A stretch of DNA of 64,000 nucleotides from Morchella semilibera (lineage: Eukaryota > Ascomycota > Pezizomycetes > Pezizales > Morchellaceae). The notes under the pieces are model-generated. The model made no database searches and was not told the DNA's origin. It saw only the letters and a list, made by a program, of their open reading frames with translations. A program made the translations under genes and the position numbers. Below are positions 1 to 64,000 of this stretch, one piece after another. Numbering within the stretch: the stretch's first letter is position 1; each line of letters opens with the position of its first letter. The stretch spans positions 1 to 64,000 of the forward strand of contig WBVU01000011.1 in the NCBI GenBank assembly GCA_009192285.1, in the 5' to 3' direction.

Positions 1-94
1 AACTAACCCTAACTAACCCTAACTAACCCTAACTAACCCTAACTAACCCTAACTAACCCTAACTAACCCTAACTAACCCTAACTAACCCTAACT
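1..94. repeat. Telomere, 10-base variant repeat
   Basis: Nine perfect head-to-tail copies of AACTAACCCT open the window, followed by a partial copy that breaks down at about 95. On the G-rich strand the unit reads TTAGTTAGGG, that is, a TTAG block alternating with the canonical TTAGGG. Its position at the extreme left end with the C-rich strand running inward is what a left chromosome end looks like. Most filamentous ascomycetes use TTAGGG, so this unit is a variant; the window also holds a canonical TTAGGG tract at 17851-17879. Confidence 0.9.
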
Positions 95-1416
95 ATTCTC
101 TATTTTGAGACCGTAAATACTGGCTGTACAGCAGGAAAAAACAGAAATTGAGATCACTATTTTGGGAATTCCTAAAATTGACCCTGGCATAATGATCTTT
201 GGTCACTCATACAAATCCAATTCTAACCCTAAGGTCACCCCTCAAAAAGCCTATATAATTTTTGGCTCCTCGCGAAACACCTCGCTATTTAGCTGACCTT
301 AACCCTATAGACACCTCACCAGAAACCGGTATAATCTAGTCCGATTGAAAATCTAACTGCAGTTACTATAAATAGATAGAGTTCAAAACATAACCAACGC
401 TATCAAAAATATATAATCTACATATTGTGATGCTGATTAACATTTATAAATAGCATACGACAGCAAATTGAAAATTGTTTTCAAACCTCATGTATTCGCT
501 AAATTCGTTCTTGGCGGGTTTCGACCCGTTTGAGGTGGTGAGTGGGCCAGGATGACCGCAGTGACGCTCCCGTCAACACGGTGGTAGCCGTATAGCCACA
601 TCATGCGCAGCCGGGATGTGTTATCGCCCGGAGCGCTGCTATGGTTACCGACGGGCGACAGACAGGTCCCTGAAGCGATGGCGAGGCACACGGCCGCCAC
701 TTAGAGACCACCACATGTCCCAACTTCGTGCGATGATGATTCCGGTATATTGTACTGCGCTGTCGGTAACTGCCGCATACATCAATCGGGACACTGCGGG
801 TTGGTGGCATACCCTATCAGAAATCCGTGGACACGTGGACGATCGTGGGTGCGAGTAGGGTAAAAACACGGGAACCTCTCCGAACGCGTCGCCTGCAGAC
901 ACGGGTGAGCGATGTCGACCGGTACATCCAAGCCACTCTTTGGTGTGAATTGGCCCTAGAAGATATCGGGAGCGTGAGAACCGTTCAATTGATAACGCCG
1001 ATCTCTTGGATATAAGCTAAAGAGCACATTCTGGATCATACTGCCTCCTCAAAACTTATATATCTTGTGCGGTTGTTGAGACCCCGAGGGTGTACTGATC
1101 CTATAGCAACTACCGTCTCGGTGCACCTCGGCGCGCGTATAGAAACAGGGTAAAACCGCTATATACCAGCTCTTAATCTACAAAGCTAGAACCAGGCCTG
1201 CAAATTGGTCGGTGTGTTCCATCAATAAAACCCCAAATCAAACCAGACGTCTCTCCATATTAATAGGTACTGCAGTATGCAGCTAAAGTTTGCTAGCTTA
1301 ATCACTGGGGACCCCAGATCAGTTGATCCCGATATCGATCAAATAGAAAGGTGCAGACATCATTAACCAGTATAGAACACCAGCCGAATTCGTATCCAAA
1401 ATAAATAAGAAGTTCC
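95..1416. other. Subtelomeric stretch without recognisable genes
   Basis: Only short overlapping open frames on both strands, none with a recognisable domain. Isolated telomere-like words (CTAACCCTAA near 223, TTAACCCTA near 299) and one TGTACAGC word at about 125 are seen. No helicase of the telomere-linked type is present. Confidence 0.5.
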
Positions 1417-2184
1417 TTGAGTCTATTAGGCTGTGCAAGTCGGGATAAGACTAGGGCAAGAGCCGCTGCAGACGAAGCCCTGCACCGATATCGGAAATGT
1501 ATACCAATCTCAAGTATAAATGCAGGTTCTATCATTTTCAATGAAGAGTATTGGCTAGCTCGTGCGGCCTCGGGGGCTAGCAGAACCCGTACCGAATCAT
1601 TTCGTGATGCAGTTCGTGAGCGAGATGGTCGATGCGTCATAACTGGAGAAGAGGCAGTTAATGCCAAATTTGGGAGGTGGACGGGCTTCCAGGCTGCGCA
1701 CATCTTTCCACTAGCATACGAAGGACACTGGAAGGAGCATGACTACGGTCGCTGAATCACCATTCCGCCGGCTACCGAGTCCGCAGGATCCATCAACTCG
1801 GTTCAGAACGGAATGTTGCTAAGAGCGGACATTCACCAGCTTTTTGACACCTATGGGGTGTCGATCAATCCAGCAGATAAGTACAAGATCGTCTGCTTCT
1901 CATGCGATGGGTGGGGCATCGCCGGGAGGTATCTCGATCAGCAATTTCTTGATGATCCACGTCGACCGGCCGATGAGCTTCTGGGCTGGCACTTCAAACA
2001 GGCAGTGTTAGCGAATATGAAGGGAGTTGGAGAGCCCTACTTCGAGCTTGATTTTCCGCCCGGTTCCGACATAGTGGGGGAGATTGTGGAGGGCCCGAAG
2101 GCAGCGCAAAGGATGGAATACGAGCTGTTTAGTCGCCTGACAGGAGTCACGTGGGTGGGGGACTGGAGCTGTCTTCTAGACTGA
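1417..2184 (+). pseudogene. HNH endonuclease-domain protein, interrupted by an in-frame TGA
   Basis: One reading frame runs from about 1417 to the TAG-free end at 2184 except for a single TGA at 1753-1755. On either side it reads as one fungal HNH-type protein: a DGRCVITGEE segment, then QAAHIFPLAYE (first His), then SINSVQNGMLL (Asn) and RADIHQLFDTYG (last His), which is the beta-beta-alpha-metal order, followed by a C-terminal region ending WVGDWSCLLD. The TGA sits where family members usually have a Trp, so a TGG-to-TGA change is the simplest reading. No ATG opens the frame: the upstream frame is closed by a TAA near 1399, so the 5' part is lost or lies in an unrecognised exon. Such HNH_2-like proteins are numerous and of unknown role in fungi. 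Being about 1.4 kb from the telomere fits a decaying copy. Confidence 0.75.
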
Positions 2185-5100
2185 GACAGGTTAGTTGAGG
2201 ATACGGCGATGAAACTACACGGAAATTAATTTGTACACAAGGCCATTTCAAGGTAAATACGAGTGTGCGGGTGCTCTTCGTCAAGTATACTTAGTGCTTA
2301 GATATGGTAGAAAGGCTCTGCACGGCCGCGCTGTAATGCGACAAATTATTTGGGTGTTGTCTAATCAAAATGTGCATCACTTTCCGACATCCAGGGTACA
2401 AGGAATGTATCTACGCAATGATCTGTAAGGCGATCACAACCCATCTAGGGGGGCCAACTACGGGGCCCAGTCCCGGGTGCGGAGCTGGACTGGCGTTGGG
2501 GGGAGGTGTGCTGTACCATGGCTTCCCCGACACATGCCTTGGTTGTGCCTGTAATTTTCGGTCTATGCAACCTCTTTGCGAAAGGCATGGCCTTTACAAA
2601 ATCGTATCAATTAGTCATTAAAGGAGGAGATGTGGCAAGAGAGTGGGGGTGGCCAGAAGGGCAAAGGGACAAGACCGTTATTAACCGCATCCCAGCCAAA
2701 AAGTAAATTGCGTTTCCGCATCAATCATTGGCAGGTTTTCCTTTCGGGAAGGGGTGGTTACCTTTCATAAATTTATAAACGTGGTCCCTAAACTTAAGCG
2801 GTAACCTCTTGATCTGCCTTAGCAAAACAGACACAAAACTATAGCCTATGAACGTGTATCGCAATAACAGTATGTCAAAGAGTTAAAGTAACCGACTCCT
2901 ACGGTCTTATATTACACCTAATCAATCTCACATACATCAGGCAAATATAGAATTACGGCTTTTAGGGCTCATACACCCCCTTTCATGTAGATTCAAGGGT
3001 GCTCCACATAATCCCTGTTCTCCAAAACCTACAATATGCTATACGGCAATTGTAAATCTCTCTTGGTAGATATGGGTGCCTGTACAGCGTATATCTGGCA
3101 CCAGCCCTATGAAGCCCGCACAGCACGTACCAGTGCATCACGCCTAACCGACATTAACTGTACAGCACGATTACTTATGTTACTCTTTTTCTTTAGACTA
3201 TGCAGCACATCTTGCCCCTCGATTACCCTTCTCCCCGTTCCTGTATAGCCTAGAGGTAAGGTGAGATGGTGATGATGATAAGTTTGTGAGTAGGGTAAAT
3301 GATGGTTGTTGTGGTATGGTGAAGGGTCTTTGTGTGCGATTAGCTCAGTGGATTATGTGTGAAATTAATCGCTTTGGGTTAAGATAGGCGAGTGGTAGGC
3401 CTAACATTAACTAATCGAAACCACATACAAGACTTCTCCACTGTACTATGATCCAATGTGTCCAGCTGCCAGATCTTGTGTGGTGCAGGTCCTGTGTGCT
3501 CGCGACGTAGGAAACGCTGTCAGAAAATTCACATGCTTCTAGGTGCAGTTGTAGGTGCAGGATTATTCTCAATCTTTGATTATCACTCGCCTCCCCGCCT
3601 CCCTACCCGCCTGCCTGTGTGCAATCTGATAGTGGTGGACCGCAATACCGAACAGATGCGGGCGCAGCCTGCAGCACGTTGATTGAAAGAATATACGTAT
3701 AGGCACGGACTGCAGAAACTTATGGTTTGTTTCGATGCCATAGGCCCAAGGTGTACACAGAACGTGTGTTTGTACGTTTTAACCCCTACACCACAAAGCG
3801 GAAGGAAGGTGGCGGTTAATGAAACTAATACTACCGATCGCCCGTGCTTCTATGATTATTTTATCAAGCAGCAACATCACCGATCCAAATACCGGCATTA
3901 TAGGCTAGAAAATATGAAGGTTTCCTGCCGGAGGCATGTATTCTATCACCGGTGATAGCTATTTCGCCACCAGCCTGAAACCTTCATAAGTGGTGATGCT
4001 CATGATTGAACATTTACTAATGTATATAGCGCAGCCCAAAGACTGGAGTTCGGTGATTCTGCGGGGACAAGGACTGAGATTCAGTAACTGATGGTAAATG
4101 ATTGACTACCGTTGGTAGAATTACTTTTTACTTAATTTGGTACGTGAACGCCTCTGGGATCTTTAAAGATGTTAGGTGGGGCAAGCGCTCCAGTTAACAC
4201 ATAAGTATCTATGGAGAGGGGCTAGAATGACTCGTTACAAATACTATCCGGTCGATGCTGTGGATACACAGATACGATACACCGTCAGACAGCAACCATA
4301 CTTCAATGGCCCACCCGCATCATCACATTGTTGACTGTCTCTCCGGCTTTCGCAATACTCAAAACAGCCACAGCCTACTCGAGTGGCTGGTCGGTCGACC
4401 TAGACCTTTGGCTAGATCCCTTACACAACTATCTCTCATATTATAAAGACGGTGATATCAAAAAGTACTCGCGAAAGCTGCTCCATACCACAAAACTAGG
4501 TAGACTCAATAGCTGAATATTTGGAAGTGGATTTAACTTTAGGACCACATAGGACATACACCCCCGGGGCTCACGTTTCTTGTTTTTACTCTACATGCCA
4601 CATTGCCCAACGCGATATACGTGTAATTCAGACTCAAACCCACGATTGTGGACTTGATTATACCCACCTTTGAGTGACTATTATTATGCTCGCCGATTCT
4701 GTATTCCACCACACACAGCCATGGTAGGCGTTGTGATCGTCTAGACCCATGTTCTACTCGATAGTTAGGGTCTTTATGGCAGTGCTACCGGGGAAATATC
4801 ATCCAGCCCTGGAGGTCAATACTGGAGTATGCTACGCTATGCCTTAGCAGCGGCCCTACAATTGGCGCCGCGGAAGGCGCCAGGGGATCAACTTAGACGG
4901 GACATCGAGTAAGCCCGCCAAGATTGAAGCCATAGGAGTAGAGCACTTGGAGCTGGTTGTCCCACACCTGCAGATATGGCGAATGCTAGTTCACACGGAT
5001 AAGTAGTATAGAGGTAGGTTCTAAGCGACGGGGCACAGTGATGTCCGTTTTGGTAAAACGCCACTGACATCTGGTTTTTGTACTCTTTGGGCGTTCCGTC

Positions 5101-6902
5101 ACTTATTACCTGTCGCTGTACAGCCGCGTCCGCAAAGTTTTGGCACCTTGTAAAAACATCTGCGATTACAACAAACAAAATATTTCGGTCCCTTCATCAA
5201 AAGGTAGGGTTGCAGAGGGTTGTGATAGACGGCAGTATAGGGATATGTGACTATAAAGTGTCATTGCAGTCACTCTTATCTGGATGTCTATATCACAGTT
5301 TGAACTCATGAGCTTCGAGGCTGTGGTGCCAAAACCTTGCGGACGCGGCTGTACATATCGGATATCTTGGGCATAAAAGAAGAGGCAATCAGAAAAAGAA
5401 GAGACTGAAAGTGGGTATATGTTCTGGTTCTACTGCACGGGGCAACGTGTTTGGAGACTCTTTATTACTCTTGCCTTTGTGGGGTTTCCAAAAGGGCAGC
5501 TAATATCTCAAGGTGACGGTCTATTGCCCATGGGGTTATGGAATCGCCCCCTGTGTTAAGGAATCAACATCTAACCACCCTTTTGACAAAAGATAGCTTT
5601 TACGGCACCTGAACCGCTCCAATCGCGAGGGAACCCCTCAATCCAATTCCAATCAACTTCAACTAACGCTATTTCTCAAGTATTGGTGCTTGAGATCCGA
5701 GCCTGGGAGTAAATCATTGATTCAAGGTTTACATTGTTCTATTAATATAATACTGCATTGTGTTTACACCCGGGTTTATTTGTTCCTACGCTCTAAATCT
5801 ACTATATTGATTTCGCTGTCCTAGGAAGCGGAACCCGCCATGGCCCACTAATTACAGGATTTTGAGACTCGCTTGGCTCAAGGGGAAATGCCCACGATCC
5901 AGACGACCTAGCGTGACAACGGTCCACGAGGCGGGCGGGGTCTCTGCCATGGGGTTAAAACAGCTACGAGCAGCCATCGTCGGGGGAAGCCGGTTTGCAA
6001 ATCTTACTTCATGCGCCTTGAAATCATACCAGAGATTCCTGTATATAATAATATCCTTTGTGATTCAATTTTCAAATCTCAGGTGCTCAAAACCTAACCC
6101 TAACAACCTATGTCCCTACAGATAGAATCGAATGACTTTAGGGGGCCTGAGTGCTTTTCGAGCCGCCTGGGGTCTTGCAATTCTGGTCAGCTTGAGTAGC
6201 TTCTATCACAAGTCGAGTCGAGCTTCCTCCTCTTACTCCTTCGCCCAGGCCTGTTGATCAAGCAATCCCCCGAGACAGTGGGAAGGTCTCGCTCATGCAT
6301 TAGCGTGGCTTATCCAGGCAATGATTGAAGTAACGCAGCGAACTGTGAACTTTATGGCACAGTTAAGTATTTCCAGGACTGACAAAGGTAGCAAGCTTAC
6401 CCGTACATTTCTCACCCAAATTCAAGGTCACATGAGGTTCATGCATGAAAGAGATTTTCCCACTGTCTCATACATCCGGGGATACTTCGGTTCTGTTTCC
6501 GCAGTATCTCCTTGGCAACAAGGGCTTGGCTCCAGCTACAGCGAGTGTTCTTAAAGTCTTAGGCTATAATACGGGAGCGGAAACATCTTTATGGATAGGC
6601 CTTAGGGCGAGCGGCGGCCAGTGTCCCCACGGCCAAGAACCCTAACCCTGCAGAGCACTTACATAATTACATGCATCATGTTCAATCACTCGGCGGCGGA
6701 GAAACTTAAGTACCCTATTACGACTTGAACCAGCCAACAGCACATTCACGATAAAGCACAAAGTACTCTCCCCACTTCAAAGATAAATCATTAAATTTCA
6801 ACAACCTGCACATGCTAATGTAGTTGCGCTACAACTAGTAGTCCCCTCAGAATCCTGGCTGGCCTTGCTAATAAAAAACACTCAAAGCCCATCACCATCG
6901 AC
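2185..6902. other. Gene-free subtelomeric stretch with one inverted-repeat element
   Basis: Open frames here are short, overlap on both strands and mostly lack ATG starts; none shows a domain. An A-box-like word (TTAGCTCAGTGGATTAT, about 3340) is not followed by a B-box. Telomere-like words occur at about 6094-6106 and 6642-6653. The only clear structure is the inverted-repeat element at 5117-5355, listed separately. Confidence 0.5.
5117..5355. mobile_element. MITE-like element with 31-bp terminal inverted repeats
   Basis: The 31 bases at 5117-5147 match the reverse complement of 5325-5355 at 30 of 31 positions. The repeats start TGTACAGCCGCGTCCGCAAA. If the outer TG is taken as flank, the element proper is bounded by TA on each side (TA-CAGCCGCG ... 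CGCGGCTG-TA), as expected for a Tc1/mariner-type insertion. The roughly 180-bp interior has no coding capacity, so it would depend on a transposase elsewhere. Confidence 0.75.
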
Positions 6903-8047
6903 CTAGTTGAGAACGGTAATAACAACATTGTCCGGATCGGTGTAGCCAATCTTTGTCAGTGTATGAGGCGCCCCCTGCGTTACCAGCGTGGTTTGATATG
7001 TGCCATCTCTCGGAGGAGGGTGCTCGTTTGCTGTCAATGGTGCCATTGGGATCACATTCACCGCATCAATCACCGCAGGCGGCTGCCACTTGTTGCTGCC
7101 AGAATCATAGACGTTGACCTCAATTTGGTTGTTTTCCGTGACCAAGAATAGCTTATCTTTCGTCGCCGCGATGGCTGTACCCGGTGGATAGGGGCGATCG
7201 CTAGGGAACGGCTCTAAGCTCACATGGACTCATAGTAAGTACGTGCACTATATGTATCTCACTGTAGCACCTCCCACCCCCTCCCTCTATCCACGCCAGG
7301 GTTCCTGAGGGCCTTACCTTGAGGCGGAATGAGTTCAGTCTGTGTAATCTTGCCATCTGGATTCTGATAGTACACCCCCGAATTCCCCTTGGGATCAACA
7401 GCGATTGAAGTAGACTCGATCCCCGGTGGAAAATGGACACTCGTTTTGACAAATGCACCTTCCGGGGAGCTACGGAATAGGCTGCAGATATCGCGCGTAT
7501 CCTTATCTTGGTAGAATAGCCATGTCAAGCTTGCGTTGTCGCTGCCACGGACCCCAAGCCCTGCGCCGGGGAAGGCGTTGAACTGGCCAGTTAGTGCGCC
7601 GTCATACCAACCGCGCCCTTGCGTAAAGCAGCGCTGTCCAACAACTGTCAGCGGCCCTTTCTCTATAGTACGTTATGGGCTCAAGTGGGGTTTACGTACC
7701 TCGAAGATTTTGCCATCCTGGTTGGTGTAGTAGAGGCGTATCTGTGATGTAGGTAATGTGAGCAGGAAATACAGCGAGATTAGATATGAAGGTGATAGAA
7801 TCCATACATTGAAGATGCTGTAAATATCGTTTCCCCACCCGAATACCGCCATTCCGGCGGTGGGGTGAGGTTTTGCTTCCTTGCTAACAACGATGAGTTC
7901 CCCACCCCATCCTCTTTGCCAGATATTGCCATCAGGGTCGAGGTTAAACACCACCTGGTGTATCTCTGTGAGACCGTGCGAGGTCATAATGAAGGGAGTT
8001 GCGGTCACAGGGGTGCGGTCAGCGGTGTTGGCGGATACGTCGCTCAT
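6903..8047 (-). CDS. Fucose-specific lectin, Aleuria aurantia lectin type
   Basis: Four exons join into a 311-residue protein: 8047-7808, 7741-7700, 7660-7318 and 7213-6903 (introns 66, 39 and 104 bp, all GT-AG). The length matches the roughly 310-residue Aleuria aurantia lectin family, six-bladed beta-propellers that bind L-fucose. Blade-type repeats are visible: IRLYYTNQDGKIFE across the first splice, LTWLFYQDKDTRDI, SGVYYQNPDGKITQTE and KLFLVTENNQIEV. No signal peptide is seen, as in other members. The start MSDVSANTADR is chosen because the frame upstream of it has no family resemblance and a TATA box lies about 94 bases upstream. The 66-bp intron is a multiple of three without a stop, so retention would insert 22 residues. 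Fungal fucose lectins are thought to act in recognition of, or defence against, other organisms. Family call is firm; the 39-bp intron is the least certain junction. Confidence 0.88.
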
Positions 8048-8140
8048 GGTGATGATTTGTGATGATTTGTGATGATGATGATAGTGGTCTGGAATGGACA
8101 ATTGTCGATGTTGGGCTTCTTCGCAGGCGGATGGATGGGA

Positions 8141-8148
8141 TTTATATA
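8141..8148 (-). promoter_or_regulatory. TATA box of the fucose-lectin gene
   Basis: TATATAAA on the minus strand, about 94 bases upstream of the chosen lectin ATG at 8047, a usual spacing for a fungal TATA promoter with a short leader. Confidence 0.5.
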
Positions 8149-10599
8149 GGCGTTTCTCTCTCAATCTGTCAAATGCGGACTAATATCTTGTTCTTCAACA
8201 GAACAGTCTAGCAGGCTCCCCCAATCTTCCTAGGTGCAGCTCATCACACACGCATTACTGGGCGCAGCTCCGCCTCGAGCGAGCTTCAGTCACTCCCTTC
8301 AATTCTAATTGGCTGGTATAGCTGCGGAGCACAGTATGCAGCTTGATCAACTCAGACGACCCGCCCATCACGATCGGTGCCGCCAAACACATGATAGTTG
8401 AACTCCTCGCCGGTTTAATAAACCCGTAGCCCAGGCCGGAAACATGCCAGAGGCTGGGAAGATGCACATGCAACTATACATTAAATCTCAATAATTGACA
8501 TCACATGCATTGTAAGCTCAATTGAACGAGATCCAAGGCACAGAGGTGCTTGGCCTTTTCAGTTAAGCATACTAGTACTCATTTGAGCTTGCTTCTTTTC
8601 ATCCTGGCGGTTTTTTATATATGTTATTCTAGCTTGAAGTGGTATATTTCATTACATAAATGATATATACCCTCACTCCCCACAAAGCGAGTTCACCACC
8701 TAACGAGTGTGAGGTCCTTTCACACGCAAAAGATGGCCGCTCAAGCTGCAGTCAAGAGATATTTGGGCGGGAATTGGCTGCACTCGGTAGGTGGTGAGCG
8801 AGCTGGGCATGGAACGAGGGTACTTGCCCCGAAAATAAGTTCCTACCACCACTCCTTTCTTACAACAGCGTCTTCTCACACAAACTTGGCGGAAATCTAG
8901 TCTCCCCGCAAGTATGCAAGTAGTTCGACTGAATCTATGGCGTGAGACATACGTAACGTATCCCGTAAAGGGTCAATAGACAGCAACGGAGCGGACCGAG
9001 CTGAAGCCACGAGATTGAGTCCTGCTTTCCGATTTGGGGGTGTTGCGAATCACTCGTGATACAATGACCGGAGTTAGGAATATATAGGTTTCTAGGATGT
9101 TGATCACCGGCGGCACCGTTCTCTCGGTACTCTTGGCGCATTATATATTAGCATGCATACACGATATGAACACAGCTGAAACCAAGTGCTCGGGATTAGC
9201 CCCACCCGCAACCTGCAAGTACTCTACCCGTGTTCTCCTGACGTTTCCAAACTCAGCCACCATTGCATACACCAAAAACCATGGGCTTGGCGCATTCTTG
9301 CACGGTATGCAATATTAGTTGCGTCAACAAACGTCAGGAATTTACAGAAGAGTACTCTATATGTGTATGCATTTCTATAACGTACTACCCCCTATGGTCA
9401 TGATCTGCCGGTACCATGCTTCCCCACTATTCATATGCAAATGGATGCCTACTATCAAAAGCTCCTTTGATGCAAATATAGCTAAGAGCTCGTTGTTTCT
9501 CACAAGGCAATTACGACAACAATTGCAAGGCTGAACCACTCACTGCAAGGCCATGGAGGAGGTCGAATTCAATGATGTGCTGATCGTATACAGGTGGTGA
9601 GTAGACCTAATTCGTTGAGCTATTAAATCGTGTAGTCAATAATTTCTGACTATGTTTTTACCACACACGGCGAGTGGTGGGGCATCTGATCTTTGGAGTA
9701 GTCTCTAGCTCAATCAAGTATGATAATTAGAACACAACATACCTACGTGAGTTACCACAATCCCCTCGCGAGAGTAAATCCCTGGCCAATACTTTTTGAA
9801 CTTCACGAATTGAAGGACTCCAGGTACGTATAATATCCGGAAACAGATCCTCAGCATCTTCCGACCGGCTAGGCGATACTAGTAGGCCCAGATTAAATGT
9901 CAAGACAAACCGGAAGTTAATCTCAGCCCGCGGAATGATAGATTTCTGGGGGGCGGTATTTGGATAGGTTCCAGCAGCCCTTAAGGGACAGCTTTTTTCA
10001 AGACTTCTTTGATGACTTTAGATCACTGCTCAGGTGAAGTTGAGATTAAGCACCATTCAGCCATTATCCCTTTGTATTTTTAGCAGGTATCCCCATACCC
10101 TTTACCCCAGGAGGGCTTTAGATACTTGATGTTACCCCGTTGTAGCACGCACTAGGCGCATGTCCCTTAGCCGACATGTGAATTAGTAAAGTAGGCAGGT
10201 GGCTGAGAAAGTGCGTATGGTGGCGTGAGATGTGCCCTCCGCCGGCAGTTACAGCTGAAGATTGGTTCTGAGCATAGCTCTCAACCCACGAGTCGAATAC
10301 CTGATTGCATATCCCAGGCTCGTGCGACGCCCATACAAACCCACCCAACCAATACAGGTGTCTCCAGCAAAACCAACCGTTCAATCCTGCCAAGAATTAG
10401 GTTGACTTGTCGAGGACTGCATAATCCACAATTATCTATAATTGTTGCGAAGGGTTTCGCTCAGTGCTTTAGGGTACTTGATTCCCCAATAAATGATACT
10501 TTTGGCTGAAATATGAATATAGGAGTCTATTTTGAAGAACAAGTGGCTCTCTGATACTGATATATACTAGCTCTTTACAAATTACATACAAGAAAAGTA

Positions 10600-10790
10600 T
10601 CAAATTGCCAAGAATTGAACTCAAATTGCCAAGAATTGAACTCGAATGGCCAAGAATTGATGAGGCTCAAGTTGAAATTGCCAAGAATCATGCATCAAAT
10701 GGCCAAGAATCGTGCATGATACCCCAATATTGTAGGAGCCGCTCCATTTGTCAAACTACAAGTCAATTCTTGGCACAAATTGGGTCCGAT
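10600..10790. repeat. Short tandem repeats with an inverted copy
   Basis: Five imperfect copies of a 20-30-base unit containing GCCAAGAAT follow one another from about 10600 to 10712 (cores at 10608, 10628, 10648, 10679 and 10700). An inverted copy, CAATTCTTGGCACAAATTG, sits at about 10764-10782. This looks like a transposon terminus that has been amplified in tandem, or a foldback element. The open frame through the array is a by-product of the repeat. Confidence 0.55.
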
Positions 10791-11663
10791 GTCCACAAAT
10801 GCCCGGCTGCCCGGCGTAATTGTTGGCGCCCCTGGGTGTCTCCAACCTATTACAATTATCTTATTACTACTATTATTACTATTATTATGGTACCACACAC
10901 CATAAAGGTGACATAAATTGCACCGCGAATGACTTTCCAACCAGACAAGATATCAGAAATCTATGAAACGAGATTGTAGGTATAGGTATGATAAAGATTT
11001 TGATCTCATACTTTTGGCATCTTCTCTGGTTAAAAAGTTAGTCGCCATGTCATTTACCTGTTCTGTATGTAAAAGGTATCAAGACAGTATTATACCATTT
11101 ATACCCCTACGTTGCAGAATTGCAGCCAATATTTAGTCTTCAGCTAAACATGGCTAGATTCTAGAGCTCTTATTAAACGGAGTGCTCCAACTGAGTTACC
11201 AGCATGTCACCTTTGAGATGCGCCGCACCCTATTTTGTCTCCCAGTGTAGTAATAGTAATAGACCTTCCGCGATTACAAGTAACTTTAAAGTGCAGCCGT
11301 TCACGGGTTTTTGACGAACACTAGTTCCGGCCGATACTTAAACAACTTAACCAGTTTACTTAAGTTTAGGATGGGAATAAAATCAATGTTGACAATTACC
11401 TCCGCCCTTAGTTATATCTCGTCCCAAACCTGCAAGTAGGCGTTAGTGTAGCTGTACCCAATGCATCTCCCCCTTCTACTCGAGTCCAATTGCGTCTCAG
11501 CACTTGCATGTTCGGGTAAGCTGTCAGGTGTACCCGGTATGGTCATAACACGTGCTAGGGGTGCCTGAGTGAGCCCGACATTGGCGGATCTCCGGGGCGG
11601 AAATCGTGGAACACTAATTGTGAGGTTGATGATGTGAATACTGGTACCTTACTCCTAACCTCA

Positions 11664-11677
11664 CCCCCCCCCCCCCC
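11664..11677. repeat. Poly-C tract, 14 bases
   Basis: Uninterrupted run of 14 C. Comparable tracts recur through the window. Confidence 0.9.
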
Positions 11678-11949
11678 GAAAAAGCCCTATGATTGGAAGA
11701 TTAAACAAATATTCCGAAACCACCGCTTTTGTGTTTTCACAAAGGGAAAAACTAGGTAACACGGGCTGTTTTGAGGAGGGGTTTCCCCGGCCCGAGCCCC
11801 ACACCAAGAAAACCCGATATCATGGATCTGATATGAGTATATTTCTACTTTTAAACATCTCATTAATCTCTCCCAAAACACCGCCATAACAAACACGTCT
11901 TCATCCCACATTATAAAATCCCACATTCCGATCATTACCCCAAACAGCC

Positions 11950-13719
11950 TCACCGCTGGCATTCAATCGGTATCGGATTAAACCAACTAAACACACAATG
12001 CGGATCCCACTCTTTCTTGAGCTTCTTCAGCTTCTCCTGGCGCCACTCGTCATACCCATACATTGCGCCAAAGCCCTCGGTGCCGGTCGCATAGTTCATG
12101 TACAGCGCTGGGCGCGGAAACCCGCTGCCCGCATGCATGATTGACATGGCCTCAAAAAGCCAGTCCTCAGCCTCATCCGCCCGCGCATCATCCGTATACC
12201 CCGCATTCATCAACCTATCAACCCACATATTAGCAACTCCCCGTGGTCAAAACCAGTTAGGGAAGGTGGGGGGGGAGGACATACACAACGGCGTTCTCAG
12301 CACGCCACGGATACGCCGTGCTGTCGGGGTCAACCTTCTGCACGGCCTTGACTGAGTACGACTCAAAGATCATCCTGGCGGCGGCCGCGCCCGGCCTGGC
12401 TGCGAAGTTCTTATACTTCTCAAACACCTCCAGGATTGCCGTGGTGTTGTAGCGCGTCGTTGCCACTCCTGCAATGCGCTTCCGCGCGCGGTTGCCGCAC
12501 GCAAAGTCGCCCGTGCCAGTGAGGCCGCGGCCGTTAACGGATGCCCACGGGAGCACCGCCTCGATGGAGGAGATGTAGGGGATGTGGCCAAAGGCAGAGG
12601 CAAATTGCGCCTTTGCGGCGGCTTCAGGCTCAGAGGAGACAAAGTTCAGGACCATTCGCGGCTGCGAGCATTATCAGTATATATATGATTGACTATGTTT
12701 TGGAGAGACCAACAGTGCTAGTATTAGTGTCCATCAAGACATTGAGCAGTGCACTGTAATCGGCCGGAACTTTAAAATTGTTCATGGCCTCAAACATCTC
12801 GGCCATATAAACGGTATCGTACGCTTTATTCGTCGTGTATTGCATTCCCCCGTTTGCGGCGTCGTAAATCTTGTATGTAGCCTCCGTGACAATACCGAAA
12901 TTATGGCCCGCACCACGCAGCGCCCAAAACAAGTCCGGGTGCGAGTTTTCCGAGACGGTGATCACCTCGCCCTTGGCCGTGGTCAGGCGGACAGACAGGA
13001 TATTGTCCGCCATGAGCCCGTGGCGGCCCTGCAGACGGCCATGCCCGCCGCCGAGAGAGGCGCCCAGAAAGCCAACGCAATCGCACGTTCCGGTGGCTGT
13101 GATGGTTAGTGAGGACCTGGCTAGAGGCGTCATATTGAATCGAGTGTGCACGTATGTACTCACTTGTTTCCTTCCCGACGGCTTGCAGCGCGGGCATGAG
13201 ATCCCCGACACTGATTCCGCCCCCGACGGTCACGGTGTTGGCCTGGGTGTCAATGGTGATGTTTCTGAGTGTGGAGATGTCGATCATGATTGCGTTGTGG
13301 GTACGGGCGAGGGTCCGGGACCAGGCATGGCGGCGGTTCCCAGCGAGGATCTCACGGGAGTGTGAATTTGCATACTTGATCTATCGAGAGCGTCAGTAAT
13401 TATAATGCTACCTGTGCGCGCGGGAGGCGATCAATTCCCGGGGGGACCCTACGATAACAGCGACATCTTCGGGGGTGCCGACGCTGATGAAGGCACTGAT
13501 ATCTGGGACTGAGGTCCGCGAGTAGCGGATCGTCAATTCTTCAAACTGGGTTCTGTTGGTCATGCTGCGCATGTAGATGCGCGCCTTTGGGGAGAGGAGC
13601 GGGGCCAGATCGGTGTCTGTAGTGTCATGACCATACTGATCGGAGTTACATGTCTGGCCATGGGCCCCGGCGAAGAGAGCCACAGCAGCTGTAGCAAGGA
13701 CGGCTGCAAAGAACCTCAT
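11950..13719 (-). CDS. Secreted FAD-linked oxidase, berberine bridge enzyme-like
   Basis: Five exons (13719-13453, 13380-13164, 13096-12714, 12661-12285, 12214-11950; introns 72, 67, 52 and 70 bp) give a 502-residue protein, the usual size. The start MRFFAAVLATAAVALFAGAH is a signal peptide of about 21 residues. It then shows the FAD_binding_4 fold: ISVGTPEDVAVI, the flavin-linking His within NRRHAW (about residue 107), VTVGGGISVGDL, and TGTCDCVGFLGASLGGGHGR, where a Cys near residue 166-168 would make the second flavin bond of bicovalent members. VSENSHPDLFWALRGAGHNF follows. The C-terminal BBE domain is recognisable at MNYATGTEGFGAMYG and ends near FSWFNPIP. Such enzymes oxidise sugars or small aromatic and alkaloid substrates outside the cell; the substrate cannot be told here. 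The usual SGGHSW around the His is changed to NRRHAW. The donor of intron 1 (GTAGGG) is the weakest junction. Confidence 0.88.
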
Positions 13720-14229
13720 ATTGGCGGGCAAAGTGATTGATAGTTAATTGAAGGAAGACTGGGGGAGCACCGCTGTAAGATATATCAGTACAGTATACCA
13801 GCTAGTTCCCCCCATCTGCACTCTGCCCGAGATGTGCTTGAGACATTGTAAGTATTCATAGAGTAGGTACGTGGATTGTTGAGCCCACCCAGGCTGAAGA
13901 GATCTGATACAAAGCGGCAGATCATTGGCAGGGCAGAAGAGGGCCACCCCCAATCATTGGCTGGCTGCGACTGCGCGCCTGGCCAATTACAAGCAGGTGC
14001 CCCTACTAATTGTCCCAACGCGGCAGAGCCTGGCTGTCTAGCATTCCCGTGTTGGTGAGGGGAATACACAACACGAGTAGGTATTTCTCCATTTGTGCCA
14101 CGGCATTCTCTCCCGTGTGAGTCCAGCCCACAAGTTTGTAATAGACTCGTAGGGTACTTTGCGGTTACACGCGAGGAGCAGGCAAAACTAGAGTACTCTA
14201 CGTACTCTAGGCACTCGGAGTTTTTTTAC

Positions 14230-14320
14230 GTTTCCGAACTGGACTAGGCCTGCATACAGGTGTAAATCGTGCTTGGCAACTGGATTGCGGTGGTATGCAG
14301 ACCCAGTCCAGTTCGGAAAC
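14230..14320. repeat. Foldback element with 28-bp arms
   Basis: Bases 14230-14257 match the reverse complement of 14293-14320 at 26 of 28 positions; the outer 16 (GTTTCCGAACTGGACT) are identical. The loop is about 35 bases. It could form a hairpin or be a very short MITE. Confidence 0.75.
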
Positions 14321-14511
14321 ATTGGAAAACTACAAGTATGTACATGTATACGTAGAGTACATACATATGTACATGCATGCAGTCAGCAGCGAGGATATAC
14401 CCTTAGATATATAGCGCCTGGCCTGGGCGATCTGCGAGATGCACGGCATAGTCTGGATTTCACTCTGTGTTTGTGAACCAGAGTGACACTGATCGAGCCC
14501 TCACAGAAGGA

Positions 14512-14632
14512 AGTACTGTCGTTCACGGGGTATTGGTTGACGGATTGCGGGCAAAACCTGGCTTGGCTGTCTCTCTTTTGGCTTGTTCCGTCAACACCCA
14601 GTGTCCGTCAACACCCAGTGAACGACAGTACT
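14512..14632. mobile_element. 121-bp MITE-like element with an internal duplication
   Basis: The outer bases AGTACTGTCGTTCAC are inverted at the two ends (14512 onward and 14632 backward). Inside the right arm a 17-base unit beginning CCGTCAACACCCAGTG is repeated twice in direct orientation. There is no coding capacity and no clear target-site duplication. Confidence 0.65.
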
Positions 14633-15697
14633 ACACATGTGACATCGTGGGGTAGCGGGTTGGGTAATATATGTGCGTGGATCTTCAGCCTGGGATGTCT
14701 CACCTCCACTCGAAGAATCCTTTTAATGCCTAGACAGCCGAGCCGTTGCTCACTGCGGTGTCTGGTGGATGCCGTCAGTCAATACTCTACCTACGGGTTG
14801 GGTGTACCTATGTACCTAATCGATACCTGGCGATGGCGCTGAGACTCAGGCGTCGACAGACTAACCCCCACTGACTGTAATGCTTGAAGTTTCTAGAGTA
14901 ATACTCTAGATGTAGTCGTGATGTAAATAGTAAATAATGTTACAAGCTGGGCCTGACAATCACAAACGTCGATCCAAAAAATCACAATGGGATGAAATCG
15001 TCAAATTCGCAGCCTGGACCGTGCACGCACTGAGTTGGGTCGATAATAACCATTGAGCCAATCAAAATAGCTGTTAGCCGCCTCCTTAAGCTACGTAGTA
15101 TTAGCTCAAACAGACAAGCTGACGATTTCATCTGTATAAGGGATAGCTACAACGGTAAATCGGGTAGTGCATTTCTATGAGATCGTTCAACTCGACTATC
15201 CTCTTGCCCAATTTCTCATATTGCATATGTGTCTTACCCGTCCTTCAGCCTCAAATCATAATTGATACAAATGATCACTTCTAAGGCTAATCAGCAGTGT
15301 CGTTCAGAAGCCTCTAGCCGGAGATATCCGCGCCCAGTGGGGAAACTGTATTAGGCCCTTTAAAAGAATCCAGAGCCTTTTCCTACTTGTGCGATTGGGT
15401 TTATGGAGATAGGCACCAATCAGGTTACCGGGAAAACGCAAAGGGCAAACCAGGGTAGTATTTGCTCATCAAGATGCAACAGGTCGTGCATCTAGGTAAG
15501 ATATGATGTCTGTTGACCGCCGCCGTGGTTGCAAAAGTCTCGGGGGATTGCCAAGGCTGTCTTCCACGCTATCTTGGGCTGAGATTCTATTAATCGCCTG
15601 ACCATGCCACTCCTTTAGAGGTGGTGATCTCCAGCCTTTTGCCTTGGTAATCCCCGTGTTGCGGTATGTACTACCAGGTTCTTCATACTTTGGGCAA

Positions 15698-15931
15698 ACC
15701 TCTCTTCATGGGGTATGGCTCTCACGGGGGTGTGGTACATCGACCAGGAGCGTCGGGAACGACCTCACAGGATTCAAGGAAAATCAACAGAAATACTTAT
15801 TATACATAGAATTCTATTCATGTATTGAATTTATCAATTTGCCTTCTATGTGCCCTCTGTGGCCAATCTTGGTGTTATTAGGCGTTGCACCATAGTTACC
15901 CCCGTGAGAACCATACCCCCCGTGAAGAGGT
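15698..15931. mobile_element. MITE-like element with inverted ends of about 34 bp
   Basis: The left end (15698-15731) and the reverse complement of the right end (15897-15931) both read ACCTCT...GGGGTATGG.TCTCACGGGGGT, with small gaps and a few substitutions. The interior of about 165 bases is AT-rich and non-coding. Confidence 0.65.
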
Positions 15932-16352
15932 CTACTCAAGATAGATGAAATGGGTGCAGCAGACTTACAAGCCCTGTAAACCTAGGTAAGTTTGTAACTT
16001 TCGTTGATCCAACAGTGGAGGCAGCCCGGTCATCGCAAACAAAACAAAACGGTTCTAGATATATAACTGAACGGGAGCTCGACTTTGTCTGCGGTCCTGT
16101 TCCGCCTCAAGGATCTTCCGGTCAAGTAGAATCATTCCAACGGCTCTAAAGAATTTCTATTATGGGATAAGAAGTAGATTGGGCAAAGTTCCATGCTGAG
16201 AAAGTAATTTAGACTCAATGGCAGAGGTCGGCATGGGAAATGTTTTTTCTGACAAATGTGTTGAATACAACTAGAACCCGGGCGGAACGGAATCTCCAAA
16301 CACGAGCCCGCTCCAGCTCGCTGCCTGTGGTGTGTACCGTGTGTGTGTGGGC

Positions 16353-16365
16353 GGGGGGGGGGGGG
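16353..16365. repeat. Poly-G tract, 13 bases
   Basis: Uninterrupted run of 13 G following a short GT repeat. Confidence 0.9.
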
Positions 16366-17850
16366 CCGCTGCCTGCCTGCCACCTATTCCCCCGGACCCG
16401 ACACCCCCAGAAGGCCCCGAACAAAAGCATCTTCGCAACAGAGGCCGGAATTTGGGCTTGCTCTGCCCTATCCATTTCCTCGAAACTGCCATTAATAGAT
16501 ATCATAAGATTTTAGCGGGAAGTTGCGTAAGTACTTCACTATTATTAGACTCCGCTATGTTGTTTTATCATTACCGACTACCCTATACCGACCCGTATAA
16601 CCGTTTTCATCCCGCGACTTACGGTCAGCAACCCGGCGAATATGCAAAGAAGCAGTTTTCATCTTCTTTGTATACAGAGAAGACTATGACGTAGGAGGAG
16701 TTAGAGGTTAGTGAGAGAGGGATTTTGGTATCTGATAGGAACAATTACTAGTCTCTTTGTTCGACATGTTAAAGACAACCACCGAGTCATCCAGTTAACA
16801 GCGCATAACGACAATGAAAATCATCCGGAAGCCATACATAGCGGATGTGGGTCTATACTCCGCTCAAACGAGCAATGTCCTCCAACAGGTGATATCAGTG
16901 AGTCTCTGTACTAATGTCCAAGTGCGTTTACCCATCTCCTAGTAACCCGCGCTCTAATAGTTGTCCGCTTGTAGACACCTCTCTCCCTCCTCCAATCCCT
17001 CCACCACCCTTGATTGTTGCCTGTTCCAAGTCCCCGGATGCTGCTGCCCCGTGCTCTCCTGGCGTCGGGTAAGCGCTAACCACTGTTAACTTGCGGGCTG
17101 TAATTATAACTCCTCTCTCCATAGAGCTACAGATATAGAGCTTTTTCCCTTCAACCTCATACCAGAGATCTATAACTTTTCTTCTATTCCCTGCTGACCT
17201 TCAGAATCAACCAGTTATATTATTAATTCACGGCTGTGACCATTCCCGTAGTCTCCTTGCTACCATCGACCCGTTTTGCTTACAGCAGCAGTATATTATG
17301 CGGCTTGAGTAGCTAACATGTCCGGAAACCCCAGACGGAGAAATAGATATCACGACACAATTCCATTACGGGTTCTCCTTTGTCCTATAAGCAGTTCCGT
17401 CTCTCTAACTCTTGAATATACTTGATCACTAACCATAGCTAGCTCGATACGCTCCAAGTCAAGATTAGTAATCCGGTCACAATGACAGTATCCAATATCA
17501 ATATCCAATATGCCGGCAAACCTCCGCCCCACCCCCCGAAGCCCTTCCTTACAAACCTTACCCGTCCCTAGGCCCACACTACCCCCGCCGCCCCCCACTA
17601 GGGGTGAGCTTTGCTCCGTAGCTAGGCCGTTCGCCGTCAGCGCTTCAGCATTATACACCACCCCCGCAAGCTGGATGTTTGAAGCCTTACCATAGTAGGG
17701 GCCAGTCCGCGTGGAAACTGGTTCAGTGGCGGAAGCCAGGCTTGCAATAAGCACAGGACCGGGTCGGGATGGCGACTTAGACTTATGTCGGGGCGGGAAT
17801 CGTGCCCCAAGTATGTTGTGGAACTTGTGGTTGTGGTTACCAGCAAAGAA

Positions 17851-17879
17851 TAGGGTTAGGGTTAGGGTTAGGGTTAGGG
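17851..17879 (+). repeat. Interstitial telomeric tract of canonical TTAGGG units
   Basis: TAGGG followed by four exact TTAGGG units in G-rich orientation, about 17.9 kb from the chromosome end. This unit differs from the terminal TTAGTTAGGG unit. The short perfect tract could be a relic of a healed break or of an earlier chromosome end. Confidence 0.9.
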
Positions 17880-18652
17880 ATGGGATTATGATTCTATAGA
17901 GTGCGTCTTTTGAGGTGTTCTGACCTATTCACCAGCACGGCCATTAAACGGATACCCGCCCAATGGGTATCAAAATTTCCCGGATGTTCATCGTATGGGT
18001 AGCCCATCAAGCGGATGGTTCTATTATCCCTTTTGAAAAGACATAGCAGCGCGCCCTGAGCCAAAAGTATTTAGTGATGGGTATAGGTTTGATGCACTGG
18101 AGTTTTGAACCCAGCTTTAGGCTCCAGCAGGTCAAATGGTAGCCCTCTTGTTGACGAACTCATGCTCATGGAAAAGGCTCGATCTTGGGCTATCTAAAAA
18201 AGCAACCTTTCTGTTAATAGAAAGTCTATTCCTAGAAAACTCGAGCCCATGCCAGAGCCCTAGGTGAAGCCTAGAATACCTTGAACCTTCACCACTATCC
18301 GAGCCAACTCCAGCCCTAGGGGCCAAGCTCCAATTCTATAAGAACCGGCAACTCTGATCAGACTAGGAGGCTGCAAATGCTCGGAACTATTGGTTATAGA
18401 GACTGGGGTGTTATAAGGCGATTCACTCTCCTCACCACCTTATATTATATCGTTCTCGGAGCGGAACCCAAGTTCACCGTTCTGAGATGGAAGGCCTATC
18501 TCTGCTTTGATATTAGTGGATGATACCTAAATAGCCGCTCGCCCGGACGCCAGAAGATGGCCAAAGAAACATCCATGTTCTCGAACTAGAATTTGCGCGG
18601 AGAATGCACCTAATCATACACCTCAAATCGAAGACGGTCGTAATAGCTCAGG

Positions 18653-21145
18653 GCCAAGGACATCGATGGCCCGGCCCAGGCAGGAAACTGGGGCCGGCCT
18701 GGCCCAAGACAAATAGCCCGGGCTTCCACGATACGGGTGTTCGTCACAATTCGGGTTAATGTTTTCAAGATAGAAGTAAATAAGATCAAAAATGCTACAT
18801 TCTACCCTTACTCTTGAGGAATATATAAGTATCTGTTCATCTTGCCTCTAGTAGTAGGAAAGATCTATATGTCATGGAAGAACCGCTAAGTTTAGATGGA
18901 TAACTTTGAAGTCTAGGCCTGCCCATTTAGCCCGGGCTGAATATTAGCCCCCGCCCGGCCTGGCCCATCAAATAAAATCTGGAGCCCGGCCTGGCCCGCC
19001 TAAAAACAGCCCAGGCAGCCCATCTCAACCCGCCGCCGATTGACGCCCTTGAGCACGGGCGTATCACCTACCAGGGACAACAATATGCTGGGTCGGCGTA
19101 CTGGCATAGATTCTTGAATATTTGCTTGTTTATCAGCGCCACGTGGGTGACATTTAGGCCCTGGCTTTTGAGAGGGGAAGCACCTAACCAAACCGCGGAG
19201 TTTTGAAAAAGGAACTTACCTCTATGGCATATTGGTCTTGCTATTTATTTTGCTAGATACAGATTGTAGAGATAGCTGCCGGCTTTATACTGTTAGTACT
19301 ATCGGTTATATTCCATGGTAATAGTTGGGTCTAGATGCCTTATGAATTAGGAATCATTTTGACCTCATCCGATACACCGTATCCCCTATTCGATATTGTC
19401 TCCAACCCATCAGTCCTGGTAGATAGGAAGACTTTCTAACCGGTTACAACTTCCTCCAAGCGGCTACCCTCAGGGGGAAAAGGTCAATGGTCGAACTCAT
19501 TGTTTCCCACGGGGGGTGTTCGCAACGGGGCAGTCCGTCGGTCCTAGAGGGGGAAGAGGTGTCCTTATATAACTGATAGTCAAAACAAGCCTTCAATAGT
19601 TTAAACTCTGAAAAAAATGAGTTTTCACTAGCGTAAACCTCAAAACAACGTACCTAAAAAATAGTCATTTGGCTAAATAGCTTCCTAGTAATATATTCAC
19701 GGGCGCAGGCGAGTCAAAGCTGACTTCATCGCTTTTCTAAATGACTTCATTACCTCAAGTAGTCTCTTAGAGCTCACGGTTAATACAGCTAGAACTAAAC
19801 TAACTAAATTAAGGTTGGAAGTAGCGAACTCGACCCCTCTGGTTCTTGGGGCGGTCAAGCACATTGCTGTCCGAAGCTAGATGTAGTGGGATCAGGTAGT
19901 CAACCTCAATCCGTGAATATGGACATTACGTAAATGGTGTGATATCCTATGTCCGTTGTTCCTTGCCTATGCAAACATCTCCCTCATCCACCGCCTGTTT
20001 GTATATATTTTCCATTGTCCCTCCTTTCTACTGCCTCAAACTATTACCCCTCTCCACAATGTACGATTTCCATATATAGACTAAAATCACTCATTATTTA
20101 AAGATTTACATTTCTACCACCGTCTTTTAACTTTTCAAGGATCTTAGATCTATATCCCATTACCTTCTCTTGGGCTATCGATCCCAGGCGCGATACCTTG
20201 ATAATTGGAGATCAACGTCACCACAAACACCTTGTCAATACAGTCACTCCTAAGTGGGACAAAGGGGCTTTTGAGCAGGGCAACTAGCTGTCTTAATGGA
20301 TGGCCGCCGCGTTTGCGCTTCATAGTGGATAGGACGCTCTTATGAACCAGATAAAACATGCCACTCGATGACAAAATCCTTGTGGAAAAGAAAGGTACAG
20401 TTACAGACAGGCTTTTTAATGGGCTAAACTGGTCGGTGTTTGGCCGCTGCCGTGGCCGTGGCCAGGACCGGTCATGAACAAATAATGTATGGGCATTCTG
20501 GTTGTATTTCTTAAGCCTGATCATGAAGGAGACAAAAACTATTTCTCTAGCAATGTTGGGCCTTGTTTGCTCAATTCACCTCTTCTCACTCGAGGTTTCT
20601 GGTCTTAAGTTTGCCCATATATTATCTGCCTTAACCGGTCTAGAATACCGCCAACTAGCCCAACCCATAAAAGTCAAAGCCCAGCCTCTCGCCCATGTAT
20701 TTAGACCGGTCTAGCCCATATATATGCCCGCCCACTAAGGAGCGTGGTTACAGGGGCCCCTTGGGTGACGCTACTCGGAGTCTGGCACTCAAGGACATCA
20801 ATGGGCCATGGGTTGAGGTGCGTCGCCGGGGCCCTGGATTTCTTTGATGGGCCGAGCCAGGCGGAGACTGATATTTAGCCCGGGTTGAATAGGCAGGCCG
20901 GTGCTTCAAGGTGTCCATACAATCTTAGTAGTTCTTGATATCTAGATATTTTCTACAGTAAGAGACAAGATAAATGAAATCCTTATATTTCCTATCATAG
21001 GTGAAAGGTTAAATTGTGGCATTCTCGATCCTATCTAGGATAATCTCATGAACATCAGTTCGCATTGTGATGAATGCCCCTATTTGTGGGGGCCTAGGCC
21101 ATAATTTGAATAGCATGGGCCGAGCCAGGCAGACCCCATATTCCA
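18653..21145. repeat. Degenerate GC-rich repeat family
   Basis: At least four related blocks built on GCCCGGGCT and GGCCTGGCCC words occur at about 18653-18740, 18915-19020, 20785-20905 and 21085-21145, with a weaker AT-shifted relative at 20590-20730. The block at 18915 aligns with the reverse complement of the block ending at 20905. The blocks at 18655 and 20789 share CAAGGACATC in direct orientation. No open frame links them. They look like scattered copies of one short palindromic element, some partly inside each other. Confidence 0.55.
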
Positions 21146-22054
21146 GCCCCGGCTGGCGTATTAATACTGGTGTCTTTGTCTGGCACCACATATTTCAACT
21201 AGCTCGTTGCTCGTGTCGTCTCTGGAAATAAACATAGCCATAGTATCGTCCTGTCCCTTATGGGATACACTGAGGCGAGATCCAATATTTCAATCACGCA
21301 AGTAACGTGTGCTGCTTGGGCTAGGAGATAGCCCACGATATGCTTATAACCCCATTTGCTGCTGTCTATATCGTGTTACCATATTTTGTGCCCAGTACAC
21401 CTATACCGACGCCATAAAGCTCAAGCAATGTATACTATTCGATTCCTATCCCGCTGCCAGCCCACTAGGCAGGACGCATTTATATCGGCCCAATTCGAAT
21501 GGAATATTGTTGTATGTTGGTGCTACCAGGTCTACACCCCACCAGTATTTCGGAGCCGTATTACCCACCTGGTGTGTCTAGTTCTACATCCTTTAAAAGT
21601 GCCAGCTCTATCACAGGTTGATTACCTCAATAGGTAGCTGACTGGAGGGCATTCCCATCGATATTGTGGGAAATATCCACAACAGCCACTACGGGACTGA
21701 GCAGGTTCGCGCGCTTCATTGTTCTCCCTAACATGCAGACACCAACGAACTGGGAGACCCTCCGTAGAGACATCTGGGTAGACTGCACTGCATAATAGAA
21801 GATCCGGCGTACTTCTATCCGGCGCTTATTTCGGCTGCCTGTAGAGCTGAGTGGTTCTTCCCCAGCCTAAGGGAACTGACCTCTGCTTCCCTTCTGACTA
21901 GCATAGGGAAATATATAACGACCGGTTAGGCCTGAGTCGGTTGATGGAATTTGAAGGGCGCCTTCGCATTTTCCCGCCCCTGCCTTTACGTTTACATTGG
22001 CACCACTGAGATATTCTACTACCTCACTCCTGCAGTAGAGATTATGGTATGCGG

Positions 22055-22980
22055 CTATGGGAGTGGGCTATGTAGCCTACTAGTCACGTTCGCATCGGCG
22101 CCGTTTTTAATTAGCAGAGCCACCACACCGGCATTTCCCAGGCGTATGCACCCTAGAGCGGGCTTGAGAAATCCCCCTCTTCTATAGATGCCGGCGTCAC
22201 TATCAAGCATGAGCTGCAGTGCCTCCGCATCCATCCCCCACGGGCACATGCCCCACATACCACGGGCCAAAAAGTATGGGCGTGCCGACCGAGAGACCTT
22301 TCGCAGGAAATACATACAGTATAACCTCCTTACTGGCCAGGGAAGCTGGGGATTGAGATACAGCGGCATTGAGGGCGTTCCCATAGATCGTGCTATAGCT
22401 GCTGTCCAGCACACCCATATTCCCCCTACCTGCCTGCTCAATGAATCCCATCTTTCCGCTCTGTGCCGTATCATCGAGCCTATTCACCTAGCACCCCGAT
22501 CCGGTGAAGACTGGGTCGTCCATATGGGCTAGAAGGGCACGAGACGCCCCAACACCATCATCCCTCGTCATGTCAGCGCCAGTCGTAGCCGCCTGCCAAT
22601 TGCGGGGTAAGATGATTTCGTCTTATTACTGAGTCGATCTATCAGATCTTGGCGGAGGCCGTACCGGGGGGATATTCAACCAGTGTAGTCTTCCCATGCG
22701 TAGAGGGGTCCAATAGAAGCTCCGCCAGGTCCTCCAACTGTCTCTCCCATATGTCCAAAAGCAATTCAATCTCCCCCGCCGAGCCTTCCACCGCCGAAAT
22801 TTCTAATACCAGTACAAGCTGTTGCACAAAGCAAACCGAGCGTAAGTGATTGGCGTAAACTGAGATGTATAGGTATAGGGTTCCAAATCTTGCACGGATC
22901 ATAGGTGGGGATGGAACATCGCGGCTGCTGTACACGATCGATAACCCATGATAGGCCGCCAACGATACCGGCATGTACTA
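22055..22980 (-). pseudogene. Ankyrin-repeat protein remnant
   Basis: Ankyrin-type segments appear in more than one minus-strand frame. Near 22970 VSLAAYHG and further along ISAVEGSAGEIELLLD are in one frame. TIYGNALNAAVSQ, matching the fungal YGNALQAA ankyrin signature, is in a second. LGNAGVVALLIKNGADANV, a clear repeat second half, lies at 22234-22055 in a third. The stop-free pieces cannot be joined without frameshifts, so this is a decayed gene. A further degenerate YGNAL-like copy may lie near 21640-21660. Fungal ankyrin proteins of this style are often the C-termini of NACHT or NLR-like proteins, but no NTPase domain is visible. Confidence 0.55.
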
Positions 22981-23159
22981 GCTAGAGTGCTAGGAAAGTG
23001 CAGCCACACGCATTTTTCTTGCATGCCCTTACCCTAAGGTCCATGCCCCTCCCCAATCCGAGCCATGCCTATGATCATGAGATATAATGATACTGATGAT
23101 ACCGATGATAAACCACGTACTTGCTAAAGTAGTCACCATGCCAGAAGATAATGCCCCGT

Positions 23160-23178
23160 CCCCCCCCCCCGGGGGGGG
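23160..23178. repeat. Abutting poly-C and poly-G tracts
   Basis: Eleven C directly followed by eight G, forming a perfect homopolymeric palindrome able to fold on itself. Confidence 0.85.
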
Positions 23179-24780
23179 CCCCAATACCCCGGATAGCGCA
23201 AGACGATCCATGATTTATCTCAGGCTTCGGTGAAAGATAGGATCGAGCAGCACAGCCATGTCCATGGTAATGCATACTACAAAGCCAATCTTCCCTGCCT
23301 GCTTCGAGCATCCGAGTTCCTTCATCTAGTGAAAGGCAGACCATTGCTGTCTTTCGGTGTGAGTGGGTTTTCTTCCATCACATGATATATACACTGTGCA
23401 TATCGGAACGCTAACAGCGCCCGATATATTGCATTAGGGATGTAGTCTAGTAGCGATCGCATAGCAAAGAGAAATAATATTATAGGAAACATTGAGCATG
23501 CTGCGTAATCTGCTTATCCTCTATCACAGTATACTTGAGGAGCTGCATAAATCTATAATATAGGAGATACGGAAAATACCCAGAACGAAATAAGTGATCA
23601 GATTGAGAAGAACTTTTATGCCTGCGAGGAAATCTCCAGAAGAGGGAGACAAGCTGAAAAAACACTTCTAAAACCGAAATGATAAAGGGAAGTATTGGCA
23701 ACCTCTTCCGCACAAATGATAACTTAGGCAATTGCCTTATTAGCTTCAAAGCTGATACTGACTATATAAAATATATATACACAAAATCGACCATTAGTTG
23801 CACTTCACCTATAAATACAGGTTGTACCCTCTTGGGTAGGTAAATCTACTTTAACTATGTCTAGTTCCAGTCGAATATATTAGGTCCCTTTCGTTGTACT
23901 ATGAACGAGTTTCATACAGATCTCCCCTGTTAAGCCCGTGAACCGTGAGGATGGGAACCACTTCCATATTTATATGACTTATACTCCAACCATATTGAGT
24001 GCCGCTGATGCTGACGCCCCGACCCCCGCGTCGACCCCAATGATCCTGTGAGAAAGAATTTAACCATAGCCGGGGAACCTGCAGCCTCCAACTTATCAAT
24101 CTGAAATTCCATTCTGCCGCAGCAGTATTCTATAAGAAGCCGCAAATCAAGTACTAGGGGATGTCCATTAAGCGGTTGGCGGGAAGTGGTATTAGGAGTA
24201 ACGTACCCTGCTGTTAGTTTGGGCCTGGCGTACCCACCGACACCCGTCGATCGACAGACAGGGGCGCCAATGCAGGGCCATGACCCAAATCCACAGAAAA
24301 GCGGGGGTAACTCTTACCCTTAAACCAGCCAGACAGATATGTCATTATACGAACGTAGATAATTTGGAGACTTCCGCCAACAGGTTGGTCACATAGCTGG
24401 AGAGACTTACATCGTGTACTGCAATCATGGTACGTAACTCACTCGTGTCAATGAGCTTGTCAAATCTCATCGAGTCGCGTCGCAAGATATTCGTTTTACA
24501 GCTCTGATACCATCAGCGCCACCCTGGGGACAAACCTCTCCATGCTCCTTCCCTTAGTATTTCCAAGTGTTCCAAGACTCCTTCCCGTGTATCACATTGT
24601 CATCATATTGTACATGTCTTCTATTCTGTACTAGATTACCACTTTTTGCGCCCTTTCCTGAAAGCTGATTGGCCGGGAGTGAGAAACCCTAACCAAGCAT
24701 GGCAACCGACCCAAACCAGATGCTCCTGATACCAGAGTTAGGGTTAATTAAACTAACTAGAACTGCTGATATGATAAGGT

Positions 24781-24792
24781 GGGGGGGGGGGG
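24781..24792. repeat. Poly-G tract, 12 bases
   Basis: Uninterrupted run of 12 G. Confidence 0.9.
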
Positions 24793-25578
24793 TGGAAGGA
24801 TGGAGGAATTGAGGGTGTTGGAGTGGGGCCGTAGGCCTCCAATAACAGCTGTAGAGGCCCAGGGCAACGCAACTGGAAATAAAATCTACTAGAGACGATT
24901 TTAATAATTCATTCAACTGGAAGCAGCTGAACTGTATATTGTACTTTAGTATAAGCAGATAAACCTGAGGGGATGGAGGGCCGAAGGTCCCCTGTCCCCC
25001 AAAACTGGAAGTTCAAAATTAGGTATATCAAGCAAAGGTGGAGGGAGGGCCGGGGCAGAGTTCCCAAAGTATGTACCTACAGCTCGCGGTCGCGAGTTGG
25101 CCCACTCCTAGTAGTTCTGCACTAAAAAGATAGTGTGACAGGTCCTGGTCATCTTAATTTAGTGTGTAACTACGGAGAAATACGGATCGATCGTCGGCGC
25201 CGGCGTTATATAAAGGCGGCGTTATTAGTTTCTCACCTTCACGTTTTAATTAGGGCAATAAACTCACTGCTACCGCCCAGGAGGGTCTTTTTGAACACTG
25301 CAAAAAGGGTTGTTCCGATAGTCAATGGGTGTTTTTGGTTGAGTTTCACCCCAGCTCTAACTATCCGGGATTAAGCGGCCAGTAAAGGAATGAGATCTAT
25401 TATTTGATAGATGCGATAAAGACCAGTTAGTAAAGTCAAACAAGCTAGATGTTCTTTTCTTAAGGGGTTATCCTACTGACAGACGATTAGATACTTCAAC
25501 CTCAAAAAGGACCACAAAACCTTTGAGGAGATAACGATATATATGCCAGCTGGCGATGCATATGGTCCTTTCTACTCC

Positions 25579-25698
25579 TTTACCGCGAAAAGAACCAAGT
25601 GACTGAAACAGGGATGATTTGTAGGAGAGACCACCGTCAGTCCATACAAATTATCCTTGCCCTGATCAACTGCATTTTCTGGTTCTTTTCGTGGTAAA
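25579..25698. repeat. Short inverted-repeat element
   Basis: Bases 25579-25597 (TTTACCGCGAAAAGAACCA) match the reverse complement of 25680-25698 at 18 of 19 positions. The interior of about 80 bases is non-coding. MITE-like, without an obvious target duplication. Confidence 0.6.
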
Positions 25699-26662
25699 CG
25701 AGTACTGTTTGCAGATCGACCCCAGTACTACGACTGGCTACCCACAACCATACGCCACTATATATGGAAAGGGTACATGTATAATTCATCTATACGTGGA
25801 GGCGGAAACAGCAGAGAATTCTACATCTAACCATTAAACACCCCTGGCTTCTACATAATATATATAGCTACAGCGCCAAGAAATTGTCCGAAGAAACAAA
25901 AAAGACATCGTCAACGGCCTGCTAGAGGCCAAAGGCCCCCGAAGAAGTAAATAGAACTCACAGTATATCACACGGTCTATAGCTAGACACAGTCGCTCTT
26001 CCCCGCGTATGGGTCTTGAGTAAACCTTTACAGAGCCATACCCCGCTATAAGAAACCTGGCTATAAGAAAACCTTGCTGTAAGAACCAATAAACAAGGCA
26101 TACGCCACAAAAATCTCACTTGCTTGAACCATAGCGAGGTGCAACTGTAGCTCATAATATCATAGCCAGGTAGTGTAACCTACTCTTCCAATCGGAACCC
26201 AGGTCGTAATACCCAATTACGTAGCCCAATCCTGATACTATTTTGAATGACGACCTACTCTCTGACATCTTATATTTCCAATTGGTGAGCGATATTAATA
26301 GAACGTTCAAACCCACCCTATGAAGCAAAAAAGAACGTGCAAGTAGAGATGTGCTAAAACTAGCGAGGTATTAATCAAACACGGGATCAATGAGATCTGG
26401 GTTGAACATTCCGGCCCTTTTCGATTCTAATCCCCTCAGGATCCATCCATTGGCCGCATGCCTTTCTCTTTGATTCTTTCCTTTTTCTTAAAAAAAAAAA
26501 AAAAAACCGGGGAGGTTGGGTCAGCTTGAACAATATGTGAGGGTGGGTTTTTTCCAGTACAAGAGACTCTAGCTGGACGCGGACTCTGCCCCTATTTGCT
26601 CAAATGCTCATAGCTAGGGAAATTTCACTTTTGCCTTATCAACCCTCTGCAATCTGTGTTCG

Positions 26663-26676
26663 CCCCCCCCCCCCCC
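26663..26676. repeat. Poly-C tract, 14 bases
   Basis: Uninterrupted run of 14 C. Confidence 0.9.
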
Positions 26677-28255
26677 GCGCCACAGGTTATAACAAGGATT
26701 AGAAGCCGCAGATCACCTACCGACCCTCTAGCAATCTATGACCTCAAATGAAGGAAATCAGCTAATCAACTTCCTCCTCTCCTTGATCTAGGGCATCCTA
26801 AACTCTCCATCGACGAGAAGATTGAGCAATGTTTCATGCCTCTTACCATACCAGAGTAGAGGTGGTAGTTTACCAGGCATAAAAGGAGAAGACTAGCTAG
26901 AGAAATCTTTGGTTATAGAAGTACTGAATACCACGTACTCTGGACCCCAGGATTAATGGTGTTTGTTATAAATAGTTAAAAGCCAGATCATGCGCCTGCA
27001 GCTTGCTGGTAAGAACCCCCAATAAGCTAGTTTGCGTTGGAGAAATGACCAACCTTGCAGAGGCAAAGTCGCTCAGCCAGTGCTAATGTCTCCTACAGGG
27101 GAATATTGGGAATCCGTAGATCTTACCCACCTTACGAGCCGAATGATCTAGACCAACCAAAACCCCGTATATTCTCCAAAGCCTATAGCTACTTCCACAT
27201 GGAAGTACACCCGCAGGAAAAAGTGAAGAAACAGCGGATGCAACCCGTCCAAACCCCAATGCAAAATTGAAAATAAAAATGAAATGAAGTAATATAACTA
27301 ATTAGCTAAACAACAAAATACGGAATAGATACTATGGCCTCTAAACTATATTCACCGCATTTTATGATCTCCTTAGTCCTTTACTACTACTACAATCCCC
27401 TTTGGCATGCTGTCAATGATTTTTATATACATTTCCCCCAATGCGGCCTTTAATTCCTATTCTTCCCTAGCTTATAATTAGGCTTCAATAACCTTTATTT
27501 TTTCACCCAGAGTAGCCTCTATCCAGTACTTTCCTGACTTGTCAAAAGGCATGGCTATGGAATACCCGTGGGGCTGTATTGCAGGGCTGGGGATATCAAG
27601 TTGGAGGCACCCGCTGTCACGCTTCTCGCGGGTGTATGTACATTAATAGGATATGGCCACTGACGCTTGAGACGGCAGATCGAAGTGGTACTCGCAGCTT
27701 CACATCAGGTCAAGCATACATATTCATGCTACCTCGTATTCGTATTCTTGGAAACCTTAGCATCGATCATTCCCGTACATATAGCTGTTTTCTGATCTCA
27801 GATGACCAAGGAAATGTGGAGCCTGTAATTCACAGGTGGTGAACTAGTTATATAATTAATGAATATCATCTTTACTCGATTAACAGACCCTCCAGGCCCA
27901 GATATAGTGATCTCAAGCAATTAAATATTATGAGTTAACAGGCCATAGTGAAGTTACACAAACGGTTTACACAGGAATACGAAGTTTGTCTTGGATTTCA
28001 CCTAATGGGAGTGTAATCTGGTCCCTAAGAATAGTAATAAACGGCATCATAGGTTGTTGTGCTTTGATGAAACCTCGTACTACGAAGATCGAAAGACATA
28101 CTTAAACCACTCATAATAAGATACACTAACTACCAATATCACATTAAATCTAGAGTTCCTCGAATATTTAACAAATCAAATTTCCCATACTCCAGAAAAA
28201 GGCTTCTCGTCCTCCCAAACTAATATTATCGCTCTCCCATCTTAATACCTCAGAT

Positions 28256-28813
28256 ATGATATTTGGAATGGCAAGGCTCAACGCGCTGTCTCTCGTCTCT
28301 CTTCTCCTATTTCTATCCACATTCTCCTCCCTCTCTAGAGCTCAAACGGGCGCTACTCGGAACCGAACCTTCACTCTTACAGCCTATAACTCAGATTATC
28401 CGTTTCTCGATAATACACCTGTAACTCGCAACACGCCGACAGGTTCGGCAAGCGCGGGAGTAAAATTTCCCTCCAACTACGATGTCCATGTGTTTATCTG
28501 GAACAACGTTCTCTATCGTTACTGTGAAGCTCCAAGTGGCATCTGTATCGGGTATTGGCGCAAGAACTACGGTGGGGTACTAACCGGCTGGGTGCTTGCT
28601 TTCGATGACGACGAAAGTTATAACCCTAACGATCCATGCTGCTCAGTTGACGGGTCATGGAGTGTGAGCACAGTGGATGGTCGTGATTACCTCGCTAATT
28701 ACGGTACTACAACCTTCCAGCTGTGTGACGTTGATCCTAATGCGACTGGTACGATGGGGTATAATGTCAGGCTCTCTAATAGCATCTCTAGTAATTCTGC
28801 TAACACTATATAG
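28256..28813 (+). CDS. Small secreted protein of unknown function
   Basis: An ATG-to-TAG frame of 185 codons without introns. Residues 5-29 (MARLNALSLVSLLLFLSTFS onward, up to about SRAQ) form a classical signal peptide; the second Met, at 28268, is an equally good start. The mature part of about 155 residues is rich in aromatic and acidic residues. It has five cysteines (in RYCEAPSGIC, DPCCS and FQLCDV), so at least one is unpaired unless the protein dimerises. I do not recognise the family. Size, secretion and subtelomeric position fit a small secreted or effector-like protein, which is only an inference. The nearest neighbours on both sides are repeats. Confidence 0.7.
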   Translation: MIFGMARLNALSLVSLLLFLSTFSSLSRAQTGATRNRTFTLTAYNSDYPFLDNTPVTRNTPTGSASAGVKFPSNYDVHVFIWNNVLYRYCEAPSGICIGYWRKNYGGVLTGWVLAFDDDESYNPNDPCCSVDGSWSVSTVDGRDYLANYGTTTFQLCDVDPNATGTMGYNVRLSNSISSNSANTI

Positions 28814-29269
28814 GTTGGATATGCAGTGTCTGAAGATTGGGTGTGTTACTGGGGTTCTACTTTTCTAGTGTCCTGGGACAATTAGAAATTGAAGGACGAT
28901 ATATAGCTAGGGGTGCGTGGTGATTTCTATTTTGCGGTCTTTACCCCCGACTATCTTACTACTTTTCTTGTTATATTGGTCTATGTAAGCCGGTGATATA
29001 GGTCGTAGTACCTTTTTCCTATTTTTCTTTGCGATGCATGGCAATAGCAAGACCAAGAGTAGTCGATTTCTTTGGTTATTGATTCAGTTCACTCATTTAC
29101 TACCATGGAAATTATATTCTACCAATACATATATATTCTAAACTCAACGCCACAGCTTTTTATTGACTCAACACAGCTCTTGGTTCTAGATAACACACCA
29201 TTGTCAGCACATAATCCACCGACTGAATAGTCTCCCTAAATGAGAAACAATTATTAAATTTTCTATACA

Positions 29270-29384
29270 TACTCGCGCGGCCGAGTTTCAAATTAATCAC
29301 ATGACCTATGGGTAACGCAAAAAACCTGTTAAATAGCGTCACGTGAGTAATATATATATAAGTCGAAACTCGGCCGCGCGAGTA
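29270..29384. mobile_element. 115-bp MITE with perfect 20-bp inverted ends
   Basis: TACTCGCGCGGCCGAGTTTC at 29270-29289 is exactly inverted at 29365-29384. The outermost TA on each side can be read as a TA target duplication, leaving an 18-bp terminal repeat. That is the Tc1/mariner pattern. The GC-rich ends stand out against an AT-rich interior. Confidence 0.8.
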
Positions 29385-30130
29385 CTTCAATTGCTTGTGA
29401 CTAACAAGCTAATCTCACCTCATGGAACCCTCGATGGAATATCCTAGAGAATTCCGAACTGCAATTAAAGCTTGATTTTGAACCTACGAGGCATGGGGAA
29501 GCCGGAGGTTGCTTGTTAGATAGGAGTCAAAGTGCTTAGTACTATTATCCGCTGTAATGTCATTACCATTAGGAAAGAGTATGTCCTTCTCATTAGTATA
29601 TATATCAGGCTGTCTAGTATACTCATTTCTCCGTAAAAGCAAATATCAAAACGCTTTATAATAAAATTGTCGAGTGAGACATTGTGAACTCAGGCTTTCT
29701 AAATGCTGTTTCTTTCATTCATTGAGGGTAGCTATACATGCATATATTCGTTGTAGTCATGTCATTAGTTGTATATAGCCTTAGGATGTGACAATATCTG
29801 GAAACTACCCCCTATCTCCTGAGGTATCGTCATCAACGGATGGGCGGGGAGGGGTAATGAAGAATATAGGAACAAGTAACCTTAGGAAAGGTAGTGTTTC
29901 AATTTTGGTAAGAGTTAGTATATTCACTACCTCATTGGTTCCTACATTATATTAAGAGACATACCTATTCAATGCGTCATAGGGATCCAGACCGCAACTA
30001 AACCTAATACCCCGGTAAATGGACCGTCGGTATATGAATCATGTAAATGAATCAATAAAATAATAAGTAAATGTGTAATTAGGAAAATTGGACGACTTTA
30101 CATACCCCAAACCTAGGGGAGCCCTCTATA

Positions 30131-30464
30131 TATGGAGCGGTAAACATGTCAATACCAATTTTACCACCGGTAGTGGAAATACGGTAGATTTATACCTTAT
30201 AATTCCAATTTTATGATAAAAGCGCAGAACCCTTGGCCAAAAGCTCAAGGGGCTATATAATGCCGCCATATCTGAACATTGCCCACCACGTACCGGTGGG
30301 AATTAAACTATATAAGTGCTTTCATTAAAATCGGACATTGACTGATGTAGTATACGGCAGAATAAAATTGAATACCGGTGTGATACTGAAATCTAGTGCT
30401 TATTCATAATTATATAACACCAGTGGTAAATAACTTACCACTTTTACGCATTTACCACCCCATA
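30131..30464. mobile_element. 334-bp element with imperfect inverted ends
   Basis: The left end reads TATGGAGCGGTAAA and the inverted right end TATGGGGTGGTAAA (12 of 14). A second inverted match, TTTACCAC(C/T)GGT, lies about 20 bases further in on both sides. Non-coding interior; a diverged MITE is the simplest reading. Confidence 0.45.
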
Positions 30465-31629
30465 AGCCCTAACCCTGAGAGGGAAAATATTATCTATTAT
30501 GGCTAGTCAAACCTATGCACCTATACTATTTGACACTGAGAGACCATCAATAACCACTATACTATCACTTAATACAAGTTAATTAACTATGTCTGGGCAT
30601 ATATAATTTGGGGGAAACAACACTCTTTTCGTAAATACAAAGCTCGTTGGTAAAAATTTAGGTAAAACCACATCTTGATACGTCACTTACATCGGACATC
30701 ACACGTAGGTACTGTATCATTGAGTTGATTTATCGATTTCTTTAGTATTAGAAAACATAAAATATACATTTATCGGGCTATTATAGGGTCTGGAGATAAG
30801 GCACGATCTCCGGAGCTCTCTCTGTGTTTGAATCTACGGGTACTTAAATACGGTCCTTGTGATTGGCCATAGAGTAAAGCAGCTAGATCGAAGTTTTCCA
30901 AACCAAGTATATAGTTCAGGTATCTTTAGCCACCCATCTCCTATATCAGATATCATCTAAAGCTGACTTTATGTCACGCCACACGTGCACGACTATACTA
31001 GGTCCGCTTTTCTCTCCACAGATATCTACCCCCCCCCATTATCCCTATACCATACACCGAATATTGTCAAAGCATCCGATAACTCGATTATCATATAGCA
31101 CCTATCCCTTACTATGCTGGGGGATCCTTCCATGTGTCCCGGGATTGGAACAGAAATCCATCCATAAGGTCATTGTGCCAAGACGAAGGCCTTTTGCGTC
31201 CACTGAGCGCTCAGAATTATCATTAGAGACTTTAGGTACTCCTCAGCCTTAGGTTTGGAAGTAGCTACCCAGAACTTCTACTCCCCGTTTAGTAGTCCCA
31301 CAGGTTTAGCGAAAATATATAAAGCGTTGCTGTCCCGAAACTGTCTTTTACGACCATTATGACAATCCTGAGTGAGGTATTTGAAGGCAGTTCAATAGGA
31401 CGTATACGGCAGCCTATACTTACAAAAGGGCAAATACAAATCCCGGCAAGAGCAATTTTCAAGCAAAGCAGGGATGTAAACAAAGCTAGTTCACATATAG
31501 GTAGCTAATTTAAAATCTTCGTACGCTACTAGACGGGGGGTGAAAATTTTTTTGCTAGCAAATATACAAATTATAAGAACAGGTTTTACACGGATATTCT
31601 TCACTAAATTTTCCTTCCTCTATAATACA

Positions 31630-32888
31630 ATGTCAACTCAATTTTGCGCAGAAAATCCTGGCCTCGAACACCAAACGTTAACCAGCAAAGGATGTCCATT
31701 CTGTGGGGTACAGCTATCAACTTCTTTGCCCGAGAACCAAAAGCTACCAGTAATCAATTTAGTTGATTCTGACGAAGAACTTTCCATTGCTCAAATGGTT
31801 TCACCTTTACCATCAAAGATTTCTAATTCCGAAACCCCACGAAAGCCAAGCACAAATAAAAGATCTCTCTTCGAAAATAAAACTCAGGTTGAAGAAGCCC
31901 GATCTGCAAATTTTGCAATTGCCAAATGAGCCATGGTCGGAAAAATACCAGGAACATTGAATCTAAAATCAAATAGCACTTTTGGAGTCGGAAATTTCCA
32001 GGCACCAGTAAAGTCTCAGAGACTGATTATTTTGGACATTTATATTGGTCACTGCGGTCAAAAGCCATCCGAGTACAAAAAACTGGGTAAGTTTCTTTCT
32101 ATTATATTCGGGATTTATCTAATTGATTAGATCCTATTAGTATAATATTTCCTGATAGCAATGCTTGGGAATCCAGTTTGGTATGATTTATAAAAAAATA
32201 TTTTATTGAAGACTCAATTGAGCTTCAAGATTACTTAAAATCTTTACCGACTGGTGATCAATCTAAGCTATCTACCCCCGCTTTTCTTTCTCCCGATGTC
32301 AGCAATACGCACGGTTTTACAAGACTACCACGTTCAGCAACAGATAATGGTTTCTATATCAATGATCTCCTAAAGCATTTTCCAAAGGGTCGAATTGCAT
32401 TAGTTATGCAAACTGAATCGTTAGTTGCGGATAAGTCAGAAACCGAGGATGAATCAGTAAAAAAAACTGTTAAGGGAAAACAACGAAAACAAATCAAAAA
32501 CGAAAGGCGGAGTCCAAAGAGTCCAGTAGTAGTAAAAAAGGAATATGGAAAAAGAAAAAGAAATGATGAACATGAAGTCAAACAGGTAATTCTCATTAAT
32601 ACAAATTTCATTCTTATATTTACTAAATTTATATAGGAAGCAGAGTCTCCAACCAGGAATATCAAAACTGAGGTTAAACGCAGGAAGTTCAAAAGGTCAA
32701 TTCTTTCGAAAACCAAAGGAGAGGATATACAGCAGATGGTTAATGCCGCAGTAAAGGAGTTAGATGATTGTCAGTTATCTGAAAATGATATTACTGGTTT
32801 AAACAAGAATGTGGAAGTGTTTGGGGTAGCTACTCCCCCGAAAGCCCCAAAAGGATATGTTTATGAACCAATTATAAGTCCCGAATAA
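31630..32888 (+). pseudogene. Accessory gene of the integrase element, broken
   Basis: The frame starts MSTQFCAENPGLEHQTLTSK with a half zinc-ribbon CPFCG and then PVINLVDSDEE, which resembles a SUMO-interaction motif. It is cut by a TGA at 31927-31929, and the same frame continues in coding style (AMVGKIPGTLNL...) to a GTAAGT donor near 32087. After the acceptor at about 32158 the frame reads AMLGNPVWYD, then stops. Shifting by one base in a T/A-rich run restores FIKKYFIEDSIELQDYLKSL and continues through a Lys/Arg-rich region. A second intron (about 32587-32636) follows, and the frame ends YVYEPIISPE-TAA. One nonsense change and one single-base frameshift thus separate it from an intact gene of roughly 370 codons. 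It converges on the integrase gene with 23 bases between stop codons, which argues that both belong to one element. Function unknown; the basic, acidic and Zn-ligand features suggest a nuclear protein. Confidence 0.6.
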
Positions 32889-32911
32889 ATATCAAACAGC
32901 GTTGTACATAA

Positions 32912-34914
32912 CTACTCTTCAATTTCAATTTCGCTCTCTAAAACAATATTGTTTGACATTTCGTAATCTCTCTCCATCAGCCAAGAATATGCACCGGTTG
33001 GACCTTTCGCAAGCTGAAGAATTGGTGCTTCAAGTGTTTGCATATGATTTTGAATTGCTGACCGGAGATATCTAAATAAAATTAGTATAATTTTTGTATA
33101 AAATAAAAAATAAATAGAAACTTACATATATGCATAAATATGTGTATCGGTACCATCTAACTCTTTTTCCTCTAATGTAATCGGAAGGTTAAGGTTATTA
33201 TTCCTTAACGATATTGAGCACCAATTCCAGGTATCAATGGGTAAATCTACGTTGGGATCTATTAAAATTATAATATTAAATTTGGTACTTCTATTAAGTA
33301 TAAAACAAACTTAAATGAGAGTTATATACCGTAGCTAGATATATATTCCTCTAAATCGGCCAATAAGAAAGCATCAGGTGTTGTTCCATAATTTTGAACG
33401 TTCGGATTATTGATTTCTGGGTGGTGATAATTAAGAATTGGCTTTCTCGGAACCATGAAAGGTCTAGTTCTTTGTTTTCTGATCTTGTGTATATTCCAAA
33501 TATGTGTGAAATGATAAATATGGGTACGGAGAATTGGAAGATATATGTATGCAACTGCAATTTTGTCGGCGATACTATCTATATCCAATAGATTTTCACC
33601 TTTCAAACGAGAGAATAAATCCTATATGATCAACTCCATATTAATAAGTAAAAATCAATTTATAAATATTACGCAATCCCTACCAAGCGAGTTCATTAAC
33701 AATTAAACATAGAATAGATTTTAATTCAAATGTCTTCAAATTAAGACTTTGATAATAAAATTCTTCTCCGTTTAAAAATAACCCCAACTTGACAAACACT
33801 GAACTTGCTCGGCTAGGAATGAGAATAATTTTTAGGGGATAAGAAATAAATAATACTTTCCACATTCCTGATTGCCCTCGAGTCATAATATCCCACCAAG
33901 CTTCAATTCTTTGATTTCTCATTGAGGTTCCATAAAGATGAGCTTGACTGAAAGGTAGATTGTCATCTTGTTTCTCGATTTTGGTAAATTGCCAATGGGC
34001 ATTGGCAATTAAAGGTGTTTCGGTACCATGATCAGAACGAAGAAACTTAGGTTTTATTCCTCCAATAGATATGGTTTTAAGGTATTGGGACAGAATACCA
34101 ACAGCAGTAGTAGCTGAAATACCAACATATATCCAGACAATATATCTGGAATATGCATCAATTCCAGCATATATCTCAATTCCGTAATTCTTAAACTTTA
34201 GATGTCCATTTATAGACCATACCCAATTTGGACCTGGAACTCGATAGTGTCCTTTATGATTCCGTTGACCATTTAATCTATTAGAAACACCAACTGGATC
34301 CAGTTCCCGTAGAATAGAAAACATCCTATCTCTAGCGACCAGAATGCCTTTAGCTTTGAGGTGGCGGTACATATATTCTCTTCCGTATTGAGCAGGTATA
34401 TGACTTTCAAGCTCGGACTTTAATGATTTTTTAAGTCTCTCATTGGCGAAACCCACTTCAGCATTAGTTATTGAACGTGGAAAGCCAAGTTCCCTTCGAA
34501 GACTTTGTAAACGACGCCAACCAATAATATATCCTAGAAACAATTAGTAATCATAATTCATAACAATTGATGAAGTTTTATGGTACCTTCTGAATCTAGA
34601 ACATGTAAAATTTCCTGGTCATTCAACGCAAGATGAGTAACGCAAACAATAATCCGAAACCTCAGCTCAGGAGTATCATCGGTAAATATCCGCTTATTGA
34701 TTTTCCAATTTTGAAGGACTGTCTTCAAACTTCGCTCAGTGGATTATAATTTCAATAATGATTCTATATTTGCAGATTGTAGAATATACCTTGCTTGCAG
34801 ATCATGATTTTCCTTTAGGTAGTTGAGAATTTGTTTAATATTAGCATTCTCGTTAAGATATAAATCTATAATTTGCTCTTTATATAGTTCGAAAGGTATT
34901 TTCGGTCGGCCCAT
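32912..34914 (-). CDS. Integrase-type DDE transposase with Clr5-like N-terminus, probably inactive
   Basis: Exons about 34914-34790, 34734-34587, 34533-33857, 33621-33330, 33258-33126 and 33071-32912 give some 510 residues. Exon 1 (MGRPKIPFELYKEQIIDLYL...) resembles the helical Clr5 DNA-binding domain. The integrase core follows: SINGHLKFKNYGIEIYAGID, then FLRSDHGTET (second Asp) and RNQRIEAWW (Glu). The first catalytic Asp, normally SIDGH, is Asn here. After the core comes DLFSRLKGENLLDIDSIADK and FTHIWNIHKIRKQRTRP, typical for this fungal family. The frame would then skip a 235-bp intron (33856-33622), long for this window and itself mostly open. The first intron has a good GTATAT donor (34789), but its acceptor does not keep frame, so the gene may also be damaged there. 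Such proteins cut and join transposon ends. The family is clear; activity is doubtful. Confidence 0.75.
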
Positions 34915-35104
34915 ATTTGATTATAATTGAGTTGGTAAGTGACGGAAGTAAACAGTCGGGGAAATGATGACTTTTTATATGTTAGCAACCGAAATGAGAG
35001 TTTTACTATATATAGCTAGATAAGTTCACCATCATATATTGCTAGAAAATTTTTGCATACAGAGCCGCAAACTAATTCAAAACTGGAATAGTAAAGAAAA
35101 ATTT

Positions 35105-36346
35105 TCAAACCTGTTTGTCAGACCATATTTTCAAACTCTTATCCGTCATAAATACCATAGAATACCTATCACCAACAACAGGTAGATTATAATGTGAAAG
35201 AACAGCAGAACGAAACATAATAATAGAACCCGCCGGAAAGGGTACTACTGAGAGAAGTTCAGAAAATACCAATTCCCCACCATCAAACGCACCCCAACAA
35301 ATAATGACACAAATCCCACCCTTAATATCACCTAAATCCTTATGAATTTTGGTTTGTACCAATTTATTTATTACAACCGCTGCAAACAAACTAGCATATT
35401 TGTTGCATCCTTCCGGTACCTTTATACTCTTATAGACTTGATAGATCTCAGGATAGTTCCTCAAAATTAGACCTTCAATATATCCAAAAAGGCGTAAATT
35501 AGATCTCTGAAACTTCTTTGCAGCCATATAGAATGGATTATCCCTTCTCTTATAATGCTTTCCTGTTCCAGGTTCACGGTAGTGTGCAGAAATATAAGGC
35601 TTAACAAATCTGCCAGATTTATACCAACACCCAAGAACTATAGCAGTATAATCACCTCTCGTATGAGTGTAATCATAACTACAACTGGCAGTAGGAAAGG
35701 ATACGGAAGAGTCATAGGTATTCCAAGCATCAACTAGTCCATCAAATATATCCCCGGGTAATGTATGAAGTGGAAATAAATGAACTAACATAGTTCCTTT
35801 TGAGTCAACTAGTTGCAAACCGTTGATAATTTCTGACTTTGAATAAACCCTATGTGTCCGATATATCTCATCCGGGAGCCTTTGTAAAAAAGGGCTAGGT
35901 TGTGTAGTCCTTGTTCTTCGATTGATTAAAGCTAAACTTAATTTCGGGGAAGCTACCGTATTGGTATGGGATTGTATCTTTTGAATTTTAGTGTCGGTTA
36001 ATTTATTACTTTGCTTTTTCTTCCGGGCCGCTCTTTTCCTACTCCATTTTGACTGGGAACAGGTCAAAGGCTCGATAATAGTGCTATTAATAGAGACGAC
36101 GGACTCCGCCGTATCAAAATGATAGGCTGGATCACATAGCCACCCCTCAGGTTTAAGCGGTGGACAGGTAATATTATGTTGAATCAACGCTTGAGAAGTC
36201 AAACTCGGAGTAACTATAGATTCCTGATATTCAGAATCAACTTCCAAAGTATCGGGCTGATTCATACTATCTTCAACATCCTCCGGAAAACCAAATGTCT
36301 CAATGGTTACAGCTAGGAGCGCTTGTGTTGAGGAATCATTTAGCAT
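35105..36346 (-). CDS. TET/JBP-like 2-oxoglutarate/Fe(II) dioxygenase, element-borne
   Basis: One uninterrupted ATG-to-TGA frame of 413 codons. The first 200 residues are polar and low-complexity, with a basic patch (KWSRKRAARKKKQ) that could serve nuclear import. The C-terminal half is a double-stranded beta-helix: TKIHKDLGD supplies the iron-binding H-x-D (His335, Asp337), GGICVIICWGAFDGGELVF forms the central strands, FPAGSIIMFRSAVLSHYN the second iron His (385), and VVGDRYSMVF the 2-oxoglutarate-binding Arg (394). The order and spacing match the fungal TET/JBP oxygenase domain. TET enzymes oxidise 5-methylcytosine and JBP enzymes thymine in DNA; the substrate here is inferred from family only. 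It lies 190 bases from the transposase gene in the same orientation, and its ATG is about 15-25 bases from a 175-bp tandem array. It is the only undamaged gene of the block. Confidence 0.75.
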   Translation of the reverse strand: MLNDSSTQALLAVTIETFGFPEDVEDSMNQPDTLEVDSEYQESIVTPSLTSQALIQHNITCPPLKPEGWLCDPAYHFDTAESVVSINSTIIEPLTCSQSKWSRKRAARKKKQSNKLTDTKIQKIQSHTNTVASPKLSLALINRRTRTTQPSPFLQRLPDEIYRTHRVYSKSEIINGLQLVDSKGTMLVHLFPLHTLPGDIFDGLVDAWNTYDSSVSFPTASCSYDYTHTRGDYTAIVLGCWYKSGRFVKPYISAHYREPGTGKHYKRRDNPFYMAAKKFQRSNLRLFGYIEGLILRNYPEIYQVYKSIKVPEGCNKYASLFAAVVINKLVQTKIHKDLGDIKGGICVIICWGAFDGGELVFSELLSVVPFPAGSIIMFRSAVLSHYNLPVVGDRYSMVFMTDKSLKIWSDKQV

Positions 36347-36360
36347 TTTGATATTAGATA

Positions 36361-37350
36361 TACTAGTACAACTCCACGGGTTTTGGTCCGATCGCTTTGA
36401 AAAGTAGATAGGATGATTCCTCTCGCTGAGTAGGTCTAGGGCGTATATAGTATGGCGTTCTCCTGTGTGTTCCTAGGGTGACTCCTAGGAATTTAGTACC
36501 TAATTGATTCAATCTATAGCGATCTAGAAACGGAATTGCTCACAGTTCCACGAGTTCTGGTCTGATTGCTTCGAAATGTGGATAGGAAGATTCCTCTCAC
36601 TGAGTAGGTCTAGGGCGTGTATGGTACAGTGCTCTCCTGTGTATTTCTAGAGGTAACACTTAGGACTTTAGTACTTCATTGGTTCAATTCATTGTGATAT
36701 AGTAGCGGAAATGCTCACAGCTCCACGAGTTTAAGTCTGATCGCTTCGAAAAGTGAATAGGAGGATTCCCCTCGTTGAGTAGGTCTAGGACGTATATAGC
36801 ACGCTATTCTCTCGTATATTTTTAAGTATATTTCTCAAGACTTTGGTACTTTAGTACTTGAAATTATAGTGATACAGGGACGGAAATGCTCACAGTTCCA
36901 CGAGTTTTGGTCCGATTGCTTCGAAAAGTAGATAGGAAGATTCTTCTCGTCAAGTAGGTCTAGAACCTATATAGTACGCTATTCCCTCGTATATATCTAG
37001 GTATGTGTCTTTAGACTTTAATACTTTAGCATTTGAAATTATAGTGATACAGGGACGGAAATGCTCACAGCTCCACGGGTTTTGGTCTGATTGCTTCGAG
37101 AAGTAGATAGAAAGATTCCTCTCGTTGAGTAGGTTTAGGGCGTATATAATACAGTGCTCTCCTGTATGTTTCTAGGAATGACTCTTAGGACTTTAGTACT
37201 CAATTGTTTCAATTCATAAGATTAGAGAGACGGAAATGCTTACAGCTCCACGAGTTCTACTCCGATTGCTTTGAAAAGAAAATAGGAAGATTCTCCGCGT
37301 CCAGTAGGTCTAGAGCGTATATAGTATAGTGTGTTGTTATGTGTTTTCCA
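36361..37350. repeat. 175-bp tandem repeat array, about 5.6 copies
   Basis: Unit starts (CTCCACG or TTCCACG followed by A/G-GTT) fall at 36372, 36546, 36721, 36896, 37071 and 37246, a period of 174-175 bases throughout. Each unit contains GATTGCTTCGAAAAG-like, TTCCTCTCGTTGAGTAGGT-like and CGTATATAGTAC-like words and ends with GGAAATGCTCACAG. The sixth copy fades near 37350. Units differ by substitutions and small indels, so the array is not newly made. It lies directly 5' of the TET/JBP-like gene. Confidence 0.9.
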
Positions 37351-38243
37351 GGCACCTATTGAGGGATTAATATTTTGATATATGAGAATAGAAATATTCC
37401 AGTTTTCTATATACCTAGGCCCGCTACCTATGAATCTTCTTACGAAGATGTAATGTTTGAAGATGTTATATGAATTCCTTTGCTTGCAGGAAATCCGAAG
37501 AAATAGGCCTGTCAGTACTCAGACGCGACCGTTACAATAATACTAGCAATGAGATGTGGTTAATTATTGTGACAAAGAAATGTGTATAAGCAAAAGACAA
37601 TTCTAGTAATCAGGTAATCAATATATCGAACATGGCATTGTCCCAATAGTCATGATTATTCTGATTCCCAGTGGTTGGTTGATAAACAAACGCGTCGATG
37701 GGCAGTGCTAGAGATAGTGTAGTGGGTTGAAGCTGTTGCCATGGCAACCAACAACCCTGCAAGCCTAAGTCAAAAATCATATCTGCCCTTTTGTAAGTAT
37801 AGGCTGCCGTAGGACGTACCCCGCCATTCCAACGGTGCCAATCAGCGTCACATTGTATTAATTACACAATCCGCAGATCTATGTTCTATAATTTAACGAG
37901 TTAAACTGTGTCAACGATGTATGTTTAACTGCGCAAGTTCAGCGTGCTACTCACACAATTGATATTAACACAATTTGGTTGCGTCTGTACGTGTGTTGTT
38001 GCCTATACACGTAATTGCTTTTGTTGATGGCCACGCAATGCAATGGGGGGGTATCGATAAGATCCTAACTGGACCAATCTTCGTAAACCAACACCCACAC
38101 CCACACGTGGGTCCGATATCATAAATTATAATCTAGGGTACCGACCCCCCCCTTTAATCCACTCTTATAACCTAAAATCGCCCTTTCCCCCGCAGTACTG
38201 TTTTGTCTGTACGGTAGCTAAGGTTAAGACTGATACGTCTAGG
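37351..38243. other. Intergenic stretch before the IRG-like gene
   Basis: No coding frame. Composition changes from AT-rich to more balanced toward 38000. A pyrimidine-rich stretch (CGCCCTTTCCCCC, about 38178) lies some 65 bases before the GTPase ATG and is a plausible fungal core-promoter feature. Confidence 0.4.
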
Positions 38244-39644
38244 ATGTTAGTTTTTCGTTTCCTACCTCACCCAGATATAGCTAACCAAGCTTCATTTAGG
38301 GCGTTTGTTCTTGCAGCTATTCCCAGTCTTGCATATTCTACATGGGGAACCCTCGGTCTTTCTGCTGGTTTCCTCGCCGGCTGGTGGGTGAAGGGACTCA
38401 TGAGGGAAAACGAAACGCTTCGCGGGATTGCTGCACACAATACGCGATTGGAGACGATGTTGGCCGAGCTGGGCGAGCTGGCAGAACCGGGACAGGTGAA
38501 AGTGGGCGAGCCCTCGAGCTCGTCGAATGTCACGGGGGGCGATCTGAACAAAAATAATTCGAATATAGAAGAAATAGAACGATTACTGAAGGAAGTAGAA
38601 GACGCAACAGGTCTATCTCACTGCCCTACCGACCTTGAGGTTGCCGCTGTCAAAGAGAAACTCGGGTATAGTGATCAATATGCCAACGTTGCCGTTACCG
38701 GGGCGAGAGGCTGTGGGAAATCATCCCTCTTGAACGCTTTGAGGGGGTTAGAAGATGGTGATGAAGGTGCAGCTGCGACAGGTGTTACTGAGACGACCTC
38801 CCATACCACCCGATATATCGACCCTGAAGCTTCTAAGCCTCGAGACACAATCGCCTGGTTCGACATACCAGGCGCTGGAACTCTAAAAATCCCAGCTTGG
38901 CAGTATTTCAATAATCAAGGACTTTATATCTTCGACCTGATCATCGTAGTGCTAAATGAGACCCTCTCTGCCATAGAAATCGACATCCTCAAACGCTGCA
39001 TCCAATTCAAAATTCCAACATTCATCGTATGGTCAAAGTCCGATTCGCATATTCGAAATCAAATGGAGACAACACTAGCGAAGAGATACCCCAATTACAA
39101 GCGTCTCGAGTTAGAGGATATGGACACTATTTCGAGAAATGCACATTATCAAAGATGCGAGGCTGAAGTTATCGCCCAGAGAGTTAACTGTGTCAACACT
39201 CAACTCATGCTAGCCAGGATGTCGGAGCAAAGGGTGTACAATATCCATTACAAGATGGTTGGTCGGGTATTCGATAGAATCCTTCAGACTGAGGAAGATG
39301 ATGAGGAACTACAATTAGCAATAGAGGGTGAGGCATCTCACGCAACGTCCGGAGGATTGATGGCATTAAAAATTACAACAACGGCCGACCCACCTCCTTA
39401 CACTCCCCGCGAGGGTGATGTCAATATCCCTCAGCTTGCACCTTCTGAAACGACAACCTCCCTTTCTCCCAAAATACTGCCTGTTATGAATCCAAGTAAC
39501 AGCGGACGTCCCACGACAGTTGAGCCACCCCAGCGTTTCCCGAAAGAGATTGACGAAGAAGAATTGATCCGTGACCTCCTAAAGGCAATACGTGAGAGGC
39601 GTCCTCCATTTAAAATCTTTTACGCACCGCCTGCAAGCTCCTAA
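38244..39644 (+). CDS. IRG-like (interferon-inducible type) GTPase
   Basis: One exon of 466 codons. The GTP-binding motifs are clear: P-loop GARGCGKS (153-160), the GVTETT switch-like stretch (180-185), WFDIPGAG (205-212) as G3, and VWSKSD (262-267) as G4. The W.D.PG.G form, with a helical domain after the G domain, is the pattern of IIGP/IRG GTPases rather than Ras or dynamin. Residues about 18-50 (AFVLAAIPSLAYSTWGTLGL onward) form a hydrophobic stretch that could anchor it in a membrane, followed by a coiled or linker region. The C-terminal 100 residues are Pro/Ser/Thr-rich and probably disordered, ending with a basic FKIFYAPPASS tail. In vertebrates such GTPases attack pathogen vacuoles; in fungi their role is unknown. 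No intron or damage is seen. GTPase call firm, IRG placement good. Confidence 0.85.
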   Translation: MLVFRFLPHPDIANQASFRAFVLAAIPSLAYSTWGTLGLSAGFLAGWWVKGLMRENETLRGIAAHNTRLETMLAELGELAEPGQVKVGEPSSSSNVTGGDLNKNNSNIEEIERLLKEVEDATGLSHCPTDLEVAAVKEKLGYSDQYANVAVTGARGCGKSSLLNALRGLEDGDEGAAATGVTETTSHTTRYIDPEASKPRDTIAWFDIPGAGTLKIPAWQYFNNQGLYIFDLIIVVLNETLSAIEIDILKRCIQFKIPTFIVWSKSDSHIRNQMETTLAKRYPNYKRLELEDMDTISRNAHYQRCEAEVIAQRVNCVNTQLMLARMSEQRVYNIHYKMVGRVFDRILQTEEDDEELQLAIEGEASHATSGGLMALKITTTADPPPYTPREGDVNIPQLAPSETTTSLSPKILPVMNPSNSGRPTTVEPPQRFPKEIDEEELIRDLLKAIRERRPPFKIFYAPPASS

Positions 39645-41173
39645 GACCCGCCTATCTCGTCCGACGGAACGTGTGACTAAACCTAACCACTATCCATTTA
39701 TCTCAACATACCTGGCTAATTGGCTCAATACCCATTTGTCTGTTTCATAATAGTTGAACTAAATTTTCTTTCTTTGCTTTAGGAAAATCACGTTCCTGTA
39801 CCTGCGCCTCTGGCGACGATCGGCGTTTCTGTGATATCTGGCTTTCCCTCCCTTCCTTAGCCAAGTGCATGCACGCTTCTACTTGATGTTATATCTCATC
39901 TTTTGCAACCGAATATTCCGGATATTTCCATCCCTATTTCCTAAGGAGTCCTTGGCTCTGGCGTTGATTACAGACAAGATTGTGTACTCTTCCAAATACA
40001 TAAATCGACTTGACCTTTTTCCCGCTCAGAAGAAAATACTAGTATCGAAACCCACCTAGGCCTTGCAATATATGGCAACTCGATTGTGGCTTCTTGCTGC
40101 ACCGCGCGTGGAAGAACCTAACTCTCTTTTTACCTATATCATATTATAATACCACTGTAGGTTATCAAAGTAGGGCCTAATACACATTTATTCCTATGCA
40201 GAAGAAGGTAGTACCATGTCAAAATATAATAATTAAGCCACAAAAACAATCACCCCCCGGATGACGCCGACCCCGACCCCGACAGCGATGTTGTGAAGTT
40301 CAAACAGCAAATCAGAAACCTCTGTTTAGGTTTTCCCTGCTTCTGTCGATCCAGGCCGAATTACACTCAATCCCCTAAAATGAATGTAACAGGTCTGAAC
40401 CATTCTTCACATTCTCCACCAAATCCAATAATACCCCTAACCCTATATATTTTCAACCACGCCAGACCTGGATATGATTCAGCCAGCTGCTGTAGAAGCC
40501 GTACTAATGTGTATTGGCTTTAACGCCTACTAGCTCTGGTCTAGTATTGAGTTACTGATTGCTTCGTGATGATTAAATGATTGCGGCTCTCCACCCACAA
40601 GACTGGGTGGCCAGAGCCAGTATATTAGACAGGTTAAGTAGTATTAAACCCTTGGTTTAATTTTATCCTTTGTTCTCAGCCCTAATAAGCCCCGATTCCC
40701 CAGACAGCCTAGCCGACTTATACGATACACTGAGCTAACTACGGCTTGTTTTCTAACTACAGCTCATAAAAAACGATTCTTCATTTGTTATACAATTGCA
40801 CAGAGAAATCGAGTAAGTATTAGTTATATATATCCCAACTAATTTAGTAATGCCCTCTAACTGGATCGTTAAATCGCCTAAATAAAATCCTTTTTCTACG
40901 CATGATAACAGAGCTCTCTTTATATAGTTATAGATCTTGATATAACTTGAAATCATATAAGAATTCTACTATACTCCGCAACGTTAACCACAATTGAACA
41001 ATGGGTTTGGCCGACTTCTTGGCCTCGCATCCCCAAACAAGACGCCAATATGTAGGCGCATATGAAAATAAGTTCTAGACACTTCGGGCTTTGTAGCTCT
41101 ATGCCCTCTCACCAGTTCCACTTTCCTACCGCTTCCCTGGCCGATTATGCTCATTATATATATTTGCCCATTA

Positions 41174-41346
41174 CAGTCGAATCTCCCTATAAGGGTACCC
41201 CTTATAAGAATAATCGCCCCGCAAGGGTATGTGTTTACGGTCCTTCCGGGCTTTGCTCATACAAAATCACGCTTAGTATAGGGGTAAGCGCCCTATAAGG
41301 ATACCAATTTTTGGCCCCGACGTACCCTTATAGAGAGATTCAACTA
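41174..41346. mobile_element. Pogo/Fot1-type MITE, 173 bp, TA-flanked
   Basis: The left end CAGTCGAATCTCCCTATAAG and the inverted right end TAGTTGAATCTCTCTATAAG agree over about 24 bases with three or four changes. TA precedes the left end (41172-41173) and follows the right end (41347-41348). CAGT-GAATCTC ends with a TA target duplication are typical of pogo/Fot1/Tigger-like elements. Confidence 0.75.
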
Positions 41347-44300
41347 TATGGAAAACATTAGCGCGTGGTCGTATGTCCTTACCAAGAAATAAGATATCTG
41401 TGATGGCAAAGAAAACCGCTCTTAACATGAGGAGGGATAAAAAAAGAGGGTAAATTATGTTGCTGGTTATTAGAGGGGAACATGGAACCGAAGAGCTTTA
41501 CTCACGCAAATATAAGGCCATGTATAAAGCGGAGAACAAGAGAAAGAGTCAATAAGAATTAACAGCCATATAGGAGGCCGTTCAAAGGATCGAGCACCAC
41601 AGCCCAACATGCTATGGCTCAGCCCCGAAAAGGGCAAAGGAATTGAATGGAGGACGGTTTAAGCACAGGACAGAGCGGTGTTGGTCAGCTTGGGGTTATC
41701 ATATGATCATGGCCATGCATGGCAGTGCTCAGTGGTGGGAGGTTAAACGGCTAGCTTTGAGAGTAAACAGTACAGGGGAAAGACCGAGATCCAATCTTTC
41801 ATCCACACGTATGTACATGAGGGCTCTGGGATCGACCCTTCACAGAGGGGAGGTGATGGAAATCGGTGAGATCAAGGAAAGATGCTGTACTAGTGATGGG
41901 TTAGGGCTACCAATATACAGCAGGAATAAGGGTGCCCGATTTGGAATATACTTACGTGGAGGATCTGTTAGTTATTGTTTTGCAATTTAGAGTAGATTAG
42001 AGGCATTGAATTCGAAGGTGCGGGAGTAAAGATGGGGGAGAGAAAAGCGAGAGGGGGGGTACATGTCGATCGGTGGTGCATGTTGCCTGTATATGATGCA
42101 GAGGAAAACGGCCACCACAATCCACACGGCCCGCACACGGCCCGCACCTCCAACCGATCTTTGATATCCCCTTCCCCGAGGGGCCTTATAGCTTGAGGGA
42201 TAGAGATCGTAGTCTGAGATTAAACCCAGCACAAACAAAAGTGATAACAACGGAAAGAGTTTAATCGTATATGGGATCCGATTTGACGGTGATCTGCCCC
42301 CCACGTCCCGGGGAGGGCGCAGAATCATAAGCCATCACTCGCGTGCCAAGAAACAGTATGTTTTGTAATAATATCTGAATATTGACCACAGAAATGCGAC
42401 AAATGAAACATACCCTGTCCCCACGGTAGCGACATATATACCGGGCAACAGCCCTAGGGCCTGGCATAGCGATTTACTCCTAGGCACGGAATTGGCCACA
42501 CATTTTACAACACCATCTCTCGAATATATATATATAGCCCATAGACTATATACGGCGAGTATCCAAATCAGAGTAAATTACTTAAGAGGCTAAAGAGATT
42601 AGCTAGGTAGGAAACTACAGTGCCCTATTATTCCCATAGTACCTGACATATATATCTACATCCGAATGCGCCAAAATTAAAAACTACTCTCACTACGATG
42701 GCATTAACGTACCCCCCTATGCTCAGAATTCTTTGCACTCCTTCACACTTACTGATATAAAGTACTTACATAGCTGCCTGAATTTAGATTTATATAGTCG
42801 AATACCTGCGATCGATAATTCTCATCTCAATTGAACATGACCACTAGTTCAAATCACCGCCAGCTATAATTGACAGCCCCACTCTTACATTTAAAGAGGT
42901 TTGTGATCCGTCCCTCTTTCTCCCTAATACCCTCTCCAAAATTCCGTCTCTGCACCTAGGCCAGCCAGTCCCACGGTGCGAAAGGAACAATAGGAGCAAG
43001 GGCGCGCAATCAATCCCCACATAGAACACCACCACATCCCAGATTATACATCCACGACATAAACGCCCAGGAATATTACCGGGTACTCACCATGCCCGAT
43101 AGGTATGTGTATATCTAGACATACACCGGCCGTACCGTAGCAGCGTCGAATATATACTACCGGCCCCCTATCCCAAATTTTACCCGTCCCTAAACGAGTG
43201 CCGAAATAAACAACCTAGGCCCTCTGTTCTGCCCCCATCCCACCTGCACCTACACCTCCATGATAGCTATATATATACGTAATGATAGGCGTTATATATA
43301 TATATCGTACGCGTGGGCGGGAAAATTCCACAAACTGCTTCAGACAGCAAGACTGCATGCAACATAACGGAGATGGAAATTAAAGTGAATGCCATGTCCT
43401 CTTCACTGTATTCTTCCTTATAACTTGATCATGGGTACAAAATAACAGATCTATGCGCCCCCGCAAAGTGGTAAGGGTTAGGGTTAAGTGCATCCCATGA
43501 TTAATTAATCCTGGCCGTTACTTACTGACGAATATCTATTCTGCTATTCTGGCAGGGCTGGGGGATTTCACTCATACCAGGTACGCGCACGAGGGGGAAA
43601 ACATTCAATGTACAGTACTCTATTTCGAAATATCCATATATACCCATGCATGCTAGGCACAACACACGCGCAAGCAAGCAAGCACATGTGGATCTAGATC
43701 CACCGCATATTTTGAGTTAAGTTCACCGCGAGCATATATTAATTACAATATATCCAAGGCTCTCTCGAGCTAGCTAGCTACTTAGCTAGCTGGTGGTAAT
43801 ATAAGAATGTATCTACCAGTCTTCCAATAGACTTTCTCCATTCGAGGGCGTGTGGCTAGTTAGTACCATATACCAAGTCTCAAAGGCATTCTCTCTCCTT
43901 GTGCCAGGCCAGCACCGCACATGCTGTTTTTCAGAAGGCCATGGCATGCGGCTATCCCCCCTATCGATGCATGATGAAATGCTACACGAGCACAGGGCAA
44001 TAATGACCATCATATCATGCAGAGCAATAATCTATAGCAAGTGGGAGAAAAATACTCCGTCGAGACTCGAATCCTAAGAGAACCCGGTTTGACACCGATC
44101 TCTGCTGAACACATAGAATGATAAGGGATGAGAACTGTAAGACGTCGTGACACCGTGACAAGAACGCGAAAATCCTCCCTATATAACTACTGCGTTTCAT
44201 CATGGCCAGATTAGTAGATACCAGCTGAAGCGCCGCCCAAAGAAAAAAAAAACCACCACGACATCTTGAGCTGAGGATAGAATATAACGCCCTATGTTCC

Positions 44301-44581
44301 CCCACCTCATTATCCCGTCGAATATCACGGCCCCTAGTGTAGATGTAATGTAAATTATAGACACCCCGCTGACCTCACCGCATCTCTGGCAGCACGGGCG
44401 CTTCCAGTAAATTAATTCGGTTGATGCCCCCGTTTCTGGGAGAGAGGCCCGACCGACAGGGGCCTCATTTCTCGCGCCTAAGTATGAAAGATTATATAGG
44501 AAATACTATGGGGTACTACACCTTAATGACTTTGCACATGAAAGCTGAAAGGGGTAGACTGTAGTGACGGAGTTGCCGACT

Positions 44582-44592
44582 GGGGGGGGGGG
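44582..44592. repeat. Poly-G tract, 11 bases
   Basis: Uninterrupted run of 11 G about 30 bases upstream of the phospholipase TATA box. Confidence 0.9.
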
Positions 44593-44622
44593 TTCATAGA
44601 ACACTCGTGACGGTCCCGTTTT

Positions 44623-44628
44623 TATAAA
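44623..44628 (+). promoter_or_regulatory. TATA box of the phospholipase A2 gene
   Basis: TATAAA in a TTTTTATAAATC context, 99 bases before the ATG at 44727. Confidence 0.5.
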
Positions 44629-44726
44629 TCTACAGTGTTTCCCGGCGTCCGTTTGTCTGTTTTCAAATCGTCAGTGGTCTGCTCCCCCTTTACTCACTGC
44701 ACTGTAGAATTAAAGAGACAATCAAG

Positions 44727-45443
44727 ATGCCCTCCCTCCCGCGCACCCTTGTCCTCCTTGGCCTCGCCCTCGGCCCCTTCAGCGCCAACGCGGCCGCCGT
44801 TGTCCACCGCCGGGACCTCTCCCCCGAGTCTTCAATCTACAAACTCCTCGCCTCCAACAGCACCCTCACCCTGCCCGACCTCTCCGTCCCGATCGTCAAC
44901 ACGACCAGCAATGACGTGCGTGGCGACGTGCCAGACAATACAGACCTCACGGCCGATGTCCTGTCGTCGGCCTCCTCCTCCCTCACCGCCGAGGAGTTTA
45001 TCGAGCCTATAACCGCCGACTCTCCCTCTTCCGTAAGCACATTCTCGGTTGCGAGTGTCGATGAGGTCTCCACCACTGCTGTCAGCGCGTCAGACATTTC
45101 TGCGACGAACACGTTCCTATTTTCCGTGACGCTGGCGGTGTTTCTGGCGGCGAAGGCTACAGGAGTACCGACCACGTTGGACTGGACAGATGATGGATGC
45201 AGTTACTCGCCGGACTATCCAGCAGGATTCAATTTCTTGAGCTCTTGCAAGAGACATGATTTTGGGTATAGGAACTTTAAGAAGCAGGAGAGGTTCACGG
45301 AGGCGAATCGACTGTTGATTGATGACAACTTTAAAAAAGACTTGTATAATGAGTGCGGGACGTATTCATGGTTGAAAAGGGAGGCCTGTGAGGAAATTGC
45401 AGACTTTTACTATGAAGCTGTGAGGACGTTTGGTGGGTTGTAG
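44727..45443 (+). CDS. Secreted phospholipase A2, TbSP1-like
   Basis: An intronless frame of 238 codons. Residues 1-22 are a signal peptide ending ANAAA. Residues 23 to about 145 are a Ser/Thr-rich propeptide-like region. The catalytic domain follows: LDWTDDGCSYSPDYPAGFNF, then SSCKRHDFGYRNF with the catalytic His-Asp pair (177-178). Four cysteines (158, 174, 210, 221) can form the two disulfides of the prokaryotic/fungal PLA2 fold (the PLA2_2 type). The enzyme would hydrolyse the sn-2 ester of phospholipids outside the cell with calcium. TbSP1 of the truffle Tuber borchii, the best-known fungal member, is secreted and wall-associated and induced by starvation. The N-terminal extension here is longer than usual. 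A 14-base poly-G run follows directly after the stop codon. Confidence 0.9.
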   Translation: MPSLPRTLVLLGLALGPFSANAAAVVHRRDLSPESSIYKLLASNSTLTLPDLSVPIVNTTSNDVRGDVPDNTDLTADVLSSASSSLTAEEFIEPITADSPSSVSTFSVASVDEVSTTAVSASDISATNTFLFSVTLAVFLAAKATGVPTTLDWTDDGCSYSPDYPAGFNFLSSCKRHDFGYRNFKKQERFTEANRLLIDDNFKKDLYNECGTYSWLKREACEEIADFYYEAVRTFGGL

Positions 45444-46091
45444 ATGGGGGGGGGGGGGGTGTGTACGAGAGAGGGGGGGAGATGGAGGAGAGAGAGAGAG
45501 AAGATGCAGCGCTCAGTTGTGCTTCATGGCCACAGACGTCACATATCACCCACACAAAATTAAAATACACAAAATATACCAGAAACACAGGAATATGTTT
45601 TCGTTACCTACAACTTAAGTATGTATACTAGAACTGAGTTATATAATTACTTACATGTACTTACTGTCTATCTCACTTCAGTGAATGTCTCACATTCCGG
45701 ATCCCTCCTCGTGTTTGAATGCGGGGAAGTTCTCTCTTCGATCCTCATGATCACTCACCCGATGCTCCTCTCCTCCACTCACTCGATATTATCTATAGAT
45801 CTATGCAGGGCCCAGAGTACCTACATATCCATCACCTACCTATTACCATGTATTCATACCTATTCCCACTGCTCCCTGCTGTGATTACATATAGATATCG
45901 TTGACCCTGTCATGCCGAGTTGCCGACGCTTGACTGACAATATGACAAATTTAGATATATATATATATATATATATGAATGCTGGGGGGCCCCTCTTTAC
46001 TCTCCACTAGAATTATCTTCTTGAGCACCTCTCGTTCTTTGATTGGTATTTAAGGGAATCGTCGTGATCGACAGGATCATCTTCGCCAAAT
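45444..46091. other. Intergenic stretch between phospholipase and transporter
   Basis: Begins with a 14-base poly-G (45446-45459) and a GA-rich stretch; a TA dinucleotide run lies at about 45955-45976. A TATTTAA word near 46049 is a possible TATA element for the transporter. No coding frame. Confidence 0.5.
45446..45459. repeat. Poly-G tract, 14 bases
   Basis: Uninterrupted run of 14 G starting three bases after the phospholipase stop codon. Confidence 0.9.
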
Positions 46092-47404
46092 ATGGAGTCG
46101 TCCACTCAGGTCAGATCATCTTCATCAACCCCCGCAGTAGCTGAGGATACCTCAAAACCCCAGCAGACCACATATGGTTCGACCCTCCCTACCTCTTCAC
46201 AGACAAAGCCCCTCTCCTCCTCCTCCTCCTCCTCTTCCTCCTTGCCCATCTCCAGCTCCTTCAGCACCTCCCATGTCGGCCTCCTGATGCTCGTGGGGTC
46301 TCAGGTGCTCTGCTCAGTGCAGGCGACAATAACCCGCTACCTAGCCATATCGCTCCCCGCTGGACGGCACTACCACGCCTTCGAGGTTCTCTTTGCCCGC
46401 ATGAGCATAACGCTTCTGGGATGTCTGGTCTGGATGTGGTGGAATCAGGTCCCCCATGCCCCGTTCGGGAGGAGGGACCTCTGGCCGCTACTTGTTGCGC
46501 GGGGGTGTGGTGGACTTGTCGGTGTATATGGGCTGTACAGTGCGTCCCTCCCTTCACTCCTAATCCCCCCCTAATGGCAGTATATATACATGCATGTAGA
46601 CATACTGAAAGATATATCTGCGTGTAAAAAGGTAGCCTCCAGTACCTCCCCATGCCAGACGCGGTGGTATTGACCTTTCTCGCCCCCTTCGTTGTCGGTT
46701 ACGCCTGCTCAAAGATCCCCTTCCTACACGAACCCTTCACGCTCCGTGAGAAGCTCGGTGGCCTCGTCTCCCTCGCCGGAGTGACCCTCATAGCTCGTCC
46801 GTCGTTCCTGTTTGCCACTCCCCATGACCACATGGAGCCCTCTGCTGCTGCAATCCTGCCGCCCGAGATCACGCCCGCGCAGCGCCTATATGCTGTCACT
46901 GTGGGGCTTGTGGGCGTGCTGGGGGCTGCAACGGCGTATACCACCATCCGCTGGATCGGGGCCCGCGCTCACCCGCTCATCAGCGTGGCGTACTTTAGCG
47001 GGCTGGTCACGGTAGTGTCCGTGGGTGTTTTGGTGTGTGTGCCCAGCACTGGTGGCTTCGTGGTGCCGCAAGGGAGACTGGAGTGGGTACTGTTGGGGAG
47101 TATCGGAGTGAGTGGGTTTGCGATGCAGTACCTTCTTACGAGGGGATGGCAGTTGGTGAAGGGGGCGAGGGCGGGCATGATTGTGTATACCCAGATGGTA
47201 TTCGCGGTGGTGGGGGAATGGCTAGTATGGGGCGGAGTGCCGGACTGGCAGAGTCTTGTAGGGGGTGGGATGGTGGTGGGGAGTGCTGTGGTAGTGGCGG
47301 TGTGGAAGGAGAAGGGAGCGGAGAAGAAGAAAGCTGAGGTCCCGATTGTGGTAGATGAAGAGGCGGGGTTGTTGAGGGAGGAGGAGGAGGAGGAGGAGGA
47401 ATAG
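46092..47404 (+). CDS. EamA-type (drug/metabolite transporter superfamily) membrane protein
   Basis: Two exons, 46092-46539 and 46632-47404, with a 92-bp GTGCGT...AAAAAG intron, give 406 residues. The first 55 residues are Ser/Thr-rich and cytosolic-looking with a serine run. About ten hydrophobic segments follow, beginning VGLLMLVGSQVLCSVQATIT. The first EamA repeat shows FEVLFARMSITLLGCL and, across the splice, GLYSSLQYLPMPDAVVLTFL, the usual motif at the end of helix 3. The second repeat runs from AVTVGLVGVLGAATAYTTIR to VGGGMVVGSAVVVAVW. The C-terminus is charged and ends in a run of glutamates, encoded by a GAG/GAA repeat. This arrangement matches fungal SLC35G-like/DMT transporters, whose substrates are mostly unknown. 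The splice is supported by the family motif that it restores. Confidence 0.87.
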
Positions 47405-47457
47405 TAGAAATAATAAGAGGGGGGGTGAATGAGGTATGAACGAAAGATAAGTATTGG

Positions 47458-47552
47458 ATATATATATATTATATATATATATATATATATGTGAAGAATT
47501 CCTAAATGTCTAGAGCTAGAGAGAGAGAGGAAGAGAGAGAGAGAGAGAGAGA
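47458..47552. repeat. TA and GA microsatellites
   Basis: A TA run broken by one TT is followed within 30 bases by a GA run with a single GGAA interruption, just downstream of the transporter gene. Confidence 0.85.
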
Positions 47553-49890
47553 CAGATCAGGACGGGGTAGATATATAATACTAGGTAGACATTCATAGCA
47601 TATCAATATAAAACTCATAGAAAAGACCAATGATTGATATCCACACATGATCGAAAAACGAGTGCATTTTTAAACCTCTCCCCAATACGAACAATCCATC
47701 ACTTTCTCGAACTTCAACGTCCCTCCTCTCCCACCCGGGTACCATCACAGCGGTTAATCCACCACAGCCATTCGCCCACCCACCACTCTCCTCGTGCTAT
47801 TTCCAAAAATCCCGCAGTACCGCTGAAACGGTTTCACGGTTGGGGGGCCGGGGGGGGGGAAGAGGTTCGCCATGTCGATATGCAGCTCTGCACTTTTCAA
47901 TAGTACTGCAGCTACTAGCAGCTAGCACCCGGCGCGCAGCCACCCATCCCCCTGGCACCGGCGCACCGGCTCCTACTTACCGGGCGCACCGCAACCGCGA
48001 TGCGACAACGTGCTGGTACCGATCAAGAATAAATATCTAGTTTCAAATCTATGTACCTACATGGCACTAGAGCTGTCTGTCTATCAAATAATGACGTCGT
48101 GACCTACTGGGTCTATTGGTGATGAACCTCTGGTCGGGCGGGAAGTGGGATTATATTATAATAATACTGGACATTATATCAATATCTCTTCTTTCCTCTC
48201 CTCCCCTCCCCCCTTGTCGGGAAGATCGAACGTGTTCTTGTGGGTCATATACTTTGAATACCTACATTGCGCACCCCCCCCGAGGTTTCGAAACAGCTGT
48301 CATTCTTCGACTTCCCCTTTTTTTCTTTTTTTTCCTCTTTTCTTTTGCATCCGGGGTAATAGATATGTGGACCTGCAGAGGCCAGGGTGTATTAGTGGTT
48401 TATATGCCTGATCTGCGGGATAGATCTACACAGCCACGATCCACCTTGGGTAATTCTGCAGGTCTCTCCAATAGAGCATTAATACTCTACAGCTATGCAT
48501 GCAGGTGGTGCGCAGAATAGTGTGGGGGCCAAACGTTGAACTGGGCCCGTTAAGTTACCTGGGATTGGGGAATTATTTAATCCCGGTCCCCTTCTCTCTC
48601 ACTTTCTGCCCAGTGACGCAGTCGATCAGAGAGATGTGAGTTTTGATTTGCTGCTGGTGCAGGGTCAATCGGATCTTTTACATGAGAGGACGGAAAGGAC
48701 GGAGCAGTGCAAAGTCATGCGAGTGAGAGGATATGACCAATGGAAATAGCCCGGGGTGTATTGGGCTGTACTTGCTGCTGGGTCGTAGTGCACTGGTGCA
48801 GGTTAGTTTAATTAATTAATCTAATCTAGGCCTTCTTGTGTAGTCTAATATAATATGAAATATCGATAGAAAGATCCAGGTTTTAATTGGGTAAACATTA
48901 TGGTGAAAGTCCGTTTTAATGCCTTCTGTTGTTGTACATGTACAGTTATTTGCTGCTAATCCATTGATTGCAATATACAACTCGAATTCGAAGGTTATAT
49001 ATATAATTATATAATTATGTATATATAAAAGAAATTTGATGCTCCCTACCCGTTCAAGAGACCAGCTGCTATGTATATATATACATATATATGCTTATAT
49101 ATATCAGCTAATAAACCTGCCAGAGTGCACTTTTCCCACATTTTTGGTACCGGGTTAATCATTATAATGTCTTAAACAAAACCTATATATATCACATACT
49201 TGGCACAGGATTATAATTAGTAACATGCATCCCGCCCATCTTTCTATCATAGAATATCAACCTTATAATATTCCCCTCTTCCACGGTTTGTCGTGTTCCA
49301 GCTCCAATTCTACACTGACTCTGCCATCTAGCACCTAGCTAGCTATAGCTAATTTCGCTGTTGGTATATATATCAACACATCAACTCAACCTTTGGGCTT
49401 TCCCGGGATCAGCTTTCTCAAAGTCACTGGAGCATTACCCCTGATCTAATATCTAGTTGTGGCAGCCTAATATAATGACTGATCAGCCCGAATAAATTCC
49501 AGAGATTCCTGATTGACAACTTAGGCATGGAACGCCTTTCACTGGTACCCTCTTGGGTGATTCAGATCCTCGACAAGACTTTGTAGCTCAGCGAGTGAAC
49601 GTTTTGACTCTCGGCGGGCACTGACTAGATGGTCAGAAACCTGTCGAACGCGATGGTTCCCACCTGTCCTTGTATATATAGTAGGACCTGTCGAGGAGGT
49701 ATTCATTCTCAGAACATGGTACCTATTCCCATACACTCGCTATCTTTTATTTTTCCGCTCAGTCACTAGCTATTGTCCCCCTCCAGCAGCTCTTCTGTCT
49801 ATTTCCCCCTTCTGAGCAACCCCCACTTCTTTAGCTTTGGCTTTATCTTTGCAATTGCCTACATTCATTCCTCCATGATCCAATCGCACA

Positions 49891-50292
49891 CTCTACCAGC
49901 GCAAAAAATGCATCACTTGATACATTTCCCATACTAGAATGGTGCACAAATGCATCAGCTGATGCATAAACATGTTGAGGCCTCTGTAATGTCGTCTATT
50001 GATGACTTTATTGATTACTTTATTGATTACTGTTACTAAGAACTTTGTTTATTGGCTATAGTTCTTAGTTCTAGTATATCAATCTAGTAGCTTAGCAGTG
50101 GGTGTGCGGCTTGAAAAAATATAATAGCACCAGGTTCAAACCCGACGGCGACTTTTTTATTTTTATTGATACATTACATTTAATACTCTTGGGCGAAATG
50201 AGACTGTGATGCATTATGGATGCAATAGCCACCCGTTTATGGCATGATACATTATCGATACATTATGCGATGCATTTCTTGGGATGGTAGAG
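49891..50292. mobile_element. 402-bp MITE-like element containing pol III promoter motifs
   Basis: The left end CTCTACCAGCGCAAAAAATG and the inverted right end CTCTACCATCCCAAGAAATG agree at 20 of the first 24 positions (through GCATC). ACA directly flanks both sides and may be a 3-bp target duplication. GATGCAT and GATACATT words recur inside both arms. The interior carries the A-box/B-box-like unit at 50081-50158. A tRNA-derived SINE would have no inverted ends and a MITE would have no pol III boxes, so this combination is odd. Confidence 0.6.
50081..50158 (+). ncRNA. Possible tRNA-derived pol III unit
   Basis: TAGCTTAGCAGTGG (50088-50101) fits the A-box consensus TRGCNNAGNNGG. GGTTCAAACCC (50133-50143) fits the B-box GGTTCRANYCC. 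The 45-base spacing is normal for tRNA genes, and a T6 terminator follows at 50153-50158. The T-stem and acceptor stem pair poorly, so this is not an intact tRNA. A tRNA pseudogene or SINE head is more likely, and no anticodon can be named. Confidence 0.4.
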
Positions 50293-53200
50293 ACATAGGA
50301 GCTAGCCAGCTCTCTCCCTCCTCCTCAAATGTGCACAAGACCAAAGACACATAACCCCCAACAACCTGGTATCACTCACCCAGGTCCACGCCACCCGGGA
50401 AGGGGATGGGGGCGGTTGCCAATAAATAACTAAATAAACAATCATCACATGTCCAACCCTAACCCTTACTCACCAAAGTCCTCCCTCGACGCCAAAGAGC
50501 ACCTGTGCTCTTTCCACTCAACACGTACGCCGTACTTTTCCCTAATAGTTCAGCTAAAACGCCTACTAGGACTCACGGCCCTTCGTTGCTAGGACCAAAT
50601 TTGCTGGTTGTGTCCAAACCTATCCCGATCTCCACTCGAGTGATATCTGGTGACCCTAACAGGAGTTCCCCTAGTATTGAGCTGCCATTGGTCGAGTTGG
50701 CGCAGAACAGTTGCCCATCCTCGAGGGGAAGTCATGGTTGACCTTTACCACCTCTTTACCCCTTGACACTGATAGGCTCCATCCACATTGGCAGTTCTAG
50801 AGGGGCATAGAGGCCCTCACCCGCTCCAGACCCGCTGCGGGTATGAATAGTGCCGTGATGAAAGGACACCTCAAATATCAAAGGTTGATAGGTCAAGATA
50901 TAAGCTTAGTACACATTTAAGTATTTTTATTGAAGTGCAGGCACGCTCCCCCGTCGTGCATATATATATTATTTCCCAATAGTCTTTCTAAACGTTTATT
51001 TGGTGGATTTTAAGTCTTCTCCGTGATTAGAGATACATTTCATTCTCAGTTTCTGAAGCCTCCTTGCATCACCAACTCGGTAGCCGTAGTAGTATTTGAC
51101 TATAGAGGGGGAAAACGAAGAGAAAATATAGTGTTGCAAAACGCCGAAATAAAAACAGGGGCCGCCGCCGTTGCATATAAAGACGTACATGAACATAGAC
51201 TTGTCACGACTTTAACTAACTTGGATTATAGCGGAGACCTGATCAAGGTTATTTTAGAATTTGTTGCATCCTTTTCCCTTTTCTTGTGCACCTTACAGTT
51301 AAGGCCGGAAGGAGTGCATTGCATTATGATAATTATATATATATAGCCTACGGGTTACATACAATTAATTAATTAGTAACAACAAAGTCAAGGAACAACA
51401 GCAGTAGCAGCAGCAGTTCTAAGAGGACACCCCCCCACTCACCCAGCCCTCAGCCCCTAAGTTAATAGTACACAAGAGATATTTCGTAAATAAACAGTAA
51501 GCACCAATGGACTTTACAAGCAACTAATCAATCCCGCTTAAACCCATGCTACCGTAGGTAAAAACCTGGGCTAGCTTCATGAATAAAGAAATCAACAACC
51601 AAACGCCTATGTTGATCAGACAGGTCCGAGTGATATTTCATGACTAAACTCTTGACTAGCCTGTATATGTGGTATTTCTCCTCTCCCTTCCTTCATGCCA
51701 CCTATAATTACAACTTAGATCTGGAATATGTATACCTGCAGTCCCTCTTGAGTCTCTGTACCATAGCTAATGGCGGATGTGCATGATGGGAGAACGATAC
51801 CGTTATCATTGACAGTGTATAAATTAATTGTTTGATACTCCAAAGAGGTATTACAGTGCACTCGGTTGGTGATCGTGTATCTACTAGGTAGGAGCACCTT
51901 CCACCGGCTGATCATGATCAGACCATGTAGTATTATATAAACATCAAGCGTAGTGTGGGAGACCAAATCCCTCTCGTGGTCGCAATGGCGAGCAACCGTC
52001 ATATAACCTACTTTGAGATGATAATATGCGCCAAATGTAGGCCACAGCTATCCCATAGATTGATTCCGGTAACGTCATTTATCCCCTTGCAATGTCTTGA
52101 ACATATCGGGCAATTTATTTGTGCAGCACTTATACAGTCTATTATGGAGAAATACTACCGTTTCTTCATGGCCTTTACAAACACAAAAAGGAAGTATCAC
52201 CTACATGAGGAGGACCTACTTGTGACTGGGACTATAGACAGTGTACTTTCGTGACAAGGTTTGACTTGAAGTCGGCCTGGGATTCTTTGGTCCCACTAGC
52301 TCTGCTGGAGCTAATAACCATCCGCCAGAGGGGCGGACATTTCCTCCCTTAACCTCCCCTCCTCTCATCACCTATACCTTTGTTGAAATTATGCCGTGGC
52401 CATGGTTTTATACGAAATTTAATTTCTTCCAATCCTATCCTCCTGAATTAGGTGATATTATACAAAACAAATTGTGCCGACTACATTCGCCCCATAGAGG
52501 GGCAAAGTACGTACTAGGCCGACCTAGAATATATCTGTCTCGAGTCAATTCTCATAAGCCTGGGGGAAAAATCTGCAGCAATCCTGTGGGTCGATAGTTG
52601 CCAGTTCTCTATATCCAGGATATCCTTAACAACTCCAGATCCTCCAAACAAGGTCCATGTCAATGATCGAATCCACGAGTCTGGCCTAGCTAGTTCATGA
52701 CGTAGTCTGACATTAAACCTGAGAAATAAACACCCCTCTTGTTGTTGCTTTCTACCATCATGTCTTGAAATCCTACCCTTGGGACCTAGTACATTATTTT
52801 ATTGTATCGGGTGTGAGGATATGGTTGCTATAGTTGTAGGCGTAGAATTGTCAGATTCGGGTATCAAGTATCGTTTGCCCTCCCAACACAACCCCAGTCA
52901 GATCAACATAGCATGCAACATTAAACCCGTTCCCATGTTTTCCCCGCTCATCCCCCCATACCATCACCAAGTATCCGAATCTTTGAAACGGTACAATATC
53001 CATATCCCGTACATGTTTGATCGTGATGCGATGCGGTGATGAATAGGGTGCATATGTGGAAGAAGCCAGCACAAACTCCCAGTAACCAGTCTTGCTGGCC
53101 TTATCAACGGGTAGTTGCAGAAATTCCGTGGTGTCTGTATCGGTTCCTATTCTCGACGCTTTTTGCTGCTCGGTATCTACTGAAGAAGAGGAGGAGTAGG

Positions 53201-56200
53201 TGGATAAGAGGCCCAATATATACTTTTTTTGCGGCCATGAACAACGAGGCAAATTTCCCTCAATTCATCCTTGACTGACTCTCCCAGGTGTGTGGTCCAT
53301 TGAAAAGTTGCGGTATTTCTTTTACTGATTCCTGAGTGTAAGGTTGCTCCGAATGCTAAATCGAATCGATACCTTAAAACGGATAAAAAGGTCTAGATCG
53401 AGAACCCCCCCTTTCACAAGGCGAATCTAATTCAGGCACCATTTTGATCACAAGATCTCAAGTATTTTAGAATCATCCGAGCGTAAACCCGCAATAATCA
53501 TTGGCTAAATGGAATATTGATAGACGACCGCGAAGATCTCGTTGAATGGTGGCGGTTGCCGACTGGTTACCTCAATTCTTATTCGGAATATACGTTGATG
53601 TACCTCTCACGGGGGGGAGGATCCCTGCGGTGTGGAGAAACATGTCTTGTGAGATCCCTATCTACTTCTTTTCAGTACTCCATTCACTCATCTTTCTCTC
53701 TATAGTTAAAGGAAATTTTTTAAACTATACTGACAAGACTATAAGGAAAATACCAATGCACCCGACTACTACGACCTAATAAACTCCTGAACAATTTCAG
53801 TCTGGCAATGCTCACGACAAAAATATACATGACGGAACGCCTCGAGGAAAGCCGCAACCAGCTGCCAAGCCAAGAGATAGGTATCTCTCGGCTATATAGA
53901 CAGATCAGTTCCTATCCAAGTACCTAGCTGTTGGTATTAAAGCAGCAGATTTTAAATATGGCGTAATCAAACATAGCTGAATGGCTCAGATCCCAGAATC
54001 TTATTGACTGAGCCTACCCACTGTTCCCCTTGCATGCGGAGTATTATCCTATGGCTACATGTAGTTCATTAAATGAGCCTAATACTGAGCTGTGCCCGGT
54101 GTTTGACTTTCAGCAATGTTGGCCCACATATATTCACATTCACCAAGCAGTTGAGGGCTTTAATTTCAACGATGATGGCAGTGAGAGAATATACCATGAT
54201 CAGCAATGTTCTAGAATTTACTTGATTTTGGGGACAATTTAGGAAACCTTGAGAAAACAAGAGAAAGGTGTTTGGAGCGCATACATCTCCGCATATAGGC
54301 TCTGTTGGTTTATAGAAATCAGTTTTTTCCTGGAGTTTCCTAATGAAGTTTATACAGAAAAATTTTCTTGTTATGAGTTGGATTCAAGGTACTGAGAACA
54401 CTTTCCTTTTTCTTTTTTTTTTTTACTCCGTCATTGTTCAAGGCGCTTATCTGACACAATGTGTAATATTCTACGTGCAGTCTCGGATTATCATGCAGGG
54501 GGGACCCCGTGTTTCATGTGGGTGTCAGGACACAATTGAATTGTGTTGGCAGATGCGGGGGCATTGTTGATTGTTGTCAACTACTTTTCCCCCTGCGTCT
54601 AGTCCAGTCCGAATGGATATGCACGCACCGCCTTAGAAACTACCCCGTGTTAGCTATGTCATTAATTCTCCGATTACAAGGCACATCCCCCCCAGGAACC
54701 TTTTTGTTCCGATTGGTAGATTACCGTAATATCAGATTTCTCGAACATGTCAATCTATCCCTCAGGCAACAAACCTTGTAATTTCATCCCGGAACCACAA
54801 TCAACGTCTTTTAGATGGGCAGATTGTTATCCAGAGACGTGGTAGGTGCTGAGCATGGTTCGCATTTGTTGCCTGAGTTCTATAAGCATCGATTCCAACT
54901 TAATTCTTTGAAGTGATCACTTTCTCTTTGTGATACTTCGTCTAGAACAACTAACATAGGTAAAGATATAGCTAGATGTGGCGACCTGCGCGTTAGAAAC
55001 TGTAATTATCATGTATTTTAGCAAATCAAAGGCACCGATCTACTCCAACGATAGGTTGATAGCTACGAAACTCTCATGGGGCTTGCCACTGTCAACTTCT
55101 TGAGATCATTTTTGTGAAGGGTTTGAGATTATATGTGTTATGATCAGGGAATAATCTCAATTCATTTAAATTCAAGTCCGCCGGCACGTATGAGACTGTT
55201 TGAATGATACGGACGCTTTTTCGCCCTAGGAAGGATAGCTATATACTTATATTTTTCAATTCATTCACCCTTCTATAAAACTGTCCCGAGAATCTCAACA
55301 ATAGCGAAAACGAACCCCTTCAGCGAAACGTCCCTCGTTTTATATCTTGCTTTGTGGAGAATGGCACAACTAACAACTAATTAGTGCCATATATATACAC
55401 ACACATATACTTATGCGTAGAACAACTACGACCTCGACTCGTGGAATCGATCTAGGAAATCGAAACACGGGTTTACGCTCTAGAAGTTTGGGATTGCGGA
55501 TGTGCCAGGCTGGTCTACTCACTTCTCAACACTTTTTTTTTTCATCTCCCTTAGCCATCATATATCCTAGGCCTTTTCTTGTTGGTTGTATTGCACTGTT
55601 TTTGTTGTTGTGATTTCATTCTCATCGTTTCTTTGAATTCAATCCACCCTTTCTTAAAGTATCAAACTGTTATATTCCCAACATATGCGCAAAATTTTCT
55701 CAGTTAATCATCCCTACTACCTGAGCACTTCCCGCACATCTTTTTTTGTGCATTATCTCAGTCATCCGTTGTTATTCTTTCTTTCTTTCTTTTTGTTTTT
55801 TTTCCTTTCTCCGTTTGCAATTTTGCGCTATACGTTTCCTCTGCTCTTTCGTCAGAATATATTATGTTGGTTCTATATCTCTCTCTCGCTCCTTAAACAA
55901 TGTGTCCGCATATACCTCCACCGATTTTATTTGCCATATGATTTTGTTGTCAGCCTTATTATATACCGCCTTGACAAAGGCTCTGTTTCGTCCATTGATC
56001 GATCATAGGCCAAACCTTTGACACTGATCAGCCCACATCAAATTTTCTTAACCATATTGAGCATCTACCATACAGGCTTCGTTTCGTGTCGAATAATTCC
56101 GACAAACCTGTCACTCATGTTTCCATCATCGTTCTAAGGCAGCAATACCCCGCGCTCGGTTCTCAACAACCTGCGGAAAGAAGTCACCAAACACCTGGGT

Positions 56201-56832
56201 CCGGTCACTATTAGATGCATAAATTTCAGATGCAATTGCTACCTAAACGGAAATCGGTCGGAGTATTTTTTATGCCTTGTCTAACACCAGTGCGGCTGAA
56301 ATCCCCTCTCCGAAACGTGCACTCCTATGTGCATTCTGCGGTAGATCTGTACCAATTGCAATGGCGTTCGTTTCCTGCAGTTCCCCGCTCTGCACGTCAA
56401 CTTGAATTCGAATTAGACCGAAAAACGTCAGAAATACAGAATCGTAGCCATCGGGAATACACTTCGCACCAATATTTAACTATGTAGATGAGACGTACTT
56501 TCCTGCAGCAAGGCTGCAACATGCAGAGCTTCCATGAATATTGGGACACCATTCATTCGGTAACAACAGGCGCAGGAACAATTTATGACATGCACACGAT
56601 GAGGTTGGGAATTAAAAAAATAAAATAAAAAGCAATTCTTAGTGCTAGAATTCATTCAATCGGTGGTACGTCCCAATCATTAAAATAGAACAAAGAAAAG
56701 AAAAAAAAACTTGTACTGTTCACGATATGAAAGGAAAAAAAAAAAATAAGCTAATAACTAGACGGGGGAATATTATTATGTCATCGTCAAGGGTGTTTTT
56801 TTCTTTCTTTTGTTTCTCGTGCTCCAAATACC

Positions 56833-56847
56833 GGGGGGGGGGGGGGG
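56833..56847. repeat. Poly-G tract, 15 bases
   Basis: Uninterrupted run of 15 G. Confidence 0.9.
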
Positions 56848-57099
56848 TAGTGAACCAGGAAATTTAATCCTCGCAGAGATAGTTGGTGCACGAAGCGCTA
56901 TTGGTTGTGCCAATGAGCGTATTGCATATTGAGGTGCACACTTCGGCAATAGATAACTGGGATTGACAACTGCCACGGAGCGCCCTGCTTTTTTATTGAC
57001 TGTTACGACAATCCACCCGTACGTATGCGTCCTCTCTTCCCTGGCATCGATCCGGCAAGTTTTCCGCCCGCTTCCAATTATTTTGGTTGATTGGGATTA

Positions 57100-58331
57100 T
57101 TACGTCCTGCGGGATCTCCTGCCTTTCGGGAACTTCATTTCATGCTTCAACTTGAGATGCTGTCGTAGATTGTCCTTGCGGCTAAATCCGTTATCTGGAT
57201 CACCACGATTGCATCCGGGTATTGGGCATAAATGTCCAGGAGATGGTTGATGAACAGACTCCTTATGACGATCCATTTCGGCACGTCGCTTGAAATGCAA
57301 ATTACATCCCCGTACTTGACACTTATGTCGGCGGCTAGGGGTATGCAAGCCTGTACGTCTGGCCTCCGCACTGAAAGTTTTTTAGTTAGCCTCTAAATTT
57401 TATTGAATGAAGTACTACATGAGAAATATGTACCTTTTATTTTTTTGGTCGATCGGTGATTCCAAAGTTGGAACATCTTTCTCCTCGGTATTGTAATTTT
57501 CTTGCTTATTATTGGAGACTTTGCCAGACGTATCACTGTGAACGGGGTTTGATTGTCAGCAAAGAAATAGAGAGAAAAAAGAAAGAAAATAAAAAAAGAA
57601 AAATAATAATTACCAGATCGCGGTACTAGGCCTAGGGATATTAATATGATCTAGATCCAACGGGCCATGGGGTTGATATCCAAGATTTGTGATATTATCT
57701 TCCACTGTTCTTGGGGACTGAAAGAAATGGCTGTTGCTCTGCATAGTACCACTCCCAGCCTGTAATTCTCCATAGGGCGCACGAGTGTACGTCTGGGAAG
57801 GAGTATCCATATTCCGACTGAACTCATCTTCACTGCTGTGTTACACGTGACTTGGGTAAGCTAACCAATCAAAAAATTTAAAAGTGCACTTTAGTCACAA
57901 AAGAAGGGTTCTCTAGAAGCTTACTATGTCATCCAAGGGGACAGGGGTAGCTGCATCTCAGGACTAGAGGTAATTGGCAAAAACCTTCGCATTTCAGGAG
58001 ATGAGTGATCTTCGCAATTCTCTTTGTCCAAACACAATCCTGATATATCACAGCCTGCATCTTCATAGGAATATGGCTTGAGCTGGTCCATTGTAGGCGA
58101 TTGATAATCCGTAGATGGACTGTAACGAGGATGATGACTCCGGTAACTATAGCTATAGCAACCATCGCAGTGGGGGCTGTAAGGCGAAGGAGATTGAGGG
58201 CCAGCTCCATCGCACCCCATATCACCTAGTCTTTCGGTTCTAGCGCGCAAGTGGAGTGATTCCGGATCCATGGGTGGATATGAATTGGCTTGATCCACAA
58301 GATAGTTGTAGTTGAAGTTTTCGAACTCCAT
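57100..58331 (-). CDS. C2H2 zinc-finger protein, putative transcription factor
   Basis: Four exons (58331-57925, 57835-57614, 57535-57434, 57370-57100; introns 89, 78 and 63 bp, all GT-AG and phase-consistent) give 333 residues. The N-terminal two thirds are Pro/Ser/Tyr-rich and disordered-looking (for example SYSYRSHHPRYSPSTDYQSP), fit for transactivation. The last 80 residues hold two C2H2 fingers. The first is CQVRGCNLHFKRRAEMDRHK ending in H, with C-x4-C and H-x4-H spacing. The second is CPIPGCNRGDPDNGFSRKDN followed by LRQHLKLKH, with a long loop between the Cys and His pairs. A basic tail (KFPKGRRSRRT) follows. This layout is common among fungal regulators of unknown target. A 16-base poly-G tract lies 31 bases before the ATG. 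The exon chain is supported by phases alone. Confidence 0.8.
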
Positions 58332-58361
58332 CTTATTTAGTAACTGTAGCTGGCTTGGGGA

Positions 58362-58377
58362 GGGGGGGGGGGGGGGG
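58362..58377. repeat. Poly-G tract, 16 bases, in the zinc-finger gene leader or promoter
   Basis: Sixteen G, preceded by GGGGA, immediately upstream of the ATG at 58331 (minus-strand gene). Confidence 0.9.
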
Positions 58378-59107
58378 AATTCGAGTTGAGTTCTGATGGA
58401 TAATGAATATCGATGGGTGATCGGTGGGTGATATATAATAATATGAGTGATGTGAATATAGTAGTTGATCTTAAGAGTCTAGATCGATATATAAGTATTT
58501 GAGGAGCTTCAAAGCTTTGCCGACTACATGTAGTATATATATGCTAGGCTGAGTATACATATGTTTAAGTATGTTAATCATATAATAAGCTGGTGTGTGT
58601 GCCCGTATGGCCGTAGGGTGCCACGATTCATACGGGTCACGTCTCGCGTCCCATCCCAAATTGCGTCGCGGGCTTTCTCGCTGTGTGCTGCTGTCTGATG
58701 TCTTCGCAGGGAATATCAGCCACTGCTAAAGACCATCTGCAACCTCATCGTTTTTTTGTTTTTTTTTGTTTTTTTCTTCCCTTCTTTTCTTTCTTTTTTC
58801 CTTTCTAACATTCTTTCGCCTCAGAATTAACAATCGAGTACGTCCATATTTCCGCATTGTGCAATATCTAGAAGCTCTTGGTTTCCGGATATTTCCTTCC
58901 CATGCACAACCAAACTACATACTCCCCCGCATAGATCGATGGTGTACCAAGCTAGATCTTGGGTTCCTACATCATACGAGAGTTCGAGTAATGCAGGTAC
59001 AAAAATTTTCTCTCATGCAAGATCACGTTGTAGATCCTTGTTGTGATGATGTTACTGCACCCAAGTTACGCCTTGAGGCTATGTCGGCCGGGCCTGTTTT
59101 AGCTATT

Positions 59108-59284
59108 GCCTGGTAGGCCGAGACATGCTCAGCTGTGCATACTATCCAAACCTGGTGCTTGACTTGCTATATAGGGTAATCCCAGTCCAGTTTGCAATAA
59201 GAAACTTCTGCAAACAGTATTTTTTCGTTTAAATTGCCAAGGCTGCAGAGCACCACACCCTGAGCATGTCTCAGCCTACCAGGC
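59108..59284. mobile_element. 177-bp MITE-like element
   Basis: The 24 bases from 59109 (CCTGGTAGGCCGAGACATGC onward) match the reverse complement of 59260-59283 at 23 of 24 positions. The interior is non-coding and no target duplication is obvious. Confidence 0.7.
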
Positions 59285-59496
59285 GATGAATAGGTCACAC
59301 ATGAAGGTCATCCAGGTCACAAGAAATACTAAGCCATTGATGCTTCATGTATGCATGGGAGACTAAGCCATTGTTCTGGTGTAGGAATATAAATCTTCTA
59401 AGAAAGAAAAACTCACTAATTAGCGATCGAGTTCCTCTATATTCTGAAACGTACAGGGCAGTTCTTTCACTTGAGACCAGCGATACATTCCCCCCA

Positions 59497-59507
59497 CCCC
59501 CCCCCCC
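59497..59507. repeat. Poly-C tract, 11 bases
   Basis: Uninterrupted run of 11 C, preceded by CCCCCCA. Confidence 0.85.
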
Positions 59508-60982
59508 AACCCGCAAGGCTTTCCTCGACTTCAAATGTACGTCAATGTGGACTCCCCCACAACGTGATCCCATGGACCATCTTAGACGGTTGGCATGATT
59601 GCTTCTACCATTGCCGCAGGCCAGGTCTTGCATAGGCGTTTAATTCATAACGTCTTGAACAATCCTGTATCATGACAACACACGCATAAGTTGAGCTGGC
59701 GATTTCGAGTGGTGCAAGGCAAAGTGGCCATGGATCGAAAAGATTCAGCTACAGTGGTGGTAAGTTTACCCCCTCCCTCCCCCCCCCCACACTGCTGCCA
59801 AAGATATAAAGGCAGTCTTACACAGGCATACTGCCTTGTGCGCAGGTCATGAGGGTCCCAGCACAGCAGCTAGATAGAGACCGACTGCAGTAAGCTTAGC
59901 CCTATGGTAACATTGGATAGGTACATAACAAGAGTATACCTATTCGGATCTTATAGCACGGAAAGAGCGTTACAAACGTGCCTTTGCGAGACAACGGTTA
60001 ATTGAGTTGAAAAATGCTCAATGATTCCAAGAATAGTTCATGGGGACCTTGCATCCTTGATTTCGTTACCTAGATTCTCGCATCTAGAATATTCCCCGCC
60101 ACATCTAACTGTCCATTTTGGGGGCGCCTCCCCGGCCGAAAACTCTTTCTGGATACTTTATCCGTTGATTTTTAACTAAACTCTGAGGCTGTCAAGTCTC
60201 CAGGTACGAAATGCCTTTCCCGCGGGGCTACCCTGTCTGGCAATATTCAGTCATGTGTCTCTAGCCGGCTAGATGCCCCTCGAGAGGCTTGCTTTTCTAA
60301 ATATAAATCACTTTTAACGGTACAATTGAGGCATTTTCTAATAGGATTCAGTGCGATGGCCGCACCGCTTTATCGGGTTCCAGCCCAAAGTACAAGGTAT
60401 TCGAGTGATAATCCATGATTCAATTTCTTTAATCATATGACTCAATTCCATCGATTCATTGATCGATCAATTAATTGATTAAGTGCAAACTCAATTCCAC
60501 TAAATGATGCAAGTTTCTTTGGTTTCCGTTCGATTCAACAAAAAAAATAGTCCTAAATCACCGAAGCTCTTGAATTCTACGGCAGCTCCTCTATGAATGT
60601 CGTTTCTGCCTGGAATAAAGGAGAGTACCACTGAGGCCTTGAAAGGGGTTTGACACACTTCGATAATTGTACAAATCTATGATCGCACATCATCTAGTAT
60701 TTGCCCATTGAGAACTGGAGTGGATGCCTTACGATATTGAAGATTGTAGTCACATACATGTAGTCGGCCCCACCTTAATACCATTTCTGCCTACCCCGAC
60801 CTGAGTCCGCTTAAAATATGATACCTGAGTCCGAGAGCTAGCTCTCTCAAAGCTCAACTATTTTCAGAAGTTCCACTATCGTACCTGAGAAGACCTTCAA
60901 TTCCATATGATTACTCAAATTGAATCTGGGGCGACGACAGTCGCATATACAGATGATGGGTCAATGAAAATTTCTCAATTTC

Positions 60983-61065
60983 GCATCTTCGCATCTTCGC
61001 ATCTTCGCATCTTTTTTTTCCTTTTTCCTTTTTTTTTTTTTCCTTTCTTTTTTCCTTTCTTTTCT
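60983..61065. repeat. 9-base tandem repeat leading into a polypyrimidine run
   Basis: Four copies of CGCATCTTC-like units end in a run of about 60 bases of T and C with no purine. Confidence 0.85.
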
Positions 61066-61767
61066 TTTCTCTACCCATGGTACCGAGGATATTATTACTG
61101 AGGCAGTACCTAGCTGGTCCCTGTGTCGAGCATAGGGACGACCAGTCAACGATAGACGGTGGAATTGCCGATTCGCTACCCGGATCCATCAATCCTCAGA
61201 ACTACGAGAGACCTAGCTCAAAACCTTGACATATCAAGGGGCTGTAATAGAGAATTCGCACCATCATGGCAGAGAAACATACCCTAGCTTATAGATCTCC
61301 ACAAAGTTTGCTGAATCAGTCCAATTCCCCGCCACAGAAATTCTGGGCTGCGTCGGTCGTTGACCTTCTAGACCTTTTTTTTTATCAGCTCCGGCGTGCG
61401 TCGCTACGATGGCAAAGATGAGATACTGCGGTGAATCGATATCAAAGATCATATACATGGTGGTGGTGATGGTGATGGTGATGGTGGTGGCGGCGGTATG
61501 TAATACATGATTATTCTGTTCATGTACCTACATGGGCTAGAGGCTAGGATACATAGGGTACATACAACTGTAGGTTACAATGTGTTTTATGATTGGTCGA
61601 ATTCCCACTCTTTACTCTTTACCGAGACCTAGGACGAAGCTAGGCAGAGAGCCTCATTAACGTTATAATAATTAGATGAGTTGTTGTTGTATGTACTTAC
61701 ATGTAAGTATGCATGTACTTGTACCTACATGAAGTACATGTATGATTAATCCTAGCAGGTACATACA

Positions 61768-61847
61768 ATGTCTAAGCTACAACATAGCTCGCCTAGTGCA
61801 TACATACCAGTTGAGTTGGATCACCACCTGAACCGAACCTCCTTTCC

Positions 61848-61879
<32 letters not shown>

Positions 61880-62937
61880 ACAACCGAACAATGTCCCTGA
61901 GTCTTCAGCACCTCAACACGGATGCAACTTTCCTCATAACCTTTCATCTACCGAGTTCCCATCCAACAAAATCTACTAATAATACTAATACTATTACTAG
62001 TACAACAACAACAATTACTAATAGTACTGCTACTACTACTATTGCAACTGCAACTACGAGTACGCCTACGGATGTAACCTCCAAAGGTGGAGATTTCTCA
62101 ATTTTACTTGACCCATGGCTACATTCAGATGCTCCTGTGTTCCATCCTCGGTTTTCTAACCAGCTACATACCGTAAAACCGGCTATAAACTCACTCGCTG
62201 AGTTATCGTCAGCCCCAGATCTCATCATCATCTCTCAAAGCAAATCAGATCATTGTCACGAGGGAACTCTAAAGGAGTTCGAGTGGTCGACCCATCCCGA
62301 TACGCGTTTGTACGCCTGTCCAGATGCTAGCCCCATCATCAAGGGCTGGAAATGGTTCCCTTCCTCTCGGATGACGGTATTCAAGAAGGGTGAAGGTGTG
62401 CGTGTTGCGATTCCAAACTCTCAGCATCCTGATCGTCCTGCCTGGTTGGAGCTTCAGTTTATCCCCGCCAAGTGGCCATGGGAAATGCCGAGCCTCCATT
62501 CCGCGATAGGAATAAAGTACTTTTTCACTGAAGCACCGTCAACAACGAAGATGATTTCTACCCTCTTCACACCTCATGGAATTCCAACTTCAGCTCTGCG
62601 CCCATGGTTCTCGGGCTTGCCTGGAAATCAGCCTCGCTTGACACTACTTCTGCACCCTTTCAAGCATATCTACAGTTTCATGGGGGGCGAGATCTCAAGT
62701 GGATTCCCAACAGGATTGGAGATATGCAAAGCTACCGATGTGGGGATATGGGTTTCAACACATGATGAGGTCAAAGTTGTCAAGGGCTTTGTCTCGAATC
62801 ATCTGACCGAGACTAAATGGGACATTACAAAGGTTGAGGCCGATTTGGCAGCAGCTGGAGTAAAGAACACTATAGCCAAGGAACTCAGTGTCTCCGAACA
62901 ACTGTTTGTAGAAGAAGGGGTTGTAGTCGGTTCATGA
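61768..62937 (+). CDS. Metallo-beta-lactamase-fold protein
   Basis: The frame is open for 389 codons. Two starts are possible: ATG 61768, which would translate the poly-C tract as a polyproline run, or ATG 61891 (ACAATGTCC), giving 348 residues and leaving the tract in the leader. I favour 61891 because the family-like sequence begins there (MSLSLQHLNTDATFLITF). FSILLDPWLHSD, DLIIISQSKSDHCHEGTLKE and the later LLLHPF segment are the fold's strand-loop signatures. Asp161-His162 and His164 (counted from the first ATG) stand where the metal-binding H-x-H-x-D-H motif lies, but the two leading His are replaced by Ser (SQSKSDHCH), so metal binding may be altered. A Thr/Asn-rich insert (about residues 66-105), encoded by ACT/ACA repeats, precedes it. 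This matches an uncharacterised fungal family of hydrolase-like proteins; the reaction is unknown. Confidence 0.75.
61849..61879. repeat. Poly-C tract, 31 bases
   Basis: Thirty-one consecutive C, the longest homopolymer in the window, lying between two alternative start codons of the downstream gene. Its length modulo three decides whether the upstream ATG is in frame; in this copy it is. Confidence 0.9.
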
Positions 62938-63209
62938 GGGCGTATGAAGCGTATTGGTTATAGGTATGCCGGAGAGCTCGTCAGAGGGCAGTCTTCGTTG
63001 GTGCTCCGAGAACACACAAAAAGAGCTGGAAAACGTTGAATAACTCAAGTGGGTAATTGCGAGATGTGGTGATAATGTTAATGAGGTAGGTAAATACATG
63101 TATTCTAGTAAAATGAGCACCAAACACATTTCGTTTATTATGTATGTTCGTCCCTTACGTACCACAAACTCTTTAAGCGAAAGTGAAGTTGCTCTATGAA
63201 AACAAGTTG
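62938..63209. other. Short intergenic stretch between convergent genes
   Basis: The 3' sides of the metallo-beta-lactamase-fold gene and the next, minus-strand gene. No feature noticed. Confidence 0.5.
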
Positions 63210-64000
63210 CTAAGCAAATGCATTTTCCCAGTCGTCAGATCCTTCAATCGTGGTATAGGCCTTGCCTGATACAAAGCCGGGGTTGTGATTCTTGCCTCCA
63301 GCATCAATGCCCAGAGAAAGGAGTATATTCGTTGGCGCGTCGAGGGGCTCGGTAAGTGTAGTGTCCAACTCGCCGGGCTCATCTGCATCCTCGCGGGCAG
63401 GTGGCAGGGCTTGGTTTTGGGGGCTGATTTCAACTCGCATCCCCTCAATCTCGGTTTTGTATTCTAGCGGTTGAGATTTAGCAACTTGAGAAGCAGGCCC
63501 GTCGGATGTATAAGAATCACTATTTTGGATTTTGTCATCTTCCGAAATAATGCCCTCGGGGTTTTTTGTTGCATTGGTCTTAGCAGAGGCCTCATCTGGA
63601 CTTTCCATAGGCTGGAGTTCCCGCGTCTCTCTCTCATCCAATAGCTCCGGAGGAATACCAGTAACATTGGACAAAAGATGAAGTCCGGCCCAGCGTTCCT
63701 TCTCGGAGATACCCAGAAATTCATCAACCATATCCATAGACTCGCTGCCTTTGATCTTTGGTGACACAGTAGAGGGTTTTTCCCTTCCCTGATCATCATT
63801 GGAGGCCATTCCCCCTACCTTTCTCGCCCTTGCCAGCTCCATATGAGTCTCTAGTCCCTCCCCTTCATCGCTGTTTCCACAACTATCTCCACAAAGGAGT
63901 TCTTCCTCCGCTCTCCCGGCTTCGGTAACCTCTTCGTTCTCAGAGCTCCAATGTAGCGGACGTTTGATCAGTGGTAAAGATGCAAACTCGTTGAACTCAT
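63210..64000 (-). CDS. Acidic protein of unknown function, 5' end outside the window
   Basis: The minus-strand frame is open from the window edge to a stop at 63212-63210, at least 262 residues. The internal Met at 63842 is not a convincing start because coding-style sequence (FASLPLIKRPLHWSSENEEV and an acidic run) continues upstream to the edge. The protein is rich in Glu, Asp, Ser and Pro. One segment looks folded, MVDEFLGISEKERWAGLHLL followed by SNVTGIPPELLDE; the C-terminus ends DDWENAFA. I do not recognise a domain; a largely disordered protein is likely. Introns cannot be excluded, since a GTAGGG word lies at about 63820. Confidence 0.6.
   Translation of the reverse strand, partial: EFNEFASLPLIKRPLHWSSENEEVTEAGRAEEELLCGDSCGNSDEGEGLETHMELARARKVGGMASNDDQGREKPSTVSPKIKGSESMDMVDEFLGISEKERWAGLHLLSNVTGIPPELLDERETRELQPMESPDEASAKTNATKNPEGIISEDDKIQNSDSYTSDGPASQVAKSQPLEYKTEIEGMRVEISPQNQALPPAREDADEPGELDTTLTEPLDAPTNILLSLGIDAGGKNHNPGFVSGKAYTTIEGSDDWENAFA

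Follow-up and report, generated by a model that had tools for sequence, protein, structure and literature searches.

A Morchella semilibera IS3EU transposon with a TET/JBP-like oxygenase that may counter 5-methylcytosine silencing of its own DNA

TET-carrying transposons and the element in the window

The closest described systems are the TET-carrying IS3EU elements of rusts and Tuber, among them IS3EU-1_TuIn of Tuber indicum, and the paper describing them (Kojima 2025, PMC12730594) both gives their occurrence in Pezizomycetes and proposes an anti-silencing role for TET on IS3EU. According to that paper, all of these elements also carry an alpha-kinase, with the TET/JBP gene lying between the transposase and the alpha-kinase gene. 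The same text treats the KDZ transposons of basidiomycetes (Kyakuja, Dileera, Zisupton), which likewise combine a DNA transposon with a TET/JBP gene although their transposase differs from the IS3EU integrase core found here. Other transposon-borne chromatin regulators discussed there are the SET methyltransferases of HarbingerS and MuDR and the Vandal anti-silencing proteins, in which both the enzymes and the transposon superfamilies differ from the IS3EU elements considered below.

The window is the whole stretch of M. semilibera DNA that was analysed, 64,000 nucleotides in length, and it holds one such element with the following features.

31398..31404, no strand: left copy of the target-site duplication, GGACGTA, 7 bp
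31405-37811: whole transposon in window coordinates, bounded by terminal inverted repeats (TIRs) and containing all three genes
31405..31436, plus strand: left TIR, TACGGCAGCCTATACTTACAAAAGGGCAAATA, 32 nt, 97% complementary to the right arm
31630..32888, plus strand: accessory gene, predicted to have several exons, with a homologue in the C5 element
32912..34914, minus strand: transposase gene, exon structure predicted, with Clr5 at its start and then an rva_4/rve integrase core
35105..36346, minus strand: TET/JBP-like 2OG-Fe(II) oxygenase, 413 aa, intact, with H335-x-D337, H385 and R394
36368-37332, no strand: subterminal tandem array, 5.5 x 175 bp, located in the interval from the start of the oxygenase to the right end
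37780..37811, minus strand: right TIR, pairing with the left arm at 31405-31436
37812..37818, no strand: right copy of the target-site duplication, GGACGTA

These ends recur in a diverged element on C5, which carries homologues of all three window genes and, at the place corresponding to the tandem array, an array of 4.3 x 161 bp. The 25-nt core of the window TIR is identical at both ends of this C5 element, and at up to three mismatches it occurs six times in the 56.8-Mb genome, as three element pairs, against no occurrence of a reversed control pattern, which places the window element beyond chance. IS3EU is recognised by TA..TA termini, a target-site duplication usually of 6 bp and an integrase/rve-type DDE transposase. 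The window element is an IS3EU-type DNA transposon, identified by the TACGG..CCGTA termini that it has in common with the C5, C1, C15, C21, C5b and C19 elements and by the 6-bp duplications of most of these sisters (C5, C1, C15, C21 and C5b), the window and C19 elements having 7 bp. An earlier note, made from the letters of this DNA, had proposed a mobile element joining an integrase-core DDE transposase to a TET/JBP-like oxygenase, and the TIRs, the target duplication and the diverged second element with the same three genes bear this out. Its three-gene unit at 31630..37350 also stands, but not its extent, which the TIRs carry about 225 bp further left and about 460 bp further right. Nor did the ends come from empty sites, as the note had envisaged: the TIRs and the target duplication place them, whereas the joined flanks of five elements (window, C5, C1, C15 and C21) found no empty site in the genome.

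The pairing of a TET gene with IS3EU is thus already known from PMC12730594, and the window element joins the elements described there, with which it has in common TAYGG..CCRTA ends, TIRs of more than 30 bp, and a DDE transposase together with a TET/JBP gene. It departs from them in its 7-bp target duplication, in an oxygenase with HxD where HxE is the PE-type hallmark, and in comparison with the Tuber element, whose TET domain is reported to have lost a large N-terminal part. No kinase family appeared among the eight window ORFs scanned with Pfam, a scan that left out the accessory piece 31930-32086, and the element is therefore filed as an IS3EU with a TET-like gene outside the alpha-kinase families described there.

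The transposase matches Clr5 (7.6e-7) and the rva_4 integrase core (8e-18), both over the Pfam cut-off and both in keeping with the Clr5-like/integrase DDE protein first read from the sequence, and its frame is interrupted in a way compatible with introns. The window copy has Asn in place of the first catalytic Asp, with the second D and the E kept, and for that reason is probably no longer active as a transposase; the D-D-E is complete in the transposases of C5, C1, C15 and C21. Its neighbours lie as the earlier note had placed them, with a gap of 190 bp from the transposase start (34914) to the oxygenase stop (35105) and 23 bp between the accessory gene end (32888) and the transposase gene end (32912). 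The accessory gene is indeed broken, and the break can now be located at one in-frame TGA at least (31927-31929). Exon 1 is 51% identical to its C5 homologue; the N-terminal C..H..C..C pattern and the acidic stretch VINLVDSDEE were read by eye, and three pieces of the gene scanned matched no Pfam family at its cut-off. Homology with the accessory gene of C1, C15 and C21 was considered but is not supported, given no tblastn match at 0.01 and a profile-profile probability of 5% over 18 columns. The two groups of accessory proteins look alike, by eye, only in their N-terminal Cys/His patterns and acidic stretch.

Family and constraint of the oxygenase

The oxygenase occupies an intact 413-codon frame whose H335-x-D337, H385 and R394 are all as first described, and the HxD..H iron triad and the downstream R for 2-oxoglutarate align with CcTet through a profile. 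Tet_JBP is its best Pfam family (2.1e-5 for the full length, 2.7e-6 for the domain) and the sole family listed for the full-length protein at E <=1, a range in which the HMMER filters drop most matches above 0.1. The expected assignment to TET/JBP by family profile thus holds for the best family but falls short of the gathering cut-off (24.2 and 27.2 bits against 34.9), and for this reason the protein is named TET/JBP-like. A better score to a non-TET family such as AlkB or prolyl hydroxylase, which the earlier note had allowed for, was not seen, and no AlkB model was among the Pfam matches of the full protein or of the 11 in-genome oxygenase domains. Among the matches listed, four in-genome relatives (C7, C6:1734168, C21 and C11) exceed the Tet_JBP cut-off, and ten of the 11 domains match the family, the best at 6.4e-15.

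A PDB search with the profile of the 11 in-genome domains returned CcTet of Coprinopsis cinerea (7vpn, 8jkk) at 1.2e-7 and the Naegleria Tet-like dioxygenase (5cg8, 4lt5) at 6.5e-6, with the next best match at 0.79; the C-terminal HxD..H..R domain is common to these proteins and the window oxygenase, although only about 90 residues align. The C7 relative, which matches the window oxygenase at 7e-15, finds CcTet alone in the PDB (2.6e-6). Given that the window protein itself lies below the cut-off and that a profile of its four closest relatives found no TET structure in the PDB (one match, at 1.8), the assignment runs through bridging sequences. By such sequence evidence the window oxygenase is TET/JBP-like. 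Its HxD is kept in the C5, C6, C17, C7, C21, C6b, C1, C16 and C5:387 oxygenases and is NxD in C11:879, while none of the 11 in-genome members has HxE. Viral contigs scanned with the oxygenase yielded nothing.

The catalytic domain is strongly constrained. Between the window and C5 its pS is 0.80 and its pN 0.116, for a pN/pS of 0.09-0.20, a ratio below that of every other part compared and given in place of dN/dS since the synonymous sites of the oxygenase are saturated. The N-terminal 260 residues are less constrained (pN/pS 0.30-0.45), and no search matched them to a named family.

Sister elements and their cargo

Within the same genome the C1 sister family combines related versions of the transposase and the oxygenase with its own accessory gene. 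The earlier note had weighed the possibility of transposase copies that never stand beside the oxygenase; the two adjoin at both loci with the window's ends and at three of the 12 rva_4 loci listed, no oxygenase being found at the other nine. Twelve is a lower bound; C9 and C10 were counted as one, and C1:2.37 Mb, C3:2.14, C2:2.77 and C2:2.82 were judged from family match lists alone. One gene order, different from that of the window and C5, is common to C1, C15 and C21, namely a slot gene, a reversed accessory gene and the transposase. What fills the slot varies: an oxygenase in C1, a KDM4-like JmjC gene in C15 and, in C21 (of which C5b is a near-identical copy), a gene at 2986969-2988301 with nothing near a Pfam cut-off and a best NCBIfam match of 0.063. 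A likeness of this last gene to a methyl-CpG-binding motif, seen by eye, was dropped, as no Pfam match came near the cut-off.

The C15 gene exceeds the Pfam cut-off for JmjC (44.2 bits). One of its exons matches yeast Rph1 (3opt) at 3.9e-17, and the preceding exon matches 2w2i, titled a 2-oxoglutarate oxygenase, at 1.6e-10 and KDM4D at 1.9e-10. Of its motifs, WHVED aligns to 2w2i and YHSGIN, CPQTLRH and CNC align to Rph1, so that both the HxE..H iron ligands and the Cys/His residues of the KDM4 type are present, the latter presumably the zinc residues. It is on this basis a KDM4/Rph1-like JmjC protein and a putative histone demethylase, with a JmjC domain in common with the KDM4/JHDM3 demethylases (yeast Rph1, human KDM4D), from which it differs in riding on an IS3EU element. 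Apart from those of C15, C17 and C19:1.81 Mb, the next JmjC genes among the matches listed show 33-38% identity. RIP is not claimed as the source of the differences between the C15 and C17 JmjC copies, in which C>T/G>A changes (73 against 35 T>C/A>G) had no clear CpA or CpG preference.

Oxygenase genes are not confined to IS3EU. TET-like genes are carried by hAT-type elements at C7 and C21 with 8-bp duplications, GCTCTAAT and CCCTTTAT, which were read by eye where the copies stop aligning and were not returned by an automated search for hAT ends. The C21 element matches Dimer_Tnp_hAT (2.3e-9); the C7 element, whose scanned ORF has no Pfam match of its own, is called hAT from its 87-94% DNA identity to C21. 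Related oxygenase genes also adjoin Helitron-type genes at C6 and C17. Neither the two hAT elements with TET-like genes nor an IS3EU element with a KDM4/Rph1-like JmjC gene at the oxygenase position of C1 was found in print, and no fitting report of a JmjC or jumonji gene on a transposon was found among the open-licence PubMed Central papers listed, judged by their titles and the openings of their abstracts.

A role in countering silencing

The element is probably an IS3EU transposon whose TET/JBP-like oxygenase counters 5-methylcytosine silencing of its own DNA. The oxygenase made by the element would oxidise 5-methylcytosine on the element's own ends and promoter; silencing by host cytosine methyltransferases would thereby be undone or never set, and with it removed the transposase could be expressed and the ends bound. 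Genes for DNA cytosine methyltransferases (PF00145) are present in the host at three places after merging C12 and C13. The element has no CpG depletion that would point to its methylation (observed/expected 0.80, the whole window having 0.79) and no RIP-type excess, its RIP indices being those of the surrounding DNA. CpG observed/expected is 0.49 in C15, from which no rule is drawn because C21, with no oxygenase match, has 0.88.

The lack of CpG depletion would also fit an enzyme that modifies the element's own bases, where a base J-like mark or hypermodified cytosine would guide transcription or the binding of the transposase, and 5-methylcytosine would not be erased. TET/JBP enzymes with other products, CMD1 and JBP, are known, as reviewed in PMC12730594, but the same text gives the closest solved relatives, CcTet and Naegleria Tet, as 5-methylcytosine oxidases, and the eight window ORFs scanned listed no glycosyltransferase family; we consider such marking unlikely. 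Still more doubtful is the reading of the oxygenase as a host gene that was trapped by the transposon as a passenger and plays no part in its life. An intact oxygenase in a copy whose transposase lacks one catalytic Asp and whose accessory gene is interrupted by a stop would suit a passenger, but the diverged C5 element has this gene too, flanked by identical ends, its catalytic domain is strongly constrained, and related genes are carried both by a sister IS3EU family and by elements of hAT type. Least probable is that the enzyme belongs among the 2OG oxygenases acting on other substrates (hydroxylases of protein or RNA, resembling AlkB or prolyl hydroxylase), for despite weak matches to 2OG-FeII_Oxy_3 (0.0047, in two of 11 members) and to PiuC hydroxylase (0.19), the Tet_JBP matches of nearly all members and the leading place of CcTet and Naegleria Tet in the PDB profile search speak against it.

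Beyond the putative removal of 5-methylcytosine silencing by the window oxygenase, the varying cargo at the oxygenase position in C1, C15 and C21 fits a general role in countering chromatin silencing. One IS3EU backbone might have an exchangeable eraser slot that takes a TET/JBP-like oxygenase (C1), a KDM4-like JmjC gene (C15) or another gene (C21), so that IS3EU would attack silencing by DNA methylation and by histone H3 methylation through swapping Fe(II)/2-oxoglutarate enzymes, a proposal that we hold to be evenly balanced between right and wrong. If the JmjC sister is what it appears to be, mobile elements would gain erasers for more than one silencing layer, and selection on the position that it shares with the oxygenase would be for anti-silencing itself. 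Elements with an oxygenase, with a JmjC gene or with neither form a natural set that offers a direct comparison of methylation and expression, and a single genome may allow a test of the long-standing question whether DNA or histone methylation is the mark that restrains fungal transposons.

The window element and its relatives

The three genes that the earlier note joined into one unit all lie within a single DNA transposon, bounded by 32-nt inverted repeats whose arms are 97% complementary, starting with TACGG, ending with CCGTA and flanked on both sides by the 7-bp direct repeat GGACGTA as target duplication. The components fare likewise: the accessory gene is broken, its partner is a Clr5-like/integrase DDE protein and the oxygenase is intact.

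Features of the window element
31405-37811: whole transposon, 6,407 bp
31630-32888 (+): accessory gene, introns likely, at least one in-frame TGA
34914-32912 (-): transposase gene, introns likely; Clr5 7.6e-7, rva_4 integrase core 8e-18
36346-35105 (-): oxygenase, open frame of 413 aa
Between oxygenase start and right end: tandem array, 5.5 x 175 bp

An IIGP-type GTPase gene (38253-39644; 2.1e-24) starts about 440 bp to the right of the element.

A 25-nt core of the terminal repeat, searched for with 3 mismatches allowed through the genome (56.8 Mb, 23 contigs), occurs at six places, and a reversed control pattern at none. These form three pairs: the window element on contig C10, its counterpart at matching coordinates of C9, and one on C5. 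The C9 and C10 elements are identical over the stretch compared (32183-37846) and were counted once; the two contigs (2.07 Mb each) appear to represent one chromosome in two forms. The pairs C9/C10, C12/C13 and C21/C22 carry the same features at nearly equal coordinates, such matches counting once; this pattern resembles that of a heterokaryon or of an assembly that is duplicated in part.

Further IS3EU-type elements, named by contig (C5b, the second on C5), with their duplications
C5, 71368-80873: GAGTAC; ends and gene order as in the window element
C1, 5438958-5445281: GGTAAG; ends 29/30 alike
C15, 887298-894633: ACCAAC; ends 30/30
C15, 893594-892284 (-): JmjC gene within those ends
C21, 2986481-2992939: GGGCTG
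C5b, 1842521-1849019: CACGAC
C19, 1813261-1815041: 1.8 kb, 51-nt TIRs; GTACGGG

The IS3EU superfamily is described as having TA..TA ends and duplications usually of 6 bp (PMC10045372), and TET-carrying IS3EU elements of rusts as having TAYGG..CCRTA termini and 6-bp duplications (PMC12730594). Ends of IS3EU type delimit all seven elements, with duplications of 7 bp in the window and C19 elements and 6 bp in C5, C1, C15, C21 and C5b; an eighth, decayed element (C1 5211163-5214901) has a duplication matching at 5/6. The window element is thus an additional member of the TET-carrying IS3EU elements as characterised in the available text of PMC12730594, from which it differs in its HxD motif, in its 7-bp duplication and in that an alpha-kinase gene was not found. 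Given that C21 and C5b share 98.9% identity across a compared stretch of 3.3 kb yet occupy separate sites with separate duplications, transposons of this kind moved recently; empty sites were found for none of five elements.

The C5 element has an intact oxygenase (400 aa, 65-67% identical to that of the window), a transposase 68-72% identical by part with one in-frame TGA in its core, an accessory gene 51% identical over exon 1 and, at the matching position, an array of 4.3 copies of 161 bp; an LTR retrotransposon, with RNase H and integrase domains by Pfam, interrupts it between its genes. By sequence, the C1 element is a sister family. Its transposase core is 44% identical to that of the window, its oxygenase (24% over 94 residues, 3e-8; Tet_JBP 0.0079) is weakly but clearly related to that of the window, and its gene order differs. 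Its accessory gene is a relative of that of C15 (43-51%), with no homology to the window accessory gene detectable by sequence and profile comparison.

At one place the window transposase reads I-N-G-H where those of C5, C1, C15 and C21 read I-D-G-H, so that the first of three catalytic acids is missing (its second D and its E remain) and the protein is damaged. The window copy would probably be mobile only with transposase from another copy.

Family and constraint of the oxygenase

With the whole protein as query and Pfam searched to E = 1, the window oxygenase matches Tet_JBP alone (2.1e-5; 24.2 bits, below the cut-off of 34.9). This match agrees with the TET/JBP likeness first proposed for it. 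Tet_JBP is matched by 10 of 11 domains of the same genome, and 2OG-FeII_Oxy_3 weakly by two. Against solved structures, the 11-domain profile finds CcTet (1.2e-7) and Naegleria Tet (6.5e-6), the next best standing at 0.79; a C7 relative (7e-15 to the window oxygenase) retrieves CcTet by itself at 2.6e-6. On the opposing side, a profile of the four nearest sequences alone gave no relevant match. The TET/JBP assignment is accordingly transitive, yet consistent.

In the comparison of the window element with C5, the oxygenase catalytic domain (pS 0.80, pN 0.116) has a bootstrap pN/pS of 0.09-0.20, below the transposase core (0.19-0.32) and next transposase exon (0.15-0.31), the oxygenase N-terminal part (0.30-0.45) and the accessory exon (0.28-0.50): selection has maintained the domain.

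Cargo at the oxygenase position

Transposase copies that never adjoin an oxygenase, the pattern named beforehand as speaking against the unit, are not what the genome holds. The tally does weigh against it: there are at least 12 rva_4 loci (those listed, C9/C10 merged), and three of these 12 have an oxygenase within the element and one a JmjC gene; C21 has an unmatched cargo ORF, C5b is its twin (its cargo stretch is left out of the tally) and one is decayed. The remaining five, more distant, have neither Tet_JBP nor JmjC nearby by the family lists, one being read over 10 kb.

In a common orientation C1 reads oxygenase (+), accessory gene (-), transposase (+); C15 has a JmjC gene (+) and C21 its cargo ORF (+; 2986969-2988301, for which neither Pfam nor NCBIfam gave a notable match) before the same two genes in the same orientations. 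By this shared order, the histone-demethylase-like JmjC gene of C15 occupies the position of the C1 oxygenase, a reading that rests on C1, C15 and C21 as elements with related accessory genes. The window and C5 order is oxygenase, transposase, reversed accessory gene, and the oxygenase again adjoins one end. The transposase and accessory gene of C15 are of C1-group types. One JmjC exon matches JmjC above cut-off (3.1e-11) and Rph1, a yeast KDM4 (3.9e-17), the preceding exon matches 2w2i (1.6e-10) and KDM4D (1.9e-10), and the protein keeps the iron ligands HxE and H.

Two relatives support the status of the JmjC gene as cargo. C17 has a decayed 2-kb JmjC piece, 91.5% identical, with a single right end 17.7 kb off and no transposase match in the rva_4 family list. 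The sole gene found in the C19 element is a JmjC relative, probably inactive because it ends before the last iron ligand. Among the matches listed, the next JmjC genes are 33-38% identical. Compared between C15 and C19, the exons of the JmjC gene give pN/pS of 0.48, 0.31 and 0.42, a weaker constraint than that on the oxygenase catalytic domain. A JmjC-carrying IS3EU element was not found among the papers listed by searches of open-licence PubMed Central on JmjC/jumonji transposons.

Other carriers and the silencing context

TET-like genes also lie inside two hAT-type elements with hAT-type transposase genes, short inverted repeats and 8-bp duplications, their ends set where the two copies cease aligning and the duplications read by eye:
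C7, 461406-466371: duplication GCTCTAAT
C21, 913053-918128: duplication CCCTTTAT

Both genes exceed the Tet_JBP cut-off; Dimer_Tnp_hAT matches on the C21 hAT element (2.3e-9), and the C7 hAT ORF scanned gave no Pfam family. At C6:396140-401780 a TET-like gene stands tail to tail with a Helitron_like_N/PIF1-type (Helitron Rep/helicase) gene, and at C17:251544-254021 with a helicase fragment; over 3 kb these loci share 92% identity. The available text of Kojima (PMC12730594) gives Helitron and IS3EU only as TET carriers in Ascomycota, to which a TET-carrying hAT would add if the host is the ascomycete that the earlier note took it for. Another TET-like gene (C6:1729701-1735338), some 37 kb short of the end of its contig, neighbours a gene for a RecQ-type helicase. 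A further TET/JBP-like group comprises C11:879084-880049, C16:1041548-1041787 and C5:387237-387482, two of the three matching Tet_JBP at E up to 0.01; the C11 protein has N where an iron-binding His is expected.

Against the proposed lifting of methylation, the window element bears no methylation trace by CpG and RIP indices; the host does retain cytosine-methyltransferase genes. The CpG o/e of the C15 element (0.49) is the lowest among six elements measured. The transposon family retains an intact, constrained TET/JBP-like enzyme between its ends. This enzyme would oxidise 5mC on element DNA, which would lift silencing and allow transposase to be produced; the array upstream of it may be its promoter or may hold transposase binding sites. 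More broadly, the swap of the oxygenase for a KDM4-like enzyme on a C1-type backbone suggests that this position serves anti-silencing generally.
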